Shown: in pieces, positions 1 to 64,000 of the stretch | Position numbering within the stretch: the stretch's first letter is position 1 | Layout of the letters: every line of letters starts with the position of its first letter | NCBI GenBank assembly: GCA_013314755.1 | Contig: JABUFA010000003.1 | Location: 62,001-126,000 of the forward strand | DNA: 64,000 nucleotides | Source of the DNA: Chthonomonadia bacterium | Lineage (GTDB): Bacteria; Armatimonadota; HRBIN16 | Direction of reading: 5' to 3' | Program-made: the position numbers and the translations under genes | The notes under the pieces: model-generated | What the model was told of the DNA's origin: nothing | Databases searched by the model: none | What the model saw: only the letters and a program-made list of their open reading frames with translations

Positions 1-408
1 GGACACCTCTGGCAGCGCAAGGTGCGGCGAGTTACGGCTCATGTGCAGGCAAATACCATCGTGCCCGATGCGGACGGCTTCCTCCATGCAGCGCCTTTCC
101 TGTCGGGGCGCGTGGACGACCTGTCGCGCGACCTCTCCCTCCAGAGGCAGGTTACCCTGGGGCTGGCATATCGCGGGCGCGGAGGTGCATGGCTCTTGTT
201 CGCCTCGCATCGGGATGGCTGGGACTGGGCGCTGGGACACGCCCTGCGACACCGATGGCTTTTGTGCCATCTTCCCGATGGGCAGGTACAGGCTGGCTGG
301 AAAGCAGGACAGTGGCAGGTGGTGTTGGGCTTATCGCACCTGAACCCTCTTCAGGCGAAACATGCCACGCTGGAGGTGCAGTGGGCGGTTCCACTGGGCG
401 ATAAGTGA
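1..408 (+). CDS. C-terminal part of an unrecognised protein (cut by window start)
   Basis: The reading frame is open from base 1 to the TGA at 406-408, so the gene begins upstream and 135 residues are visible. I do not recognise a family. The visible part contains alternating hydrophobic and polar stretches rich in Trp, Gly and Gln (AWLLFASH, WQVVLGLSHLN, TLEVQWAVPLG) that resemble consecutive beta-strands, such as the end of an outer-membrane barrel or beta-sandwich. It ends in GDK rather than in the terminal aromatic residue usual for barrels, so this is weak. The first in-frame GTG (22) has no ribosome binding site and is probably internal. No promoter or terminator follows directly; a repeat-rich gap separates it from mazG. 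Confidence 0.5.
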   Translation, partial: GHLWQRKVRRVTAHVQANTIVPDADGFLHAAPFLSGRVDDLSRDLSLQRQVTLGLAYRGRGGAWLLFASHRDGWDWALGHALRHRWLLCHLPDGQVQAGWKAGQWQVVLGLSHLNPLQAKHATLEVQWAVPLGDK

Positions 409-684
409 TACGGCGAGTTCTCTGGAGGACGAGGCTCACACGGAGGTGTTGTCCACCTGCGGGTGGGCAACCACAAGGGGTTGCCCCTACAGACGGCTCA
501 CCCGGAGGTTCGCCCTCCAATTGGGCGGGCAGGTCATTGTCTGGAGGGCGAGGCTCCCGCCGAGCCGATGCGCATCTAACCCTCACGAGGGAAGGGGAGA
601 TTCTCCTCTCCCCGCGTCGGGGAGAGGAGGGGAGAGGGGTTTCAACCCTGGAAGGCGAGTCTCCCGCCGATCTATCATCGCTCT
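409..684. repeat. Repeat-filled intergenic gap (two dispersed repeat families)
   Basis: No convincing gene lies in the 370 bases between the partial gene and mazG. The gap holds copies of a dispersed element with core TGGAGGGCGARSCTCC at 423-436 (degenerate), 494-518 (inverted), 542-566 and 650-669 (degenerate). It also holds a hairpin with 8-bp arms at 465-472 and 479-486 of the GTAGGGGCAACC type. The run at about 629-659 is repeated almost exactly, inverted, at about 31889-31919. The related element also occurs at 54345-54421. Short ORFs through this region are explained by the repeats and have no ribosome binding site. Confidence 0.75.
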
Positions 685-713
685 TTGAGCGAAGCGTGCG
701 TAACGTGTATAAT
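685..713 (+). promoter_or_regulatory. Sigma-70-type promoter of mazG
   Basis: TTGAGC (685-690) and a perfect TATAAT (708-713) are separated by 17 bases. The predicted transcript would start near 720 and leave a leader of about 60 bases before the ATG at 779. Confidence 0.65.
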
Positions 714-778
714 GATAACACTTGAGCAGGAAACCCTCTACCTCGGAGAACGATTTGCACACAGGCAGGAAGCACAGG

Positions 779-2233
779 ATGATCACCGTTGTCGGTCTGG
801 GAGCAGGTTCGTCGTCCGCACTGTCGGCGCAGGCGTGGGAAGCGTTGCGTTCGGGGAAGCCGGTGTGGCTCCGCACGGCGATTCACCCCACGGTGACAGC
901 CCTTCAGCAGGCGGGCATCCCTTTTCAATCCTTTGATTCGCTCTACGAGCAGGCAGAAGATTTCGACTCGCTGTATGCCCGGATTGTCGAGCAGGTCCTC
1001 GCGATGGCGCAGGAAGGGGACATCATCTATGCAGTGCCCGGTCACCCCTTAGTGGGCGAAGAGACGGTGCGCCTTCTGCTGGAGCGGGCGAAAGAGCAGG
1101 GCATCGCCGTGCATATCGTGGGCAGTAGCAGTTTCCTGGAGCCGACGCTGGAGGCTCTGGGGCTGTGTATTACCGATGGCGTGCAGGTAATTGATGCCCT
1201 CAGTGCCTCGCGGTATCCGCCCGACCAGTACATGCATGTGCTCTACTACCAGGTGTATGACCGTCTCGTGGCGTCTGAACTGAAGCTTCTTCTCCTGCGC
1301 TACTATCCTGAAGGGCATACCGTGCATGTGGTGCGGGCGGCGGGCGTGCCCACCGAGCAGAGTGTGCAGGCTGTGCCCCTGTACCAGCTGGACCGCGTGC
1401 AGGTGGACCATCTGACCAGCGTGCACGTTCCCCCTCTGCCTGCGGACGACCGGCGTGACTTTGCCGGACTGGTGCATATTGTGGCACGCCTTCGTGGACC
1501 CGGAGGGTGTCCCTGGGACAGGGAGCAGACGCACGAAACCCTGCGCACCTACCTGCTGGAGGAGACCTACGAGGTGCTGGATGCTATCAACGCGCATGAC
1601 GACGTGAAACTCTGCGAGGAGCTGGGCGATGTGCTGTTGCAGGTGGTGCTTCATGCGCAGCTGGCGAGCGAGGAAGGGCGTTTCGACATTCAGGACGTGG
1701 TGTACGAGCAGTGTGAGAAACTGGTGCGCCGGCATCCGCATGTGTTTGGCGATGTACAGGTGAAGGACAGCGCGGAGGTTCTGCGCAACTGGGAGCGCAT
1801 CAAGGCGGAAGAGAACAATCACGCTCCGCGACAGTCGGTGATGGACGGGGTGATACCCTCGCTACCTGCCCTGATGTTTGCGCTGGAGGTATCCAAGCGG
1901 GCGGTGAAGGTTGGCTTCGAGTGGCCCGACCTGCAGGGCGTGTTGGACAAGTTCCGCGAAGAGCAGGAGGAGCTGGCGGAAGCCATTGCGCAGGGCGACC
2001 GGGCGCGCATCGAGGCAGAAATCGGCGACCTGCTGTTCACGCTGGTCAATATTGCGCGACACCTGAAGATAGACGCCGAGCAGGCACTGCACGCGATGGT
2101 GCGACGCTTTATCATGCGCTTCCAGCAGATGGAGCAGATGGCACGCGAACAGGGCAGACGACTGGAGACGCTTACCCTCGAAGAGTGGGATGCCCTGTGG
2201 GAACAGGCGAAGCGGAATCAGGCTGAGGTGTAA
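779..2233 (+). CDS. mazG: Nucleoside triphosphate pyrophosphohydrolase with N-terminal tetrapyrrole-methylase-like domain (YabN/MazG type)
   Basis: This 484-residue protein hydrolyses (d)NTPs to monophosphates and pyrophosphate, a housekeeping reaction thought to remove aberrant nucleotides in the cytoplasm. Residues 1 to about 220 form a SAM-methyltransferase-like domain (VGLGAG near 5, PGHPLVGEE near 87). From about 240 follow two MazG modules: GPGGCPWDREQT, then the metal-binding helices LLEETYEVLDAI and EELGDVLLQ, then a second EEQEELAEAI / EIGDLLFTL set. This is the Bacillus YabN architecture. I chose ATG 779 because AGGAAG (767-772) sits six bases upstream; a longer TTG start at 722 lies just behind the -10 box. 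The methylase-like domain has no proven reaction in this fusion. Confidence 0.93.
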   Translation: MITVVGLGAGSSSALSAQAWEALRSGKPVWLRTAIHPTVTALQQAGIPFQSFDSLYEQAEDFDSLYARIVEQVLAMAQEGDIIYAVPGHPLVGEETVRLLLERAKEQGIAVHIVGSSSFLEPTLEALGLCITDGVQVIDALSASRYPPDQYMHVLYYQVYDRLVASELKLLLLRYYPEGHTVHVVRAAGVPTEQSVQAVPLYQLDRVQVDHLTSVHVPPLPADDRRDFAGLVHIVARLRGPGGCPWDREQTHETLRTYLLEETYEVLDAINAHDDVKLCEELGDVLLQVVLHAQLASEEGRFDIQDVVYEQCEKLVRRHPHVFGDVQVKDSAEVLRNWERIKAEENNHAPRQSVMDGVIPSLPALMFALEVSKRAVKVGFEWPDLQGVLDKFREEQEELAEAIAQGDRARIEAEIGDLLFTLVNIARHLKIDAEQALHAMVRRFIMRFQQMEQMAREQGRRLETLTLEEWDALWEQAKRNQAEV

Positions 2234-2290
2234 CGTCCCTCCGCGTCCTGCCGTCCAATCTACGAAGTGACGGAAGGAGGGAGTCCTACA

Positions 2291-3055
2291 ATGCGTGCGC
2301 TGATAGTCTTGCTCTCGCTGTGTGTTGCATTCTCCACTGCTTTAGCACAGCCCAAGATACCTCTGCGCCAGATGGTAGGGTGGCAGGTTGTGCCTGAACA
2401 GCGGATGGTCAATCTGGGCGAGCGGGTGGTGTTCCTGCTGGAGGTGCGCAACAACAGCGGCACACCGCTGGAGCTGCGCTTCTCCTCTGGTCAGCAATAC
2501 GATGTGTGGGTATATCGGGAGGGCGAGTGGAAGGAACACTGGCGATGGGGCGAAGGGAAGGCGTTCACTCTAGCGTTTACCTCGCTCCAGTTGAAGCCCA
2601 GAGAGGTCAGGCAGTTTCGCGTGGAGTGGAACCAGAAGGATAGCAACGGGCGTCAGGTGCCCTCGGGGCGCTATCGTGTGGAGGCGGTGCTACTTGCGCT
2701 CAGTCCCCAGGGCTGGCGTGACGAGATAAAGGCGGTGGCATGGTTCACCATCCGGTCAGCCGGGCGGCGCAATGTCGTGCGTGTGCGCGACCTGATTGCT
2801 TCTCCCGGTCGGTGGGTCGGTCAGCACGTGATTCTGGAGGGGCGTAACGCAGGCTGGAGGCCTGACCCCAATTGCCCGATATGCGCGGGAGGACCTCCTG
2901 TTACTCGCAGCGACTGGGTACTTCGCGACGACACAGGCTGTATCTACGTAACAGGAGTATATGCCCCCATCAGTACGCACGGACAGGTAGTGACGATAGA
3001 GGGCATCGTGCGGCGCAGCAGTAAAGGGCAGCTGTACATCGAGGGACGCAGATAA
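2291..3055 (+). CDS. Secreted BsuPI-domain protein with C-terminal OB-like domain
   Basis: The 254-residue product has a clear signal peptide ending near ALAQ (about residue 19). Residues from about 28 to 140 match the BsuPI fold, an Ig-like domain named after an intracellular proteinase inhibitor of Bacillus: the pattern includes VVFLLEVRNNSGTPLELRF, the W-rich strand VWVYREGEWKEHW, and PSGRYRVEAVL. The last 90 residues (RVRDLIASPGRWVGQHVILEG to VVTIEGIVRR) look like a nucleic-acid-type OB barrel with a CPIC pair that could bind metal. ATG 2291 is preceded by GGAGGGAG at 2277-2284. The role is unknown; an extracytoplasmic binding or protease-inhibiting function is only a guess from the fold. 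It stands alone between mazG and a convergent PEP-CTERM gene. Confidence 0.75.
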   Translation: MRALIVLLSLCVAFSTALAQPKIPLRQMVGWQVVPEQRMVNLGERVVFLLEVRNNSGTPLELRFSSGQQYDVWVYREGEWKEHWRWGEGKAFTLAFTSLQLKPREVRQFRVEWNQKDSNGRQVPSGRYRVEAVLLALSPQGWRDEIKAVAWFTIRSAGRRNVVRVRDLIASPGRWVGQHVILEGRNAGWRPDPNCPICAGGPPVTRSDWVLRDDTGCIYVTGVYAPISTHGQVVTIEGIVRRSSKGQLYIEGRR

Positions 3056-3081
3056 CCTGCGCCCCTCGCATGGGGATTTAA

Positions 3082-3306
3082 TTACTGCCGCTGTCGATAC
3101 CGCTTCAGCGCATACAGGACGACCGGCGCGGCGCCAGAGGCAAATAGAACGATTGTGCCCGGCTCTGGTACCGCTGAGCTCTGCGCGGTGACGTTACCGG
3201 GTTGACGGCTTGCGGTTCCTTCGCGTCGTCCGAGCGATTGGGCATCAGTGCTTCGCCATGCCAGTACCAGTCCTGCAGCAGCTAAAAGTAGTAGCCATCT
3301 CTTCAT
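3082..3306 (-). CDS. Very small PEP-CTERM sorting-domain protein
   Basis: Only 74 residues long. A signal peptide (MKRWLLLLAAAGLVLAW) is followed by about 30 polar residues and then a complete PEP-CTERM tag: the VPEPGT motif near residue 48, a hydrophobic segment and a basic end (LKRYRQRQ). In PEP-CTERM systems an exosortase recognises and cleaves this tag at the inner membrane; no exosortase gene is in this window. GAAAGGAG lies just upstream of the ATG on the minus strand. A TATAAT box (3333-3338, minus) with a weak TTGAGT 19 bases further up supports independent transcription. The mature peptide would be about 25-30 residues, unusual for this class, so it could be a remnant, although start, RBS and tag are intact. 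Confidence 0.75.
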   Translation of the reverse strand: MKRWLLLLAAAGLVLAWRSTDAQSLGRREGTASRQPGNVTAQSSAVPEPGTIVLFASGAAPVVLYALKRYRQRQ

Positions 3307-3441
3307 AAGAGATATGTCTCCTTTCCCCCGCTATTATACTATGCAAGATTCGTACCACTCAACGGGTTTTTCGCATGTTTGCCGAAAAAATTAAAAAGTT
3401 TTTTTGCTACTTTTGTTGTTTATCCGCCAAACCGCGAGATT

Positions 3442-5277
3442 CTACCATCTGCGGTGATACATTATCCACTCCAGAGCCAGCACCGCCAGCAGTAATCCTG
3501 CCAGCCACTGCCACCACTCGCGCCGGGCGAGCACCTTTCGGGTGCCGGGGGCGGCGGCAGAGGGAGGCTGAGAGGTGTAGCGGTTGACCGCGAGGTCGGT
3601 CTCTTCGCGCTGGACGAGGTTGACCGCAAACTGGTAGCCGGTTTCGGTGCACCGGTAGATGCCTGTCTGCAGGGTATCCTCAAAGGGCGCTGCCTGTTCC
3701 TGTACGTTCAGCTCGGCTGTGCGCCCGTCGGGAAGGCGCAGGTGTATCTTCTGATACTCACCGGGCACGGGGATGACCGCCAGCCCACCCGCCGGCACCA
3801 GTCCTCGCTCCCCGCTTTCCAGTGGCGCGGTCAACCAGCGCAGAGCGTTCAGCATCATCACCGGAAAGGCAACGCGCAGAGGGAGGTCACTGGAGGTGAT
3901 GTCGAAGGTAACGAGTAGCCACCGCCTGTCCGGCTTCTGCAGAGAGACCATCACCGCCCCTTCGCTCACCTCCACCAGTGTTTCCACTCCTGGCTTGGGC
4001 AGGACGGGAGTCGCCTTGCTCAGGCGTACCGAGGCAAGGTCCACATAACGCATGGTCGGATGGGTATGGTGCCAGTCCACCACCACGCTGTTCTCCACCG
4101 GCTGGAGCGCCACGACGGGGAACCACGCGGGTAACGTGCCGATGATAACGGCGTTTCCCTCTGGCGGCGAGGCAGGCTTTATACCATCGTAAACCACCAC
4201 ATCATACTTTTCGTGTGCCTCGGCAGGTGGGGAAGCGACCTTCGTCACCACCGTACGGGGATGCAGGTTCAGCGCGGTTTCCAGAAACAGGTTGCCGGTG
4301 CTTACCAGCAGCACCTTCAACTCACGCACCGGGTACAGAATGGCGTATGCGGTATTATCGCAGGCGAGCGCATCGCGCGAATCCAGGCGAACGCGCAGTT
4401 CTTCGGGGCGGTCAGAGGGTATCAGGTCGCGAAACAGCACGGGCGCCTCGGATCGGGCGGGCAGGGTCACCTCCTGAGCGTCTATCAGGTTGTCGCTTCG
4501 CCAGAGTTCCAGCGTATAGCGGCGCTCCCTTTCGCTGTTGTGGCGCAACACCACGAAGAGGTCAAAGCGCCCGGGCGCGTCGCGGTGCTCTCGCAGGTCT
4601 ACCGCCACGATGCCCGCGTTCTCGGCGCGTTCGCCCACCGTATGGTACTGCAGACGAGCTCTGCCCGTATCAACGTCGCGCGGTTCGGGAAAACCTCCGT
4701 CGGTGAACACCTCAATCGTCGGCGCGGCAAAGGGGGTGAGCATCGCTCCTGCCAGCGCCAGTGCCTCCGCTATGTTCGCTCCCGTCTCGGCGGGCTGGGC
4801 GTTCCTGAGCGTGCGCAGAAGCTCCGAACGGTTCGTGGTCAATCCGCACAGCACGCGCGGTCGCGCCCCTGCCAGCACAATCGCCGCCTGGTCTCCGGGA
4901 GGCATCTTCTGGATATACTCTCGCGCCATCGCCCGCGCCTGTTCGAAGCGGCTGGGGGAGACGTCGGTAGCCAGCATACTGGCGCTGCCGTCCAGCACCA
5001 GCACGTGCGCTTCGCCGGAGTACATCCATGCCCGGGTATACGGTTGTGCGATGCCCAGCACCAGAAGCAAAGCCGCCAGTAACTGCACCAGCAACAACCA
5101 GTGCTTGCGAAGCCTCTGCCAGGGCACGTTCGCCTGAAAATCCTGGACGACCTGCGCCCAGAGCAGGAGGGCGGGCACTTCCACCCGGCGACGGCGCAGG
5201 CGCAGGATATACAGTGCCAGAATCGCTCCCCCGATGGGCAGGAACCACAATAGGTTCCAGATGGCAAGAAACCTCAC
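3442..5277 (-). CDS. BatA-like membrane protein with von Willebrand factor A domain
   Basis: The 611-residue protein starts with the two N-terminal membrane helices typical of BatA/aerotolerance proteins (about residues 4-24 and 58-78). A vWA domain follows with the metal-site motif DGSAS at 96-100. A long beta-rich region comes next, and a last helix (about 588-608) ends in MYHRRW. The vWA domain should face the periplasm. GTG 5277 gives a 4-base overlap (GTGA) with the DUF58 stop, so translation is probably coupled; longer starts would run deep into the DUF58 gene. In other bacteria DUF58 and BatA genes cluster with a MoxR ATPase; none is present here, and thioredoxin-family genes take that place. 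Exact function unknown. Confidence 0.82.
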   Translation of the reverse strand: MRFLAIWNLLWFLPIGGAILALYILRLRRRRVEVPALLLWAQVVQDFQANVPWQRLRKHWLLLVQLLAALLLVLGIAQPYTRAWMYSGEAHVLVLDGSASMLATDVSPSRFEQARAMAREYIQKMPPGDQAAIVLAGARPRVLCGLTTNRSELLRTLRNAQPAETGANIAEALALAGAMLTPFAAPTIEVFTDGGFPEPRDVDTGRARLQYHTVGERAENAGIVAVDLREHRDAPGRFDLFVVLRHNSERERRYTLELWRSDNLIDAQEVTLPARSEAPVLFRDLIPSDRPEELRVRLDSRDALACDNTAYAILYPVRELKVLLVSTGNLFLETALNLHPRTVVTKVASPPAEAHEKYDVVVYDGIKPASPPEGNAVIIGTLPAWFPVVALQPVENSVVVDWHHTHPTMRYVDLASVRLSKATPVLPKPGVETLVEVSEGAVMVSLQKPDRRWLLVTFDITSSDLPLRVAFPVMMLNALRWLTAPLESGERGLVPAGGLAVIPVPGEYQKIHLRLPDGRTAELNVQEQAAPFEDTLQTGIYRCTETGYQFAVNLVQREETDLAVNRYTSQPPSAAAPGTRKVLARREWWQWLAGLLLAVLALEWIMYHRRW

Positions 5278-6164
5278 GTCAGCACCCCCCGCAGGCGCAT
5301 CTCGCGCCGAATGAACTCTTCCAGGGGTTGAGAGGTGTCCGCCAGCAGATAGTTGCCGCCGAAATGCCCACACAGGGCGGAAGCACCATCACGCAGCTGC
5401 TGGAGTGCACGATGGTACAAACTCAGGGCAGCGGGAGAAAGGCTGACCTCGCGGGTTACGCCGGTTTCGCTGTCTATCAGAAGGAGGTCGCCCATCAGGT
5501 CGGGGTGGAGCTCCTGCGGGCTGAGGGTGTGAACCAGCGTCAGTTCATGGCGCGGCGCAAGCAGGGCGCGCAGGGCTTCGTTCCATCCTTCGTCCATCAG
5601 GTCGGTGAGCAGATAAACTGCGCCCCGATGTTTCCAGCTGTTCACAACCTGCCTTGCCGCGCGGGGCAGGGCGGTCTCTTTCGCTTCGGGTGGGTTTCCC
5701 AGGAACCTCAGCAGGGGTATCAGGGAGGTTTTGCCCCGTACCGGGCGCATCCAGAGGACATTTCCGTCGCCAATCAGTCCTGCACTCACACGATGAAAGC
5801 GGCACAGCGCGATGTAGCCGATGGCGGCTGCGACCTGCAGAGCAAACAGCAGTTTCTCCGGCTGACCAAAGCGCATCGAGCGACTGCAGTCCACCAACAG
5901 AAGCACATAGATATCTTCCTCCTCAACGTACTGTTTCAGATAGAGGCGGTCCAGCCTGCCATAAGCCCGCCAGTCCACATAGCGCAGGTCATCACCCGGG
6001 GTATACTCGCGGAAGTCGGCGAACTCCACGCTGTATCCGCGTTTGGGCGAACGATGTTCTCCCTTCCACTGCCCCGGCAGGGGACGCCGGACCAATAATT
6101 GCAAACGCTGGAGGCGCTGCAGGAACGACGCCTCCAGCAACGGGTTTTCGTCACCAGGGGTCAT
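5274..6164 (-). CDS. DUF58 family protein
   Basis: A 296-residue soluble protein with the DUF58 signature FREYTPGDDLRYVDWRAYGR (51-70) followed by a vWA-like strand and DCSRS (92-96), a DxSxS-type metal site. DUF58 proteins act with MoxR-type ATPases and vWA partners in envelope or complex maturation; the biochemical role is not settled. The ATG overlaps the TlpA-like gene stop by four bases (ATGA), and its own stop overlaps the next start by four, so TlpA, DUF58 and BatA-like proteins are likely made in a coupled manner. No membrane segment is visible. Confidence 0.88.
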   Translation of the reverse strand: MTPGDENPLLEASFLQRLQRLQLLVRRPLPGQWKGEHRSPKRGYSVEFADFREYTPGDDLRYVDWRAYGRLDRLYLKQYVEEEDIYVLLLVDCSRSMRFGQPEKLLFALQVAAAIGYIALCRFHRVSAGLIGDGNVLWMRPVRGKTSLIPLLRFLGNPPEAKETALPRAARQVVNSWKHRGAVYLLTDLMDEGWNEALRALLAPRHELTLVHTLSPQELHPDLMGDLLLIDSETGVTREVSLSPAALSLYHRALQQLRDGASALCGHFGGNYLLADTSQPLEEFIRREMRLRGVLT

Positions 6165-6664
6165 TTGCGTTTGGCGAGCGCCTTCTTCACCACTGCCTCG
6201 AACTGTTCAAAGGTATGGTCGCCGAGCAGTTTGGCGAATGGCTTGCCCGTACGGTCGTACACTACCGTGTAAGGTATGGCGCCGGGCCATTCCCGGTCAA
6301 CGGCGTTGATGAACTTTTCGGAGTCGCCCGGCTTCTTGATAAAGGCGGGCATCTTCGCCTTTTGCTGACGCAGGAAGTCGGCAACCTGATCCTGCGCGGC
6401 GATGTCGTCCACCGAAACGACAATCACCTCCACGCCCTGCCTGCGGTATTTATCGTGCAGTTTCACCAGTGCGGGAAACTCCTGGCGGCAGGGGGCGCAC
6501 CAGGTTGCCCACAGATTGAGTACGACCACTTTGCCCTTGCGCTTCGCCAGCTCTTTCTGGACACCTGCGCCGTCGATTTGCGGTACCTTTGCCGCGGCGA
6601 GCGCGAGGGCAACGGCTCCGGCGATCAGCAAGGCGATAGCTCCGACCGTTTTGCTATTGAACAC
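6161..6664 (-). CDS. TlpA/ResA-like membrane-anchored thioredoxin
   Basis: The 167-residue protein has an N-terminal hydrophobic anchor (about residues 7-25) and a TlpA-type thioredoxin fold with the redox motif WCAPC (Cys56 and Cys59). The segment RQGVEVIVVSVDD and a later cis-proline region (GAIPYTVVYD) fit the family. Such proteins act outside the cytoplasmic membrane, reducing or transferring disulfides, for example in cytochrome c maturation or protection from oxidants. It begins six bases after the double peroxiredoxin gene and overlaps the DUF58 gene, so these four genes look like one operon. No cytochrome maturation gene is nearby. Confidence 0.88.
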   Translation of the reverse strand: MFNSKTVGAIALLIAGAVALALAAAKVPQIDGAGVQKELAKRKGKVVVLNLWATWCAPCRQEFPALVKLHDKYRRQGVEVIVVSVDDIAAQDQVADFLRQQKAKMPAFIKKPGDSEKFINAVDREWPGAIPYTVVYDRTGKPFAKLLGDHTFEQFEAVVKKALAKRK

Positions 6665-6670
6665 TGTCTC

Positions 6671-7741
6671 TTACCTCACCCGTTTAATCGTGCATCCGAA
6701 GGCTTTTGTTTCGGCGCGCGGCGGGTTCTTTCCTGCCAGCAGGGCGTCCAGCGTATCGCGCAGGTCGTGCGAAGTGATATTTGCCGGGTTCTGGCTGTCG
6801 TCAATGCGCCCGTGATAACGCAGGATACCCTTCGCGTCCATCACGAAGATTTCCGGCGTGAACTGCGCGTTGAAGTGGTCGGCGATTTTGTTGCCCTCGT
6901 CTTTCAGCACGGGGAAGGGGAAGCCGTTCTGCTTGGCGTGTTCCGCCACTTCCGGGGTCGGCTCAATCACGTTGGAGTTGATGCCCACGAAGCGTACGTC
7001 CTTCGGCATATACTGCTGGGCGAGGGTGCGCATTCGCTCGTTGTAGGCGTTGGAGATTGGACAGCGCGTGGCGATGAACATCACCACCGTTGCTTTCTGC
7101 TTGCGGTCGCCGTACACCGATTCCATCTTGCCGTTATCCACGCGGGGCAGGCTGAAATCGGGAATGGGCTGTCCGATTTTCGCACGCCAGTCTGCGCTCT
7201 GCACAGCCGGCTGCTGTTTGAGCAGTGCCAGCACCTGCTCGCCATGTGAGTTGACGTTCACGTCGGTGATCACGCGCGCGATTTGTCCCTGTGGATTGAT
7301 GATGAAAGTCACTCGCTGGGCAATGCCTGCCGGCGCCAGCACGCCGTACTGCCTGGCAGCTTTGCCTCCCACATCCGCCAGCAGGGGATAGTTCAGCCCT
7401 TCTCTGTCACAGAACTCGCGCTTGGACTTCACGTCCTGTACGCTGATACCGAACACCTGCACGCCCATCTGCTGGAACTCGCTCATCTTGTCGCGAAGCG
7501 AGCGTGCCTCCAGCGTGCAGCCGGGCGTCATATCGGCAGGGTAGAAGGCGAGCACCACCGTCTTGCCGCGATATGCAGAAAGGCGATGCTGTTTACCGTC
7601 CTGGTCGGGCAGGGTGAAGTCAGGTGCGGGACTTCCTGCCTGGACAGGGGCTGCAGACAGTTTACCGCTCAGCCACAGCACTCCAGTGCCTGCCGCAACG
7701 ACTACCAGTCCGCTTAGAAGAACCTTCTGCCAGCGCTTCAT
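6671..7741 (-). CDS. Membrane-anchored fusion of two peroxiredoxin/thioredoxin-fold domains
   Basis: A 356-residue protein with an N-terminal membrane anchor (about 8-25) and two AhpC/TSA-type domains in tandem. Domain 1 (about 34-175) is Bcp-like: DFTLPDQDG, then FYPADMTPGCTLEA with Cys75 as probable peroxidatic cysteine. The usual second Bcp cysteine five residues later is missing. Domain 2 (about 187-340) is of the thioredoxin-like DUF type, with ATRCPISN (Cys227) and a terminal Cys350. It probably reduces peroxides on the outer face of the cytoplasmic membrane, with the TlpA-like product of the next gene as a plausible electron donor; that partnership is inference. RBS AAGGAGGAGA lies just upstream. 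Confidence 0.85.
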   Translation of the reverse strand: MKRWQKVLLSGLVVVAAGTGVLWLSGKLSAAPVQAGSPAPDFTLPDQDGKQHRLSAYRGKTVVLAFYPADMTPGCTLEARSLRDKMSEFQQMGVQVFGISVQDVKSKREFCDREGLNYPLLADVGGKAARQYGVLAPAGIAQRVTFIINPQGQIARVITDVNVNSHGEQVLALLKQQPAVQSADWRAKIGQPIPDFSLPRVDNGKMESVYGDRKQKATVVMFIATRCPISNAYNERMRTLAQQYMPKDVRFVGINSNVIEPTPEVAEHAKQNGFPFPVLKDEGNKIADHFNAQFTPEIFVMDAKGILRYHGRIDDSQNPANITSHDLRDTLDALLAGKNPPRAETKAFGCTIKRVR

Positions 7742-7813
7742 TGCGTCTCCTCCTTTGAAACACGTGCCATATTATTACCTATACGATTAGCACAGATAAA
7801 TAGGTTCCGCAAA

Positions 7814-7845
7814 GAAAAAGCCGCCGCCATGTTGGCGGCAGCCTT
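7814..7845 (-). terminator. Rho-independent terminator of the Gly/Pro-rich protein gene
   Basis: On the minus strand GCTGCCGCC and GGCGGCGGC can pair around a five-base loop (AACAT; one wobble pair), followed at once by TTTTTC. It lies 14 bases past the stop of the gene at 7859-8296. Confidence 0.75.
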
Positions 7846-7858
7846 TCGGGTAAAAGGG

Positions 7859-8296
7859 TTATTCTCCTTCCAATCCCAGTTCACCGGCTTGCCTGCCACC
7901 AAGACCACCCAGCCTGCCTGCTCCTCCGCCACCGGATGGCGGACCAGGCATAGGACCGGTAGACGGGCCAGCCATGGGCCCTGCCGCACCTGGGGGCATT
8001 CCCGGCGGTGCTCCATAGCCCGCATAAGGTGACCCCATTGGTGCGCCGTATCCCGGTCGCGCGCCATAAGGTCCAGCTGGTGCACCATAGGGTCCTGTCG
8101 GGGCGCCGTAGGGCGTACCACCGTACGCCGATGCACCGGCAGCTCCGCCAGTGGAGGTACTGCCGTAGGAGGGCGATACCGGCTGGGGCATCCGGTTGTT
8201 ACCGATGACGATGAACACCACCACCAGCACAATGCCCAGCGCGATGGTGCCCAGTGTGATGGGGTCGAGCTCAAACCCCTTCTTAGAACTTCGCAT
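7859..8296 (-). CDS. Small single-pass protein with Gly/Pro/Tyr-rich repeat tail
   Basis: A 145-residue protein: a short basic start (MRSSKKG), one hydrophobic segment (about 13-32, GTIALGIVLVVVFIVIG), then a low-complexity tail built from repeats such as YGAPxGPYGA and ending in Gly-rich sequence with GRLGGLGG. The tail is probably disordered and exposed. It resembles in layout the small membrane protein at 14541-14759. ATG 8296 is supported by GGGAGG upstream and by a strong promoter whose -10 box lies at 8328-8333, which rules out the longer start at 8332. An overlapping frame (7738-8274) is open but lacks an RBS and family features. Function unknown. Confidence 0.68.
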   Translation of the reverse strand: MRSSKKGFELDPITLGTIALGIVLVVVFIVIGNNRMPQPVSPSYGSTSTGGAAGASAYGGTPYGAPTGPYGAPAGPYGARPGYGAPMGSPYAGYGAPPGMPPGAAGPMAGPSTGPMPGPPSGGGGAGRLGGLGGRQAGELGLEGE

Positions 8297-8327
8297 CGGG
8301 AGACCTCCCTTACTGTCTTCTATTAGC

Positions 8328-8357
8328 ATCATATCTTGAGGGCAGGGAGTTTGTCAA
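8328..8357 (-). promoter_or_regulatory. Strong sigma-70-type promoter (minus strand)
   Basis: On the minus strand TTGACA (8357-8352) and TATGAT (8333-8328) are 18 bases apart. Transcription would start near 8321 and read into the gene at 8296. Confidence 0.75.
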
Positions 8358-8425
8358 GGGGATACTGTCGGAAGCAGGAAACGCCCTGCACGGGGCGTAA
8401 TTGCTTAATGCCTGCGGATTTGCTG

Positions 8426-8435
8426 AAACGGTTAA
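8426..8435 (+). promoter_or_regulatory. LacI-type operator-like site upstream of GH94 gene
   Basis: AAACGGTTAA differs at one base from the AATCGGTTAA shared by four other promoter regions around the LacI gene at 13429. The flank GCTGA on the left also matches the site at 11116. It lies 28 bases upstream of the GH94 start. No clear -35/-10 pair was found here. Confidence 0.5.
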
Positions 8436-8462
8436 TACCATGATAACGAGGTGTCCTGCCCG

Positions 8463-10826
8463 ATGAACCTGTTTGCGACCGACTACGGCTACTTCACGGA
8501 GCCGGGCGATGAATATGTGATTACACGCCATGACACACCGATGCCCTGGGTGAACGTTATCTCCAACGGTGATTACGGGACCGTCATCTCCCACCTTGGA
8601 GGGGGGTACAGCTGGCGCACACACGCCAGTATGAACCGATTGACCCGCTGGGAGCAGGACCTGGTGCGCGACAGATGGGGCAAGTATTTGTATCTGCGCG
8701 ATGCGGAAACAGGCGAGTTCTGGAGCCCAACATGGCATCCCTGTTCGAACGGGATGACGAATTATCAGGTCAGGCACGGCTGGGGATACTCTGTTTTTGA
8801 AGGCATGCATGGACAGATCGCCAGCGAGTTGACCGTGTTTGTGCCTCTGGATGACCCCTGCGAAGTATGGCTGTTGCGCCTGTCCAACAGGGGGAGCTCA
8901 ACGCGCCGTCTGCAGGTGTTTTCCTATCTGGAGTGGCTGCTGGGGACTGCGCCCGACTGGCACCGCGAGTTCCGCCGACTGTTCATCGAAACACGCTACG
9001 TGCCGGCGCACGGTGTACTGCTTGCCACCAGTGTGATGTGGGATATTCCGGGCAGAGGCAAGACCCACTGGAACAGTAACTGGGGTTATGTGGCGTTCCA
9101 CAGCGTATCGGCGACGCCGGCTGGCTTCGACGGCGACAAACGAGCGTTTCTGGGGCAGTACGGAGATTTGGATGCTCCCCGGGCGGTGATAGAGGGTAGG
9201 TCGTTCGGCACGCAGGGGCGCTGGGGCGATGGAATCGGCAGTCTGCAGGTAGTGGTGGAAATACCGCCCGGCGAATCGGTGGAGATTGCTTTCGTGCTGG
9301 GTGCTGGCGATGACGAAACACATGCCCTGCGGCTGGCTGGAAAATACCGGCATCTGCCCACGGTGCACGATGCGCTGGCGCAGGTGAAAGCGTTCTGGAA
9401 GGAACTGCTGGGCGCTCTTCGCGTGCAAACGCCTGACCCGGCGGTGAACGTGATGGGGAACGGCTGGCTCGCATATCAGGCGGTCTCCTGTCGGCTGTGG
9501 GCGCGTACGGCTTACTATCAGACGGGCGGTGCGTACGGTTATCGCGACCAGCTGCAGGATAGCCTCGTCTGGCTCCTGCTGGGACAGCCCGAGCGCACGC
9601 TGGAGCAGATACGCCTGCACGCAAAGCATCAGTTTCAGGATGGCACGGTACTGCACTGGTGGCACCCGCTTGCCGAGGAGGGACTGCGCTCCTATTACAG
9701 TGATGACCTGTTGTGGCTGCCGTTTGTGGTGCTGTACTATCTCCACGAGACGGGCGATTTTGCCTGCCTGCAGGAAGAGATTCCCTTCTTTGATGGAGGC
9801 TCGGCTACCCTGCTGGAGCATTGCCTGCGCGCGTTCGAAAAGGCGTTGAGCCGGCGTAGTGAGCGGGGACTGCCCCTGATCCTGCAGGCGGATTGGAACG
9901 ATGGCATGAACGCGGTGGGCGTTGAGGGCAGGGGCGAGAGCGTGTGGATGGCGCATTTCCTGCACTATCTACTTGTGCGCTGGGCAGACCTGCCGGTGCT
10001 GGATGAGGCGACCGCTGTCCGTTTTCGCCAGGAAGCCCATGCGCTGCGCGAGGCGGTGAACACGCACGGCTGGGATGGAGAATGGTACTGGCGGGCGACG
10101 ACCGATTCGGGCAGGGTTCTTGGCTCGGCGCAGAACACGCAGGGGCGCATCTTCCTGAACGCGCAAACATGGTCAGTGCTGGCAGGAACTGCTCCCCCGG
10201 ATCGCGCCGAGCAAGCCATGCGCTCTGCCCGCGAGCACCTGTATACCGACTACGGTGCGCTGCTGCTTGCCCCCGCGTATCGGGTTCCCGACCCCGAGAT
10301 TGGCTACCTCACCCGCTACGCGCCCGGCACCCGGGAAAACGGTGGGGTCTATTCACATGCCGCTTGCTGGGCGGTGCTGGCGGAGCGGAAACTGCACGGC
10401 GCACAACAGGCTTATCGACTGTGGCGCAGCTTCTGTCCGCCTGTGCGCGGAATGGAACCCAGGCGCTACGCCGCCGAACCCTATGTGATGCCCGGCAACG
10501 TGGATGGTCCCGACTCGCCGCACGAGGGCAGGGGAGGATGGACGTGGTACACCGGCTCCGCCGCGTGGTATCTGCGTGCGCTGGTGGAAGGTGTGCTGGG
10601 CGTGGAAGCTACCCTGCAGGGTTTGCGGGTCAAGGCGGAACTGCCCGAAGGATGGGATTCTTTCCAGCTTCAGCGACGCTTTCGCGGCGCCGTTTACCAG
10701 ATCACCGTGCGGCGAGCCAAAGCGGGCGAATCGCCGGGATGCTTGGTAGACGGGCAGGCGTGGGAAGGAGATGTTCTGCCGATATTTGAGGCGGGCACCA
10801 CGCACCAGGTGGAAATCAGGTTGTAG
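8463..10826 (+). CDS. GH94 family glycoside phosphorylase (cellobiose-phosphorylase-like)
   Basis: About 787 residues, the usual size of cello-/chitobiose phosphorylases. These enzymes split beta-linked disaccharides with phosphate into a sugar-1-phosphate and a free sugar in the cytoplasm, saving ATP. The N-terminal beta-sandwich carries YVITRHDTPMPWVNVISN and HLGGGYSW; the (alpha/alpha)6 catalytic domain carries GGAYGYRDQLQDS and ADWNDGMNAVG, where Asp480 is the likely general acid. A short beta-rich C-terminal end follows. No signal peptide. The exact substrate (cellobiose, sophorose, laminaribiose or other) cannot be read from motifs. A GTG at 8451 is an alternative start; ATG 8463 follows GAGGTG at better spacing. 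A LacI-type operator-like site sits just upstream. Confidence 0.86.
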   Translation: MNLFATDYGYFTEPGDEYVITRHDTPMPWVNVISNGDYGTVISHLGGGYSWRTHASMNRLTRWEQDLVRDRWGKYLYLRDAETGEFWSPTWHPCSNGMTNYQVRHGWGYSVFEGMHGQIASELTVFVPLDDPCEVWLLRLSNRGSSTRRLQVFSYLEWLLGTAPDWHREFRRLFIETRYVPAHGVLLATSVMWDIPGRGKTHWNSNWGYVAFHSVSATPAGFDGDKRAFLGQYGDLDAPRAVIEGRSFGTQGRWGDGIGSLQVVVEIPPGESVEIAFVLGAGDDETHALRLAGKYRHLPTVHDALAQVKAFWKELLGALRVQTPDPAVNVMGNGWLAYQAVSCRLWARTAYYQTGGAYGYRDQLQDSLVWLLLGQPERTLEQIRLHAKHQFQDGTVLHWWHPLAEEGLRSYYSDDLLWLPFVVLYYLHETGDFACLQEEIPFFDGGSATLLEHCLRAFEKALSRRSERGLPLILQADWNDGMNAVGVEGRGESVWMAHFLHYLLVRWADLPVLDEATAVRFRQEAHALREAVNTHGWDGEWYWRATTDSGRVLGSAQNTQGRIFLNAQTWSVLAGTAPPDRAEQAMRSAREHLYTDYGALLLAPAYRVPDPEIGYLTRYAPGTRENGGVYSHAACWAVLAERKLHGAQQAYRLWRSFCPPVRGMEPRRYAAEPYVMPGNVDGPDSPHEGRGGWTWYTGSAAWYLRALVEGVLGVEATLQGLRVKAELPEGWDSFQLQRRFRGAVYQITVRRAKAGESPGCLVDGQAWEGDVLPIFEAGTTHQVEIRL

Positions 10827-10844
10827 CCTCCGCCGATATGGATT

Positions 10845-11029
10845 GCTGAAGCCGTGCTTCAGCGCTCCTTTCCGCTCCTTCGTCCTGTCCCCGCGACTGG
10901 AAGTCGCAGGCAACATGCAGGTTAGCCTCCGAAGGAGGCTTTGTTGTGCGTAGCCCGCAACTTCCAGTTGCAGGGATGTCTCCTCCTTGCTCTGACCTCG
11001 ATATGCCCCGCTGAAACAAGCTTCAGCGG
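10845..11029. repeat. Cluster of five small perfect hairpins, dispersed repeat family
   Basis: Five perfect short inverted repeats follow one another: 10845-10863 (GCTGAAGC, loop CGT), 10893-10907 (GCGACT, loop GGA), 10924-10940 (AGCCTCC, loop GAA), 10957-10971 (GCAACT, loop TCC) and 11008-11029 (CCGCTGAA, loop of six). The 19-base hairpin recurs at 51713-51731 with a different loop. The 15 bases at 10952-10966 recur inverted at 51696-51710. No gene is visible in the 373-base gap 10827-11199. Confidence 0.8.
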
Positions 11030-11071
11030 TCTAGAGCAGCCCGCAATTTCTGCTAACATTAGCCTATCAGC

Positions 11072-11100
11072 TTGCAATCACAGAGAGGATGTGTTACACT
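11072..11100 (+). promoter_or_regulatory. Promoter of the dockerin-tailed protein gene
   Basis: TTGCAA (11072-11077) and TACACT (11095-11100) are 17 bases apart. The predicted start near 11107 lies immediately before the operator-like site. Confidence 0.6.
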
Positions 11101-11115
11101 ATTTTTACAGTGCTG

Positions 11116-11125
11116 AATCGGTTAA
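11116..11125 (+). promoter_or_regulatory. LacI-type operator-like site (AATCGGTTAA)
   Basis: An exact AATCGGTTAA, flanked by GCTG on the left, about nine bases past the predicted transcription start of the gene at 11200. A repressor bound here would block initiation or early elongation. Confidence 0.6.
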
Positions 11126-11199
11126 CGGGGTGTTTTTCTGTGGTGTTTCTGACGCAACGCCCGTTCATCGGGCTTTGCCCATAGAAAGGAGGAGGAACC

Positions 11200-12348
11200 A
11201 TGAAAAGGTTCGTGTTCCTGCTTGCGCTCTGCCTGACGCTATCTGCGTGGGCGCAAGCACAGGTCAACGACGTGGTGATCCTGGACAGGGTGTTCAACGA
11301 CGATTCGGATTCCATCAGCAATCACGTCAAGAACCTTCCCACGGTCATCCTGTCCGATACCAAACTGGACGGAGATGGCCGCGCCCCGGAGTTCGCCAAC
11401 CGACATGTGTGGTTCGTGTCCGCCGACGGGGTGAATCCACTCCAGATACCTCTTGATGTGGAGTGGACGCTGGAATACGACCTCACCCTGACGGGTAACC
11501 CAGTCACACCTCGCAAAGAAGCGGGAGGCTTTGCGCGCATCGGAATGCCCTGGGGCTACTCTGAGCTGCAGTTTATGGTCAACACCGATGCCCATGAGGT
11601 GGTGGCTTTCGGCTATCCGTTTCCGTTCTATCGGTTTGACCTGTCGTACAACTCGGGCGATACCATCCGACTGGGCATCCACTTCTTCAAGGACACCGAT
11701 GGCAAGTACAAGGTCATTTACATGGCAAACGGGCTGACAAGTCCTGCCATTGCTTTAAGCGACCAGAGCATCATCGTGCAGAAGAACTGGATTACGCCGG
11801 GCGGCTACCTGCAGGTAAACATTCAGACGGGCAACCCCAATAACGGTGGCATAGCGGTGTTTGACAACATCCGATGGAACGGCGTTCTTCTGCGCAGGGC
11901 TTTCGCTATCAGCGGTAACATCCAGCTGAGAGACTATGGTGGCGATGTGAGCCAGGTGCCTATCGGTGCCGAGTTGCGCCAGGGCGGCGTACCGGTGCGC
12001 ACCGAAACGCTCTTCACCGACTCCGATGGCAACTACACGATACCCGACGTCACTGCCGGCACCTACGATGTTGCCTTCAAAGCCAGTCACTGGCTGAGAG
12101 TGGTCGTGCCGAACGTGACGGTGGTGGATTCCGATGTGACGGGGGTGGACGCCTCGCTCACCAACGGTGACATCGACGGCGACAACGAGGTGACCCTGTT
12201 CGACTTCGGACAGCTGGTTGCTGCGTTTGGCAGTATGCCGGGTGATTCGAACTGGAACCCTGATGCCGACCTGGACGGCGACGAGGAGGTCACGCTGTTC
12301 GACTTCGGTGTGCTGGTGCGCAACTTCGGCGCGATTGGCGACGAGTAG
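11200..12348 (+). CDS. Secreted protein with regulatory-like beta-sandwich and dockerin-type tail
   Basis: The 382-residue product has a signal peptide ending near AQAQ (about residue 21). Residues 22 to about 225 form a domain shared with the PEP-CTERM protein encoded at 12417-13178 (both have VILDRVFNDD, FANRH, RIGMPWGYSE and WITPGGYLQV). A carboxypeptidase-regulatory-like beta-sandwich follows (SGNIQLRDYGGDV to GTYDVAFKAS). The C-terminus has two calcium-loop repeats, DIDGDNEVTLFDFG and DLDGDEEVTLFDFG, typical of dockerins. RBS AAAGGAGGAGG precedes ATG 11200. No cohesin partner is in the window. Role probably at the cell surface; the shared N-terminal domain is of unknown function. Confidence 0.75.
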   Translation: MKRFVFLLALCLTLSAWAQAQVNDVVILDRVFNDDSDSISNHVKNLPTVILSDTKLDGDGRAPEFANRHVWFVSADGVNPLQIPLDVEWTLEYDLTLTGNPVTPRKEAGGFARIGMPWGYSELQFMVNTDAHEVVAFGYPFPFYRFDLSYNSGDTIRLGIHFFKDTDGKYKVIYMANGLTSPAIALSDQSIIVQKNWITPGGYLQVNIQTGNPNNGGIAVFDNIRWNGVLLRRAFAISGNIQLRDYGGDVSQVPIGAELRQGGVPVRTETLFTDSDGNYTIPDVTAGTYDVAFKASHWLRVVVPNVTVVDSDVTGVDASLTNGDIDGDNEVTLFDFGQLVAAFGSMPGDSNWNPDADLDGDEEVTLFDFGVLVRNFGAIGDE

Positions 12349-12374
12349 CGGGATGGGATAGGGCAGTAAACCAA

Positions 12375-12403
12375 AAGCGGGCAGGCTGAATGCCTGCCCG
12401 CTT
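12375..12403. terminator. Bidirectional terminator between convergent genes
   Basis: A perfect 12-bp stem (AAGCGGGCAGGC with its complement) closes a five-base loop between the stops of the convergent genes at 12348 and 12417. A-rich sequence lies on the left and T-rich sequence on the right. Confidence 0.8.
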
Positions 12404-12416
12404 CCATCTTGGGTAG

Positions 12417-13178
12417 CTATCCTCTGCGACGGCGCAGAGCCAGCGCTGCCACTCCCAGCCCGAGCACTGCGATGCTGGCAGGTTCGGGAACGACAGTGAT
12501 GTTGTTGAACAGCGCCGCGCCTGCGTTGCTCGGGTTTCCGGCATCAATCACCACCTGCAGGTAGCCGCCTGGCGTAATCCAGCCGGTGAACAGACCCTGG
12601 GAATCCAGAGCCAGTGCCGGGCTGGAGTAGCCATTGGCGTGGTAGATGACCTTGTACAGCCCGTCGCTGGAGTCCTTGAAGAAGGTCATGCCCAGATGGA
12701 TGGTGTCGCCCGAGTTGTACGACAGTCCGTGATTGGCATTGAAGCTGTAGAAGGGGAAGGGCCATCCAAACGCCACTACCTCATGCCCGTCGGTGTTGAC
12801 AATGAACTGTCCTTCCGAGTAGCCCCACGGCATCCCGATACGCACCAGAAAACCTGCCTCCTTGCGCGGGCTGACCGGACTGCCGATGAGTGTGAGGTCA
12901 AACGACACTATCCACGGCTGGTCGAGCGGAATCTGGGCTGCACTTACCCCATCGCTGGAAAGGAACCAGGCATGGCGGTTGGCGAAGTCCGGCGAAACGC
13001 CGTCACCATCCACTTTGTTGTCGGTGAGCAGGATGGCGGGCCATGCCTTGATGTGGCTGGAGACCGAGTCGGGGTCGTCGTTGAACACCCGGTCCAGGAT
13101 GACAGCGTTGTTCAGCTGCGCCCATGACCAGGTTGCTAAACCCAGGCTCAGCGCCGCCACGAGCAGGAGCCTTTTCAT
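12417..13178 (-). CDS. PEP-CTERM surface protein, paralogue of the dockerin-tailed neighbour
   Basis: The 253-residue product has a signal peptide ending near SWAQ (about 20) and then the same roughly 200-residue domain as the protein encoded at 11200-12348. Instead of a dockerin tail it ends in a PEP-CTERM tag: VVPEPAS near residue 230, a hydrophobic helix and the basic end LRRRRG. An exosortase would sort it to the cell surface. The two genes are convergent and end 68 bases apart, with a shared terminator between them. AAAGGAGGAGG precedes the ATG on the minus strand. A strong promoter (13287-13315) and an operator-like site (13239-13248) lie upstream. Function of the shared domain unknown. 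Confidence 0.82.
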   Translation of the reverse strand: MKRLLLVAALSLGLATWSWAQLNNAVILDRVFNDDPDSVSSHIKAWPAILLTDNKVDGDGVSPDFANRHAWFLSSDGVSAAQIPLDQPWIVSFDLTLIGSPVSPRKEAGFLVRIGMPWGYSEGQFIVNTDGHEVVAFGWPFPFYSFNANHGLSYNSGDTIHLGMTFFKDSSDGLYKVIYHANGYSSPALALDSQGLFTGWITPGGYLQVVIDAGNPSNAGAALFNNITVVPEPASIAVLGLGVAALALRRRRG

Positions 13179-13238
13179 ACTACCTCCTCCTTTCTAAGAT
13201 GGACAGGTTATCTTACAGGGGCTTTCCAGTGGGGACGT

Positions 13239-13248
13239 TAACCGATAA
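13239..13248 (-). promoter_or_regulatory. LacI-type operator-like site upstream of PEP-CTERM gene
   Basis: On the minus strand TATCGGTTAA, one base from the AATCGGTTAA core, followed by CG as at 11116. It lies in the leader about 30-40 bases after the predicted start from the promoter at 13287-13315, so a bound repressor could act as a roadblock. Confidence 0.5.
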
Positions 13249-13286
13249 AACACATTCAGTAACCAGTTTCTGCCCCTTACGCTCCT

Positions 13287-13315
13287 ACTATAGCATAATT
13301 GCCCGTGAGAGTCAA
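13287..13315 (-). promoter_or_regulatory. Promoter of the PEP-CTERM gene
   Basis: On the minus strand TTGACT (13315-13310) and TATAGT (13292-13287) are 17 bases apart. The leader to the ATG at 13178 is about 100 bases. Confidence 0.72.
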
Positions 13316-13366
13316 GCAGAATCACGGGTTTTTTTCTGATTTTTTCGTAAAAATAGCCCGAACCCC

Positions 13367-13395
13367 TTGACAAGTTTGGCAGGATGGGTTATATT
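13367..13395 (+). promoter_or_regulatory. Promoter of the LacI gene
   Basis: A perfect TTGACA (13367-13372) and TATATT (13390-13395) are 17 bases apart. The predicted start near 13402 coincides with the left edge of the palindromic operator. Confidence 0.8.
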
Positions 13396-13402
13396 AAAGA
13401 TG

Positions 13403-13418
13403 CATTAACCGATTAATG
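13403..13418 (+). promoter_or_regulatory. Palindromic LacI operator overlapping its own transcription start
   Basis: CATTAA and TTAATG form a perfect inverted repeat around the core CCGA, a LacI-family type of site. It covers the predicted transcription start and ends ten bases before the LacI ATG, as expected for autorepression. Its minus strand contains AATCGGTTAA, the motif found in four other nearby promoter regions. Confidence 0.72.
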
Positions 13419-13428
13419 GGTAAGCACC

Positions 13429-14454
13429 ATGCGAAGGGAACGAGTTACCATAGCCGATGTGGCGCGCCGGGCAGGGGTTTCGAAGGTCACGGTCTCGTAC
13501 GTCATTAACGGGCGCGAGGGCAAGGTGCGCATCAGCGACGAAACCCGCCAGCGCATCTGGGAAGCGATACGCGAGCTGGGCTATCGCCCCAATGCGCTTG
13601 CGCGTGCGCTCACCCGACAGCGCACCAGCACCATCGGCGTGGTGATGCAGTACGCAGCCATCTTCGGAGGGTGGTCCGGTTTCATTCTGGAGCTCCTGCA
13701 CGGGGCGTCGCACGAGGCGATTGAACAGCAGTATGACCTGATGATGTACACCGGAGCACATGGGGATGATGCGGAGCACGAGGCAAACGCTATTATGGAC
13801 GGACGCATCGACGGCGCACTGCTCCTGCGTGACATCGACGACCCCCTTTCCGATATCCTGGCGGACAGCGGCTTCCCGCATGTGCTGATTTTCACGCGCT
13901 CGCGCCGCCCGGACGTCTACTATGTGGACTGCGACAACGTGAAGGGCGGGTATATGGCGACCAAGCATCTGCTGGATCTGGGACATCGTGCGATTGTGCA
14001 CCTGCGAGGGAGTTCGCATTCTGCCCCCGCGTTGGACCGCTGGCATGGCTACGTGCAGGCGATGCGCGAAGAGGGCATTGAACCCGATGAGGAGTGGGTT
14101 ATCGAAATGCCCGGTCCGCTGTCGGATGCAACGCCGCTGGTGGAACTGATGCGCTCGCCGAATAGACCCACTGCCATCTTCGCCTGGAGCGATGACGTGG
14201 CGATTCGAGCAATGCAGGTGGTGCGCGAGATGGACCTGCGTATCCCCGAGGACGTGGCGGTGGTGGGCTACGACTCCACCGAGGTCTGTAACCATACCGA
14301 CCCGCCGCTCACCAGCGTGCGCCAGCCGATATACGAGATGGCACGGGAAGGGGTCAGGACACTGGTGCGGCTGATTAACGGCGAACGCCCACGTCGTATT
14401 GCCCGGGTGTTCGAACCGACGCTGGATATCCGCCGCTCCTGTGGAGCTTCCTGA
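13429..14454 (+). CDS. LacI-family transcriptional regulator
   Basis: A 341-residue regulator. Residues 5 to about 60 form the LacI helix-turn-helix and hinge (TIADVARRAGVSKVTVSYVING, then RPNALARALTRQRTSTIGVV). The rest is a periplasmic-binding-protein-like sugar sensor (DGALLL, RPTAIFAWSDDVAI, LRIPEDVAVVGYDSTEV, LTSVRQP). It should bind DNA as a dimer and release it, or bind more tightly, on a sugar ligand. The predicted leader is only about 27 bases and no clear RBS is present; the palindrome at 13403-13418 overlaps the start site. Neighbouring glycoside genes suggest a beta-glucan or oligosaccharide signal, which is inference. Confidence 0.93.
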   Translation: MRRERVTIADVARRAGVSKVTVSYVINGREGKVRISDETRQRIWEAIRELGYRPNALARALTRQRTSTIGVVMQYAAIFGGWSGFILELLHGASHEAIEQQYDLMMYTGAHGDDAEHEANAIMDGRIDGALLLRDIDDPLSDILADSGFPHVLIFTRSRRPDVYYVDCDNVKGGYMATKHLLDLGHRAIVHLRGSSHSAPALDRWHGYVQAMREEGIEPDEEWVIEMPGPLSDATPLVELMRSPNRPTAIFAWSDDVAIRAMQVVREMDLRIPEDVAVVGYDSTEVCNHTDPPLTSVRQPIYEMAREGVRTLVRLINGERPRRIARVFEPTLDIRRSCGAS

Positions 14455-14500
14455 GAGGCGAAGGAGTTCACAGGACGGATATGTTCGGCGGGATGTACTG

Positions 14501-14510
14501 AATCGGTTAA
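14501..14510 (+). promoter_or_regulatory. LacI-type operator-like site (AATCGGTTAA)
   Basis: An exact AATCGGTTAA followed by TG, as in the LacI autoregulatory site, and preceded by ACTG as at 11112. It lies 30 bases before the small membrane protein gene and pseudopilin. I found no clear -35/-10 pair, so the genes may also be read from the LacI promoter. Confidence 0.6.
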
Positions 14511-14540
14511 TGCCACTACGCGAGGTGAAGGAGTATGGAC

Positions 14541-14759
14541 ATGAAAAAAGAAGTCAGTCCGCCCGTGGCAATTGCGGTTATCGTCGTCGTAGTGCTTCTG
14601 CTGATTGTGGGCTACGTGGCGATGTCGGGAGGATTCAGCCGCGGCACACGGACGGCACAGGAGGCGGGCGCCGGTCCGCCGATGTATCCGGGTGTTATCC
14701 CGGGTAAGACCAATGCTCCCGTTGGTGCGCCGATTATGCCGGGCGCGCAGGGGCGCTAA
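14541..14759 (+). CDS. Small single-pass membrane protein
   Basis: A 72-residue protein with a lysine-rich start (MKKEVSPP), one strong hydrophobic helix (about 9-28) and a Gly/Pro-rich tail (GAGPPMYPGVIPG, PVGAPIMPGAQGR). The layout matches the larger protein at 7859-8296. ATG 14541 is preferred over ATG 14535 because GAAGGAG (14527-14533) is at correct distance. It lies between a LacI gene and a pseudopilin gene, 61 bases before the latter. It may assist pilin assembly or be a surface tether, but nothing in the sequence proves either. Confidence 0.65.
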   Translation: MKKEVSPPVAIAVIVVVVLLLIVGYVAMSGGFSRGTRTAQEAGAGPPMYPGVIPGKTNAPVGAPIMPGAQGR

Positions 14760-14820
14760 CTGAATAGCCATCCGGCAACACATTCAAAAAACATAAAAAA
14801 CAAAAGGAGGTTCAACACCA

Positions 14821-15660
14821 ATGCTACGCAACCGAGCTTTTACGCTCATCGAACTGCTCGTCGTCATCGCGATTATCGCGATCCTGGCGGCGATCCTGTT
14901 CCCCGTGTTCTCGCAGGCGCGAGAGTCGGCAAGGGTTACTTCCTGTCTGTCCAACATGAAGCAAATTGGGCTCGCCATTCGCATGTACACGCAGGACTAT
15001 GACGAAGTTCTGCCGATGCGCCGAACCTGCCCGGGCAACTGGTGTGCCCGGGGATGCGACGCCAACTGGAAGCACATGCTGTTCCCCTACATCAAGAACT
15101 GGGACCTGCTCAAGTGCCCCAGCAACCCGCTGAGCCGCACCCTGGACGACACCAGCGGCGACCTTGACGGCAACGGCACGGTCGACTGCGAGGTCTATCC
15201 GCCAACCGTGCCAAAGACCTTCCGCAGCTACTTCCTGTACCATGCCTTCTTCAAGTCGGGCTCGCCCGTCGGCTCGGGCGACTGGTGGGCAGGGTTCAAC
15301 TACGCGGAGAACAACTTCCCCTACCCAGCAAACACGCTCATCGTGGGCGAGCACAAGGATGTCTGGCCCGACTACGGACCGTGGATGGCGTTTGACCCCA
15401 ACTGGGGCGCAGCAGGCGCGAACTTCGGGGCACGCCATCGTGGTAGCGACCGTGCGGTAAACCTGACCTATCTGGACGGACATGCCAAGTGGACCACCTG
15501 GGATGCCGTCTGCACCCACGACAACCCCGACGGCACCAATAAGTGGGGCTATGCCAAAGACGCCAACGGCAACGTGATTATCGGCGGTATGGACCTGACC
15601 TGGCTGGACACCATGTGCAGCACTTACCGGGACGCCGTACGTAACGGGCTGGTACGTTAG
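14821..15660 (+). CDS. DUF1559-type pseudopilin (prepilin N-terminal cleavage signal)
   Basis: The 279-residue protein begins with a type IV prepilin/type II secretion signal: [26 protein letters not shown], in which a prepilin peptidase would cut before Phe7 and methylate it, with Glu at +5. The following region ([28 protein letters not shown]) is typical of the DUF1559 family. Near the C-terminus is the H-X9-DG motif region ([20 protein letters not shown]). Such proteins are abundant in Planctomycetes and Armatimonadota and are thought to sit in surface or secretion assemblies. AAAGGAGG is upstream. The gene follows the LacI and small membrane protein genes, and a terminator follows it. Confidence 0.9.
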
Positions 15661-15672
15661 GTACTCTCCTCG

Positions 15673-15706
15673 GCGGGTGGGGGAGCACTTCCCCACCTGC
15701 CTTTTC
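15673..15706 (+). terminator. Rho-independent terminator after the pseudopilin gene
   Basis: GCGGGTGGGG (15673-15682) pairs with CCCCACCTGC (15691-15700) with one wobble pair, and CTTTTCT follows. It lies 13 bases past the stop. Confidence 0.75.
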
Positions 15707-15741
15707 TGTACTGCCACACGAACGGAGGATAATCAGCAGCC

Positions 15742-16977
15742 GTGAACACACAGCAGTTGTTGAACGAAACCCAAAAACGCGCCTGGCAGTTCTTCTGGAA
15801 AGAGTCGCACCCCGAAACGGGTTTAACAAAAGACCGCGCGAACAACTTTGTCCCTGATGACTACACGGTTTCCAGCATCGCCAGCACGGGATACGCGCTT
15901 GCGGCGAACGTGGTGGCTGTGCAGAGACGATGGATAGAACGCAGGCAAGCCGAACAGCGCACGCTGAGAACCCTGCGCTTCGTGCTGGAGCAGATGGAGC
16001 ACTTTCACGGCTGGCTGTATCACTTTGTGGACTGGCGCAGCGGCAAGCGGGTGTGGAACTGCGAGATTTCTACCATTGACACTGCGCTGTTTCTGGCGGG
16101 GGCACTGCTGGCGGCGGAGTTCTATAAAGGGGAGGTTGCCCGATTAGTAGACCGGTTCTATCGACGGCTGGATTTTGAGGTGATGCGCACGGACGGCGGC
16201 GCGAAGCCGAACGAGATGATGCTGTCGCATGGATGGAGACCCGAAAACGGCTTCATTCCCACACGCTGGCACTCCTATTGTGAGCATATTATCCTGTACA
16301 TCCTTGCGCTTGGCACGCCTTACCAGCGGACACCTGAGGGGATGTGGGACGCCTGGGAACGGCCTGTTGTGGACTATAAGGGCAAATACGAACATCTGGC
16401 AGGCGGTCCGCTGTTCATGCACCAGATGTCTCATCACTATATCGACCTGCGCAACCGCCGCGATCGCCTGGGGTGGGATTACTGGGTGAGCTCTGTCAAC
16501 GCCACGCTTGCCAGCCGGCAGTTCTGCATTGACAACAAGGACAAATTCAAAACCTTTGACGATGACGTCTGGGGGTTGACCGCCTCGGATGGACCGGACG
16601 GCTATCGCGGTTACGCGGCGATTATCATGTGGGATAAGCCCGACGGAACTGTTGCGCCCACCGCACCCATCGGTTCCATCATCTTCACGCCGAAGGAAGC
16701 CCTGCGTGCGATGCAGGCGATGTACGACCGCTACCGCGCCAGAATCTGGGGGCGCTATGGGTTCAGTAACGCCTTCAACGTGGACAGGGACTGGTGGGAT
16801 AAGGACGTCATCGGCATTGACCTGGGCATGGCATTGCTGGCGATAGAGGACTATCGCTCGGGAGGGATATGGAAACTGTTCATGCGCCGTCCTGAGGTGC
16901 AAAGAGGTCTACAGCGTGCCGGCTTCCGCGTCACGAAGGAGCCACTGCCTCGTCCTCTGCGAAGCAAGCAGGGATAG
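15742..16977 (+). CDS. PF10091 'glucoamylase'-type glycoside hydrolase (GH144-like)
   Basis: A 411-residue (alpha/alpha)6-barrel enzyme of the COG5368/PF10091 group, which includes CAZy family GH144 endo-beta-1,2-glucanases. Family features are AWQFFWKESHPETGLTKDR near the start, ASTGYALAA, EISTIDTALFLAG, HQMSHHYIDLRN and WGLTASDGPDGYRGYA. No signal peptide is visible, whereas characterised GH144 enzymes are usually exported, so it may act on imported oligosaccharides. The start is GTG 15742 behind CGGAGGA (15723-15729), somewhat distant. It is separated from the pseudopilin gene by a terminator. Substrate assignment to beta-1,2-glucan is inference from family and from the GH94 gene nearby. 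Confidence 0.82.
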   Translation: MNTQQLLNETQKRAWQFFWKESHPETGLTKDRANNFVPDDYTVSSIASTGYALAANVVAVQRRWIERRQAEQRTLRTLRFVLEQMEHFHGWLYHFVDWRSGKRVWNCEISTIDTALFLAGALLAAEFYKGEVARLVDRFYRRLDFEVMRTDGGAKPNEMMLSHGWRPENGFIPTRWHSYCEHIILYILALGTPYQRTPEGMWDAWERPVVDYKGKYEHLAGGPLFMHQMSHHYIDLRNRRDRLGWDYWVSSVNATLASRQFCIDNKDKFKTFDDDVWGLTASDGPDGYRGYAAIIMWDKPDGTVAPTAPIGSIIFTPKEALRAMQAMYDRYRARIWGRYGFSNAFNVDRDWWDKDVIGIDLGMALLAIEDYRSGGIWKLFMRRPEVQRGLQRAGFRVTKEPLPRPLRSKQG

Positions 16978-16980
16978 GCT

Positions 16981-17916
16981 CTACTCCGCTCCGGCAATCA
17001 GCGTGCGCGGGGGGATAAAGGTGATGTCCTCTTTGGCGGTCTCTAAGATTTGCACGGGAACGTGTTCCTGCCCACGCAGGAGCTCGCCGATAATCGCCTC
17101 TACCGAGCTTTCGGGCGTGGACGCGCCGCTGGTAATGCCGATGGAGCGATATTCCGTGCGCCATTCGGGAAGCACCTCCGATGGCTCCAGCAGGAGGTAA
17201 GCGGGCGTTCCCGCCTCGCGGGCTACCTCGCACAGTCGGTTGGAGTTACTGCTGGACCGACTGCCAATCACCAGCACCAGGTCGCATATCTTTGCCAGCT
17301 GCTTCACCGCGTTCTGGCGATTGGTGGTGGCATAGCAGATGTCCTCTTTGGGGGGCGTGTGCAGGTGCGGAAAACGGCGGCGCAGAACCGCCATGATGCG
17401 CTCTACCTCGTCCACGCTGAGGGTGGTCTGCGTGGCTACCGCCAGATTGCCTTCGGGTACCTGCACGCTCTCTGCGTCCTCCACGCTGGCAATCAGCGTC
17501 ACCTGTCCGGGCGCATGTCCCATCGTGCCCTGTGCTTCCACGTGTCCGCGATGCCCGATATATAAAATGTGGAAGCCTCGCGCTGCATAGCGTTCCACCT
17601 CGCGGTGCACCTTGGACACCAGCGGACAGGTGGCATCCACCACGCGCAATCCGCGCTCCTGTGCTTCACGCCGAACCTGTGGCGAGACGCCGTGCGCGCT
17701 GAATACCACCACCGACCCCGGCGGCACCTCTGACAGATCTTCTACAAAGATAACCCCTCGCTGCTCGAACGAGCGCACGACGTGCTCGTTGTGCACGATG
17801 GCGTGGCGCGTGTACACCGGTGCACCATAGCGCTCCAGCGCCAGGTTCAGCACCTCTATTGCGTATGAAACCCCCGCACAAAACCCGCGCGGCGAAGCGA
17901 GAATGATTCGTTCCAT
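16981..17916 (-). CDS. ispH: 4-hydroxy-3-methylbut-2-enyl diphosphate reductase
   Basis: Last enzyme of the MEP isoprenoid pathway: it reduces HMBPP to IPP and DMAPP using a [4Fe-4S] cluster. The three cluster cysteines are visible at 13 (GFCAG), 97 (DATCP) and 194 (ICYATTNRQ). Substrate-binding residues appear as His42 (AIVHNEHV), His75 (SAHG), the GHRGHVEAQG loop with Glu127, and SSNSNRL near 230. Length (311 residues) is normal. ATG 17916 follows GAAAGGG; a GTG further upstream would precede that RBS. It converges with the GH144-like gene, leaving only three bases between the stops, and has no functional link to it. Confidence 0.97.
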   Translation of the reverse strand: MERIILASPRGFCAGVSYAIEVLNLALERYGAPVYTRHAIVHNEHVVRSFEQRGVIFVEDLSEVPPGSVVVFSAHGVSPQVRREAQERGLRVVDATCPLVSKVHREVERYAARGFHILYIGHRGHVEAQGTMGHAPGQVTLIASVEDAESVQVPEGNLAVATQTTLSVDEVERIMAVLRRRFPHLHTPPKEDICYATTNRQNAVKQLAKICDLVLVIGSRSSSNSNRLCEVAREAGTPAYLLLEPSEVLPEWRTEYRSIGITSGASTPESSVEAIIGELLRGQEHVPVQILETAKEDITFIPPRTLIAGAE

Positions 17917-18051
17917 TGAGCGCCCTTTCTCACACCACTTCACTTCTTACCCCATTACAACCGATACGGTACGGTTTGGACATCACACCCAAAGTATACC
18001 CGATGAGCAGTACACTTCGCTGCAAAGAGTTTGCGAACGAAGCGCGCGGCT

Positions 18052-18465
18052 TTACGGCGCAGAGAGAAGTGTGAGAAAATCGGCTGCATTAACAATAGAG
18101 ATGTTTTGATAACTGCCAAGAGACAGAAGATGTCGGTCGCCTGTAATGATGTGTGTTGCTCCACCTACCACTGCGCACTCCAGAATCTTGTCATCGTCAG
18201 GGTCAGCAGTTACTACGTTGAGGGTGTTGTAGATAGTCACCACCTGTGAACAGTTCCGTATCTCATCCGCCGCTTTACGAGCCTGCCGTGGCTCAAAGGC
18301 AAACTTGACTACCAGTTTTTCCTGAAATTCATCCAGTATCTGCTAGCACGTAACCGACTTCACTACCCCTGTCTTCGCCAGAGCCAGACAACGAAAGGGA
18401 CTGCCATGCAACGAAAACAATGCGGACAGTAAAACGTTGGTGTCGAAAACCACCACGTGAATCAT
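18052..18465 (-). pseudogene. PIN-domain toxin gene inactivated by one in-frame stop codon
   Basis: From ATG 18465 the minus strand encodes a COG1569-type PIN RNase: MIHVVVFDTNVLLSALFS (acidic Asp8), then a TAG at codon 41 (18345-18343). The frame continues without shift through QILDEFQEKL and NVVTADPDDDKILECAV to GATHIITGDRHLL and a normal stop at 18052. The full 137-codon length and both acidic motif regions are kept, so a single base change appears to have broken the gene. Its ATG overlaps the antitoxin stop by four bases. A restart downstream would lack the first catalytic Asp. A sequencing error at the TAG would be the alternative explanation. Confidence 0.85.
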
Positions 18466-18707
18466 TCTTCGCTCTCATGCACTATGTTGTCGATGAAGGC
18501 TTCACGCTCTCCCTCGCTCATAGCATCCCAGTCCAAGCCGCGCTGTGCTGCCACCCGTCGTACGCGCGTCTCGCCGTAGCGCGATAACTCTTCCCATGCG
18601 CTCCACTGGCTCCTCAGCAGATGTCGAAACAACACTGCTTGCTTGTCCGGCGGCAGCTGCCTGACCAGCTCCAACACCTGTTCGTCGGTCAATTCCAGTA
18701 TTGGCAT
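18462..18707 (-). CDS. Small antitoxin-like protein paired with the broken PIN gene
   Basis: An 81-residue, mostly helical acidic protein (MPILELTDEQVLELVRQLPP ... MSEGEREAFIDNIVHESEE). The LTDEQVLELVRQLPPDKQ pattern resembles short antitoxins found before PIN toxins in thermophiles and cyanobacteria. The start at 18707 follows GGGGTGAAG; an ATG pair at 18728 is an alternative. Its stop overlaps the PIN start (ATGA), the coupling typical of toxin-antitoxin pairs. Since the toxin frame is broken, the antitoxin could now be an orphan, perhaps neutralising related toxins encoded elsewhere; that is speculation. Confidence 0.72.
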   Translation of the reverse strand: MPILELTDEQVLELVRQLPPDKQAVLFRHLLRSQWSAWEELSRYGETRVRRVAAQRGLDWDAMSEGEREAFIDNIVHESEE

Positions 18708-18803
18708 TATCTTCACCCCCGTCATCATTCTATCACAATTTCTCTCTCCTAATCAGCCCTTTACGACGTCTGACCATCGCGTTGATTTCCCATTCGTGAA
18801 TAT

Positions 18804-18832
18804 TTGCGCTGTCTTAACAGTTGAGGTATACT
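18804..18832 (+). promoter_or_regulatory. Promoter of the sdhCAB operon
   Basis: TTGCGC (18804-18809) and TATACT (18827-18832) are 17 bases apart, giving a leader of about 35 bases before sdhC. Confidence 0.6.
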
Positions 18833-18874
18833 GGAATCGCCTTGACTTCACGAGAATAAATAGTGAGGGAAGAG

Positions 18875-19525
18875 ATGGCAATAGCAACGGCGCACCGAAA
18901 ATCGTTGATTGCGGCAGATAATCACATCCTGCACAGACTGCATTCGTTCTCCGGTATTGTTCCCGTTGGCATTTTTTTGGTTCAGCACCTCACGCTCAAC
19001 TCGTTCGCGCTTGCCGGCGCAGAACACTTCAATGCGGTGATTGATTTCTTCAACAAACAGATGCCGAGACATATTCTGCATGTGCTGGAGTGGGGACTGA
19101 TTTTCATTCCCATCCTGTACCACGCGCTGTACGGGCTGATTATTACCGCACACGGACAGGTGAATGTGGGACGATATGGCTACTGGCGCAACTGGATGTA
19201 TCTGTGGCAGCGCATCACCGGCATGATTCTGGTGGTGTATATCGCCGTACACGTGTGGGGAACGACCATCAGCCACCGCCTTTTCGGCACGAACATCCAC
19301 TACGATGGCATGGTTGCCTATTTCCAGAACCCGTGGGTGGTCGCTTTTTATCTGCTGGGCATTACATCTGCAACCTTCCACCTGTCTAACGGGATATGGA
19401 ACTTTTGCATCCGCTGGGGGATAACCATCGGTGAGCGGGCACAGCAGGCATGTGCGAAGGTGTGTGCCGTGATTTTCGTGCTGTTAACCGCGCTGGGATG
19501 GTCGGCGCTGTTCGCATTCCGATAG
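18875..19525 (+). CDS. sdhC: Succinate dehydrogenase cytochrome b subunit (type B)
   Basis: The 216-residue membrane anchor of succinate:quinone oxidoreductase. It has five hydrophobic helices and a set of conserved histidines in them (HRLHSFSGIVPVG, FLVQHLT, ILYHALYGL, VYIAVHVWGT, ATFHLSNG) that fit a di-heme type B subunit as in Bacillus and Wolinella, an enzyme class that normally works with menaquinone. This agrees with the menaquinone gene mqnC further along. ATG 18875 follows GAGGGAAGAG; a GTG at 18863 is possible. It begins the sdhCAB operon, 21 bases before sdhA, and no separate sdhD is present, as usual for type B. Confidence 0.93.
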   Translation: MAIATAHRKSLIAADNHILHRLHSFSGIVPVGIFLVQHLTLNSFALAGAEHFNAVIDFFNKQMPRHILHVLEWGLIFIPILYHALYGLIITAHGQVNVGRYGYWRNWMYLWQRITGMILVVYIAVHVWGTTISHRLFGTNIHYDGMVAYFQNPWVVAFYLLGITSATFHLSNGIWNFCIRWGITIGERAQQACAKVCAVIFVLLTALGWSALFAFR

Positions 19526-19546
19526 GTTTGAAGAAGGTGATACGCA

Positions 19547-21436
19547 ATGGCGAAGACACGTACAATCGTAGTTGGTGGCGGGCTTGCCGGGCTAATGACG
19601 GTCATCAAAATCGCCGAGCAGGGGCTACCGGTAGACCTGTTCTCTTTAGTGCCCGTGAAGCGCAGTCACTCGGTGTGTGCGCAGGGTGGCATCAACGGCG
19701 CGGTAAACACCAAGGGCGAGGGCGATAGCCCGGAAGAACACTTCGACGATACCGTGTACGGAGGCGACTTTCTGGCGCATCAGCCTCCCGTCAAAAGCAT
19801 GTGTTATCGTGCGCCGGGCATTATCTATCTGCTCGACCGGATGGGCGTGCCCTTCAACCGCACTCCCGAAGGCTTTCTGGACTTCCGCCGCTTCGGGGGA
19901 ACCAAACATCACCGCACCGCCTTTGCCGGCTCCACCACCGGACAGCAACTGCTGTATGCACTGGACGAACAGGTGCGCCGCTTCGAGGTGGAGGGGCTGG
20001 TCAACAAGTATGAAGGCTGGGATTTTCTGGGCATTGTGAAGGACGAAGAGGGCAGGTGTCGCGGAATCGTGGCGCAGAACCTGCACACGATGGAGATCCG
20101 CGCCTTCCGTGCCGATGCGGTGGTGATGGCAACGGGCGGTCCGGGCTACCTGTTCGGCAAATCCACGAACTCTATCATCAACACCGGCTCCGCCGCGAGT
20201 ATCTGCTATCAGCAGGGCGTGTACTACGCTAACGGCGAGTTTATTCAGGTGCACCCGACCGCCATCCCGGGCGAGGACAAACTGCGCCTGATGTCGGAAG
20301 CCATCCGCGGAGAGGGCGGACGGGTTTGGGTACCCAAGGACCCGTATGATAAGCGACGCCCGCAGGATATTCCTGAAAGCGACCGCTGGTACTTTCTGGA
20401 GGAGAAGTATCCTGCGTACGGCAACCTGGTGCCGCGCGACATCGCCACCCGCGAGATATTCGAAGTGTGCGTGACCCAGAAGCGCGGCATCATGGGGCGC
20501 AATGAGGTGTATCTGGACATCACGCATCTACCCCGCGAGGAGATCGAGCGCAAACTGCTGGGCATTCTGGAAATCTACATGAAGTTTGTGGGCGATGACC
20601 CGCGCGAAGTGCCTATGCGCGTCTTCCCCGCGGTGCACTACTCTATGGGCGGACTGTGGGTGGACTATGAGCGCACCGCCGACGGCTTCCTGGACCCCGA
20701 AAGCACGCGCAATCAGATGACCAACATCCCCGGTCTTTACGCAGCGGGCGAGTGCGAATACCAGTATCACGGGGCGAACCGCCTGGGAGCGAACGCCCTG
20801 CTTGCCTGTATCTTCGGGGGAGAGGTAGCGGGCAACGCGGTGGTGCGCTATGTCAAAGGGCTCAGCCGCACCGCAGACGACCTGCCCGACACACTTTACG
20901 AGCTGGAGCGTCGCCGGCACGAGGAGGACTATCAGCAGTTGCTGAAGATGACCGGCGATGAGAACCCGTACAGACTGCATCAGGAGCTGGGGCAGTGGAT
21001 GACCGATAACGTCACGGTGGTGCGCTACAACGACCGCCTCCAGCAGACCGAGCAGAAGATACTGGAGCTGATGGAACGCTGGAAGCGCATCAACATCAAT
21101 GATTCCTCGTTGTGGACGAACCAGATAGTGCCGTTTACCCGGGCTCTGCGCAACATGCTGATCCTGGCGCAGGTAATTACCCGCGGGGCACTGCTTCGCA
21201 ACGAGAGCCGCGGCGCCCACTACAAGCCCGAATATCCCGAACGCAACGACGCCGACTGGCTCAAAACCACCATGGCAAGCTACACGCCCGACGGACCGGA
21301 CATCTTCTATGAGCCGGTGGATGTGTCGTTGATTCCGCCCCGGGCACGCAAATACGACGTGGACAAAAAGGCGACGCTGGCACAACCGACACCCGCCCCT
21401 GAGCCGGTGGGAACAATGGACGACAGAGGAGAGTAG
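19547..21436 (+). CDS. sdhA: Succinate dehydrogenase flavoprotein subunit
   Basis: A 629-residue FAD subunit that oxidises succinate to fumarate (or the reverse) at the cytoplasmic face of the membrane complex. Visible features are the FAD-binding Gly motif VGGGLAG (9-15), HSVCAQGGING (41-51) with His41 as the covalent flavin ligand, HHRTAFAGSTTG, the active-site region HPTAIPGEDKLRLMSEAIRG, and YQYHGANRLGANALL at the C-terminal FAD site. The long helical C-terminal domain and length agree with type B enzymes. It lies between sdhC and sdhB, only three bases before the latter. Confidence 0.97.
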   Translation: MAKTRTIVVGGGLAGLMTVIKIAEQGLPVDLFSLVPVKRSHSVCAQGGINGAVNTKGEGDSPEEHFDDTVYGGDFLAHQPPVKSMCYRAPGIIYLLDRMGVPFNRTPEGFLDFRRFGGTKHHRTAFAGSTTGQQLLYALDEQVRRFEVEGLVNKYEGWDFLGIVKDEEGRCRGIVAQNLHTMEIRAFRADAVVMATGGPGYLFGKSTNSIINTGSAASICYQQGVYYANGEFIQVHPTAIPGEDKLRLMSEAIRGEGGRVWVPKDPYDKRRPQDIPESDRWYFLEEKYPAYGNLVPRDIATREIFEVCVTQKRGIMGRNEVYLDITHLPREEIERKLLGILEIYMKFVGDDPREVPMRVFPAVHYSMGGLWVDYERTADGFLDPESTRNQMTNIPGLYAAGECEYQYHGANRLGANALLACIFGGEVAGNAVVRYVKGLSRTADDLPDTLYELERRRHEEDYQQLLKMTGDENPYRLHQELGQWMTDNVTVVRYNDRLQQTEQKILELMERWKRININDSSLWTNQIVPFTRALRNMLILAQVITRGALLRNESRGAHYKPEYPERNDADWLKTTMASYTPDGPDIFYEPVDVSLIPPRARKYDVDKKATLAQPTPAPEPVGTMDDRGE

Positions 21437-21439
21437 CCT

Positions 21440-22210
21440 ATGGATGGCATCAAAAGCGTGGTGCTGAAGGTCAAGCGGCAGGCTGACCCACAGAGCAAGC
21501 CGTACTGGGAGGAGTTCGAAGTTCCTTACCAGTCTCGTGCGAACGTTATCTACTGCCTGATGCATATCCAGCGCAACCCCGTCAACCGACAGGGCAAGCC
21601 CACCTCTGCCCCTGCCTGGGAGGCTGCCTGTCTGGAGGAGGTGTGCGGCACCTGCACGATGGTGATTAACGGCAGGGTGAGACAGGCGTGCTCCGCCTTA
21701 GTGGACGAGGTGGGCAAACGCGTCGGAGACCACATAGAAATCACTCTTGAGCCGATGACCAAGTTCCCGGTGGTGCGTGACCTGATAGTCGACCGCAGTG
21801 AAATGTTCGAAACGCTCAAGCGTATCCGCGCGTGGGTTCCGATTGACGGCACGCACGACCTGGGTCCCGGTCCTCGCATTCCCGACAGCATCCGGGAGCT
21901 GCGCTATGAGTTCGCCCGGTGCATGACCTGCGGGTGCTGTCTGGAGGCATGCCCCAACGTCAATGCGCACTCGAACTTTATCGGACCCGCCGCGCTGGGA
22001 CAGGTGAAGCTGTTCAACCTGCATCCGGTCGGCGCCACGCTGGAAGACGAACGTTTTGATGTGCTGGCGGGTCCCGACGGGATAACCGGCTGCGGCAATG
22101 CGCAGAACTGTGTGCAGGTATGCCCAAAGGACATTCCGCTCACCCGCGCCATTGCCGAACTGAATCGAGACATTACCATCAACCGGCTGCGCAAATGGCT
22201 GACGAAGTGA
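21440..22210 (+). CDS. sdhB: Succinate dehydrogenase iron-sulfur subunit
   Basis: The 256-residue electron-transfer subunit. The N-terminal ferredoxin domain binds [2Fe-2S] through Cys64, Cys69, Cys72 and Cys84 (CLEEVCGTC...QAC). The C-terminal domain has the [4Fe-4S]/[3Fe-4S] motifs CMTCGCCLEAC (161-171) and CGNAQNCVQVCPKDIP. Electrons pass from SdhA flavin through these clusters to quinone at SdhC. It follows sdhA by three bases and overlaps the next small gene by four. Confidence 0.97.
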   Translation: MDGIKSVVLKVKRQADPQSKPYWEEFEVPYQSRANVIYCLMHIQRNPVNRQGKPTSAPAWEAACLEEVCGTCTMVINGRVRQACSALVDEVGKRVGDHIEITLEPMTKFPVVRDLIVDRSEMFETLKRIRAWVPIDGTHDLGPGPRIPDSIRELRYEFARCMTCGCCLEACPNVNAHSNFIGPAALGQVKLFNLHPVGATLEDERFDVLAGPDGITGCGNAQNCVQVCPKDIPLTRAIAELNRDITINRLRKWLTK

Positions 22211-22536
22211 AATCCCGGGCGGGGACGACCGAAGGAGTCCCTGCCCCCATTGACCATGAGGAGTTTTACACCGCCACAGACGGCAGGCTGTGGCTGATGC
22301 AGATTCACGTCCAGTGGTCGCCCCGTTATGAGAGCACAGTGCGCCTGCTGAAAATGCCCGAACGCACCCCGGTAGACCTCCCCTCAAATCTACCTTATCT
22401 GGATGTGGTGCCGCAGAATATCCGCGAAGCGGCACTGGACGGGCGATTTGACCTCGAAGCCATCACTCGTTATTGCCTCCAGCGATGCCTGGCAATGTTA
22501 CGGGAATATGTGCAGCGCTTCGGCAATGACCTGTAA
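22207..22536 (+). CDS. Small unrecognised protein coupled to sdhB
   Basis: A 109-residue soluble protein that I do not recognise. It has a beta-rich first half (GRLWLMQIHVQWSPRYESTVRLL) and a helical second half (VVPQNIREAALDGRFDLEAITRY to YVQRFGNDL). The GTG start at 22207 overlaps the sdhB stop as GTGA; an ATG at 22195 would overlap more. No transmembrane segment or cysteine motif for a cofactor was seen, apart from two Cys near the end (YCLQRCL). Its position suggests cotranscription with sdhCAB; an assembly or regulatory role is possible but not shown. Confidence 0.6.
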   Translation: MKSRAGTTEGVPAPIDHEEFYTATDGRLWLMQIHVQWSPRYESTVRLLKMPERTPVDLPSNLPYLDVVPQNIREAALDGRFDLEAITRYCLQRCLAMLREYVQRFGNDL

Positions 22537-22565
22537 GAAAAGTGTCCCTCTTCCAATAATATAGT

Positions 22566-22579
22566 TGTAATCGGTTACA
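22566..22579 (+). promoter_or_regulatory. Palindromic operator-like site upstream of HD-GYP gene
   Basis: TGTAA and TTACA form a perfect inverted repeat around TCGG, matching the general LacI/CcpA-type site TGTAANCGNTTACA. A TATAGT box (22560-22565) directly abuts it, but no good -35 was found. Confidence 0.5.
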
Positions 22580-22620
22580 TCTCTCTCGTGTGTGAGGAGA
22601 TCTCCACTGTGAGGAACACC

Positions 22621-23697
22621 ATGGTAACCGGCGTTCATGTGTTGGTTGTAGACGATGAGCCCCTGGTTGGCGAAGCGATTGAGCGCATCCTGCATTCCTA
22701 TGGATACGCTGTCAGTGTTGCTCACAGTGCACAGGAGGCTCTGCAGATACTCGCGCAACAGCCCGTGCACCTGTGTCTGGCTGACCTGCATATGCCTGGC
22801 ATGAGCGGCAGTGACCTTGTTCGGCAGGTGCGCCATCGCTATTCCGAAGTGCCCATCGTCATCATGACAGGGGATTCTTCCATCGAGGTGTTGCGCGAGG
22901 TGCTGGATAATGGAGCCAGCGACTTTATCACCAAGCCCTGGCGCACTCATGAACTGCCTGTGGTGATAGAGCGCAATATCCGCCGGCACAACATGTGGCT
23001 AGAGGAGCAGAAACGTCATCTTCAGAAGCTGAACGAGGCGTACTCCGATATGCTGGAAGCCCTTCTCTCTGCGCTGGAGATCCGGGAAAGGGAGATTGAA
23101 GGACATTGCGAGCGGGTCACCGCCTTTACCATGATCCTTGCCGAGGCGATGGGCGTGCCGCATCATCAGCATCCTGACCTCGAACGAGGGGCACTGCTGC
23201 ATGACATCGGCAAAATCGGCATTCCCGACAGCATCCTGTTCAAGCCGGGTCCACTTACCGCAGCCGAATGGCAAGTGATGCGCCAGCATCCTGTCATCGG
23301 TTACCAGATGTGCATGAAAATCCGCTCGTTGCAGAGCGCGGCGCGCGAGGTTGTGCTGTGCCATCATGAACGATGGGACGGGAGTGGCTACCCACAGGGA
23401 TTGCGCGGGGAAGACATTCCGCTTGGGGCACGCATCTTCGCCGTCGCAGATACCATCGACGCTATGACCGCTAACCGCCCGTATCGCCGCGCGCTCTCCA
23501 TTGAGGAGGTCTGTGCGGAGCTGGAGCGTTGTTCTGGCAATCAGTTTGACCCGCAGGTGGTTCAGGCGTTCTTCAGCATTCCACCGGCTGTGTGGACCTC
23601 GGTGATGCGGACACTGCACTCAAACACGCAATCCCGTGCCTCTGAGCAAACGGACGCATCCGCAGTGGAGCAGAATCTCCTGCCTAAAGCGGCGTAG
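22621..23697 (+). CDS. Response regulator with HD-GYP phosphodiesterase output domain
   Basis: A 358-residue two-domain protein. The receiver domain (1 to about 120) has the acidic pair Asp11-Asp12, phosphoacceptor Asp55 (LADLHMPGMSG), Thr83 and Lys105 (FITKPW). A coiled linker leads to an HD-GYP domain with LLHDIGKIGIPD (His194-Asp195) and the full HHERWDGSGYPQGLRGEDIPLGARI motif, so cyclic-di-GMP hydrolysis is expected. Start ATG 22621 follows GTGAGGAAC; further upstream starts lack an RBS. No histidine kinase gene is adjacent. The palindrome at 22566-22579 may control it. The gene converges with the LptD-like gene with no spacer. Confidence 0.92.
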   Translation: MVTGVHVLVVDDEPLVGEAIERILHSYGYAVSVAHSAQEALQILAQQPVHLCLADLHMPGMSGSDLVRQVRHRYSEVPIVIMTGDSSIEVLREVLDNGASDFITKPWRTHELPVVIERNIRRHNMWLEEQKRHLQKLNEAYSDMLEALLSALEIREREIEGHCERVTAFTMILAEAMGVPHHQHPDLERGALLHDIGKIGIPDSILFKPGPLTAAEWQVMRQHPVIGYQMCMKIRSLQSAAREVVLCHHERWDGSGYPQGLRGEDIPLGARIFAVADTIDAMTANRPYRRALSIEEVCAELERCSGNQFDPQVVQAFFSIPPAVWTSVMRTLHSNTQSRASEQTDASAVEQNLLPKAA

Positions 23698-25200
23698 CTA
23701 CCTGCTGACGAGGCTCAGCTGAATCTGTAACTGCCTCTGCTGAGAGCTCCACAGGATTTGCGGCTGAACGCAATGGGCGGGGAGGGTGATAGCCACCTGC
23801 CAGTCGCGCCAGCGACGCTGTTCCATGTCCCACTTGCCCAGCACATCCACACCCCAGTGCCCTGTCAGGCGCAGGCGGAAACGTGCTTCCCGCCGTGTCT
23901 CCAGCTGGTCAAACACGAACGGACTGCTTCCCCTCGTTGTTGCCAGCGCCACTCCCGCTCCCATCTGCACGGCGGTGTTCGCCTGCCAGTACAGCCCCCA
24001 CTGTGCCCGCGCCCAGCTGTATGCCTCTTCCGGATAGACGCCAGCTCTGGCGTCCAGCGTCAGGTCGGTGGCTAAACGGTTCCCTATCGTTAGCGTGGGA
24101 GATTGCCAGCGCACCAGCGCTACTGCCCGGTTGGCGGTAACGAGGGTTGGGCTTTCGCGCAGTCGCCCCGCCTTCCATTCGGTTTCCAGCGTTCCGCCGG
24201 CAAGCGGCTGCGCCGTCTGATAGCCCAGCTCCACGCCGCGCAGGTACAGGTCGGTACGCTCAAGGTTTTCCACCGGCGAGTTTGCCCGCAGGGAGAGAAA
24301 GGCGCCCTGTTTGCTCCGCGATTCCTCGGTCGCAAGCCATCCGTGCGCGGTGATGGTTTCCAGAAAAGATACGCCCGGTCGCTCGGTGGGTTCCAGATGG
24401 CGCAGAGGCTCTGCGTCGCTGTCCCCGTCCAGCCGGCGCAAGAGGTCTAACCGAATCTCCGGGTCGTGGCGGGTAAACACGCGCAGGCTGTAGCGCACCT
24501 GTGCCCATTGTTGCGGAAGCAGGTCGCCATAGTACACCATCAGTCCGCGGCGGCGCGAGTAGCCTATCTGCGGTATGAGGGGTTCGCCCGGCTCGCGCCT
24601 GCCGATTCGCCGGCTCAGGTAGGGCACGCTTATCAGCCTGTTGCCCCATGCCGACAGCGACACATGACGTGCCCTTATCCGCAGCGCCGAACTCAGGCTG
24701 AGACTGCGGGCAGAGAGCAAAAAGTCTGGAGGATTCCGTTCGCAGGTGGTCAGGGTCACATTATGCATGTCTAGCGTGCTGCCGTCGGAATGCAGGGTGT
24801 CGGCGGTGATGATAATGCCTTCTATCGTACCGCGAACATCCGCCAGGTCACCTTCGCGGGTTTTCAGATTGACGCGCGTTTGGGAGGCATAGAGTCGCCC
24901 CCGTTCGTCCTCGAAAAGCACATCGCCTGTGGCTGTAATCCAGCCCGTTTCGGTATCTCCCTCAATTCGCTGAGCACGCACACGTCTGTTTCCCCACTGT
25001 ACCTCCGCATCTCCTTCCGCGACAAAGTAGGTAAACCCTCGCGATTCCACCCGACGCGCCAGCAATCGCCACGTCTCTTGGTCGGTCGGAGGTGGTGCAG
25101 ACCATGCCCTGCCGCAGCCCAGCGCCACGACCAGTGCCAGTGCGATAAGCCAGCGCGGGGGACAGGCTATTCCGAACTGTCCACCAGGCGAAGGATCCAC
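23698..25200 (-). CDS. OstA/LptD-like outer-membrane assembly protein
   Basis: A 500-residue protein with an N-terminal hydrophobic signal (LIALALVVALGCG, about 18-30). Residues about 45-160 form an OstA beta-jellyroll (FTYFVAEGDAEVQWGNRRVRAQRI, TGDVLFEDERGRLYASQTRVNL) like the N-terminal domain of LptD. The remainder consists of alternating amphipathic strands, consistent with a beta-barrel. LptD inserts lipopolysaccharide into the outer leaflet. The protein is shorter than enterobacterial LptD (about 780). Its start overlaps the end of gmhB by 34 bases, linking it to heptose synthesis and so to LPS. The assignment to LptD rather than to a generic OstA protein is moderate. Confidence 0.78.
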   Translation of the reverse strand: MDPSPGGQFGIACPPRWLIALALVVALGCGRAWSAPPPTDQETWRLLARRVESRGFTYFVAEGDAEVQWGNRRVRAQRIEGDTETGWITATGDVLFEDERGRLYASQTRVNLKTREGDLADVRGTIEGIIITADTLHSDGSTLDMHNVTLTTCERNPPDFLLSARSLSLSSALRIRARHVSLSAWGNRLISVPYLSRRIGRREPGEPLIPQIGYSRRRGLMVYYGDLLPQQWAQVRYSLRVFTRHDPEIRLDLLRRLDGDSDAEPLRHLEPTERPGVSFLETITAHGWLATEESRSKQGAFLSLRANSPVENLERTDLYLRGVELGYQTAQPLAGGTLETEWKAGRLRESPTLVTANRAVALVRWQSPTLTIGNRLATDLTLDARAGVYPEEAYSWARAQWGLYWQANTAVQMGAGVALATTRGSSPFVFDQLETRREARFRLRLTGHWGVDVLGKWDMEQRRWRDWQVAITLPAHCVQPQILWSSQQRQLQIQLSLVSR

Positions 25201-25745
25201 TCCACAGCTCCGTGCAGGTCTGGCGCTACGTGGTCGGGAGGGTGGTTTTGCATCTCTGGGGAATCCAGCATCTCCGGTTTGACATGCCCGCTCAGCACCA
25301 GCACCGTTTTAACGCCCGCCGATCGCCCGGCAACGATGTCCCGCCACGAGTCGCCCACAAAAACCGACCGCTCCAGCGCGATGCAGTGCTCACGCGCCGC
25401 CCGAAGCAGAAGACCGGGTTTCGGCTTGCGACAGTCGCATCCGTCGGAATCGTCGTGCGGGCAGTAGTAGAAGGCGTCAATGCGCGCGTTGTATTCGCTC
25501 AGCAACTCCTGCAATCGTTCGCTGATTCGCTGGAGGTCTTCCAGCGTGTACAGCCCCTTTGCCACTCCCGACTGGTTGGAGCAGACAATCACCGGCACGC
25601 CCAGCGCGTTGAAGCGGGCAATCGCCTGCGCCGATGCGGGCAGCAACTGCAATTCCTCCGGTCGGGTGACAAACTCCACCGGGTCTTCATTGATGACGCC
25701 ATCCCTGTCCAGAAACACGGCAGGACGAACCGTTTCCTCGCTCAA
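25167..25745 (-). CDS. gmhB: D-glycero-D-manno-heptose 1,7-bisphosphate 7-phosphatase
   Basis: A 192-residue HAD phosphatase of the HisB-N/GmhB group that removes the 7-phosphate in ADP-heptose synthesis for LPS inner core. The nucleophile motif is FLDRDGVIN with Asp13 and Asp15; SNQSGVAKG carries the second HAD motif; CPHDDSDGCDCRKP (Cys95, His97, Cys103, Cys105) is the zinc loop of GmhB; GDSWRDIVAGRSAGV is the third motif. Start is an uncommon TTG at 25745, supported by AAGGAGGTGA eight bases upstream. It overlaps the LptD-like gene downstream. Histidinol-phosphatase activity is the main alternative, but no his genes are near. Confidence 0.9.
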   Translation of the reverse strand: MSEETVRPAVFLDRDGVINEDPVEFVTRPEELQLLPASAQAIARFNALGVPVIVCSNQSGVAKGLYTLEDLQRISERLQELLSEYNARIDAFYYCPHDDSDGCDCRKPKPGLLLRAAREHCIALERSVFVGDSWRDIVAGRSAGVKTVLVLSGHVKPEMLDSPEMQNHPPDHVAPDLHGAVEWILRLVDSSE

Positions 25746-25838
25746 CAGCTCACCTCCTTCTGACGTTCTCCAAAAGGACTATATCGGAGCTTATCGCGAA
25801 TCGTCAAGAGGATGCCAGGAACAGGGAGGTGAATGCGC

Positions 25839-26570
25839 ATGGCTCGGCGCGTGCATATCGGCACATCGGGCTGGATCTATGACCACTGGCGAGGCATCTT
25901 CTATCCACCCGAGCTGCCGCGCGAGGAGTGGCTCACCTTCTACGCACAGGTGTTTCCCACCGTGGAGGTCAACAGCAGTTTTTACCATCTGCCTTTCACC
26001 GGCATGGTGCTTGGCTGGCAGAGGCGCACGCCCGACGGCTTCCTGTTCGCCGCCAAGTTCTCCCGTCAAGCCACGCACGTGTACAGACTGCGCGACTGTG
26101 AGCAGGTTGTCCAGCGATGGCTGGAGCGGATGCAGTTGTTGGGTACCAAGCTGGGGGTAGTGCTGGTGCAGTTGCCGCCGGGACTGCACAAAGATGTGCC
26201 CCTGCTGGAGGATTTTCTGCGCCTGTTTCCACAGGGAATGCGTGTAGCGGTGGAGTTTCGCCATCCCTCGTGGGAGTGCGATGAGGTATACAGTCTGCTG
26301 CGCTCGCTGGGCGTGGCGCACTGTACCATCAGCTATCCCCGCTATCCCGTAGACTGGACGGTGACCGCACCTTTCGCTTATGTTCGCCTGCACGGAGTGC
26401 CCCAGGCGTATGATTACTGCTACAGCGATGCAGAGCTTCAGGAAATGGCGTCGCACATTCGCGGTCTGCTGAACGAGGTGCAGGAGGTGTTTGTGTACTT
26501 CAACAATGACACCAATGCCTACGCTCCCGATAATGCGCGTCATCTGCAGACGATTCTCGCGCTGGAGTGA
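25839..26570 (+). CDS. DUF72 family protein
   Basis: A TIM-barrel-like DUF72 protein of about 243 residues. Family marks are IGTSGWIYDHWRGIFYPPEL at the start, VEVNSSFYHLP, TPDGFLFAAKFSR, LGVVLVQLPPG, VAVEFRHPSW, YVRLHG and VYFNNDTNAYAPDNA. Its reaction is not established. ATG 25839 is best spaced from GGGAGG; ATG 25833 is an alternative. It stands between gmhB (divergent) and the rhamnosidase gene, probably as a single transcription unit. Confidence 0.9.
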   Translation: MARRVHIGTSGWIYDHWRGIFYPPELPREEWLTFYAQVFPTVEVNSSFYHLPFTGMVLGWQRRTPDGFLFAAKFSRQATHVYRLRDCEQVVQRWLERMQLLGTKLGVVLVQLPPGLHKDVPLLEDFLRLFPQGMRVAVEFRHPSWECDEVYSLLRSLGVAHCTISYPRYPVDWTVTAPFAYVRLHGVPQAYDYCYSDAELQEMASHIRGLLNEVQEVFVYFNNDTNAYAPDNARHLQTILALE

Positions 26571-26636
26571 AGGTTTTTTGAAGGAACAGCAAGCCGCAGA
26601 GCGAATAGCCATATTAACGTCGGCAAGGAGGAACAG

Positions 26637-29600
26637 GTGAAGTTGAGAACGGACTGGTTGTTCATTGTGGCTTTGTTGCTTTTGTTCGCACTGCCTGGCG
26701 AGTCCAAACGTCGCCTCAGCGTTACTAACCTGCTCACCGAGTGGCTGAAAGACCCTCTGGGCATTGATACCCCTCAGCCGCATTTCTCGTGGCAGATGGT
26801 TCATCAACACCGCGGCGCCAGCCAGAGTGCCTACCAGATTCAGGTAGCCAGCAGACCGGAGCTGCTGCGCGATGGCAGGGCGGATATGTGGGACAGCGGT
26901 AAAGTTCCCTCCTCGCAAAGCCTGCATGTCCGCTACGAAGGCAAGCCTCTGCAGAGTCGAACAACCTATTACTGGCGGGTGCGGATTTGGGACCAGGATG
27001 GGGTGACCAGCGTGTACAGCCAGCCTGCAACCTTTGAGACCGCCTTCCTGCGCCCCGAAGAGTGGAAAGCCAGATGGATTGTGGTGCCCCGGGCGGGAGG
27101 CAACGGCTGGCATTCACAGTTTGCCGACAATGTGAACGTGACCAAATGGGTACAGATAGACCTGCGTCGGTCGGTGCCGTTCCAGTCTGTGGTGCTTTAT
27201 CCGGCGCGTCCCTATAACTGGAGGCGCGATGAACCCGGTTTTGGTTTTCCCGTGCGTTTCCGCCTGGAAGCCAGCGACGAACCTGACTTTGCCTCCTCGC
27301 GGATACTTGCCGATTTCACGCAAGCCGACGTGCCCAACCCGCGCACCAGACCGATGCGCATTGACGTGGGCGAGCAGAGAGCGCGTTACGTGCGGCTGAC
27401 CATCACCAAACTGCATCATCCTGCCGATACTCGTCCCCTGGTAGCTCTGGCGGAGATGGAGGTGCTGGACGCACGGGGTAAAAACCTTGCCCTGCACGCT
27501 CCGGTGACCACCGATGGCTGGAACATGGACAGCATCGAAGAAAACGACTGGGGGCGTGCCATGCTTACCGACGGTGTGCGCGAATCGCGCCCATCCGATA
27601 CTTATGCCCCCATGCTGAGGCGCGAGTTCCGGGTGGAAGGCAGAGTAAAACGCGCCCGCGCCTACGTGACCGGGCTGGGATATTACGAGCTCTATCTGAA
27701 CGGCAAAAGGGTGGGCGACCGCGTGCTGGACCCGCCGTATACCAATTTCCACAAACGCGTCTACTACAGCACTTATGACGTCACCTCTCTGCTCAGGCGG
27801 GGTGACAACTGTGTGGGTGCTCTGCTGGGCAACGGCTGGTGGAAAGGCTCACCGCAGTTCCTCCTGCAACTGCATATCCAGTACGCCGACGGCACGGAAC
27901 AGGTTGTGCTCAGCGACGGAGAGTGGCGCTGGGCGAAAAGCCCCATCCTGAGCAACAGCCTGTACCACGGCGAGACCTATGATGCCCGGCTGGAACAACC
28001 GCGCTGGGCGGAACCGGGCTTTGAAGAACGGAGGGAAGGCGAAGGCGCTTGGCAGCCTGTTTTGCTGGGCGAGATGGACACCGCCGTTCTCTCGGCGCAG
28101 ATGATGCCGCCGATTAAAGTTACCCAGGTGCTGAAGCCGGAGCGAATCAGCGAGCCGCGCCCGGGCGTGTACGTGGTGGATTTCGGGCAGAACTTTTCGG
28201 GATGGTGCCGCTTGAAGGTGAGGGGTAAGGCGGGAACCACCGTTACCCTCAAACATGCGGAGGTGCTGTTCGATAACGGACTGGTCAATCAGCAGAACCT
28301 GCGCACTGCTAAAGCCACCGATACCTATATCCTGAAAGGCGAAGGCACGGAGGTGTACGAGCCTCGCTTCACCTATCACGGCTTCCGCTATGTGCAGGTG
28401 GAGGGGTATCCGGGCACGCTGACCACGGGCGATATCGAGGGATGTGTGGTGCATACCGCCTTCGCCCAGCGCGGACAGTTCGAGTGCTCCAACGACCTGC
28501 TGAACCAGATACAGCGTAACGCGCAGTGGGGTTACCGGACGAACTGGCACAGCGTTCCCACCGACTGTCCCCAGCGCGACGAGCGGCAGGGGTGGATGGG
28601 TGATGCCCACATGACCGCCAACATGGGGCTGTATAACTTCGCTCCCGAAGCTGCTTACGCCAAGTTCCTGCGCGACATCGCCGATGCCCAGGGCGAGGAC
28701 GGACGCATTCCTGACACCGTACCGCACGTCTGGGGAACCAACCCGGGCGACCCACAGTGGGCGGGAGCGTACCTGTTCATTGCGTGGGACATGTATCGCC
28801 ACACGGGAGCCAAACACCTTCTGGAACAGCATTACGAGGGGATGAAACGTTATGTGGAGATGCTGCGTCGCGAGGCGGGCGAGAGCTGCGTCCTCACCCG
28901 AAACAACTATGGCGACTGGGTGGCGATAGTGGAGACGCCCAAAGACCTCATCTCCACTGGCACCTATTATCTCACGGTGAAGCGGCTGGCGGACATCGCG
29001 CGTGTGCTGGGCAGGCGAGAGGATGAACGGGAGTACCGCGCCCTGTGCGAGCGGATTGCCCAGGCGTTCAACGCGAGGTTCTGGAACGCTGAAACGGGGC
29101 AGTACGGCAACGGCAGCCAGTTCTCCAACATCTTCCCGCTGTATCTGGGCATCGTGCCGGAAGAGCGCAGGCAAAAGGTGCTGGAAAACGTGGTGCACGA
29201 CATCACGGTGAATCACAAAGGACACCTGAGCACCGGCTTCATCGGCACGCGCTACCTGCTGGACACGTTGACCATGCTTGGGCGGGCGGATATCGCCTAC
29301 CTGGTAGCGTCGCAGGATACCTATCCCAGCTGGGGATATATGGTGCGCAGGGGGGCAACTACCATCTGGGAGCTGTGGAAGTACGAAGTGGGACCGGGCA
29401 TGAACTCGCACAACCACCCCGCTTTCGGGCTGGTCAGCGGATGGTTCTACGAGGCGCTGGCAGGCATTCAGCCCGATGAATCGCGCGGTGACTGGGAACA
29501 CTTCTTCGTGCGTCCGCATCCCGTGGGCGACCTGCTGTGGGCAAAAGCAGTGGTGAACACCGTGCGCGGCGAGGTGGGCGTACGCTGGGAGAAGCGTTCC

Positions 29601-29831
29601 GATGCGTTCCTGCTCAGCGTCATTGTGCCTGCCAAGAGCTCGGCAACGCTGTACATTCCCAGAATGGGCATCGCCAACCCGGTCATCACCGAGGCGGAGG
29701 GCAGGGTATGGCACAAAGGCACGTTCCAGCCAAAGGTGCCAGGGGTAAGAAGCGTGCGTGCCGAAGGGGACTGGATGGTGCTGGAGGTGGGTTCGGGCAG
29801 TTATCACTTCAAGCTACATGCAGACAGATGA
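26637..29831 (+). CDS. Secreted GH78 alpha-L-rhamnosidase with inserted discoidin-like domain
   Basis: A 1064-residue enzyme with a signal peptide (about 1-23). Domain order: N-terminal Fn3-like (LLTEWLKDPLGIDTPQPHFSWQ), a galactose-binding/discoidin-like insertion (about 158-278, WVQIDLRRSVPFQSVVLYP to LAEMEVLD), the GH78 N-domain, a concanavalin-like domain, and the (alpha/alpha)6 catalytic barrel. Catalytic residues are Asp648 in DERQGWMGDAHM and Glu912 in TTIWELWKYE. It should release terminal alpha-L-rhamnose from plant or microbial polysaccharides outside the cell. Start is GTG 26637 with AAGGAGG upstream. No rhamnose catabolic genes are nearby. Confidence 0.92.
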   Translation: MKLRTDWLFIVALLLLFALPGESKRRLSVTNLLTEWLKDPLGIDTPQPHFSWQMVHQHRGASQSAYQIQVASRPELLRDGRADMWDSGKVPSSQSLHVRYEGKPLQSRTTYYWRVRIWDQDGVTSVYSQPATFETAFLRPEEWKARWIVVPRAGGNGWHSQFADNVNVTKWVQIDLRRSVPFQSVVLYPARPYNWRRDEPGFGFPVRFRLEASDEPDFASSRILADFTQADVPNPRTRPMRIDVGEQRARYVRLTITKLHHPADTRPLVALAEMEVLDARGKNLALHAPVTTDGWNMDSIEENDWGRAMLTDGVRESRPSDTYAPMLRREFRVEGRVKRARAYVTGLGYYELYLNGKRVGDRVLDPPYTNFHKRVYYSTYDVTSLLRRGDNCVGALLGNGWWKGSPQFLLQLHIQYADGTEQVVLSDGEWRWAKSPILSNSLYHGETYDARLEQPRWAEPGFEERREGEGAWQPVLLGEMDTAVLSAQMMPPIKVTQVLKPERISEPRPGVYVVDFGQNFSGWCRLKVRGKAGTTVTLKHAEVLFDNGLVNQQNLRTAKATDTYILKGEGTEVYEPRFTYHGFRYVQVEGYPGTLTTGDIEGCVVHTAFAQRGQFECSNDLLNQIQRNAQWGYRTNWHSVPTDCPQRDERQGWMGDAHMTANMGLYNFAPEAAYAKFLRDIADAQGEDGRIPDTVPHVWGTNPGDPQWAGAYLFIAWDMYRHTGAKHLLEQHYEGMKRYVEMLRREAGESCVLTRNNYGDWVAIVETPKDLISTGTYYLTVKRLADIARVLGRREDEREYRALCERIAQAFNARFWNAETGQYGNGSQFSNIFPLYLGIVPEERRQKVLENVVHDITVNHKGHLSTGFIGTRYLLDTLTMLGRADIAYLVASQDTYPSWGYMVRRGATTIWELWKYEVGPGMNSHNHPAFGLVSGWFYEALAGIQPDESRGDWEHFFVRPHPVGDLLWAKAVVNTVRGEVGVRWEKRSDAFLLSVIVPAKSSATLYIPRMGIANPVITEAEGRVWHKGTFQPKVPGVRSVRAEGDWMVLEVGSGSYHFKLHADR

Positions 29832-29835
29832 GCAG

Positions 29836-29864
29836 TTGCCGTCCCCCTGAAGGTTTGATATAAT
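29836..29864 (+). promoter_or_regulatory. Promoter of the DUF1844/GNAT operon
   Basis: TTGCCG (29836-29841) and a perfect TATAAT (29859-29864) are 17 bases apart, 27 bases before the DUF1844 ATG. Confidence 0.62.
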
Positions 29865-29890
29865 TCGGTAAAACTGCGGGAGGTGCTGTC

Positions 29891-30217
29891 ATGGAGGATT
29901 GGCAATCGCAGTCGGAACAAACGGGTCAGGAGCAGACGCGCCAGGAACCGGTGGATGTGCTCACCTTTGCGCTCTGGCTCGTTGATGAGATGCAGGCTCA
30001 GGCATGGATTAAAATGGGTCTATGGAAGGACCCGATAACGGGGGAGATACAGACAGACCTGCGGCAGGCGAAAATCGCGATTGATTGTGTGGCGGCACTG
30101 GCAGAGGTGCTCAAACCGCACCTCGCGGAGGCACAGCGGCGCGATCTGGAGCGGTTGTTGACCGACCTGCGACTCAACTTCGTGCAGCGCAGTGCCGAGG
30201 CGCCGTCAAACCAGTAA
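29891..30217 (+). CDS. DUF1844 family protein
   Basis: A 108-residue acidic, helical protein. After a Gln-rich head, VDVLTFALWLVDEMQAQAWIKMG and the helix LRQAKIAIDCVAALAEVLKPHL match DUF1844, a small bacterial family of unknown role. RBS GGGAGGTG is upstream and a good promoter lies at 29836-29864. It is the first of three closely spaced plus-strand genes. Confidence 0.85.
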   Translation: MEDWQSQSEQTGQEQTRQEPVDVLTFALWLVDEMQAQAWIKMGLWKDPITGEIQTDLRQAKIAIDCVAALAEVLKPHLAEAQRRDLERLLTDLRLNFVQRSAEAPSNQ

Positions 30218-30232
30218 AGAGAGGAGGCGACC

Positions 30233-30799
30233 ATGCATCGTTCCGAGCAAAGTGCCGAAGTCCGCTGGCTACGCGCTCAGTGGGCACGCTATTATTTTCT
30301 TCGACGATGTTATCTGTGGGCGGCGCGAGGCATCCGCACGTTCGTTCTGTGGCTACGGGATGGGGTGTCACTGGTAGCACAGCGGATTCTGGAGCGTACC
30401 GACCCTTTGACACAGTATCGGCGACAGCGTGAGCAGTTTCTGGCTTTCTACGACCGCTACGAAGAGTTGGTGGACTTATTATGCTGGGCGGCGCGTGATA
30501 CCGTGCACGACGGTTGCGACGAGAAGTATCAGCGGGTGCGCGAGTGGTTGAACCTGCACTATGCACCAGTGCGTCGGGCGATGGCACCCTTTACCCGACA
30601 GGTGCTTGCGGAGCGAGCGGGTAATCCCCAGGAAGACCCCTTCGCCCTGCTGTTTGCGCCCGCGCACGTGATGCAGGTCATTGAGCAGGACCAGGGCGAC
30701 TTGCTGGAGCGCATTATCCTCACGCGCGAAATCGTGGCGCGCTACGACGCCCACCTGCGCACGCAGATCGACAAACATCGGGGAAAGGGCACATATTGA
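30233..30799 (+). CDS. Unrecognised helical protein
   Basis: I do not recognise this 188-residue protein. The N-terminal third is rich in Arg, Trp and Tyr with a weakly hydrophobic stretch (IRTFVLWLRDGVSLVA, about 35-50); the rest is predicted helical, with LLCWAARDTVHDGCDEKY and a basic end. AGAGGAGGCGACC precedes the ATG. It lies 15 bases after DUF1844 and two bases before the GNAT start, so it belongs to the same transcript. No catalytic motif is obvious. Confidence 0.65.
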   Translation: MHRSEQSAEVRWLRAQWARYYFLRRCYLWAARGIRTFVLWLRDGVSLVAQRILERTDPLTQYRRQREQFLAFYDRYEELVDLLCWAARDTVHDGCDEKYQRVREWLNLHYAPVRRAMAPFTRQVLAERAGNPQEDPFALLFAPAHVMQVIEQDQGDLLERIILTREIVARYDAHLRTQIDKHRGKGTY

Positions 30800-30801
30800 C
30801 G

Positions 30802-31779
30802 ATGAGGGTCCGACACTTCCGTACCGAAGACCTGCCGGCGGTACTCGCCCTGTGGAACCGCTGCATGGGCGAGCAGTTTCCGCTGGATGCGCCCCTTTTC
30901 GAGCAGAACGTGCTGAAGGACGCCCATTTTGACCCCGAAGCGGTCTGGGTGGCAGAAGACGAGAGAGGTAATCTGCTGGCATACGCTCATGCAAAGGTAT
31001 GTAAGGAACCACTGGGCTCGGCAGGCATGTTTCCCGAGCAGGGCTGGGTTGGTGCGCTCGCGTTTGAACCTGATGATGCGGGGCTGGAGGCAGGGCGTGC
31101 CGTACTTCAGACGGCGCTGGATTGGCTGAAAGCGCAGGGCAGAAAACGGGTAAGCTACGGTTCCGACCCCGCGCACCTCTTCCCGGGCGTGCCCGCCGAA
31201 CAGACCCTCCACCAGCAGTTGCTGCAGGAAGCGGGTTTCACCATCAGCGACCATATCGTAGTAGACCTGGTGCGCGACCTGGCGGACTACCGGGTTCCCG
31301 ACGAGGTGGAGGCAAACCTGCAGCGCCTGCGCGAGGAGTATATCATCCGTTCCTGCACGCCCCAGGATGTGCCTGCCCTGTTGCGTTTCCTTCAGCAGGA
31401 GTTTCCGGGCAGGTGGTACTACGAGACGGTCAAGCGACTGGATGTGGAAGATACCCCTCGCGACATTCTCATCCTTGTGCACGGCGATGAGGTTCACGGC
31501 TTCTGCCATACCTTCTGGCGCGGCTCCAAGCGGATTGGTCCGTCCATCTACTGGCGCGGACTGCTGGGCGAAGCGTACGGCGGTCTGGGACCGATTGGCG
31601 TCGCTGCCAGCACCCGCGGCAAGGGGCTGGGACTGGCTCTGCTGTGCAAGGGCGTGGAGTATGTCAAGTCTCAGGGAGCCACGCGCATGGCGATTGACTG
31701 GACGGACCTCGTGGACTTCTACGGCAAAATCGGCTTCCGCGTGTGGAAACGCTACCATTCGGCGTCCCTGTCATTGTAG
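30802..31779 (+). CDS. Tandem GNAT acetyltransferase
   Basis: A 325-residue protein with two GNAT folds. The first (about 1-150: MRVRHFRTEDLPAVLALWN, QGWVGALAFEPDD) has a degenerate acetyl-CoA loop. The second (about 175-325) has IRSCTPQDVPALLRFL and the more complete acetyl-CoA site GPIGVAASTRGKGLGLALL, then the C-terminal DLVDFYGKIGFRVWKRY. It should transfer an acetyl group to an unknown amine. ATG 30802 is chosen; a TTG at 30796 would overlap the previous stop. The substrate cannot be inferred from the neighbours. Confidence 0.85.
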   Translation: MRVRHFRTEDLPAVLALWNRCMGEQFPLDAPLFEQNVLKDAHFDPEAVWVAEDERGNLLAYAHAKVCKEPLGSAGMFPEQGWVGALAFEPDDAGLEAGRAVLQTALDWLKAQGRKRVSYGSDPAHLFPGVPAEQTLHQQLLQEAGFTISDHIVVDLVRDLADYRVPDEVEANLQRLREEYIIRSCTPQDVPALLRFLQQEFPGRWYYETVKRLDVEDTPRDILILVHGDEVHGFCHTFWRGSKRIGPSIYWRGLLGEAYGGLGPIGVAASTRGKGLGLALLCKGVEYVKSQGATRMAIDWTDLVDFYGKIGFRVWKRYHSASLSL

Positions 31780-32073
31780 CCGGCACATGGTGTAGCCGTT
31801 ACGCTGGAGGGCGAACCTCCTGGTGAGCCAAGATCTCCACCTGACCTCCCCGCAGACGGGGAGGGAATCTGTACGGCTCGGCGGGAGCCTCGCCTTCCAG
31901 GGTTGAAACCCCTCTCCCGACCAACTTTTTGTTGCAATATCGTCAGTGCGGTGTGATTTCTGCCGTTTTTGTGTGTTTTTTAGTAAGTAAACGTTTATCT
32001 TAGAAATTAATAAGAAAAGATGGTTTATTATGATGTGGATTAACAATATTTTAAGAAAAATAGAAAAAATCTC
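31780..32073. repeat. Intergenic gap with dispersed repeat pair and AT-rich tract
   Basis: No gene is visible in 31780-32138. At 31805-31829 and, inverted, 31874-31900 are two modules of the TGGAGGGCGAACCTCC / TGGAAGGCGAGGCTCC family also seen at 409-684 and 54345-54421. From about 31920 to 32073 the sequence becomes markedly AT-rich, unlike the rest of the window. It contains a perfect palindrome TAAACGTTTA at 31987-31996 that could be a distal operator. Confidence 0.7.
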
Positions 32074-32103
32074 TTGATTTTCGATGAGACAGTGAGATAT
32101 AAT
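32074..32103 (+). promoter_or_regulatory. Promoter of the second LacI gene
   Basis: TTGATT (32074-32079) and a perfect TATAAT (32098-32103) are 18 bases apart; the start would fall near 32110, inside the palindrome at 32108-32119. Confidence 0.72.
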
Positions 32104-32107
32104 ATAG

Positions 32108-32119
32108 GTAAACCGTTAC
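32108..32119 (+). promoter_or_regulatory. Operator-like site overlapping the start of the second LacI transcript
   Basis: GTAA and TTAC form an inverted repeat around ACCG, at the predicted transcription start. The placement is the same as for the first LacI gene, which suggests autorepression by the protein encoded at 32139. Confidence 0.55.
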
Positions 32120-32138
32120 GCAGCCTGAGCTATCTAAT

Positions 32139-33233
32139 ATGAAGCGTGTGAGCATTACTACTATTGCGCGGGAGCTGGGAGTGTCTACGACGACGGTACA
32201 CCGCGCGTTGAATGGGGACGCACGCATCAGCGATTTCACCCGGCAGCGCGTGCTGGAAGTAGCGCATCAGCTGGGCTATCGTCCAAATCAGAATGCGCGC
32301 GGGCTGCGATTGTCGCGCACGCACACCATAGGCGCGATAGTGACTGGCATCTCCAGCACATTCTATGCGCGCATCCTTGATGGAATCGAGAACGCAGCTC
32401 GTAAATCTGGGTACGGGGTGCTCTTAGGGTGCTCACACGACAGTCCCCAGAAAGAGCAAGAGCAGATTGAACTGCTTCTGGAGCGGCAGGTAGATGGGCT
32501 TATTATAGCACCTGCCGACCCCGCTGCGAGCATCCAGCACTATCTCCAGTTGGTTCATGAAGGTGTCCCGCTGGTATTTGTCGGTCGCCATGTGCCCGGC
32601 GTACCGGTTCAATCGGTAGAAACCAACAACGTGAGCGGCGGCTACCTTGTTGGTCAGCACCTCTGTAACATAGGGAGAAGAAATATAGCGATCGTCACCA
32701 CCATTGCATCCAAGCGCCAGTACAGCTACGTGCATGAGCGTATTCATGGATGTCTAGAAGCTGTTCAGCAATTCGGCAACGCCACTGCTCAGGTTATCGG
32801 GGAGGACATTCTCGAAACGATGCCTCTGCCCGATTTCGCATATCGTGCCGTATCTCAGCACATCCAGAAAGGGGGGATGCTCGACGCTATCTTTGCGATA
32901 AATGACGACCTGGCTTACGGAGCCATCGGTGCTCTGCTTGACCTTGGCTTGCACGTTCCAGAAGAGGTATCGGTGGTGGGCTTCAACGATGAGGCAATGA
33001 GCGCCTATTTCCGTCCACCACTGACCACCGTTCGCACCGCCGTCTGCCAAATTGGCAGCGAGGCAGTCAGGCTACTTGTGGAAGCCATTGAGGGCGCCCA
33101 ACAGCCTGTGGCAGCCAGACGAATCTTGCTGATGCCTGAACTGGTTGTGCGCGGCTCTTGCGGCGCTCGGTTGCCGATCGCCGTCCAAGATAATTCAAAT
33201 CAACCCAAACCAAAGGAGGGAGATCCACTATGA
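32139..33233 (+). CDS. LacI-family transcriptional regulator (second)
   Basis: A 364-residue LacI-type regulator. Its DNA-binding domain ([23 protein letters not shown], then [21 protein letters not shown]) is followed by a sugar-binding sensor ([72 protein letters not shown]). Like the first LacI gene, it has a short leader without a clear RBS and an operator-like palindrome over its start site. Its stop overlaps the pseudopilin ATG by four bases, and the pilin RBS lies in its last codons, so the two are co-expressed. The effector is unknown. Confidence 0.93.
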
Positions 33234-33937
33234 AGCTTGTGCGCGGTTTCACGCTGATAGAGCTGCTGGTGGTTATCGCGATTATTGCGATACTGGCGGC
33301 GATACTCTTCCCAGTGTTCGCACGCGCCCGCGAGGCAGCTCGAAAAACTACCTGCTTGTCTAACACCAAGCAGATTGCTACAGGGATCATGGTCTACATT
33401 CAGGACTATGACGAGACCTACCCGGCAGCATGTAACATCTCCAAGGCGTTCAACACGCAATGGCCTCAGCTCCGCACCCTTGTACAGCCATACGTGAAGA
33501 ACGACGCCATTTGGTTCTGCCCATCCGAGCCACGCCCCAGCGTCTGGGAGGACCCTGGCTTCAGCACGGGCGATCCTGCCTATCGGGGGGCAGGCACGTC
33601 CTACGCGTACAAGTCGCGTCTGACCACTGGTTGTCCCTCTGGAACGCCCGCAAACTGCCGGGGTAATCTGGCTGGCGTCCCGCAGGCGGCATTGGAAAAC
33701 CCTGCACAAATCTGGCTGTTCTGGGATGCCGACTCCTTCTACAGCAGACACACCGACCAGTCGCGCACAGGGTATGCTGGCAGTCCGCATTGCCGATGGG
33801 AAGGCGGCACGAAGGGGCAGATGGCAGCCTATGCAGATGGGCATGCCAAGTTGACACTGGGCATTCCGCGACCGCAATGGTACGAGAACATGGCGCTGGA
33901 CGGAAACGTCTACGTGCCCTTTGCAGGCTGTCCTTAG
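33230..33937 (+). CDS. DUF1559-type pseudopilin coupled to LacI gene
   Basis: A 235-residue protein with the prepilin signal [20 protein letters not shown] (cleavage expected after Gly6) and the conserved [20 protein letters not shown] segment. It continues with [10 protein letters not shown] and ends with an [10 protein letters not shown] motif comparable to the H-X9-DG region of the family. Four cysteines in the middle may form disulfides outside the cell. The ATG overlaps the LacI stop, and AAAGGAGGGAG is inside the LacI gene. The protein is shorter than the pseudopilin at 14821 (279 residues) but homologous in its N-terminal half. A terminator follows at 33952-33978. Confidence 0.9.
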
Positions 33938-33951
33938 ACATCTGACACTGG

Positions 33952-33978
33952 CGGGTGGAGAAAATCCTTCTCCACCCG
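33952..33978 (+). terminator. Terminator after the LacI-pseudopilin pair
   Basis: A perfect 11-bp stem (CGGGTGGAGAA with its complement) around a five-base loop, followed by TTGCATTT. The weak T-run leaves some read-through possible into the phosphoesterase gene. Confidence 0.68.
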
Positions 33979-34006
33979 TTGCATTTGTAAATGGGGAGGT
34001 ATACCA

Positions 34007-34843
34007 ATGGCGAAGTTCCGCTTCGTACACCTGAGCGATATCCACGTCCAGCCAGAACTGGGTGCATTCGAGGCGCTGCAGAGGGCCCTGGGTGCAGTAC
34101 TTTCTCTGAGACCTCGCCCGGCTTTTATCACCACGGGTGGAGATGCTATCATGGACGCCATGTTCGTCTCCCGAAGGCGCGCTGTGCTCCAGTTTCGCCT
34201 GCTTCAAAACGCTTTCGAACACCTGCCTTTACCCGTGTACCATGCGATTGGCAATCACGACATATACGGTTGGTCCGAACAGCCGCCACGTTCCGAGCCA
34301 GGCTATGGTAAGGAGATGTTCAAACAGTTCACAGGCAAAGACACCACCTACTTTTCCTTCGACCAGGCACACTGGCACTTTATCGTACTCGATAATATCC
34401 ACCTGCTCGAGCCACCGCACTGGCGTGCTGAGGTCGACGAAGCGCAGCTGGAATGGCTTCGCCGGGATTTGATGAAGACAGGTAAGGCAAGACCTGTCGT
34501 TCTGATTGCGCATGCCCCGCTGTTCAGCATCTTCCCACAGTTCCACTGGGGCACTACCCAGGCACCTTCGGAGCAGATTATGACCAGAAATGCGAAGGAG
34601 CTGAGGGAACTTTTCAAGGATTATAACGTCAAAGCGGTGCTTCAGGGGCATACGCATATCGTTGAGGAGTGTACCTACACCGACACGAAATACGTCTCTT
34701 GTGGTGCAGTTAGCGGCGAATGGTGGCGAGGACCCCGCCTGGGCGTGCACCCTGAAGGGTTTGTGGTGTTCGACATAGACGGCGACCGCCTGCAGTGGCA
34801 ATATATGTCCTACGGCTGGAAATCGCCCGCCTTGAGGACCTGA
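34007..34843 (+). CDS. Calcineurin-like metallophosphoesterase
   Basis: A 278-residue cytoplasmic protein with all five metal-site motifs of the family: DIH (11-13), GGDA (44-47; the usual GD(x)D is altered), GNHD (82-85), a histidine in LIAHAP, and GHTH (214-217). The family splits phosphomonoesters or diesters, including cyclic nucleotides and glycerophosphodiesters. No signal peptide. RBS GGGGAGG is upstream. It follows the LacI-pilin pair after a terminator, so a link to that unit is uncertain. Confidence 0.9.
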   Translation: MAKFRFVHLSDIHVQPELGAFEALQRALGAVLSLRPRPAFITTGGDAIMDAMFVSRRRAVLQFRLLQNAFEHLPLPVYHAIGNHDIYGWSEQPPRSEPGYGKEMFKQFTGKDTTYFSFDQAHWHFIVLDNIHLLEPPHWRAEVDEAQLEWLRRDLMKTGKARPVVLIAHAPLFSIFPQFHWGTTQAPSEQIMTRNAKELRELFKDYNVKAVLQGHTHIVEECTYTDTKYVSCGAVSGEWWRGPRLGVHPEGFVVFDIDGDRLQWQYMSYGWKSPALRT

Positions 34844-34980
34844 ACCGTCCTTAGCGCTTTACGTCCTGTGAGTCCAACTGGCTCGCTGGTGCCCATTTGG
34901 GAGCGAAGCGGCTCTGTTCAATCGGTTTTCTGGCGACGGAGTGTCTCCGATGTGGGCAACTCTCTACCACCCACCCGCAT

Positions 34981-35009
34981 TTGCCCCTGAACCGCTCTTA
35001 TGCTAAAAT
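34981..35009 (+). promoter_or_regulatory. Promoter of the ricT-metG-rng operon
   Basis: TTGCCC (34981-34986) and TAAAAT (35004-35009) are 17 bases apart, with an extended TG one base before the -10 box. Confidence 0.62.
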
Positions 35010-35040
35010 GTACTAAAATACCTTGACCAGGAAGAAGACT

Positions 35041-35943
35041 ATGCCCATAGCGGTAGGTGTGGCGTTTAAACGGGTCGCCCGTTCCTATTGGTTTGACCCG
35101 GCAGGATACGAACTGAAAGAATGGGACAAGGTGATTGTGGAGACCACGCGCGGTCAGGAGATGGGCACGGTGCGTATTCCGCCGCGCGAGGTCAGCGAGG
35201 AAGACCTGCAGGCACCGCTGAAACCCATCCTGCGCCCCGCTACCGCCGAAGACATAGAGCAATATAAACAAAACCTTTACCTGGCGAAAGAGGCAATCAC
35301 TATCTGTAAAGCGAAGATACTCAAGCACGGACTGCCCATGAAGCTGGTGCATTCCGAGTATGCATTTGACCGCTCACAGCTCACCTTCTACTTTGTAGCG
35401 GAGAACAGGGTGGATTTCCGCGAGCTGGTGCGCGACCTCGCTGCCACCTTCCGCACGCGCATCCAGCTGATGCAAATCGGTCCGCGCGACCAGGCAAAGA
35501 TGATGGGCGGTATCGGTCCGTGCGGATTAACTCTGTGCTGTAGCACCTTCCTGAAGGAGCTCATGCCCATCTCCATGAAGATGGCGAAAGACCAGAGCCT
35601 TTTCCTGAACCCGGTCAAGTTCTCCGGCATGTGCGGGAAGCTGATGTGCTGTTTGCAGTATGAACATGAGATGTACAAGGAGGCGCGTACGCGCCTGCCG
35701 CGCATCGGTGAGACCGTGCAAACGCCGCAGGGAGAGGGGCGCGTGAACGACCTGAACGTGTTGAAAGAGGAAGTGGTGGTGGAGTTCGCCAGCGGCGCTC
35801 TGGTCACCTACGCGGCATCCGAACTGCAATGGGAGCGACAGGTCACCGGTTGTGCGTGCGCGGCTGGCGCCGTGTCCGAAGCGCGTGAAGAGGAGACTGC
35901 TGTCGTGGATGAGGAGGTGCCAGATACCGATGCCTATCTATGA
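35041..35943 (+). CDS. ricT: PSP1-domain protein RicT (YaaT)
   Basis: A 300-residue cytoplasmic protein of the PSP1/YaaT family. In Bacillus RicT forms an iron-sulfur-containing complex with RicA and RicF that adjusts RNase Y processing and development. Here the cysteine-rich core is complete: GPCGLTLCC (Cys161, 166, 167) and GMCGKLMCC (Cys198, 203, 204). ATG 35041 follows AGGAAGAAG. A more upstream ACG/TTG region is inside the leader. It heads an operon with metG, and yaaT near metS is also a Bacillus arrangement. The C-terminal tail adds a CACAAG segment and an acidic end. Confidence 0.93.
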   Translation: MPIAVGVAFKRVARSYWFDPAGYELKEWDKVIVETTRGQEMGTVRIPPREVSEEDLQAPLKPILRPATAEDIEQYKQNLYLAKEAITICKAKILKHGLPMKLVHSEYAFDRSQLTFYFVAENRVDFRELVRDLAATFRTRIQLMQIGPRDQAKMMGGIGPCGLTLCCSTFLKELMPISMKMAKDQSLFLNPVKFSGMCGKLMCCLQYEHEMYKEARTRLPRIGETVQTPQGEGRVNDLNVLKEEVVVEFASGALVTYAASELQWERQVTGCACAAGAVSEAREEETAVVDEEVPDTDAYL

Positions 35944-36169
35944 GTTTCGCTGTAAAGGGTGTGGACAGAAGTTTGAAGAGCGGCTGCCCAGCACCGACAT
36001 CTCGGGGGTGCAGTGCCCGCAGTGCGGCTCGGCGGAGGTTTCGCGCCTCATCTCGCTCTTCTTCTCGCCGAAGGTCAGCCGCGATATGGGAGTGGTTGGC
36101 TGTGATAAATGCGCCGGGAGCAATCCGCCTCCGTTCTGCGAGCCGGGCGGGTGCTCTGTGTGTGAGTGA
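35930..36169 (+). CDS. FmdB-type zinc-ribbon protein
   Basis: A 79-residue protein beginning MPIYEFRCKGCGQKFEE, the hallmark of the FmdB/CxxC_CXXC_SSSS family. The zinc ribbon uses Cys8, Cys11, Cys29 and Cys32 (CPQCG). The C-terminal part has five further cysteines (GCDKC, FCEPGGCSVC), a possible second metal site. The gene overlaps the end of ricT by 14 bases, with GAGGAGG inside ricT at good distance. Role unknown, perhaps regulatory. Confidence 0.88.
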   Translation: MPIYEFRCKGCGQKFEERLPSTDISGVQCPQCGSAEVSRLISLFFSPKVSRDMGVVGCDKCAGSNPPPFCEPGGCSVCE

Positions 36170-36175
36170 TGCGCT

Positions 36176-36433
36176 GTGCAACCCAGATCACGCGAGCGGT
36201 GGGTAGTGTTCTACTCCACCCACAACCGAATAGAAGCCGAGATTGTGCTGGGCGTCCTGCGTGATGCGGGGGGTCCTGCGGTGCTTCAGGAGGCGGGGGC
36301 CTCCATATACGGGGCAGGAATGCGCAGTATTCTCGTGCCGCGCGAGAGGTTAGAGGAAGCCCAGCAGGTTGTCGATAAAGCAAAAGAGGCTGCCGAACAG
36401 CAAGAAGGGGATAACGGACATTATGGGGAGTGA
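36176..36433 (+). CDS. DUF2007-type putative signal-transducing protein
   Basis: An 85-residue protein with the pattern WVVFYSTHNRIEAEIVLGVLRDAGGPAVLQ and ILVPRERLEEAQQVV, which matches DUF2007, a small alpha/beta domain of unknown function. Start is GTG 36176, six bases after the zinc-ribbon stop. It overlaps metG by 11 bases. The function in the operon is not known. Confidence 0.82.
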   Translation: MQPRSRERWVVFYSTHNRIEAEIVLGVLRDAGGPAVLQEAGASIYGAGMRSILVPRERLEEAQQVVDKAKEAAEQQEGDNGHYGE

Positions 36434-38357
36434 GAAAACCTACTACGTCACCACGCCGATTTACTACGTGAACAGCTCGCCGCATATCGGTAGCACATTG
36501 ACCACGCTGGCGGCGGATATGCTGGCGCGCTACCAGAAGATGCGGGGACGAAAGGTGTGGTTCCTGACGGGAACCGACGAGAACGCGATTAAGGTGCATC
36601 GCGCCGCGCAGGAACGCGGTATCCCCACCAGGCAGTTTGTGGACCAGCTCGCCGCCGAGTTCCAGCAGGCGTGGAAGACCATGCACATTGCGTACGACGA
36701 CTTCATCCGCACCACCGAGTCGCGCCACGTGCGCGTGGTGCAGGAGTTCTTCCGCCGGATGCTGGAAAACGGCGATATATATAAAGGTATTTACGAGGGC
36801 TGGTACTGCGTATCGGATGAGACCTTCTTCGCACCATCCGATGTGGGCGAGGACCGGCTCTGCCCCAACGCCGAATGCCGGCGACCTCTGCAGTGGGTAC
36901 AGGAGGAGGACTACTTCTTCCGACTTTCCGCCTATGGCGACCGCCTCCTGCAATATATCGAAGAGAATCCCGACTGGCTGGAGCCGGAGTTCCGCAGGAA
37001 CGAGGTCATCGCCTTCATCAGGCAGGGACTGCGCGACCAGAGCGTGACCCGCGCCAACCCGGGCTGGGGTATTCCTGTGCCCGGCGAGCCTGACAAGGTT
37101 ATCTACGTGTGGTTCGACGCCCTGATCAACTACGTTTCCGCCACCGGCTGGCCCGATGATATGGAGCGTTATCAGCAGCTGTGGCCTGCCGTGCACCTGA
37201 TGGGCAAGGAGATTTTCGTGCGGTTCCATGCCACGCTGTGGCCCGCCATGCTGATGTCGGTGGGGCTTCCGGTGCCGGAGCGCATTTTTGGGCACGGCTG
37301 GTGGACCATTGGTGGCGAGAAGGGCAGTAAATCCAAGGGCAATCTGCCCCATCCGGTGCAGCTGGCGCAGGACATCGCTGCGTGGTCGGGCGCCGATTTT
37401 GAGGTTGCGGTGGACGCCGAGCGCTACCTGCTGATCCGCGAGATGCAGTTCGGGCTGGACAGCGAGTTCTCCGAAGAGTCCTTCCGCAAGCGCTACAACA
37501 GCGACCTTGCTAACGACCTGGGCAACCTGCTGAACCGCACGCTGAACATGGTGTGGCGCTATGCGGATGGGCGCGTGCCCAGACCATTAGAGCATAACGC
37601 CGAGCTGGCAGGGCTGGCTGACGATATTGATAGAGGAATCGCCGAGGAGGTGTACCGCTTCCGCCTGAACGGCGTGCTGGAGCAAATCTGGCGCATGGTG
37701 TCGCGCCTGAACAAATATCTGGACGAGCAGGCGCCCTGGAGCCTGTACCGCAACGGCGAGACGGAGCGTGCGCTGGGCGTACTGTACGATGTGCTGGAGG
37801 GTGTGCGACTGTGTGCCCTGTGGCTGGCGCCCACTATGCCCGTGGCAACCGCCCGAATCTGGCAGCAGCTGGGGCTGGATGTCAGCCCGGTGGAAACGCG
37901 CTGGCAGGAGGAGGGCACGTGGGGACGCCTTCAGCCCGGCACAGCGGTGCAACAGCCACAACCTCTGTTCCCGCGCATCGCCGAAGAGGCAATCATTGCC
38001 ACCACACAAGAGGAGACCAGGATGGAACCGAGCAACCTGATTACTATTGGCGACTTTCAGAAGCTGGAAATCAAAATCGCCGAAGTGAAAGAGGCAGAGC
38101 CTGTACCGAACACGTCCAAACTGCTGAAGCTGACGGTTGATATCGGCGGAGAGACACGCACTCTGGTGGCAGGTATCGCCGAGACATACAGCCCACAGGA
38201 CGTCATCGGCAAGCAGATTGTGGTGCTGACCAACCTTCAGCCTGCTACCATTCGCGGCGTGCAGTCGCAGGGGATGTTGCTGGCGGCGGAGGTGGACGGG
38301 AAAGCCGTCCTGCTGACCCCCGACCGACCGGTGCCGTTGGGAAGCAAGGTGCGCTGA
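36423..38357 (+). CDS. metG: Methionyl-tRNA synthetase with C-terminal tRNA-binding domain
   Basis: A 644-residue class I synthetase that charges tRNA-Met. The HIGH signature appears as PHIGS (His21), and the KMSKS loop as GSKSKG near residue 301. The connective domain has a zinc-type CPNAEC. The anticodon-binding helical domain follows, and the last 110 residues (from about 534, ITIGDFQKLEIKIAEVKEAEPVPNTSK) form the EMAP/Trbp111 OB domain that improves tRNA binding and dimerisation. ATG 36423 overlaps the DUF2007 gene by 11 bases. Confidence 0.97.
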   Translation: MGSEKTYYVTTPIYYVNSSPHIGSTLTTLAADMLARYQKMRGRKVWFLTGTDENAIKVHRAAQERGIPTRQFVDQLAAEFQQAWKTMHIAYDDFIRTTESRHVRVVQEFFRRMLENGDIYKGIYEGWYCVSDETFFAPSDVGEDRLCPNAECRRPLQWVQEEDYFFRLSAYGDRLLQYIEENPDWLEPEFRRNEVIAFIRQGLRDQSVTRANPGWGIPVPGEPDKVIYVWFDALINYVSATGWPDDMERYQQLWPAVHLMGKEIFVRFHATLWPAMLMSVGLPVPERIFGHGWWTIGGEKGSKSKGNLPHPVQLAQDIAAWSGADFEVAVDAERYLLIREMQFGLDSEFSEESFRKRYNSDLANDLGNLLNRTLNMVWRYADGRVPRPLEHNAELAGLADDIDRGIAEEVYRFRLNGVLEQIWRMVSRLNKYLDEQAPWSLYRNGETERALGVLYDVLEGVRLCALWLAPTMPVATARIWQQLGLDVSPVETRWQEEGTWGRLQPGTAVQQPQPLFPRIAEEAIIATTQEETRMEPSNLITIGDFQKLEIKIAEVKEAEPVPNTSKLLKLTVDIGGETRTLVAGIAETYSPQDVIGKQIVVLTNLQPATIRGVQSQGMLLAAEVDGKAVLLTPDRPVPLGSKVR

Positions 38358-38365
38358 GTCGAAGG

Positions 38366-38977
38366 GTGCAAACGCTGGCTGTTGTGCTGGCTGGTGGCGC
38401 AAGCCGTCGCATGGGCACGCCGAAAGTCCTGCTGGACTGGCACGGCAAACCCCTGTTGCGTTACGTGATAGACCGCTTGCGCCCCGGGTTCGAGCGGATT
38501 GCGGTGGTAGGTGGAGAGGTGCAGGGCATCCTTCCGCCCGATGTGGAGTGGCTGGCGGACGACCAGCCGGGTGCAGGTGTCGCCGCGGCGATACTGACCG
38601 CGCTACGCCATTACCAGCAAGCCTGCTTCGTGTGTGCCTGCGATATGCCCTTCGTGCACGCCGGGTTGGGCAGGTGGCTGCTGGAGAACGCCCGCAACTG
38701 CGTTGCGCATGTTCCGTACTGGCAGGGATTGCCTCAGCCTCTGCACGCTGTGTGGTGCACTGGGGCGATAGTCTGGCTGGAGGAGAGCCTGCGGGCGGGG
38801 GAGTACGCGGTGTGGCGCGTCCTCCAGCGGATGGAATCGGCGGGTACACTGCTCAGGGCGCAGGAGGACACGGTGCGCGCATTTGATGCCGAAGGGCGGT
38901 GCTTCGTCAACCTGAACACGCCAGAGGAATGGCGCCGATGGAGCACACTTCGGCAGGGAGGTGAGATGGTGGAATGA
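38366..38977 (+). CDS. MobA-like NTP transferase
   Basis: A 203-residue nucleotidyltransferase with the signature LAGGASRRMGTPKVLLDWHG near the start (GTP/CTP-binding loop and Lys) and the metal-binding CACDMPF near residue 90. It could make molybdopterin guanine or cytosine dinucleotide; related enzymes act on other sugar phosphates or cofactors. No molybdenum-cofactor gene or molybdoenzyme is in the window, so I leave the symbol blank. Start is GTG 38366, eight bases after metG. It overlaps rng by four bases. Confidence 0.85.
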   Translation: MQTLAVVLAGGASRRMGTPKVLLDWHGKPLLRYVIDRLRPGFERIAVVGGEVQGILPPDVEWLADDQPGAGVAAAILTALRHYQQACFVCACDMPFVHAGLGRWLLENARNCVAHVPYWQGLPQPLHAVWCTGAIVWLEESLRAGEYAVWRVLQRMESAGTLLRAQEDTVRAFDAEGRCFVNLNTPEEWRRWSTLRQGGEMVE

Positions 38978-40707
38978 AAAAGGAAATCATCGTGAACGTT
39001 GGCAGTCGGGAGACACGCATCGCGGTTCTGGAAGATGACCGCCTGATGGAACTGCACGTGGAGCGCGAGGAGCGAATCGTCGGCAGTATCTACAAGGCGC
39101 GGGTGGCAAACGTGCTTCCCGGCATGGATGCGGCGTTTGTGGATATCGGTCTGGAGCGCAACGCCTTCCTGTATGTGGGCGACATCCTGCCAGAAAGCGG
39201 TGAGGAGACGCCGGCGCCTGCTTCTATGCGTCGTTCCGCCCTGCGCAACCGCAACATTAAGGAGATCCTGCGCGTAGGGCAGGAGATACTGGTACAGGTG
39301 ACCAAGGGACCGCGAGGCACGAAAGGCTCGCGCGTCACCACACGCATCACCCTGCCCGGGCGGTACGTGGTGCTGGCGCCGGAAGGGGAGCATCTGGGCG
39401 TATCGCGCAAAATCAGCGACCCCAAAGAGCGCGAACGGCTGAGAAAGCTCGGTCGTGAACTGCGCCCCGAAGGGTTTGGGTTGATTATCCGCACCGAAGC
39501 CGAAGACAAAAGCGAGGAGCAGCTGGTGCAGGATATCGAGTGGCTTCTGGAGCAGTGGCGTTGTATTCAGGAGACGGCTCGCAAGGCGAAGGCGCCCGCG
39601 CTGATTCACAAGGACTACACCCTGCTGTACAAAACGGTGCGCGACATTTTCGGCTCCGACACCACCCGCATGGTGATTGACGACCCCGAAGAGTTTCAGC
39701 AGGCGGTGGAGCTCGCCAGCCGTTTCGCACCCAAGCTCCGCTCGCGCATTGAACTGTATGACAAAGAGGAGCCGATTTTTGACCATTTTCGGCTGGAGCA
39801 GGAGATAGACCGCCTGATGAAGCGGCAGGTGTTTCTGAAGTCGGGCGGCTACCTGACGATAGACGAGACCGAAGCGCTGACCACCATTGACGTCAACACG
39901 GGCAAGTTCACCGGGAGCACCAGCCTTGCCGACACCATCCTGCGCACCAACATCGAAGCAGCGGAGGAGGTTGCTCGTCAGCTGCGCCTGCGCGACCTGG
40001 GCGGTATCATCGTGATTGACTTCATTGACATGACCAGCGCACACGACCGCCAGCAGGTGATGCGCACCTTAGAGCGCGCTCTGAAGCGCGACCGCGCCCG
40101 CACCAAAATCAGCCATATCAGCCCGTTGGGACTGGTGCAGATGACGCGCAAACGCACCGGCGAGTCGGTGGTGGAACTGCTGATGGAGCCATGTCCCTAC
40201 TGCGGCGGGCGTGGGCGCATTATTGCACCCGAATCGGTCAGCATGGACATCGAACGCGAACTCAGCCGCCGCGCCGTCGCCGAGGGAGCAGAGGCATATC
40301 TGGTCATCGCCCATCCCAAAGTGGCGGAGATACTCATCGGACCAGAGGGCGAGAACGTGGACGAGCTGGAGCATACCCTGCATTGCGCCATCTACGTGCG
40401 CAGTGACCCCGACAGGCATATCGAGCACTTTGACATCCGCGCAGGCACGATGTCGGATTTCGACCGTCTGTGGCTGGGCTACCGGCGAGCGCAGGTGGTA
40501 GAATGCACGGTGGAGCCTTCCAGCTTGAGCGCCAACGGCGATGCCCGGTTTATCGGCTGGGCAGACGGCTTCCTGCTGGACCTGACCGATGGAGCGGAGT
40601 ACGCCGGTCAGCGCGTGAAGGTGCGCCTGCTGGACGTGCGGCGTTCCTTTGCCTTCGCGGAGGTGATACCGTCGGTGCGCCCGCTGGACCGCAGTGAGAT
40701 ACCGTAA
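38974..40707 (+). CDS. rng: Ribonuclease G/E family endoribonuclease with extra C-terminal domain
   Basis: A 577-residue RNase G-type enzyme. The S1 domain is at about 36-125 (GSIYKARVANVLPGMDAAFVDIG). The catalytic DNase-I-like part has Asp306 (TIDVNTGKF) and Asp349 (IVIDFIDM), and the zinc link CPYCGGRG has Cys407 and Cys410; positions match E. coli RNase E within three residues. After a KH-like segment (IAHPKVAEILIGPEGENVDELE) there is an additional 75-residue OB/TRAM-like end (RRAQVVECTVEPSS to GQRVKVRLLDVRRSFAFAEVI). It processes rRNA and mRNA. The start overlaps the MobA-like gene as ATGA. Confidence 0.95.
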   Translation: MKKEIIVNVGSRETRIAVLEDDRLMELHVEREERIVGSIYKARVANVLPGMDAAFVDIGLERNAFLYVGDILPESGEETPAPASMRRSALRNRNIKEILRVGQEILVQVTKGPRGTKGSRVTTRITLPGRYVVLAPEGEHLGVSRKISDPKERERLRKLGRELRPEGFGLIIRTEAEDKSEEQLVQDIEWLLEQWRCIQETARKAKAPALIHKDYTLLYKTVRDIFGSDTTRMVIDDPEEFQQAVELASRFAPKLRSRIELYDKEEPIFDHFRLEQEIDRLMKRQVFLKSGGYLTIDETEALTTIDVNTGKFTGSTSLADTILRTNIEAAEEVARQLRLRDLGGIIVIDFIDMTSAHDRQQVMRTLERALKRDRARTKISHISPLGLVQMTRKRTGESVVELLMEPCPYCGGRGRIIAPESVSMDIERELSRRAVAEGAEAYLVIAHPKVAEILIGPEGENVDELEHTLHCAIYVRSDPDRHIEHFDIRAGTMSDFDRLWLGYRRAQVVECTVEPSSLSANGDARFIGWADGFLLDLTDGAEYAGQRVKVRLLDVRRSFAFAEVIPSVRPLDRSEIP

Positions 40708-40708
40708 C

Positions 40709-41494
40709 TCAGCGGATGCGCACCGGCAGGATGGAGTACTTGCGTCGTTCGTAGTATTCGCGCTGTTCGTAAATCAGCACGAGGTTGGTCAGCCGGCGCA
40801 GGGGGTTCATCAGTATCTTGCCGCGATAGTACATGCCTGTCGAGGAGCCGGCGTCCAGGTTAATGGCGTCCACACAGCCCAGCCGATGCATCACCATCGC
40901 CATCTGGCTCAGGGTAACCCGCTTGCGCGTGGCGACGAACAGCAGGTGGTTATCGCGGGTCAGCCCAACCGCTAACCGCCACGCCGGGCGCAGAAGGTTT
41001 CGGTCGCGAAAGCCCTCCGCACGCGGGTCTACCCCGATTTTGCCCGCCGTGACCAGCCGCGGACCGGAACGTATCACGAAGTCGTATGCGCTCCAGTCCT
41101 CGCGGCGGTTACGCTTGACGTCCACGAACTCTACCTGATTGTCGGGAGTGACGCACAGAGCAGTGCCGATACCGCCAAAGTGCACCATCTTGCCTTCGAT
41201 GACGATATCGCCCACCGGCAGGTAGTTACGCGTGCCGAAGAAGGTGCCGGTGACCGCTGCGGTCGGGCGTGCTCGTGCTACCATGCTTGCCAGCGGTTCG
41301 GTGCGCCCGCGCCGTTGTTTCGCCAGCATCCCCGTCACCTTCACGTTCTCGTCGTTCATGTTCACGCGGATGATTTTCACGGGGATGTTTTGCACGGTGG
41401 TTGCGACCAGAGTCACACTGCTTCCATCTGCAGTCGCGCTGACGCAGAACAACCACCATAGGAACGTACTGAACAACAACCACCTCAGCCTCAT
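40709..41494 (-). CDS. Secreted phosphodiester glycosidase-like protein (NAGPA/DUF2233)
   Basis: A 261-residue protein with a signal peptide (LLFSTFLWWLFCVSATA, about 6-22). The body matches the NAGPA-type domain PF09992: AAVTGTFFGTRNYLPVGDIVIEG, the conserved RPAWRLAVGLTRDNHLLFVAT, and the active-site region CVDAINLDAGSSTGMYYRG, where Asp and Ser of LDAGSS are conserved. Relatives cleave phosphodiester-linked sugars or take part in exopolysaccharide metabolism. ATG 41494 is preceded by GAGAGGAAG on the minus strand. It converges with rng, with no spacer. Confidence 0.85.
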   Translation of the reverse strand: MRLRWLLFSTFLWWLFCVSATADGSSVTLVATTVQNIPVKIIRVNMNDENVKVTGMLAKQRRGRTEPLASMVARARPTAAVTGTFFGTRNYLPVGDIVIEGKMVHFGGIGTALCVTPDNQVEFVDVKRNRREDWSAYDFVIRSGPRLVTAGKIGVDPRAEGFRDRNLLRPAWRLAVGLTRDNHLLFVATRKRVTLSQMAMVMHRLGCVDAINLDAGSSTGMYYRGKILMNPLRRLTNLVLIYEQREYYERRKYSILPVRIR

Positions 41495-41599
41495 CGTCGC
41501 TTCCTCTCTGCTTCTGCTCTGCCCATCACAGTTGTTCCACATCGCGCTGTCGGCGTCGCGTGTTAATAGCATACCGCAAAAACCCGCAGAGTTACCAGT

Positions 41600-41628
41600 T
41601 TGACAGCTGTGTCACGACGTGATATTAT
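41600..41628 (+). promoter_or_regulatory. Promoter of the dockerin-tailed protein gene
   Basis: A perfect TTGACA (41600-41605) and TATTAT (41623-41628) are 17 bases apart, with a leader of about 55 bases. Confidence 0.7.
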
Positions 41629-41690
41629 TGCCTGTGTTCAGCAATGGTAAAAATCCTGGTGTCCATGACCGCGCGAAAGGAGGCGCAGAG

Positions 41691-42992
41691 ATGCGTAACA
41701 TGTTGCTGGTGGTCCTTTTCGTCACGCTGGTGGCGGGGGGGACGTTCGCACAGGTCGTTTTTACCGATAATTTCGAAAGCTACACGGGACAACAGCAATT
41801 TGAACGGTATGATAACCCGGCAGACCTGTTTGACCCCATCTGGCTGACGCGCAATGTGTGGCATGGGCAGGTTGCTCCACCTAACCTGCAGCTGATAAAC
41901 GTCACCAATCCCTACACCCATCCGGCGTATCCGGGAGACCCGTATCTGCCTCAACCTACCGATGCGAAGGCACGCAGCGGCAGTCAAAGCCTGTGGCTGA
42001 AGGCGGGATCTGCGCGGGCGAACTTTGTGAACCTCTCTCAGCCGCTGGGCGTGGGGGCGTATGTGGACTGGTGGTTCTATGATACTGGCTCGGCAGGTGC
42101 ACGGGCAAACGCCTGGGTGGAACTGCTTCATTATACCAGTGGCTTGCTGGACGTGGGCGCCGGCGTCACCACGGGGCAGGTGGAGTCGTTCTCGCTGGGC
42201 GCAGCGAGCTTCGACCCCAAAGCGAACCTCAGCCTCTACCAGATTCGCGGCGACATCTCCGACCCGGCTTACTACCCCTCCGACTCTTTCGCCAGCCAGG
42301 GCGGAGGCGCGGCCACATGGGCGAACTTTTCAGGAGCCTCGCGTAGCGTCGGCTGGCGTCATGCCGCCATCTGGCTCTGGAAGCCCAACGAGGTGCTGTT
42401 TATTGTGGACGGGGCAACGCGCACCGCGCCGCGCAATCCCGCCTACGGGGCGACCACCGTACGTATCCGTGCGCTGTCCAGCAACGTGACCGACTTTTAC
42501 TACGATGACTTCACGATAGGCACGGGTATCCCGCCGGCGATGCCGCGCTCTAACACCGCTGTTGCGCTCTCCGCGGAAGGCTTTGCGGGCGACTTTTCGG
42601 TGGTGAACCTGCAGGTGGAGATACGCCATCCGGGCGAGACGTGGTCGCTGGAGAGCATGCAGGTGGTGCCGGGCACGGATGGGCGTTTCACCATTGCCCT
42701 GCCGCGGGGCAGTTACGACCTCGCCTTCAAAGCCGACCGTTCCCTGCGTCGGGTGCTTCGCAGTGTGACCATCCCTGCCAGCGGCACGCTGAACGTTTCG
42801 CTCCTGATGGGCGACGTCGATGACGACAACGAGGTTACCCTGTTTGACTTCGGTGCGCTGGTCGCCGCTTTTGGCACCATGCCCGGCGATAGTGGATGGA
42901 ATCCCCGTTGCGACTTTGACGCCGATGAGGAGGTCACTCTGTTTGATTTCGGCATCCTGGTGCGCAACTTCGGGCTGATTGGGGATGAGTAG
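41691..42992 (+). CDS. Secreted protein with regulatory-like and dockerin-type C-terminal module
   Basis: A 433-residue protein with a signal peptide ending near TFAQ (about 20). The main domain (about 22-290) is beta-rich with a lectin-like or carbohydrate-binding pattern (FTDNFESYTG, SQSLWLKAGSARANFVNLSQP, VDWWFYDTGS, RIRALSSNVTDFYYDDFTIG). A beta-sandwich follows and then two calcium loops, DVDDDNEVTLFDFG and DFDADEEVTLFDFG. The last 150 residues are clearly homologous to the end of the protein at 11200, although the N-terminal domains differ. AAAGGAGGCGCAG is upstream. Surface attachment or sugar binding is inferred. Confidence 0.78.
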   Translation: MRNMLLVVLFVTLVAGGTFAQVVFTDNFESYTGQQQFERYDNPADLFDPIWLTRNVWHGQVAPPNLQLINVTNPYTHPAYPGDPYLPQPTDAKARSGSQSLWLKAGSARANFVNLSQPLGVGAYVDWWFYDTGSAGARANAWVELLHYTSGLLDVGAGVTTGQVESFSLGAASFDPKANLSLYQIRGDISDPAYYPSDSFASQGGGAATWANFSGASRSVGWRHAAIWLWKPNEVLFIVDGATRTAPRNPAYGATTVRIRALSSNVTDFYYDDFTIGTGIPPAMPRSNTAVALSAEGFAGDFSVVNLQVEIRHPGETWSLESMQVVPGTDGRFTIALPRGSYDLAFKADRSLRRVLRSVTIPASGTLNVSLLMGDVDDDNEVTLFDFGALVAAFGTMPGDSGWNPRCDFDADEEVTLFDFGILVRNFGLIGDE

Positions 42993-43153
42993 ATAGTTAC
43001 ACAGGAAAACAAACTTGAGCAAAGCAGGAAGATTCGGACCTCTACCAGAAGAAAGCGTATGCAGATGTTCGCTTTGTTAAGGTAGTGGGCCTACTATCTT
43101 TTGCGTTTTCAGGGTATGATTCTTCTTGATACCGGGCACGAGGGGTGGCGGGA

Positions 43154-43417
43154 ATGAGGTTGCGAAAGAGCTTGGAAGAGCTTGAACAGGAAATAACTGC
43201 TCTGCCGCTGCGCGACCAACTGAGGTTGATTGCCCACATTTCAGAGCGTCTGAGTAACGTACCCCTGCAAGAGGCAAAGCAAGGGACAGATGACCCCGAC
43301 AGGGTTCTTGCGATATGTGACGCTGCCGCAGAAATGTGGGAAGGAGATTTTGACGCCTGCGAAGACCTCCGTCAGATTCGGAAAGAGAGAGACGAACAGG
43401 TGTGGTTGAGCGAGTGA
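43154..43417 (+). CDS. Antitoxin-like protein of a PIN toxin pair
   Basis: An 87-residue acidic helical protein (MRLRKSLEELEQEITALPLRDQLRLIAHISERL ... LRQIRKERDEQVWLSE). Its position directly before a PIN gene, with overlapping stop and start, marks it as an antitoxin candidate. The LEELEQEITALP.RDQLRLI pattern is common in such short partners. GGGGTGGCGGG lies just before the ATG. It shares only general composition with the antitoxin-like protein at 18462-18707. Confidence 0.72.
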   Translation: MRLRKSLEELEQEITALPLRDQLRLIAHISERLSNVPLQEAKQGTDDPDRVLAICDAAAEMWEGDFDACEDLRQIRKERDEQVWLSE

Positions 43418-43848
43418 TAGAGCGAGTAATAGATGCCAGCGTAGCAATAAAGTGGGTAGTTAAGGGAGAGCCTTTCCGCGATAAGGCAAGGCAGTTGTTG
43501 TATGATGCTCGCTCCCAGCATATTGTTCTGATTGGTCCTCCCCTTCTGGAGTATGAGGTCGAAAGTGTACTACAACGTCGCCTGCGTTCTGGTCTTGCAT
43601 CCATCTCTGCGGTAAACGCCTCTCTGGACGCTTTCTACGCCGTTGGTGTGCAAATAGTTAGCGAGCCGGGTATGGTGCTTCACGCGAGGGATATAGCCAG
43701 GAAGTATGAGCAAGCAAGTATTTATGACTCGATCTACGCTGCCTTTGCTGAACTGCGAGGCTGCGAGTTTTGGACAGCAGATAGAATGTTCTATGAAGCG
43801 GTGAAAACGGGGCTCTCCTTCGTAAAGTACCTGCCACAATACGCGTAA
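43414..43848 (+). CDS. VapC-like PIN-domain toxin
   Basis: An intact PIN RNase of about 144 residues. The acidic residues are visible in VIDASVAIKWVV (first Asp), LLEYEVESVLQRRL (Glu), SIYDSIYAAFAELRGCEFWTADRMFYEAV (two Asp). VapC toxins usually cleave tRNA or rRNA when not bound by antitoxin. GTG 43414 overlaps the antitoxin stop by four bases; GTG 43402 is also possible. Unlike the PIN gene at 18052-18465, all motifs and the frame are intact. Confidence 0.85.
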   Translation: MIERVIDASVAIKWVVKGEPFRDKARQLLYDARSQHIVLIGPPLLEYEVESVLQRRLRSGLASISAVNASLDAFYAVGVQIVSEPGMVLHARDIARKYEQASIYDSIYAAFAELRGCEFWTADRMFYEAVKTGLSFVKYLPQYA

Positions 43849-43909
43849 AGCCTCTGGGCGGCTTGCCAAGATGCTTCAGAGAGTACAAATCGCACTGAAG
43901 GAAAAGGAA

Positions 43910-43935
43910 AGCCCCTTCCTGTCGGGGGAGGGGCT
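43910..43935 (-). terminator. Terminator of the PEP-CTERM remnant
   Basis: On the minus strand AGCCCCTCCC pairs with GGAAGGGGCT (one wobble pair) around a six-base loop, and TTTCCTTTTCC follows. It lies 28 bases past the remnant's stop. Confidence 0.6.
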
Positions 43936-43962
43936 GGGTTCAATGAACAAACTGCGCCAGCG

Positions 43963-44184
43963 TTATGCGCACTTAGCCCGTCGACGTGCTACAGCTGCGA
44001 CGCCCAGTCCGCTGACGAATAGAATCATGGTGCCGGGTTCGGGTATCACCCCCGGCGTCTGGGACCCGAGCGTAATGTTATCGAAAGCGATGTAGTTCGC
44101 GGCTCCAGAAAAGTTGACCGACTTCGCCACGCCCGCGAAATTGACGCCAACCGGCACCCAGACACCGTAAGTTCCTCCATTCAA
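43963..44184 (-). pseudogene. C-terminal remnant of a PEP-CTERM protein
   Basis: The minus strand encodes the last 70 or so residues of a PEP-CTERM protein: WVPVGVNFAGVAKSVNFSG, the typical AANYIAFDNITLG strand, then the tag IPEPGTM, a hydrophobic helix and ARRRAKCA. The frame stays open upstream only to about 44250, where a TAA ends it. No signal peptide, RBS or good start is present (the first listed start would be a TTG). A terminator is still present behind it. The upstream sequence is a dispersed palindromic repeat, so the 5' part of the gene seems to have been lost by rearrangement. Confidence 0.72.
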
Positions 44185-44250
44185 TCTCGTACAGACGGGG
44201 TAGCTGGGTGAGGTGATGATATATGCGAGACACCGAATATGTGCTTATAT

Positions 44251-44345
44251 TGTCACGCTGAGCGTTGGCGAAGCATCTCGTTTTTGAGAACCTTCGCGTG
44301 CTCAGGGTGGCAACTGCGAGACACTTCGCTGGCGCTTAGTGTAAG
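44251..44345. repeat. Imperfect palindromic intergenic repeat (CTGAGC...GCTCAG type)
   Basis: CTGAGC (44258-44263) and GCTCAG (44300-44305) frame nested pairs GAAG/CTTC and CTC/GAG around a TTTTT loop. Similar 'CTGAGC...GAAGCATCTC' elements are found between genes in many bacterial genomes. A second partial GAGAC unit follows to 44345. No gene is visible in 44185-44548 apart from the remnant's upstream end. Confidence 0.65.
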
Positions 44346-44440
44346 AACTGAGACCCCTCTGTGAACTTACCTAACCGCATGGCTCCTGTCTGAAAAAATC
44401 TGCTCCAAGCAGGAAGATCTATTGCATAGGTCATATTGAG

Positions 44441-44510
44441 TCGGTGAAAGCACCGGCTGGGGGTGCACTTCCCTGCCATAGCCGTATCGCAGAGTTGCCC
44501 TGATGCATCA
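44441..44510 (+). other. Candidate structured 5' leader of the lipoprotein gene
   Basis: Just upstream of the lipoprotein RBS the DNA can fold into a CGGTG-AAAG-CACCG hairpin (44442-44455), an enclosing GGCT/AGCC pair (44455-44458 with 44480-44483), and a palindrome TGATGCATCA (44501-44510). I could not match it to a known riboswitch. It may be only a repeat or chance pairing. Confidence 0.3.
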
Positions 44511-44548
44511 AGCCGAGCCGCGTGCGATACCAGAGGAGGAGATGTGCC

Positions 44549-46174
44549 ATGAGCCACAGAGTGCTGCTGGCTGTGTTCAGCGTGGTCGTGCTGGCACTGC
44601 TGGGTGCGTCCTTGATTGGCTGTGGCGGAGGAGGGGCAGAAGCACCCCAGTTCCAGCAGCTGACCGACAGTTCTGGACGCGCCATTACCGACACCAACAA
44701 CAACGGCATCCCCGACATTCCCCAGGATGCCCGACCAACGGTGATGACCGCACTCACCGGGTTCCCCCCGAACATTGCGGTGGAGATTCAGATTCTGCGC
44801 AACGGTGTGCCGCTGACGGAACCTTCTACGGGCAACCCACTTATCCTGTTGTTCACTACCGACAAGAACGGCAACGTGCCGCGCTTTGCGCTGTGGGACC
44901 TGGGCGTTGATCCGCAGACTGGACAAGCGCAGGATGCCACCGGCACCTATACCGTGGTCGCGAGCGCACAGGGCAGGCAGGTCACCCTGAGGTTTGAGGT
45001 GCTGGCGGGGCGCGGCGTACAAAGCGCACAGGGCAGACAGGCAACAGGCACAGGCACTGTTGTCGTGCTCGCCGGCAGTCCACCGCGCTACCCGATGGGC
45101 TCCGTCTCCGTCGGCGAGGCGGTGCTGGTAGAGGGTTTCGGTTTTCCCGCTAACCAGCAGGTCAAGGTGTTTGTGGTACGCGACCGCGAGGGCTGGCAGG
45201 GTGGAGAGACGCTGACAGACGAAACGGGCGGCGCGGAAGAGGTTACCACCACCGCAGGGGGCGACCTGCCGCGCACCACCGTGTGGAACTCTGCCAGCAG
45301 GTTAGGCGCAGCGCAGACAGACGGCGACTTTGACGTGGTGGTGGACGTCAACCGCAACGGCGTCTACGACAGAGGTGTGGACGCGATTAATGGTCTGCTG
45401 GCAACCAGTTTCACCGTACAGCAGGCGTCCCGGGGTAGAGATACGCAGGGGCATCTGGCGGTGGAGCTGGCGGCGTCCACACAGGGAGGGTTCAAAGACC
45501 AGTTCAACATCACCGACAGCGTGGGCGTTTGGGTGAACCCGCCATCGCGTCCTCTTCTGCCGGGCAGGATGGTGCGCAAATATGTAGTGCTGCACAAAGA
45601 TAGCTGGCAGAACGGCGACCTTCTGGTGGACGTGACTGGACGTCCCGATTCGGACATCACACGGTATGCCTGCCGCAACCAGTATGTCTGTCCCGTATGG
45701 CAACCCCTGCTTGTTCCGGGCAGATACGACGTGATCATCGACGTGGACGAAGACGGTAAGTACACGCTGGGCACCGATTACATTGACGCCGGGTTGACGC
45801 CCGGTTCGCAGACAGGTGCAGGTTTCGTGGTTACGGGCACTCTGCCGCCCATCCGCCTTGTGCTCAGCGCAGACCCGCCCACTATCAACGCAAACGGGAG
45901 CGCGCTCATCCATGCCCAGGTGCAAACGGAAGGAGGGCAAGCCGTGTCGGGAGCCACGGTGAACTTCAGCATTGTGAGCGGACAGGGTGGACAGCTGAGC
46001 AGTACGTCCGCTAACACTGGCATGTCAGGCATTGCTTCGGTCACGCTCACCGCCGCTCAGCCGGGCACGACCATTGTAATAAGGGGAGCGGTCACCGTTG
46101 GCAACCAGACAGCAAACGCTGAGGTGTCTGTGCGAGTGCGTGCGCCGGGCGAACTGAACGTCATCATCCGGTGA
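44549..46174 (+). CDS. Large lipoprotein with bacterial Ig-like (Big_1) domain
   Basis: A 541-residue protein with a lipoprotein signal: a hydrophobic stretch and lipobox LIGC followed by GGGG (Cys near residue 25). Two similar beta-rich segments with FPANQQVKVFVVRDREGWQ and MVRKYVVLHKDSWQNGD, each followed by DVVVDVNRNGVYD or DVIIDVDEDGKYT, form an internal duplication with possible calcium loops. The last 100 residues are a Big_1 Ig-like domain (IRLVLSADPPTINANGSALIHAQV ... GQAVSGATVNFSIVSGQG). GAGGAGGAG precedes the ATG. It is followed after 18 bases by another lipoprotein gene. The location would be the outer membrane or surface; function unknown. Confidence 0.78.
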   Translation: MSHRVLLAVFSVVVLALLGASLIGCGGGGAEAPQFQQLTDSSGRAITDTNNNGIPDIPQDARPTVMTALTGFPPNIAVEIQILRNGVPLTEPSTGNPLILLFTTDKNGNVPRFALWDLGVDPQTGQAQDATGTYTVVASAQGRQVTLRFEVLAGRGVQSAQGRQATGTGTVVVLAGSPPRYPMGSVSVGEAVLVEGFGFPANQQVKVFVVRDREGWQGGETLTDETGGAEEVTTTAGGDLPRTTVWNSASRLGAAQTDGDFDVVVDVNRNGVYDRGVDAINGLLATSFTVQQASRGRDTQGHLAVELAASTQGGFKDQFNITDSVGVWVNPPSRPLLPGRMVRKYVVLHKDSWQNGDLLVDVTGRPDSDITRYACRNQYVCPVWQPLLVPGRYDVIIDVDEDGKYTLGTDYIDAGLTPGSQTGAGFVVTGTLPPIRLVLSADPPTINANGSALIHAQVQTEGGQAVSGATVNFSIVSGQGGQLSSTSANTGMSGIASVTLTAAQPGTTIVIRGAVTVGNQTANAEVSVRVRAPGELNVIIR

Positions 46175-46192
46175 GGGGAGGAGGGAATCAGA

Positions 46193-47794
46193 ATGGCAAA
46201 GCGTATACTCTACGCCTGCGCGGGTGTGGTGCTCGCCACGGTGGTCATCGCGCTTTTCAGCGGATGCGGCTCGCACCAGCAGTCCGCCGGCAGTAATAGC
46301 TCGGGCAGAATGGCGGAGATTGTGCTGACGGTTGAGTGGCAGAAGACGCGCGTCATTCCGCCGGAAACAGAAAAGATAGACATCACCATCGTTGGCGACG
46401 GACTGGGAGACCCGATGCGCGACACCATCACCCGCACTCAGGGACAGACCAGCGTGACAAAGGTGTATACCGTTCCCATCGGCTACAAGCGTGTGACGGC
46501 AGAAGCAAAAGACGCCAGCAACCGTCTGCTTGCCTCTGGAGTGGGGGAAACCTACCTGCAGGAGAGCCAGCGGTCGGACGTCGCCATCGAGATGACCGCC
46601 ATTACCTTCCGAACGGTGACGCTTCGCTTCTTCCGCAACGGTCAGCCGGCTCAGGCGGATTTTGTGGCGTTTCAGGATGGCGACAGTGCGTGGCAGGCGG
46701 CGCAGGGCAGTGGCGGCGTATACCAGATGAACGTCAGCGACCCCGGTGGGCGATATGGAGTGGCTATCGCGTACACGGAGGCAGGACATGGGTCGGGCTC
46801 TTCCAGCCACGTGCAAATCTTCCACGCCACCGTGGAGGAGGTCGCGGAGATTCGCTGGGACGCCGGCGACCCACCAGCTACCAGCTACGTGACCGTTTCC
46901 GGCACGGTTACCGTTCCATCTGGTAACTTTGCGATGATAGCGATGCGCCAGGCACAGACCTCAGTATTCGGAGGGGCGAATTACAGCCTGAGCGTTGCGC
47001 CGGGCGTTCACGATTTAGCAGCTGCGCTGTTCCCCAGCTTCGACAGGATTGAACGTCTCCTGCTTCGGCGAGGCGTGCAGGTTGCTGGGGATACGACCAT
47101 CGACATCAGCTTTGATAGCGCGGAGGCGTTTTCGCCTGCGTCCTTCACCGCTGGAGTAGAGGGCGGCGCGGGAACGTTTGGCGGGGTGGTTCTCAGTTTC
47201 ACGACCGCGGGCGGAACCACCTTGCCCATCGCTCAGCTGCACGAAACGGACCTGGGAAGCCTCCAGTTAGGGGGCGTTCCTGCCTCCAAACAGCAGGAGG
47301 GTGATATCCACAGCCTCACCGTCTTCTCTTACGGTGAGCGCCGGACGGCCATCCGCTACTTCAAGCAGCCGAACAATCTCACGATTACTTTGCCGCCGCC
47401 GTTTGGCGATGTCAGTGTGACGTCCGCTGGAGAGGCACCCTACCTGCGTCTGACGGCGTCATGGCAACCCTATCAGGGGGCGCAGGGTTACTTTATGAGC
47501 TTTATTTCAGAATCCGTGCGCTCCCGCCAGGTGACAGCGACCGCGTGGTTTGTAAGCCTGAGTTCCGGTTGGATGGGAGGCGGAAGCAGTTACACCCTGC
47601 CCGACCTGAGCGCAGTGCCCGGCTGGAACAATAGCTGGGGGCTGCTACTTGTCCCCAGGGGATGGGTCAGCTGGGAGGTCGGCGCCCTCACCAGCAACAT
47701 GGCACTATCCGATGCCATCAACCGCGAGGGACGCCCGGTAGACGGCCTGGAGGTTCGACTGGCGAGCAAACAGGGCAGCTACCCAAGCGACTGA
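46193..47794 (+). CDS. Lipoprotein of unknown function
   Basis: A 533-residue protein with a lipoprotein signal, lipobox LFSGC (Cys near residue 25) followed by a Ser/Gln-rich linker. The rest is predicted beta-rich: VEWQKTRVIPPETEKIDITIVGDG resembles the conserved start of carbohydrate/adhesin-like lipoproteins. A carboxypeptidase-regulatory-like section follows (TYLQESQRSDVAIEM). The C-terminal third (YLRLTASWQPYQGAQGYFMSF) resembles an Fn3-like fold. GGGGAGGAGGG is upstream. It probably forms an operon with the preceding lipoprotein gene and ends at a strong terminator. I do not recognise a specific family. Confidence 0.75.
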   Translation: MAKRILYACAGVVLATVVIALFSGCGSHQQSAGSNSSGRMAEIVLTVEWQKTRVIPPETEKIDITIVGDGLGDPMRDTITRTQGQTSVTKVYTVPIGYKRVTAEAKDASNRLLASGVGETYLQESQRSDVAIEMTAITFRTVTLRFFRNGQPAQADFVAFQDGDSAWQAAQGSGGVYQMNVSDPGGRYGVAIAYTEAGHGSGSSSHVQIFHATVEEVAEIRWDAGDPPATSYVTVSGTVTVPSGNFAMIAMRQAQTSVFGGANYSLSVAPGVHDLAAALFPSFDRIERLLLRRGVQVAGDTTIDISFDSAEAFSPASFTAGVEGGAGTFGGVVLSFTTAGGTTLPIAQLHETDLGSLQLGGVPASKQQEGDIHSLTVFSYGERRTAIRYFKQPNNLTITLPPPFGDVSVTSAGEAPYLRLTASWQPYQGAQGYFMSFISESVRSRQVTATAWFVSLSSGWMGGGSSYTLPDLSAVPGWNNSWGLLLVPRGWVSWEVGALTSNMALSDAINREGRPVDGLEVRLASKQGSYPSD

Positions 47795-47798
47795 GGCG

Positions 47799-47824
47799 AG
47801 CCCGGGAGCGGACGCTCCCGGGCT
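47799..47824. terminator. Bidirectional terminator between lipoprotein and porin genes
   Basis: AGCCCGGGAGC pairs perfectly with GCTCCCGGGCT around a four-base loop, between stops at 47794 and 47830. T-rich sequence follows on the plus side. Confidence 0.75.
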
Positions 47825-47829
47825 GTGCT

Positions 47830-49128
47830 TTAAAACTTCGCCGCCAGTCCGATGGCGAACTGGTCTAAATCGGGCTTGGTCGCCCCGCCGGAGGCGTCGT
47901 TGAAGGTATACTCGGTTTTCAGGAGCGTCAGCCGCGATAGCTGGTGTCCTAATCCCATCGAGAACCGCCGGTAGCGGTTGACCGGCACAGGACTGCCTCC
48001 CAGCTTCGCCAGCACGCCATCCTGCAGGGACACCTCGCTGTAGCGCATGGCAAAGTAGGTGCGCGGCGTCAGGCGGTACAGTGCCTCGGCGAAGCCGAAA
48101 CGCCCCTTGCGGTCGGATGCTGCCTGCGCGTCGTCGGCGAATCCTCCGTAGGCGATGGCGAACTGCCACGGCATATCCAGCTCGGTACCTGTTACCGATT
48201 TGATGCCTTCCCTGCCGTAGCCGTAACGCAGGTCAACCTCCCACAGACTGCGCCGCCAGCCGGTTGCCCCGGATGGAGCGTCCGTCACCTCGGCGATATT
48301 GAAGTCGGTCTTATCTACGGTGCCGTCTCGCCGTACCAGATTGCCCGTGCGCATGTAGCTCAGGGAAAGATAGAGATGGTCGCTTACCAGACCGCCTGCT
48401 TTCACCCCCCAGGTCAGCTCCACAGGTGGCGTGCTGAATCCCTGATTGCCGTGCACCAGCTCGATAGAGTAGCTCCAGGGGTACTTGCCTGTTGAGAGAG
48501 GACCGCGCAGGTTCAAGCCCTCGTCGTAGCCGCTCACGTGCGACACCGCGCTGGTAATCAGGATGCTTTCCACCGGGTTGTCCGTCCACGTCTCCTGTCC
48601 GATGTCCAGCTTGTGCTTGCCGATGCGCAGGGTGTGTCCCTTCCACATGCCTGCCCAGTCCTTGATGTCCACGTAGAAGTAGTCGAGTCCGCCGCTGGCA
48701 GCTCGGTTGTTGCTGTAGCGGTTGACGATGGTGACGTACTCGCTGGGCTTGAAGGTGAAGCGCAGTTTGGCATCGGGAATGTCTACGCCCCGGCTGGCAA
48801 AGCTTCCGTCGCCCTGCGTGCCCACGATGCCCGCAAAGATGCGCCCGTCCACGGTAATCTGTGACTCTTTGGAAGCAGGGGTTATCGCTGGGGACACGCT
48901 CTTTTGTGCCTTCTGCAGGTCTGCCATCTGCTTCTCCAGCTCGTTCAGTCGCGCTTTGACCTGCTCCAGCTCGGCGACCTGCTGGCGAAGGCGTGCAATC
49001 TCCGCCTGTAAGTCCCTCAGCGTTACAGAATCTTGTGCGTGCACTGAGCCTGTCAGCGTCATAATCAGCCCGGCAATCATCAACACCGTCGGGTGCCGGC
49101 GCGACTTACGCAGAAAGTTCCCCCTCAT
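47830..49128 (-). CDS. Outer-membrane porin-like beta-barrel with N-terminal coiled coil
   Basis: A 432-residue protein with a signal peptide ending near VHAQ (about 32). A coiled coil follows (LRDLQAEIARLRQQVAELEQVKARLNELEKQM, about 37-75). The remainder is a series of amphipathic strands (LRFTFKPSEYVTIVNRYSNN, SLWEVDLRYGYGREG, RRFSMGLGHQLSRLTLLKTEYTF), and it ends IGLAAKF with a terminal Phe, as porins inserted by BamA do. Such proteins form outer-membrane channels; in deep-branching diderms similar ones carry SLH domains, but none is seen here. The start at 49128 follows GGGGGCGAG; a GTG at 49155 is possible. Confidence 0.78.
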   Translation of the reverse strand: MRGNFLRKSRRHPTVLMIAGLIMTLTGSVHAQDSVTLRDLQAEIARLRQQVAELEQVKARLNELEKQMADLQKAQKSVSPAITPASKESQITVDGRIFAGIVGTQGDGSFASRGVDIPDAKLRFTFKPSEYVTIVNRYSNNRAASGGLDYFYVDIKDWAGMWKGHTLRIGKHKLDIGQETWTDNPVESILITSAVSHVSGYDEGLNLRGPLSTGKYPWSYSIELVHGNQGFSTPPVELTWGVKAGGLVSDHLYLSLSYMRTGNLVRRDGTVDKTDFNIAEVTDAPSGATGWRRSLWEVDLRYGYGREGIKSVTGTELDMPWQFAIAYGGFADDAQAASDRKGRFGFAEALYRLTPRTYFAMRYSEVSLQDGVLAKLGGSPVPVNRYRRFSMGLGHQLSRLTLLKTEYTFNDASGGATKPDLDQFAIGLAAKF

Positions 49129-49228
49129 AGATGCTCGCCCCCATTTTATATGCACTGCGTCCCAAATAGTTTACCATACACCGCGACGAGGCTGGGAAGA
49201 CGGGCAGCAAAAAAAGCAGGGTATGCTG

Positions 49229-49256
49229 TTACAGGCGGTGACTCGTGAGGTATAAT
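49229..49256 (+). promoter_or_regulatory. Promoter of mqnC
   Basis: TTACAG (49229-49234) and a perfect TATAAT (49251-49256) are 16 bases apart; the leader to ATG 49337 is about 75 bases. Confidence 0.5.
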
Positions 49257-49336
49257 CTCAGTGCTGTTCGGGGGGCTTACGTGGTCAGATGCATCCGCGT
49301 AACCTCGTGTGTACTTTAGCATTGCAGGGTTCTGTC

Positions 49337-50431
49337 ATGAGTCAGACACAAATTGCTGAAGAGCCGATTACCATAGAACGTATCGCGGACAAAGTGTTCG
49401 CAGGAGAGCCTCTGAGCTTTGAGGATGGCGTGTGGCTGTTTCGGTATCCTCGCCTGCCCGAAATCGCCGCGTTGGCAAACCATGTACGCGAACGCATTCA
49501 TCCTGAGCGCATCGTCACCTACGTGGTGGGGCGAATCATCAACTACACTAACGTGTGCTGGGTGCGATGCAAGTTCTGTTCCTTCTACCGCGTGCCGGGC
49601 GACGCCGAAGGCTACACGCTGTCCATGGACGAGATTTTCGCCAAAGTACAGGAACTGGTGGACGTCGGCGGGGTGGAGGTGTTGATACAGGGTGGCTTGA
49701 ACCCGCGGCTGAAAATAGATTACTACGAGAACCTTTTCTCGGCGATTCGCGAGCGTTTCCCGCAGGTCATCATTCATGCGCTGTCACCTACCGAGATTAT
49801 CTATATCGCGCACATTTCGCGCCTGAGCATCGAGCAGACACTGCGGCGTTTGCAGGCGGCGGGATTGCAGTCCATCCCGGGCGGTGGCGGCGAGATTCTG
49901 GTAGATCGTGTGCGCCAGCAGATTGCCCCCTACAAGCACACGGTGGACGAGTGGCTGAACTGTATGCGCATCGCGCACGAGATGGGCATCTACAGCACCG
50001 CCACGATGATGTTCGGGCATGTGGAGACGATAGAAGACCGCGTGGAGCATCTCCTGCGCATTCGTGAATTGCAGGAGCAGACGGGTGGCTTCCGAGCGTT
50101 CATCGCGTGGAACTTCCAGCCAGAAGAGACCGAACTGCCCCATATCCGGAAAGCTACCGGCTACGACTACCTGCGCACGGTGGCGATAGCGCGTCTGATG
50201 CTGAACAACGTGCCCAACCTGCAGGCGTCCATCCTGACGCAGGGACCCAAAATCACGCAGATTGCGCTGGGATACGGCATTAACGACCTGGGTTCCATCA
50301 TGATTGAGGAGAACGTGGTATCAGCGGCGGGGAGCAAGTTCATTCCCACCGCGGCGGAGATGGAACGGCTCATCCGCGATGCTGGCTACCAGCCTCGTCG
50401 GCGCAACACGCGCTATGAACTGCTGGACTGA
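49337..50431 (+). CDS. mqnC: Cyclic dehypoxanthine futalosine synthase
   Basis: A 364-residue radical-SAM enzyme of the futalosine route to menaquinone; it cyclises dehypoxanthine futalosine. The radical-SAM cluster motif is CWVRCKFCSFYR (CxxxCxxC), preceded by the family segment GRIINYTNV. Further marks are VEVLIQGGLNP, PTEIIYIA, IPGGGGEILVDRVR and GIYSTATMMFGHVE. MqnE and CofH are relatives, but the sequence pattern fits MqnC best. ATG 49337 is preferred over ATG 49289; the RBS is weak. Other mqn genes are not in the window. It agrees with a menaquinone-type SdhC. Confidence 0.92.
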   Translation: MSQTQIAEEPITIERIADKVFAGEPLSFEDGVWLFRYPRLPEIAALANHVRERIHPERIVTYVVGRIINYTNVCWVRCKFCSFYRVPGDAEGYTLSMDEIFAKVQELVDVGGVEVLIQGGLNPRLKIDYYENLFSAIRERFPQVIIHALSPTEIIYIAHISRLSIEQTLRRLQAAGLQSIPGGGGEILVDRVRQQIAPYKHTVDEWLNCMRIAHEMGIYSTATMMFGHVETIEDRVEHLLRIRELQEQTGGFRAFIAWNFQPEETELPHIRKATGYDYLRTVAIARLMLNNVPNLQASILTQGPKITQIALGYGINDLGSIMIEENVVSAAGSKFIPTAAEMERLIRDAGYQPRRRNTRYELLD

Positions 50432-50488
50432 AGGAATAACAACCGGGCGAGACGAAGAGTAACAGCAGATGGAAAGGGGGCTGTGGAA

Positions 50489-51631
50489 GTGTCTGAGCAA
50501 ACCGTTCCTCCCAAGCCGATAACCTCTGCCAAACCGGTGCACCTGATTTTCGTGGGCGGTTTTCTGGGGGCAGGTAAGACGACGGCGATGGCGGCGCTGG
50601 CGCGGAGGCTGTTGCAGGATGGGCTGAACGTCGGGCTGGTTACCAACGACCACGCCGACGAGATGGTGGACGCCGCGCTGGTCAGCCAGTTCGGTATGCC
50701 GGTTGCGGAGGTCTCCGGCGGTTGTTTTGGGTGCGAGTTCAACGACCTGCTGGACGCCACCGAGCGCGTTCTTCAGCAGGAGCCAGACGTGCTGATTGCC
50801 GAGCCGGTCGCCAGCTGCGCCGACACGGTGGCAACGGTCATCCTGCCGCTCAAGCAGTTTTACGGTAGCGTGTTCCGAATCGCGCCCTTCTCGGTGCTGA
50901 TAGACCCCGTACGGCTGTATGAGATGTTGCTGGAGGAGAATCCGAGCGAGTTCGCCCGAAGTTTCGCGCCCATTTTTCACCGCCAGCTGGAAGAGGCGGA
51001 TATCCTGGTGCTGAATAAGGCGGACAAACTCTCTACCGAAGAGGCGCAGAAGCTGGTGGAAGCATTGCGACAGCATCATCCCAGCAAGCCGGTTCTGACC
51101 ATCTCCGCGAAGCGCGGCGACGGCGTGGACGAGTGGATGCAGATGGTCATGCAGGAGGCTCCGGCTGGCTCGCGCGTGCTGGAGAAGGCGGATTACAGCG
51201 CCTACGAGGTCGGCGGTGTGAAGCTGGGATGGCTGAACGCTTCGGTGCAGCTGGTGGGAGAACCCTTCTTCAGCGCAAGGGAGTATGCCGACCTGCTTCT
51301 GCGGCGTCTGCGCGAGGCGGCGCTGGGGCGAGGGAGCGAGGTTTTACATATCAAGCTTGCTCTGTACTGTCACGGGCGGGTGATGGGTGCAAACCTGCTC
51401 GGAAGCGACACCGAACCCGTCTTCGGCGGCGAAGACCTGGGCGACGTGCGTCAGGCGATGCTGGTGCTGAACGCGCGCTTGGGCATCGACCCGCCGACGC
51501 TGGGAGGCATCGCCGCACAGGCGGTGTACGATGTGGCGAAAGCGCTACGCGTGGACGCCGAGATTTTGAAATTGCACACGGTGAAGCCCTCCGTGCCCTG
51601 CCCGGCGTTCAGGATGTGCAACCCGGTGTAG
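50489..51631 (+). CDS. CobW/P47K-family GTPase (COG0523)
   Basis: A G3E GTPase of about 380 residues. It shows the P-loop GFLGAGKTT (near 24-32), the metal-binding GGCFGCEF with Cys79 and Cys82 in place of the usual CxCC, and NKAD near 170. A C-terminal CobW domain follows (VGGVKLGWLNASVQL, REYADLLLRRLREAALG). These proteins deliver metal ions such as zinc, cobalt or nickel to client enzymes. The C-terminus has an unusual CPAFRMC. Start GTG 50489 is eight bases after AAAGGGGG; GTG 50483 is the alternative. The client protein is not evident. Confidence 0.87.
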   Translation: MSEQTVPPKPITSAKPVHLIFVGGFLGAGKTTAMAALARRLLQDGLNVGLVTNDHADEMVDAALVSQFGMPVAEVSGGCFGCEFNDLLDATERVLQQEPDVLIAEPVASCADTVATVILPLKQFYGSVFRIAPFSVLIDPVRLYEMLLEENPSEFARSFAPIFHRQLEEADILVLNKADKLSTEEAQKLVEALRQHHPSKPVLTISAKRGDGVDEWMQMVMQEAPAGSRVLEKADYSAYEVGGVKLGWLNASVQLVGEPFFSAREYADLLLRRLREAALGRGSEVLHIKLALYCHGRVMGANLLGSDTEPVFGGEDLGDVRQAMLVLNARLGIDPPTLGGIAAQAVYDVAKALRVDAEILKLHTVKPSVPCPAFRMCNPV

Positions 51632-51645
51632 GTAATAGTTTTGGA

Positions 51646-51790
51646 CTGTTGAAGCTTGCTTCAGCAGGTCTGTTTTGGATGGGCAATCCTGCGGATGGAA
51701 GTTGCGGGCTGTGCTGAAGCATGGCTTCAGCAGTCCATAACCTGCTTCAGCAGGTTTTGTATTGTGTTGCCTGCGATTTCTAATCGCAGG
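51646..51790. repeat. Cluster of four hairpins, dispersed repeat family
   Basis: Four hairpins follow each other: 51646-51666 (CTGTTGAAG/CTTCAGCAG, one wobble), 51713-51731 (GCTGAAGC, loop ATG), 51739-51756 (AACCTGC, loop TTCA) and 51770-51790 (CCTGCGATT, loop TCT). The second is the same element as 10845-10863. The 15 bases 51696-51710 are the reverse complement of 10952-10966. No gene is visible between 51632 and 51848. Confidence 0.8.
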
Positions 51791-51848
51791 GACAGTGTTC
51801 GCATCAGTACTCAAACCATCCATCTTAACGGCGGGGATGGTGACAACC

Positions 51849-52487
51849 ATGCAAAAACTGGCGGCAAATACCCCTGAGCAAACCGTGCATGCCGTCCAGC
51901 GGGGCGCCCGGGTACTGGCAGCAGGTGGGCTCGTGGTGTTCCCGACGGAGACGGTGTACGGTCTGGCGGCAGACGCGCTGTCGGAAGAGGCGGTGCGGCG
52001 GGTTTGGGAGGTGAAGGGGCGTCCCACCGACAAACCGCTCCCCGTGCAGGTGGCGAACGTGGAGGGCTTGCGTCTGCTGTGGCGTGAAGTGCCCGACCGT
52101 CTTCTGCCGCTGATACGCGCCTTCATGCCGGGTGCGTTGACGCTGGTGTACTGGCGCAGTGCGCTGGTGCCGGATATCGTGACCGCGGGCGTGGACACGG
52201 TGGGGGTGCGCATCCCTGACCACCCCGTGGCGCTGGAACTGCTGAAGGCGTTTGGCAAACCCATCGTCGCGCCCAGTGCAAACTTCTCGGGCGACCCGCC
52301 TCCGTCTCGCGTGGAACAGATACCCTCCGCTCTGCTCGAACTGGTTGATCTGGTAATCGATGCTGGGGATACGGGGGGCGGTGTGCCCTCGACGGTGCTG
52401 GATGTGACCGTTCAACCGGCGCGTGTGCTTCGAGCAGGTGCGCTCTCCACCGAAGACCTGCGCAAGTACATAGACGTTGACGGGTGA
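51849..52487 (+). CDS. tsaC: L-threonylcarbamoyladenylate synthase
   Basis: A 212-residue YrdC/Sua5-type enzyme that makes threonylcarbamoyl-AMP from threonine, bicarbonate and ATP for the universal t6A37 tRNA modification. Visible motifs are VVFPTETVYGLAADAL near the start, the KGRPTDKPL basic loop, MPGALTLV, TVGVRIPDHP and APSANFSGDPP. It lacks the C-terminal Sua5 extension, so it is the short TsaC form. ATG 51849 lies behind GGGGATGGTGA; ATG 51837 is possible. Other t6A genes are not here. Confidence 0.94.
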   Translation: MQKLAANTPEQTVHAVQRGARVLAAGGLVVFPTETVYGLAADALSEEAVRRVWEVKGRPTDKPLPVQVANVEGLRLLWREVPDRLLPLIRAFMPGALTLVYWRSALVPDIVTAGVDTVGVRIPDHPVALELLKAFGKPIVAPSANFSGDPPPSRVEQIPSALLELVDLVIDAGDTGGGVPSTVLDVTVQPARVLRAGALSTEDLRKYIDVDG

Positions 52488-52544
52488 AGACAGCTTCCCC
52501 CAAGCTCCTCTGTGGCGGTATAATCAGGAAAGAGGTTGATGGGC

Positions 52545-53456
52545 ATGTCTACCGTCGTCGAACTCATCCTTGTCTTCCTGTTCATGGTGTATGCGGCAAC
52601 GCAGGTTGCCGTGCTTGCTGTGTGGGGTGTGCACCTGTACTGTGTGCATCAGGGCAAACCGGGTCTGCTTGCACCGCGATGGAGTTTCCTGGACCTGTGG
52701 GTGGGGTTTCATCTGGCTCTGTTGCTCGCGCTTGCCATGCTTGCCACGATGTATGTCGCCGCGGGTTTTCTGGTTGCGCTGTTTCTGCCGCAATCTGCGG
52801 GTGAGCTGAAGCGTCTGGTATGGAGCCTTGACCGTAACAGCTCGCTAAGATGGATGATGCTTCTGAGCATGCTTCTGGTGCAGAACGTGGCTTTTGTGGC
52901 AACGGCGATTGTATATGTGGTGGGCAAGTATGGACTGGAGCCCAGCAAGGTAGGGCTGAGCTGGGACTGGCAGGCAGTGCGTAAAGGAATACTATGGGGC
53001 GGACTGGCGTTTTTGATTACTCCGCTGGTGGAACTGCTCAGCGTTGGGGTACTTCGGGTGGTGCTGGGCGCATCTACGTTCCAGCAGTTGATGGACTGGG
53101 AGCGGCAGACAGTGGCGCTGGATGCCTTTATTGAATCGCTTCAGCCGGGTGTGGTGGTGCTGGGGTTTGTGTTGACGGTGGCAGTAGTGGCGCCCATTGG
53201 GGAAGAACTATTCTTTCGCGGGTTTGTGTTCAACCTCCTGCGCAACCGGCTGAGCATGACGTCGGCGGTCTGGCTGTCGGCTGGGATATTTGCCTTGCTC
53301 CATGTGTCGGTGAAGAACTTCCTGCCGATTCTGGTCATCGGAGTATTGCTGGCGCGGCTGTATGCGCGTACCGGCTCGCTGTGGAGCAGTGTGGTGATGC
53401 ACGGCACGTTTAATCTGCTGTCCGCCGTCGCAGCGTTTGTCTTTGGGAGGGGATAG
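52545..53456 (+). CDS. CPBP-family intramembrane metalloprotease
   Basis: A 303-residue membrane protein with about eight hydrophobic helices and the CPBP (CAAX protease/bacteriocin-processing) active-site motifs: the first EE pair in IGEELFFRGFVFN with Arg, then the histidine in FALLHVSVKNF, and HGTFN near the end. It should cleave or process peptides within the membrane; the substrate is unknown. ATG 52545 follows AAGAGG; a TATAAT (52519-52524) upstream may be its -10 box. The TPR lipoprotein gene follows immediately. Confidence 0.88.
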   Translation: MSTVVELILVFLFMVYAATQVAVLAVWGVHLYCVHQGKPGLLAPRWSFLDLWVGFHLALLLALAMLATMYVAAGFLVALFLPQSAGELKRLVWSLDRNSSLRWMMLLSMLLVQNVAFVATAIVYVVGKYGLEPSKVGLSWDWQAVRKGILWGGLAFLITPLVELLSVGVLRVVLGASTFQQLMDWERQTVALDAFIESLQPGVVVLGFVLTVAVVAPIGEELFFRGFVFNLLRNRLSMTSAVWLSAGIFALLHVSVKNFLPILVIGVLLARLYARTGSLWSSVVMHGTFNLLSAVAAFVFGRG

Positions 53457-54257
53457 ATGCGATTCATCGGCATCGTGTGGATAGTGGTGCTTCTGTTTGC
53501 GCTGGCTGGCTGTCAGAGGGTAGGGCAGAGTACACTGCCCTCTGACCTGCAGCAGGTGGAGCGTCACCTGCGTCGGGGCGACGTCGCCTCAGCGCGACAG
53601 GCGATAGACGCCTACCTGCAGAGGTCCCCAACTCTGCAAGCATATCTGCAGGTGCTGGCGGTGCTGAACCAGAACAATCAGCACGAGCTGACCGCCGAGT
53701 ATGCCCGTCGCGCCCTGAATGACACCCGGCTGAAGCTGAAGCCTTTAGAAGAGGCGCAGCTGTGGCAGATTCAAGGCGATGCGCTGGGCTATCTGAAACG
53801 CTACGAGGAAGCGTTTAGGTGCTACGACGAGGTGTTGAGCCGCACGCCCGATAATCCCCTTACCCTCAATAACTACGCTTATACCCTGGCGCAGGCGAAC
53901 ACGCGCCTGGACGAAGCCGAGGCGATGGCGAACCGCGCGCTTGCCGCCGAACCGAACAACCCCATCTACCTGGACACACTCGGCTGGATCTATTACCGGC
54001 AGGGGCGTTATGTGCAGGCGGTGCAGGTGCTGGAGCAGGCGGTGCAGGACGCCCCGCAGGAGCCGGAACTGCGCTATCATCTGGGCATGGCATACTGGAT
54101 GCGCGGGCGACTGCCGGAGGCGCGGGTGGAGCTGCGCAAGGCGGCGAACCTGTGGCGTATCCGCTACGGCAAACCCTATGAAGAGGCGCTCAAAGCACTG
54201 GAGCAGGTGGAGAAGGGGATAAAAGCCTCGCCTTCAGGGAAGCGAATAGACCTGTAA
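53457..54257 (+). CDS. TPR-repeat lipoprotein
   Basis: A 266-residue protein with a lipoprotein signal (lipobox LAGC, Cys19). It contains about five tetratricopeptide repeats between residues 35 and 240, including AQLWQIQGDALGYLKRYEEAFRCYDEVLSRTP, TLNNYAYTLAQAN..LDEAEAMANRAL and PIYLDTLGWIYYRQGRYVQAVQVLEQAV. TPRs mediate protein contacts, so it may scaffold an envelope complex. The ATG follows the CPBP stop directly, so both genes are co-translated. A repeat-rich gap comes afterwards. Confidence 0.88.
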   Translation: MRFIGIVWIVVLLFALAGCQRVGQSTLPSDLQQVERHLRRGDVASARQAIDAYLQRSPTLQAYLQVLAVLNQNNQHELTAEYARRALNDTRLKLKPLEEAQLWQIQGDALGYLKRYEEAFRCYDEVLSRTPDNPLTLNNYAYTLAQANTRLDEAEAMANRALAAEPNNPIYLDTLGWIYYRQGRYVQAVQVLEQAVQDAPQEPELRYHLGMAYWMRGRLPEARVELRKAANLWRIRYGKPYEEALKALEQVEKGIKASPSGKRIDL

Positions 54258-54258
54258 G

Positions 54259-54483
54259 CCAACCCCCCTCTCCCGACCTCTCCCCGGCGCGGGGAGCGTT
54301 GAGACTCCCCTTCCCTTGCAGGGAAGGGGCAGGGGGTTAGGTTACAACGGCTCGGCAGGAGCCTCGCCCTCCAGGGATAACGCGGGCGTTCAAATTGGAG
54401 GGCGAACCTCCCGGTGAGCCGACAGAGGACACAGCCCCATACGTCCCCCTGCTTGCGGGGGGACGACAGGGGGGCTGACAGCC
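54259..54483. repeat. Repeat-filled gap with dispersed inverted elements
   Basis: Modules at 54347-54373 (inverted) and 54397-54420 are copies of the TGGAGGGCGARSCTCC element of 409-684 and 31805-31900, here in the reverse order (inverted copy first). They are preceded by CCCCTCTCCC-rich sequence, also shared in type. A GTCCCCCTGCTTGCGGGGGGAC hairpin lies near 54443-54464. No gene is seen in the gap. Confidence 0.75.
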
Positions 54484-55713
54484 TCACTTGGACTTTCGTT
54501 CGACGATATTCGTCAGGATAACCGCGCCGCCGGCGTCACCCTCCACGTTGACCATCGTGCGGAACATATCCAGAATGCGGTCTACCGCCAGAATCAGCCC
54601 AATCCCCTCCAGCGGCAAGCCGACCGCCTGCAGCACAATGACCATGGTGAACAGCCCCGCGCTGGGGATGCCTGCGGCGCCAATCGCAGCAAGGGTCGCT
54701 GTGAACAGCACCACTATCTGCTGGGTTAGCCCGAGCGAAACCCCATACGCTTGCGCGATAAAGAGGGCGGCGACCGCCTCGTAGAGCGCTGTACCGTCCA
54801 TGTTGACCGTCGCGCCAATGGGGATGCAGAAACGGCTGATGTGGCTCGGAACCTGCAGGTTGCTTTCCACCACGTGCATCGTCACGGGGAGGGTCGCGGT
54901 GCTGGAACTGGTGCTGAAAGCAGTAATCATCGCCTGCGAGATGCCCCGCAGGAACCTCCACGGGGGCATGCCTCCCAGCAGCCAGACCAGCAGGGGAAGC
55001 ACTATCAGCCCATGAATCGCCAGCCCGCCCAGCACTGCGCCCATGTACTTCGCCAGCGGCACAAACACCTCCCAACCTGCTTGACCGATTGCCCGCATCA
55101 GCAACAGCGCCACCCCCGCCGGCAACAGCACCAGCACCCAGCGCACAATCACCATGGAAAGCTCCAGCAGTTCGCCGACGAAGGCTTTGATGACCGTTGC
55201 CCGATTGCCCATCAGGTTCAACGCCACGCCTGCAATGAGGCTGAAGGTGATAATCTGGAGCATGTCGGTGCGCGCAAAGGCGTCAATGGGGTTGGCTGGG
55301 ATAAGGTTGCGAAGCAGGTCGGTGAAGGTGGGCGGCTTCGCCTGCAGTATCTCCTCAGGCGCCTTTGCACCCTGCAGAACCGCGCCGACACCAGGATCCA
55401 CGAGGTTCACAATCACCAGCCCCAGTGCCACGGCGAGCAATGTGGTGGATATGTAGTAAATGAAAATAACGCCGCCAAGTTTGCCCAGGTGGTGCGTGTC
55501 CAGCCCCGTTGCTGCTGTGATGAGCGAGGCGACCACCAGCGGCACAATCACCATGCGCAGCAGGCGGATAAAGAGGTCACCACCCAGCGCGACCACCCCG
55601 AACAGGGGCGATCCCTCGCCTCCTGCGCTGTTGAGAAGCAAGCCCCCGAGAATGCCTATCAGGATGCCTGCGACAATCCATCGTACCGAGACAAACTCCC
55701 TTCCGCGTTCCAT
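54484..55713 (-). CDS. Dicarboxylate/amino acid:cation symporter (DAACS)
   Basis: A 409-residue membrane transporter of the GltP/DctA/GltPh family: about eight helices and two re-entrant loops. The first hairpin loop carries the SSSTATLP motif near 270, and NMDGTALYEAVAALFIAQ near 305 is the sodium/substrate site. It should import glutamate, aspartate or C4-dicarboxylates with Na+ or H+. ATG 55713 (MERGREFVSVRW) gives the usual length; the open frame reaches 55920, but that extra part overlaps a repeat hairpin and is not family-like. The RBS is weak. Confidence 0.92.
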   Translation of the reverse strand: MERGREFVSVRWIVAGILIGILGGLLLNSAGGEGSPLFGVVALGGDLFIRLLRMVIVPLVVASLITAATGLDTHHLGKLGGVIFIYYISTTLLAVALGLVIVNLVDPGVGAVLQGAKAPEEILQAKPPTFTDLLRNLIPANPIDAFARTDMLQIITFSLIAGVALNLMGNRATVIKAFVGELLELSMVIVRWVLVLLPAGVALLLMRAIGQAGWEVFVPLAKYMGAVLGGLAIHGLIVLPLLVWLLGGMPPWRFLRGISQAMITAFSTSSSTATLPVTMHVVESNLQVPSHISRFCIPIGATVNMDGTALYEAVAALFIAQAYGVSLGLTQQIVVLFTATLAAIGAAGIPSAGLFTMVIVLQAVGLPLEGIGLILAVDRILDMFRTMVNVEGDAGGAVILTNIVERKSK

Positions 55714-55876
55714 CAGGTAAACAATTCGCCACGCAAAGGGCAGTTCCTGCAGGGAGCTGAACCGCACGGGCGCATCCGTGCACATCTGTCTTGGTCGTCG
55801 TAACCCTGGCACGCTTTTTGCCACGGCTGAGCTGTCTGCCTCCGGTCTGGTATCTCCGGCAAGGCATTGAAACGTT

Positions 55877-55904
55877 GTAGGGGCGCATGGCAATGCGCCC
55901 CTAC
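55877..55904. repeat. GTAGGGGCGCAT dispersed hairpin
   Basis: GTAGGGGCGCAT and ATGCGCCCCTAC form a perfect 12-bp hairpin with loop GGCA. Elements of this sequence type occur between genes in many bacterial genomes. The hairpin at 465-486 in this window is a GTAGGGGCAACC relative. Confidence 0.75.
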
Positions 55905-56003
55905 CGCCATCTGTAGCCATGCGTTCCTCCCGCCATCTTGCCTTCCCCGTCGTGATGTGGTAGCATACCTCTGCAGATGCTACAGCGCACAGGAGAGCCT
56001 ATC

Positions 56004-58730
56004 ATGACGCAAGGGTCAGCAAGCACGCCCAAACTGGTGCTGATTGACGGACACAGCCTGCTGTATCGCGCCTTCTACGCCACGCGCCCGCTTTCCACCA
56101 CCGACGGACGCCCGACCAACGCCATCTACGGCTTCGCAGGCATGTTGTGGCAGATACTGGAGGAGGAACAGCCCGACGCCATCGTGGTTGCCTTCGATAC
56201 CGCCGCGCCCACCTTCCGCCACGAGGAGTTCACCGACTACAAAGCCCATCGCCCCGAGACCGCCGAGAGCTTTTACGTGCAGGTTCCCGCAGCGCGCGAG
56301 CTGGTGGAGGCGATGGGCATCCCCGTGGTCGCCTTAGAGGGCTACGAGGCGGATGACGTGCTGGGCACACTGACACAACGCGCCCGACAGCAGGGCTATC
56401 AGGTTATCATCGTCACGGGCGACCAGGACGCCCTGCAGCTGGTGGACGAGGGCGCGTTCGTGCTGATGCCTCAGAAGGGCATGGGTCAGACGGTGCGCTA
56501 TGACCAGCAGGCGGTGCGCGAGCGGTTTGGACTGGAGCCTTCACAACTGCCCGATTTCAAGGCGCTGAAGGGCGACCCCTCCGACAACATCCCCGGCGTG
56601 CCCGGCATCGGCGATAAAAAGGCAGCGGCGCTGCTGAAACAGTTCGGCAGTGTGGAGAGCCTGTTGCAACGCCTGCACGAGGTGGAAGACCCCAAGCTAC
56701 GCGCCCTGCTGGAGCAGTACCGCGAGCAAATCCCGCAGTACAAACGCCTGGCGACCATCGTGCGCGACGCCCCCGTGCCCGATACGCCGCCCCGCTGGAA
56801 GCCCACGCCAGAGCATTTCAGCCGCCTGCAACAGGTGCTGGAGAGCCTGGAGTTCCGTTCCTTCCTGCGCCGCCTGCCCGAACTGCGCAGCAGGTTTATA
56901 GCCACCGAGACGCCCACCCTTCCGCTGGAAGCACCAGCAGAGGTCAGAACTGTTGGCGTCCGGTGGGAGGTCGCCCGCAGCGAGGACGAGGTGCGCCGCC
57001 TGGTAGGGCGATGCCTGCGCCTGCCGAAGGTGGGAGTGCGTGTGCTGATTGAGGGGGCGCACGTGATGGAACTGCGGATTACTGGTGTGGCGGTCGCCCT
57101 GTCGCCCGAAGAGGCGATATACGTGCCCGGTGGAATGTCTCCCACTTCGCTGTTTGACGAGGCGGGGGACGGGCTGGTCGCCTTGCTGGCGCCGCTGTGG
57201 GAGAGCGAGGCGGTGGCGAAGGCTGGTTACAACGTGAAGCCCCTGCAGGCGTCGCTCATTCGCGCGGGCGTCCAGCCGCGGCAGGTCGTGTTCGACGCCA
57301 TGCTGGCAGGTTACGTCCTGCAATCGGGGCGAAGCAGCTATCCGCTTGCCGACCTGGTGCAGGACTATCTGGGCGAGCGACTGCCCACGGAGGACACCAC
57401 CACGGGGGATGGGCTGGCGGCGTATACCTGTGCGGAGGCGGCGGCTTGCCTGCGCCTCGAGACGGTGATGAACGCGCAGGTCGCCGCGATGGGCTGTGCG
57501 GACGTGCTTCACCGCATTGAGATGCCCCTGTCGGAGGTGCTGGCACGCATGGAGCTGGCGGGCGTGGCGGTGGATGTGGACTACCTGACGCAGCTTTCGA
57601 GCGTGCTGGACGGACTGATTCGCGCCAAAGAGAGCGAAATCTACACGCTGGCAGGCGAGCCGTTCAACATCGCCTCGCCCAAACAGCTGGGATACATCCT
57701 GTTCGAGAAGCTGAAACTGCCCGCAGGCAAAAAGACCCGCACCGGCGCATACTCCACCGATGCCGAGGTGCTGGAGCAGCTGGCGGTGGAGCACCCCATC
57801 TGCCGCAGTATTCTGGAGTATCGCGAGCTGAGCAAGCTCAAGTCCACCTATGCCGATGTCCTGCCGCGGTTGGTGCACCCTGCCACCGGACGCATCCATA
57901 CCTCTTTCAACCAGACGGTGGCGGCAACGGGGCGGCTTTCCAGCAGTGAGCCGAACCTGCAGAACATCCCCATCCGCAGTGAGGTGGGCAGGCAGATACG
58001 GCGTGCTTTTGTGTCTGCGCCCGGCAACCGTCTGTTAGCGGCGGACTACTCGCAGATTGAGCTGCGTCTGCTGGCGCACGTCAGCGGGGACGAACGTCTT
58101 CTGCAGGCGTTTGCCGAAGACCGGGACATCCACTCTGCTACCGCCATGCTGTTGTTTGGCGTGCCGCCCGACGGAGTAACCCCCGAACTGCGCCGCAAGG
58201 CGAAGACGGTGAACTTTGCGGTGCTGTACGGCATGAGCGACTACGGGCTGTCGCAGGAGCTGGGGATGCCGGTGGCGGAGGCGCGCGCCTTCATCGAAAA
58301 CTACTTCCGTCAGCTACCCGGCGTGCGCCGTTACATCGAAGAAACGCTGAACTTCGCCCGACAGCACGGCTACGTCACCACCCTTTACGGCAGGCGACGC
58401 TACGTGCCCGAAATCAACCACGCCAACCGCAACGTGCGTCAGGCGGCAGAGCGTGCCGCGATTAACTCGCCCCTGCAGGGAACCGCCGCCGACATCATTA
58501 AACTGGCGATGGTGGAGCTGGACAGGCGTCTGCGTCAGGAGGGCTGGAAGGCGAAGATGGTGCTTCAGGTGCACGACGAGCTGGTGCTGGACGCCCCGCC
58601 GGAGGAGATACCTGCGCTGGCGAACCTGGTGCGCGAGTGCATGTCCCAGGTAGCCAGCCTGCGCGTGCCGTTGAAGGTGGACGTGGAGGTGGGCAATAAC
58701 TGGGCGGAAATGGAAAGACTTGCGCCCTGA
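56004..58730 (+). CDS. polA: DNA polymerase I
   Basis: A 908-residue family A polymerase for repair and Okazaki-fragment maturation. Residues 1 to about 300 form the 5'-3' FEN-like nuclease (LVLIDGHSLLYRAFYA, EGYEADDVLG, TGDQDALQLVD, GDPSDNIPGVPGIG). The central 3'-5' exonuclease domain has lost its acidic residues (KVGVRVLIEG where the DxE motif is expected), so proofreading is probably absent, as in Taq. The polymerase domain shows AADYSQIELR (near 680), the O-helix RRKAKTVNFAVLYGMS (near 736) with a Phe like Taq F667, and LQVHDELV (near 856). ATG 56004 follows AGGAGAG. Confidence 0.97.
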   Translation: MTQGSASTPKLVLIDGHSLLYRAFYATRPLSTTDGRPTNAIYGFAGMLWQILEEEQPDAIVVAFDTAAPTFRHEEFTDYKAHRPETAESFYVQVPAARELVEAMGIPVVALEGYEADDVLGTLTQRARQQGYQVIIVTGDQDALQLVDEGAFVLMPQKGMGQTVRYDQQAVRERFGLEPSQLPDFKALKGDPSDNIPGVPGIGDKKAAALLKQFGSVESLLQRLHEVEDPKLRALLEQYREQIPQYKRLATIVRDAPVPDTPPRWKPTPEHFSRLQQVLESLEFRSFLRRLPELRSRFIATETPTLPLEAPAEVRTVGVRWEVARSEDEVRRLVGRCLRLPKVGVRVLIEGAHVMELRITGVAVALSPEEAIYVPGGMSPTSLFDEAGDGLVALLAPLWESEAVAKAGYNVKPLQASLIRAGVQPRQVVFDAMLAGYVLQSGRSSYPLADLVQDYLGERLPTEDTTTGDGLAAYTCAEAAACLRLETVMNAQVAAMGCADVLHRIEMPLSEVLARMELAGVAVDVDYLTQLSSVLDGLIRAKESEIYTLAGEPFNIASPKQLGYILFEKLKLPAGKKTRTGAYSTDAEVLEQLAVEHPICRSILEYRELSKLKSTYADVLPRLVHPATGRIHTSFNQTVAATGRLSSSEPNLQNIPIRSEVGRQIRRAFVSAPGNRLLAADYSQIELRLLAHVSGDERLLQAFAEDRDIHSATAMLLFGVPPDGVTPELRRKAKTVNFAVLYGMSDYGLSQELGMPVAEARAFIENYFRQLPGVRRYIEETLNFARQHGYVTTLYGRRRYVPEINHANRNVRQAAERAAINSPLQGTAADIIKLAMVELDRRLRQEGWKAKMVLQVHDELVLDAPPEEIPALANLVRECMSQVASLRVPLKVDVEVGNNWAEMERLAP

Positions 58731-58808
58731 AAGCAGGAAACCGCGCAGGTGGTGGCAAAACCTATAGCGCGCGTCCGCGCTACGAAATCAAAGGGAGTAA
58801 TTCGCATT

Positions 58809-60146
58809 ATGCCGGAAGACCTGATAGAAGATTCTGTGATGCCGACAGAAGAGATAACGTCCGAAACGTCATCGTCCGAGCCTGCCTCCAGCCCGGAGGA
58901 CGAGTTCGCCCGGGCGATGCAGGAGATGAGCGCCGAGGACCTCGAGCGTGCTACCCGCACGGTGCGGAAGGGGCAGATGGTGCGCGGGATAGTGGTGCAC
59001 GTGGACGAAAGCGGCGTACTGGTGGACATTGGCACAAAATCGGAAGGTATCATCCCCCCCGATGAAATCACCCGTCGCCCGAACCAGCCGCTGGAAGAGG
59101 TGGTGCAGGTTGGGCAGGAGATAGACGTGGTGGTGCTCAAGCCCGAGACCGAGGATGGGCAGGTCGTTCTCTCCAAGAAGCTCGCCGACAGCCGGGTCGC
59201 TTGGGACCGCCTGGAGAAAGCCCTTCAGCACAATGAGACGATTGAGGGCACGGTCATCGAGCGGGTGAAGGGCGGTTTGATGGTGGATGTAGGCGTGCGT
59301 GGATTCGTGCCTGCTTCGCAGGTGGGACTGAGCCGCACTCCGCTTCCCGATAGCGTGCTGGAGAAGTATGTGGGGCAGACGATCCCGCTGAAGGTGCTGG
59401 AGGTAGACAGGAAGCAGAAGAGGGTGGTGCTCTCGAACCGCCGGGCGGAGGAGGAGCGTCGCGAACAGGAGCGCGCGCAGGCGTTCGCCAGCATTCAGGA
59501 AGGGCAGGTGCTGGAGGGCAAGGTGCGCCGCATTGTGGACTATGGCGCGTTCGTCGACCTCGGCGGGGTAGACGGTCTCCTGCACATCAGCGAGATGTCG
59601 TGGAAACGCATCAAGCATCCTTCGGACGTGCTTCGCGAGGGCGAACGGGTGCGTGTGCAGGTTCTACGGGTGGACCCTGCCTCGCGGAAGGTATCGCTGG
59701 GCATGAAACAGCTGATTCCCGACCCGTGGCTGGATGTGGAGAAGCAGTATCAGGTAGGGCAGGTGGTCACCGGACGTGTGGCTCGGCTGGCTCCCTTTGG
59801 AGCGATTGTGGACCTGCCGGGTGACCTGGAGGCGACCATTCCACTTTCCGAGCTCTCCACGCGGCGGGTGCGCAACGCGGCGGAAGTGGTGCAGGAGGGT
59901 CAGGAGGTAGAGGCGCTGGTTGTGCAGATTAACCCCACCGAGCACCGTATGGTGTTGAGCATACGTCGTCTGCAGAAACAGCGCGAGGAACAGGAGCACC
60001 AGCAGCTGATGGAGCGATACAGCAGTAGTTCTGGCTCCCGAGGCTTTACCATCGGCGAAGTGGTAGGCAGAGACTTCGGGCTTGAAACGGAGGAGAACGA
60101 GCCTTCGTCAAATACTGCAGGAGAAGAACAGGCGTCGGCAGAATAA
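58809..60146 (+). CDS. rpsA: Ribosomal protein S1 (four S1 domains)
   Basis: A 445-residue S1-type RNA-binding protein. An acidic head (about 1-50) is followed by four S1 motifs starting near residues 53, 138, 232 and 317: [71 protein letters not shown] and [24 protein letters not shown]1 brings mRNA to the 30S subunit. The tail is acidic and Ser/Glu-rich. ATG 58809 follows AAAGGGAG; the open frame starts earlier at GTG 58749. It lies between polA and coaE, a neighbourhood seen in other bacteria. Confidence 0.93.
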
Positions 60147-60148
60147 TC

Positions 60149-60751
60149 ATGCTGGTCGCTATCACCGGCGGAATCGCTGGAGGCAAAAGCACGGTATTGC
60201 GCTGGTTCGTGGAATGGGGTGCGCACGGTCTGAGCCTTGACCATATTGCCCGCAGGTTGAGCGCACCACAGGGTGCACTTTGGCAGGCGATTGTGGTGGA
60301 GTTCGGGCAAGGATACCTGCTACCCAGCGGCGAACTGGACCGAAAGCGACTGGGGGAGGCGGTTTTTGCAGATAGTGCCCTGCGTCGACGGCTGAATCGA
60401 GTCAGCCATCCCCTGATCTTGCAGGAAATGTACCTTGAGATACAGAACATCCGACGCAGAGAGCCGGATGCGCTGATAGTGGTGGAGGTGCCTCTTCTCG
60501 TGGAATGCGCTCTGCACCTCGCCTTTGACAGAGTGGTGGTGGTGGAATCGGGCGAAGCGAGCCAGATTGCCCGTCTGAGAGCAGCTGGACTGAGCGAGGA
60601 GGAGGCAATCCGTCGGCTCCGGGCACAGATACCTGCGCGTGCCAAAAGGATTTTTGCTGACTGGGTCGTATGGAATCAGCAGGATTTGGAACAAACTCGT
60701 GCGCAAAGCTGGCGCATCTGGCAGGAGTTACAGCAGGAAAACGCGAAATAG
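60149..60751 (+). CDS. coaE: Dephospho-CoA kinase
   Basis: A 200-residue P-loop kinase that makes the last step of coenzyme A synthesis. Motifs are the Walker A GGIAGGKST (7-15), DHIARRL near 31, RLNRVSHPLI near 85, and the EVPLLVE segment near 113. The ATG follows the rpsA stop by two bases, so translation is coupled. Confidence 0.95.
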   Translation: MLVAITGGIAGGKSTVLRWFVEWGAHGLSLDHIARRLSAPQGALWQAIVVEFGQGYLLPSGELDRKRLGEAVFADSALRRRLNRVSHPLILQEMYLEIQNIRRREPDALIVVEVPLLVECALHLAFDRVVVVESGEASQIARLRAAGLSEEEAIRRLRAQIPARAKRIFADWVVWNQQDLEQTRAQSWRIWQELQQENAK

Positions 60752-60774
60752 TGGCGTAACTACGCTGAAGGTTG

Positions 60775-60803
60775 TTGACGATACCGAAAAAGAACTTTAT
60801 AAT
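60775..60803 (+). promoter_or_regulatory. Promoter of the giant secreted propeller gene
   Basis: TTGACG (60775-60780) and a perfect TATAAT (60798-60803) are 17 bases apart. The leader to ATG 60879 is about 70 bases. Confidence 0.75.
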
Positions 60804-60878
60804 CATGCAGGAACTTTGAGCAAGACAGCGAAGAATAAGCAAAGAGATGGCAAGTACCGCAAGAAGTGAGGAGGAAGG

Positions 60879-63800
60879 ATGGCATTGAGAGGCGCTGATG
60901 GTCGTCGGTTCATACTGCTGTGGGCGATTGTCGCTGCGATAACCCTTAGCCAGTCGTTATCGCTGGCGCAACAGCGTCCCCGCATACCACGTTTTCCCAT
61001 TGTTGGCTCTCCAGACCGTGCCCCTGTAGACCTCAAGCGTGACTGGGATATGTTGAAGGGCAGGGGAACGCCAGAGCAAACCACTAACCTGACCAAATCT
61101 CCGGCGGATGAACTGGGTCCCATCTGGTCTGGGGATGACCGCTTTATCTACTTCTACTCCAACCGTGTCAGCGCGACCGACGGCGCAGTGGGGCAGAACT
61201 ATCACATCTACGTGATGCGCCCAGACGGCACGGACATCCGACAGATTACCACTGAAGCGGGTGACCAGATTGAACCTGCGCTGTCCTTCAACCTGAACCG
61301 ACTGGCGTATGTGGCTCGCGCCAGCTCCGCAGCGCCTTACCACCTGTTTGTTCTCAACCTCACCACAGGTGCGGTGCTCAGCCTTACTCGTGAACGCACA
61401 GACCTGCCGTTTACCGAAGTGCGCCAGCCTACCTGGTCGCCCAGCGGGCTGGAGATTGCCTTCGCGGGCAAGGTCGGCAGCTTCTACCACATCTTCGTGA
61501 TTAACGTGGATACCGGGGTTATCCGCCAGGTGACGGCGGGCAACTGTAATGATACCTATCCCGCCTGGTCGCCAGACGGCAGCCTGATTGCCTTTACTTC
61601 TGACCGCGCCGATGCAGCCGGCACCAGTGCCAAAGCCACCACTGACATCTGGACGGCTACCGCCTACTCGCTTGACCCGTCTACCACCGTCATCAAGCGG
61701 GTCACGAATTTCTCTGCGAACGGAGTGGACAGCAGTAACAAGCAGGCGACGTGGAGCCTGCGTGAAATGCCGCGATTTATCACCGGCGCCAACCGTCCTA
61801 TCTTGTGGCTGGCTTTCGCCTCCAACCGGCGAGACACCAACAACGACGGTGTGCCCGACGCTGTAGGTAGCACTTTTGATGTCTACTTCATGGATGCTAC
61901 TGTTGCGCCTGACCAGAGCGGACTGCAAACGGTGGAGCCAACGGCGCAAATCTACCACATCGACGCCCGCGATGCTACCTATGCCACCGATGAGGAGATG
62001 CCTACCTGGTCGCAGTTCACCAACGCCATCAAACTGGCGCATGTGAGTAATCGCACGGGCAACTGGGACATCTTCTCCACATCGGTGGTGGATGTGAACG
62101 CACCCGAACTGCTGAAGGCGGATGTGGATAAGAACGAGATTGTGCAGGTCATCCCGCGCGTCTCTCTGCCGGGCACGACGGTACGCATCCGCGCCAGGGC
62201 GCGCGACCTGGAAAGCGGCGTCGCAGCCGTGTACGCGCAGATTAAAGACCCCGATAGTCGCTACCAGGACGCGCAGGGCATCGAGCATAAAATCTTCTTC
62301 AATGCCGGACCAACTGCGGTGGAGGGGCAGTCGATCATTCTGACGCTCCTTGCCGTGGAGTTCGATTGTCAGCCGATTGACCCTGCCACCAACACCTATG
62401 TGGCTCTTTCCAATACCATGCCCGGTCGCCCAACGATGGTGACCAGCCAGTTCATTGGCTATCCACCACAGATGTATGAGCCGGGCTATGATGATTTCAG
62501 TGCGTTCAGTGGCGCAGCTCACCCACCCAAGAGCCACTGGCTCCGGCTGTACGACGATGGACCCGCTTCGCAGGGCGGGCACGAACCCGAAGGCGAGGTC
62601 GCTGGTGATGGAATCTACACCAACACCTGGACAACCCCGGCAGATAACCCCAGCGACTGGTACATGGACATCATCATCTACGACCGGGCGGTGAACCCGT
62701 TCCGCCCAACCCAGCAGTCCAACTGGAAGATTTACGATAACATATGGGGCTTCTCCACGAAGCCATTCATCGCCGCCAGCAAGGTGCTGTTCGTCTCCGA
62801 CTACACGCTGGGGCAGAAATTCTTCCAGGGACGCTTCGGCGTTAACTTCGCGCTGGATAACGTCTTCTTCACCTACTGGGGGACGGAATCGTGGTTGACT
62901 GACATTGACATCAACTACCTGCCGTGGACCGGGAGCTATCTGTCCAGTGACACGGATACCGAACCCAAGCCTGTACAGGATACCTGGAACACGCTGGGTG
63001 TCGGCTCCTATGGTACGCGCCAGCCGAACGGCAGCCGCTGGCCGAACCTGGCATTCTGGTCGACAGACTCGCTGATAACCGACTCCCAGAATTACGATAT
63101 CTGGCGCATCCTGTGTCGCGGACCGATTCCGCAGTCCGTCTATATGTCCTACCTGCCTCGTCGGGAACAACAGCCCAGCCCGAGCAATCCGCGCGGCGCC
63201 ACGCAAACGGTGCTGGTAGCAGACCGGTGCATCGTGTGGGCGGCGCCATACGCAGGAGATGTATGGGCAGGTAGCGGCACGATTACCGACCTGAATACCC
63301 AGCGTGACCTGACGCAGTTTGTGGCACAGGGAGGACGCCTGTTCATCTTCGGTGAGGATATTGGCTGGGCGCTGACCCTGAATGGTACCCAGAGCAACGC
63401 TTTCTACAGCACAATCCTGAAGGCGCAATATCTCAACGATGAACACCCCTCCCTGGACCCGTTGAACCGAAACGATTTGTCGGGCACGGATGACCTTGCC
63501 CATCCATTCGCGCACACCACATGGAACGAGCACGCCTACTACGAGCTGACCAGCAACGGGCTGGTGTATGACCCGCCATGGCGAAGCTCGCCGCGGCACC
63601 TGCAGCCCGGCCCAGATATCAACAACCTGTACTTCAACGATGGTTGCCCCAACCAGCGCTATGTGGACGGTATCAATCCGATTGCGCCGGCGCGGACGGA
63701 GCTCAGCTTTGAGGACGGTACGCAGGGGCTCATCTACTGGTTTGACGCCGGCACCGGTAGCAAGGTGGTCTACGGAAGCTTCGGGCTGGAAGGGTTGAAC

Positions 63801-64000
63801 CGCCACTACTATACCCTGGAGAACGTCGCCTACGGACGAAATATCCGGGGCAAGCTGATGCACAATGTCATCTGCTGGATGCGCACGGGAACGATTGTGG
63901 GTACGGTGCGCGACGTGGATGGTGGTGCGCCTATAGCCGGGGCTCTGGTCCGTGCCATCTTCGGCGGCGGCAATGAGCGTACTACTGGTCCGCAAATAGG
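60879..64000 (+). CDS. Giant secreted beta-propeller (PD40/TolB-like) protein, cut by window end
   Basis: At least 1040 residues are visible and the frame is open at the window edge. The signal peptide is ILLWAIVAAITLSQSLSLAQQ. Residues about 80-330 hold PD40/WD40-like TolB blades (GPIWSGDDRFIYFYSNR, PTWSPSGLEIAFAG, PAWSPDGSLIAFTSDR). A long beta-rich region follows (residues about 400-700, with a DDGPASQGGHEPEGEVAGDGIYTNTW segment), then ATQTVLVADRCIVWAAPYAGDVW and a loop-rich section. Near the edge a carboxypeptidase-regulatory-like domain begins (GTVRDVDGGAPIAGALVRAIFGGG). A strong promoter and GAGGAGG precede the ATG. Antisense open frames across it are shadows. The role is extracellular and unknown. 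Confidence 0.85.
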   Translation, partial: MALRGADGRRFILLWAIVAAITLSQSLSLAQQRPRIPRFPIVGSPDRAPVDLKRDWDMLKGRGTPEQTTNLTKSPADELGPIWSGDDRFIYFYSNRVSATDGAVGQNYHIYVMRPDGTDIRQITTEAGDQIEPALSFNLNRLAYVARASSAAPYHLFVLNLTTGAVLSLTRERTDLPFTEVRQPTWSPSGLEIAFAGKVGSFYHIFVINVDTGVIRQVTAGNCNDTYPAWSPDGSLIAFTSDRADAAGTSAKATTDIWTATAYSLDPSTTVIKRVTNFSANGVDSSNKQATWSLREMPRFITGANRPILWLAFASNRRDTNNDGVPDAVGSTFDVYFMDATVAPDQSGLQTVEPTAQIYHIDARDATYATDEEMPTWSQFTNAIKLAHVSNRTGNWDIFSTSVVDVNAPELLKADVDKNEIVQVIPRVSLPGTTVRIRARARDLESGVAAVYAQIKDPDSRYQDAQGIEHKIFFNAGPTAVEGQSIILTLLAVEFDCQPIDPATNTYVALSNTMPGRPTMVTSQFIGYPPQMYEPGYDDFSAFSGAAHPPKSHWLRLYDDGPASQGGHEPEGEVAGDGIYTNTWTTPADNPSDWYMDIIIYDRAVNPFRPTQQSNWKIYDNIWGFSTKPFIAASKVLFVSDYTLGQKFFQGRFGVNFALDNVFFTYWGTESWLTDIDINYLPWTGSYLSSDTDTEPKPVQDTWNTLGVGSYGTRQPNGSRWPNLAFWSTDSLITDSQNYDIWRILCRGPIPQSVYMSYLPRREQQPSPSNPRGATQTVLVADRCIVWAAPYAGDVWAGSGTITDLNTQRDLTQFVAQGGRLFIFGEDIGWALTLNGTQSNAFYSTILKAQYLNDEHPSLDPLNRNDLSGTDDLAHPFAHTTWNEHAYYELTSNGLVYDPPWRSSPRHLQPGPDINNLYFNDGCPNQRYVDGINPIAPARTELSFEDGTQGLIYWFDAGTGSKVVYGSFGLEGLNRHYYTLENVAYGRNIRGKLMHNVICWMRTGTIVGTVRDVDGGAPIAGALVRAIFGGGNERTTGPQI

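Follow-up and report, generated by a model that had tools for sequence, protein, structure and literature searches.

LacI-family regulons were reconstructed across seven phyla (Proteobacteria, Firmicutes, Actinobacteria, Bacteroides, Chloroflexi, Deinococcus-Thermus and Thermotogae, a set that does not include the Armatimonadota) by Ravcheev et al. 2014 (RegPrecise; PMC4052901), and in general they have CG-centered even palindromes, 72% autoregulation and <1% of their sites in coding regions (PMC4052901). The locus described here resembles the local LacI regulons of that collection in having a CG-centered even palindrome, a site at the regulator's own gene that suggests autoregulation, sites at carbohydrate genes and a motif conserved within an orthologous group; unlike them, its targets include a DUF1559 pseudopilin and PEP-CTERM and dockerin proteins with a lectin fold. 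In the Listeria innocua cluster lin1838–lin1843 a LacI-family gene likewise adjoins a gene for a GH94 phosphorylase, which there acts on beta-1,2-linked gluco-oligosaccharides, and the regulation of that cluster is a proposal of its authors (PMC3960220). As described, the Listeria cluster includes genes for an ABC transporter and a GH3 enzyme, whereas pseudopilin, PEP-CTERM and dockerin genes are present only here, and the Listeria GH94 enzyme is the longer SOGP, while the one encoded here has 787 residues. The predicted protein of positions 15742–16977 matches GH144/SGL-clan beta-1,2-glucanases over its full length (PMC12102758; in phmmer, XCC2207 8xul over residues 6–409 at 5e-65 and the endo-beta-1,2-glucanase CpSGL 5gzh over residues 4–396 at 1e-50), but differs from them in lacking a signal peptide in this genus. 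By analogy, the locus may also be likened to the polysaccharide utilization loci of Bacteroidota, in which enzymes for degradation and glycan-binding proteins of the cell surface are switched on jointly with a regulator; in contrast to those loci, no SusC/SusD genes are seen in this one, control would be by a LacI protein, and the pseudopilin and the PEP-CTERM and dockerin proteins would fill the surface role.

We consider it very likely that this locus is a local, autoregulated LacI-family regulon for the use of beta-1,2-glucan; Table 1 lists its features, with positions in the 64-kb stretch of DNA analysed (the window). The first-pass annotation of this DNA had suggested that a single sugar-responsive LacI repressor controls these genes, and comparative genomics supports that reading through the rarity of the predicted sites, their recurrence at the same targets, the copies unlinked from lacI and the palindromes of distant orthologues.

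Table 1. Predicted operators, promoters and genes of the locus
Feature	Position	Strand	Details
GH94 operator	8424..8435 (10-bp core 8426-8435)	+	TGAAACGGTTAA; one mismatch; matrix score 27.0
Dockerin-gene operator	11114..11125 (10-bp core 11116-11125)	+	TGAATCGGTTAA; exact; score 26.4
PEP-CTERM-gene operator	13238..13249 (10-bp core 13238-13247)	-	TTTATCGGTTAA; one mismatch; score 23.5
lacI operator	13405..13416 (10-bp core 13405-13414)	-	TTAATCGGTTAA; exact; score 25.2
Small protein–pseudopilin–GH144 operator	14499..14510 (10-bp core 14501-14510)	+	TGAATCGGTTAA; exact; score 27.7
Dockerin promoter	11072..11100	+	TTGCAA-17-TACACT; by eye and alignment conservation
PEP-CTERM promoter	13287..13315	-	TTGACT-17-TATAGT; scan; conserved
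lacI promoter	13367..13395	+	TTGACA-17-TATATT; scan; kept in 9/9 genomes
GH94 phosphorylase	8463..10826	+	787 aa, cytoplasmic; Pfam, PDB search
Dockerin protein, secreted	11200..12348	+	382 aa; ConA-like domain, CarboxypepD_reg, dockerin tail; Pfam
PEP-CTERM-anchored protein	12417..13178	-	253 aa; ConA-like-fold domain; Pfam PEP-CTERM, AF2, Foldseek
LacI-family regulator	13429..14454	+	341 aa; predicted repressor; HTH recognition helix VSKVTVSYV
Membrane protein	14535..14759	+	74 aa; conserved in genus
DUF1559 (PF07596) pseudopilin	14821..15660	+	279 aa; Pfam SBP_bac_10 and N_methyl
GH144-type (PF10091) beta-1,2-glucanase, predicted	15742..16977	+	411 aa; Pfam, PDB matches

All five operator copies first noticed here (a 10-bp motif with up to one mismatch) are present in the window, and four were placed correctly; the copy put at 13239–13248 is one base off and actually occupies 13238–13247. 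The operator proper spans 12 bp as an imperfect palindrome, T(G/T)(A/T)A(A/C/T)CGGTTAA, and has at its center the CG that is usual for LacI-family operators. A perfect palindrome, CATTAA-CCGA-TTAATG, had been described at lacI; in these 16 bases (13403–13418, CATTAACCGATTAATG) both 6-bp arms are indeed perfect and one inner pair is mismatched. Eight matches with at most one mismatch occur in the window where 1.1 are expected, a number reached in 0 of 100 shuffles. An 18-bp weight matrix derived solely from nine other members of the genus separates the five sites (scores of 23.5–27.7) from the rest of the window, where the next match scores 10.7, and the mean maximum score in 60 random 64-kb sequences was 10.9. 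The one-mismatch sites at 8632, 22569 and 55081 have low matrix scores and were set aside as chance; the one at 8632 (score 9.0) falls within the coding sequence of GH94 and shows no conservation as an operator. Genome-wide counts are from pattern searches, the matrix scan having covered the 64-kb window, and by such a search the strict motif, whose commonness the first-pass annotation had proposed to check, is rare: it occurs seven times in the 3.95-Mb genome, five times in the cluster, with one of the remaining two copies intragenic. A perfect 12-mer at G000:C57:37529 was excluded as lying within a 778-aa reading frame. The match at C66:287842 (TGTACCGGTTAA) is intergenic.

Each copy lies upstream of a different gene, as had been claimed, and the same five targets recur in up to ten genomes: 42 of the 47 strict matches in ten genus genomes are upstream of lacI, the small protein–pseudopilin–GH144 genes, the PEP-CTERM gene, the dockerin gene or the GH94 gene, while a reversed control pattern gave only 6 matches in total. 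Unlinked targets also retain the sites, whether they lie 566 kb from lacI (G003) or on separate contigs (G001, G005, G006 and G009). In alignments the 12-bp sites are 93–100% conserved and their flanks 38–63%, the individual values being 100% and 59% for the lacI operator (9 genomes), 98% and 63% for the operator before the small-protein gene (9 genomes) and 98% and 38% for the PEP-CTERM operator (8 genomes), which reads TTTACCGGTTAA in most relatives; the dockerin operator is conserved in 8 genomes, and an operator is present at the GH94 gene in 10 of 10. Matches of the form TTAAACGGTTAA in G002 and G006 probably belong to another LacI gene and were left out; the one in G006 is directly upstream of a 29% paralogue. 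A LacI protein encoded on the same contig as GH94 in G011 was not assigned to the regulon either, since its unrelated palindrome implies a different regulator.

The protein encoded at 13429–14454 matches Pfam LacI (66.9 bits) and Peripla_BP_3, both over cut-off, and so has the helix-turn-helix and effector domains of the family. It has orthologues at 89–94% in eight of nine genus genomes, and it is monophyletic with orthologues of families f7, f12 and f13 (support 1.0), with no paralogue of its own in the clade. Comparison of sites in genomes with 13429 orthologues, another check proposed at the outset, found palindromes of this type at the promoters of the distant lacI genes themselves: in four other genera (two families) that have a conserved lacI–pseudopilin–GH144 cluster it is present once per genome, just 5′ of the lacI orthologue, and the sequences upstream of the cluster are TTAACCGGTTAA in f7, TTAATCGGTTAA in f13 and TGAAWCGGTTCA in most members of f12. 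In the f13 genome and in three of family f7 the palindrome is found nowhere else. Two findings count against the model: the palindrome is missing at the lacI orthologue of one f12 genome (G073), and in one f7 genome (G029) the version present carries a mismatch; second f12 sites were not taken as regulon members and are mostly inside genes. The even, CG-centered palindromic operator is conserved among orthologues, and its sites are upstream of functionally related genes and rare elsewhere, as in LacI regulons.

How are the sites placed relative to promoters? The lacI operator begins at about +1 of a consensus promoter, and the dockerin operator is directly 3′ of the dockerin promoter, whose −35 is TTGACT or TTGACA in most relatives. 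A promoter had been said to end just before the site at three genes; at the PEP-CTERM gene, however, about 38 bases separate the end of the −10 from the operator, which lies in the 5′ untranslated region. A scan found no consensus (sigma-70) promoter at the GH94 or small-protein gene, where the operators are 24–27 bp 5′ of the start codon (27 bp at GH94).

The GH94 protein has both GH94 Pfam domains and the catalytic-region motif DWNDGMN, which alignment shows to be common to it and the cyclic beta-1,2-glucan synthase domain. It was not filed as an SOGP because of its 787-aa length and because none of the known 1,2-beta-oligoglucan phosphorylases (SOGP, about 1100 aa) is among its PDB matches. 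The GH144-type protein is the sole PF10091 protein in the genome, and its similarity extends over the whole (alpha/alpha)6 domain, as judged from phmmer matches. Its f7 and f12 orthologues start with signal-like sequences, and the contrast with this genus counts against the model as regards the site of polymer cutting; as regards uptake, it also counts against the model that no site in the genus was found to control a gene for a sugar transporter, for GH3 or for another beta-glucosidase.

The 74-aa membrane protein has no match in Pfam or NCBIfam. In other families, too, the pseudopilin gene comes after the lacI orthologue, and an AlphaFold model of the pseudopilin was poor (pLDDT 57) and was not used. 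Sixteen of the 20 LacI genes of this genome are directly 5′ of a DUF1559 pseudopilin gene. What had been called simply cell-surface proteins can be described more specifically, since the dockerin and PEP-CTERM proteins have one ConA-like-fold domain in common in an alignment and differ in their C-terminal tails. The model of this domain is moderate (pLDDT 68, pTM 0.70) and Foldseek TM-scores are about 0.35–0.55, so the fold class alone is claimed. The isolated dockerin tail scores 24.4 bits for Dockerin_1 (curated cut-off 22.9), and the full-length scan gives 18.8 bits; cohesin (PF00963) had no match in the organism's own genome, and we do not propose a cellulosome.

Could the five matches be chance or repeat-derived sequence? 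Short AT-rich words do recur randomly, and this accounts for three of the window's eight matches with up to one mismatch, but the scores are far above random and conservation is position-specific in 8–10 genomes, unlinked copies included; the conservation test refutes this explanation, and we give it a negligible probability. It is very improbable that one or more other LacI paralogues bind the sites and the 13429 protein merely adjoins them. The genome encodes 20 LacI-family HTH proteins, and a palindrome like the present one (TTAAACGATTAA) stands at the start of the gene for one of them, on contig C40 (the site of this paralogue is also given as TTAATCGTTTAA). However, the palindromes of the genome's other LacI genes, found at about the same place, differ in the half-site, the f7 and f13 genomes have the palindrome once each, at the 13429 orthologue, and orthologue and site persist jointly in all genus genomes where both are visible. 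Activation by the 13429 protein at some promoters (GH94 and small protein–pseudopilin) seems improbable to a lesser degree: dual-acting LacI-family members such as Cra/FruR exist, and the lack of a detected sigma-70 consensus at these two targets and sites near the start codon would suit an activator, but activator sites are usually upstream of the −35 and not so close to a start codon.

A real regulon could also respond to and serve another beta-glucan (cellobiose/cellodextrin or laminarin), with a GH94 enzyme of the cellobiose type, and this we regard as unlikely, although less so than the alternatives above. GH94 specificities are several (cellobiose, chitobiose, laminaribiose and sophoro-oligosaccharides), which counts against a substrate call, the GH94 protein also gives a strong match to cellobiose phosphorylases (453 bits), and cellulose degraders commonly secrete dockerin proteins. 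Its closest solved relative in the PDB search, however, is the GH94 domain of cyclic beta-1,2-glucan synthase (562 bits), the family to which the co-regulated PF10091 protein belongs is one of beta-1,2-glucanases, the genome shows no match to cohesin, and no cellulase is seen at an operator. Since a GH144-type glucanase gene is in the operon after 14501 and the GH94 protein is nearest the synthase domain, the substrate is probably beta-1,2-glucan or its oligosaccharides; this narrows the beta-glucans of the first-pass annotation, which had missed the glucanase gene after the pseudopilin.

For this beta-1,2-glucan regulon we infer the following scheme. In the absence of inducer, a dimer of the LacI protein would bind the 12-bp operator at the five promoters and block transcription, at the start site for lacI and the dockerin gene, by a roadblock within the 5′ untranslated region for the PEP-CTERM gene, and close to the start codon for the GH94 and small protein–pseudopilin–GH144 genes. 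Entering beta-1,2-gluco-oligosaccharides (sophorose type) would be taken up by its sugar-binding domain and release it from DNA, whereupon the GH144 glucanase and GH94 phosphorylase would be made alongside the exported pseudopilin and the two secreted lectin-fold proteins, which may bind glycan at the surface; the operator at the lacI promoter would confer autoregulation.

The kind of regulon is thus familiar, a LacI sugar regulon, and the less familiar part is the pairing of LacI with DUF1559. The results provide a well-supported regulon with a likely substrate in an uncultured Armatimonadota lineage (a hot-spring bacterium), and co-regulation would tie a pseudopilin and two anchored lectin-fold proteins to beta-1,2-glucan use. 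We suggest tentatively, and with more doubt than belief, that Armatimonadota sugar loci typically combine a LacI protein with its own DUF1559 pseudopilin as a substrate-specific surface part made only when the sugar is sensed. If so, the pseudopilin would bind or take up glycan, and the numerous DUF1559 pseudopilins of the lineage would serve as SusD-type or solute-binding proteins do elsewhere; the present regulon is one of at least 16 LacI–pseudopilin pairs in the genome, and this genome-wide pairing may offer a handle on the role of a large and nearly unstudied pseudopilin family.

The pattern AATCGGTTAA, with at most one mismatch, has eight matches in the window against 1.1 expected, and all five operator copies proposed in the first-pass annotation are among them, although one of the positions reported there was off by one base (the sites are given in the Table). 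Taken as 12-mers, all five have a central CG with an imperfect palindrome around it. When scored with a matrix built from 39 sites, all from other genomes, the window sites score 27.7, 27.0, 26.4, 25.2 and 23.5 and the next best window match 10.7; 60 random sequences of window length gave a mean maximum of 10.9, with one reaching 22.2.

Table. Operator sites in the window, and examples of LacI-pseudopilin gene pairs in this genome (G000)
Feature	12-mer	Position	Strand
GH94 operator	TGAAACGGTTAA	8424-8435	+
Dockerin-gene operator	TGAATCGGTTAA	11114-11125	+
PEP-CTERM operator	TTTATCGGTTAA	13249-13238	-
lacI operator	TTAATCGGTTAA	13416-13405	-
Small protein-pseudopilin-GH144 operator	TGAATCGGTTAA	14499-14510	+
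LacI-pseudopilin pair, window		13429-15660
LacI-pseudopilin pairs, G000 contigs		C2, C5, C21, C37, C43, C56, C57, C60, C66, C79, C80, C88

Outside the cluster the motif is scarce, as its reading as the operator of one regulon supposes: a pattern search of the organism's own 3.95-Mb assembly (88 contigs) found five exact matches to TKAAHCGGTTAA, four in the cluster and one intragenic on another contig, and seven matches to TKWAHCGGTTAA, which admits the PEP-CTERM variant, five of them in the cluster. Allowing one mismatch gave 48 matches versus 15 for the reversed control, and this excess takes in palindromes such as TTAATCGTTTAA. The latter is repeated at C33:24351, C40:99827, C47:26163 and C50:45686; at C40 it immediately precedes a LacI paralogue, and at C47 it is found a little before a DUF1559 gene.

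A LacI orthologue (89-94% identity) is present in eight of the nine other genus members, and the ninth, without a detected orthologue, is a 77%-complete genome. Proteins 91-93% identical also occur in named records, among them bacterium HRbin16, a name that appears as well in literature on hot-spring Armatimonadota. The same operator does stand upstream of the same genes in these relatives: the strict pattern has 47 matches in the ten genus genomes (reversed control, 6), 42 of them upstream of the same five targets, unlinked ones included. In G003, 566 kb separate lacI from the GH94-dockerin-PEP-CTERM group, whose sites are kept, and G001, G005, G006 and G009 each carry at least one target, with its site, on a contig other than that of lacI. 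The GH94 site is present in all ten genomes (one base off the strict pattern in G005 and G004), and in alignments of the five upstream regions the operators are conserved islands (0.93-1.00 vs 0.38-0.63 in the flanks).

The operator positions fit predicted repression by occlusion or roadblock. The lacI operator lies nine bases past the -10 of its promoter (TTGACA-17-TATATT), a layout kept in 9/9 genomes, and the dockerin operator 13 bases past that of TTGCAA-17-TACACT; the PEP-CTERM operator is about 38 bases downstream of a conserved promoter (TTGACT-17-TATAGT), within the transcribed leader. The promoter scan found no consensus promoter at the GH94 or small-protein gene. The dockerin gene also has, in its 5' untranslated region, a short inverted repeat (11151-11180, GCCCG...CGGGC; GCCTG...CAGGC in relatives) whose arms covary in the aligned genus genomes, a possible RNA hairpin.

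The regulon probably serves beta-1,2-glucan use. Directly after the pseudopilin gene is a PF10091 (GH144) gene (15742-16977), not named in the first-pass annotation and single-copy in this genome, whose product aligns over its full length to XCC2207 (8xul) and endo-beta-1,2-glucanase 5gzh. The GH94 protein most resembles the GH94 domain at the C terminus of cyclic beta-1,2-glucan synthase (562 bits vs 453 for cellobiose phosphorylase); no second GH94 was found in the genome at E <= 1e-100, so this bacterium probably does not make cyclic beta-1,2-glucan itself. The GH144 protein in this genus and the GH94 protein both lack a signal peptide, which points to import of oligosaccharides; no transporter gene was found under an operator site. 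GH144 orthologues in families f7 and f12 (loci L086, L087, L091, L096) start with signal-like sequences, and the cellular location of GH144 may have changed.

A domain roughly 215 residues long is common to the dockerin and PEP-CTERM proteins. Its predicted structure is an all-beta sandwich, and its Foldseek matches to legume lectins and PL7 lyases had a probability of 1.00 and TM-scores of about 0.35-0.55. The two genes are convergent (11200-13178) and encode one lectin-fold domain joined to C-terminal tails that differ, as though two anchoring systems displayed a single binding module. The dockerin tail was confirmed as real, and no cohesin was found in the genome. Near the PEP-CTERM gene of relatives are genes matching the CarboxypepD_reg-dockerin tail only (L128:1373-1840, L129:12219-12686, L081:17503-17943).

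Beyond the genus, LacI orthologues of families f7, f12 and f13 (about 42-53% identity) form one clade with those of the genus (support 1.0), with no own-genome paralogue inside. Their clusters run lacI-DUF1559 pseudopilin-PF10091, except in G073, where no pseudopilin was detected adjoining lacI. A related palindrome accompanies nearly all of them: G015, G061 and G070 have TTAACCGGTTAA, from which G029 differs by one mismatch, G047 has TTAATCGGTTAA, and five of six f12 genomes have TGAAWCGGTTCA. In those f12 genomes it mostly stands before a short lipoprotein-like gene located upstream of lacI. A single copy of the palindrome per genome was found in G015, G061, G070 and G047. The genomes searched from families f7, f12 and f13 yielded no close GH94 homologue (E <= 1e-100), which suggests that the lineage leading to this genus recruited GH94 into the regulon, and apparently the two surface proteins as well.

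To the extent that comparative genomics allows, these data support the proposed LacI regulon, which would be a local, autoregulated one of an already known kind. In the organism's own genome 16 of 20 LacI-family genes have a DUF1559 pseudopilin gene directly downstream on the same strand, where random placement predicts 0.17; the corresponding counts are 11/14 in G005, 5/10 in G029 and, by a Pfam model that misses a G080 pseudopilin detected by tblastn, 1/15 in G080. Our literature search found no report of such pairing, which does not prove that none exists, and the LacI-pseudopilin pairing is the part of this system that may be new.
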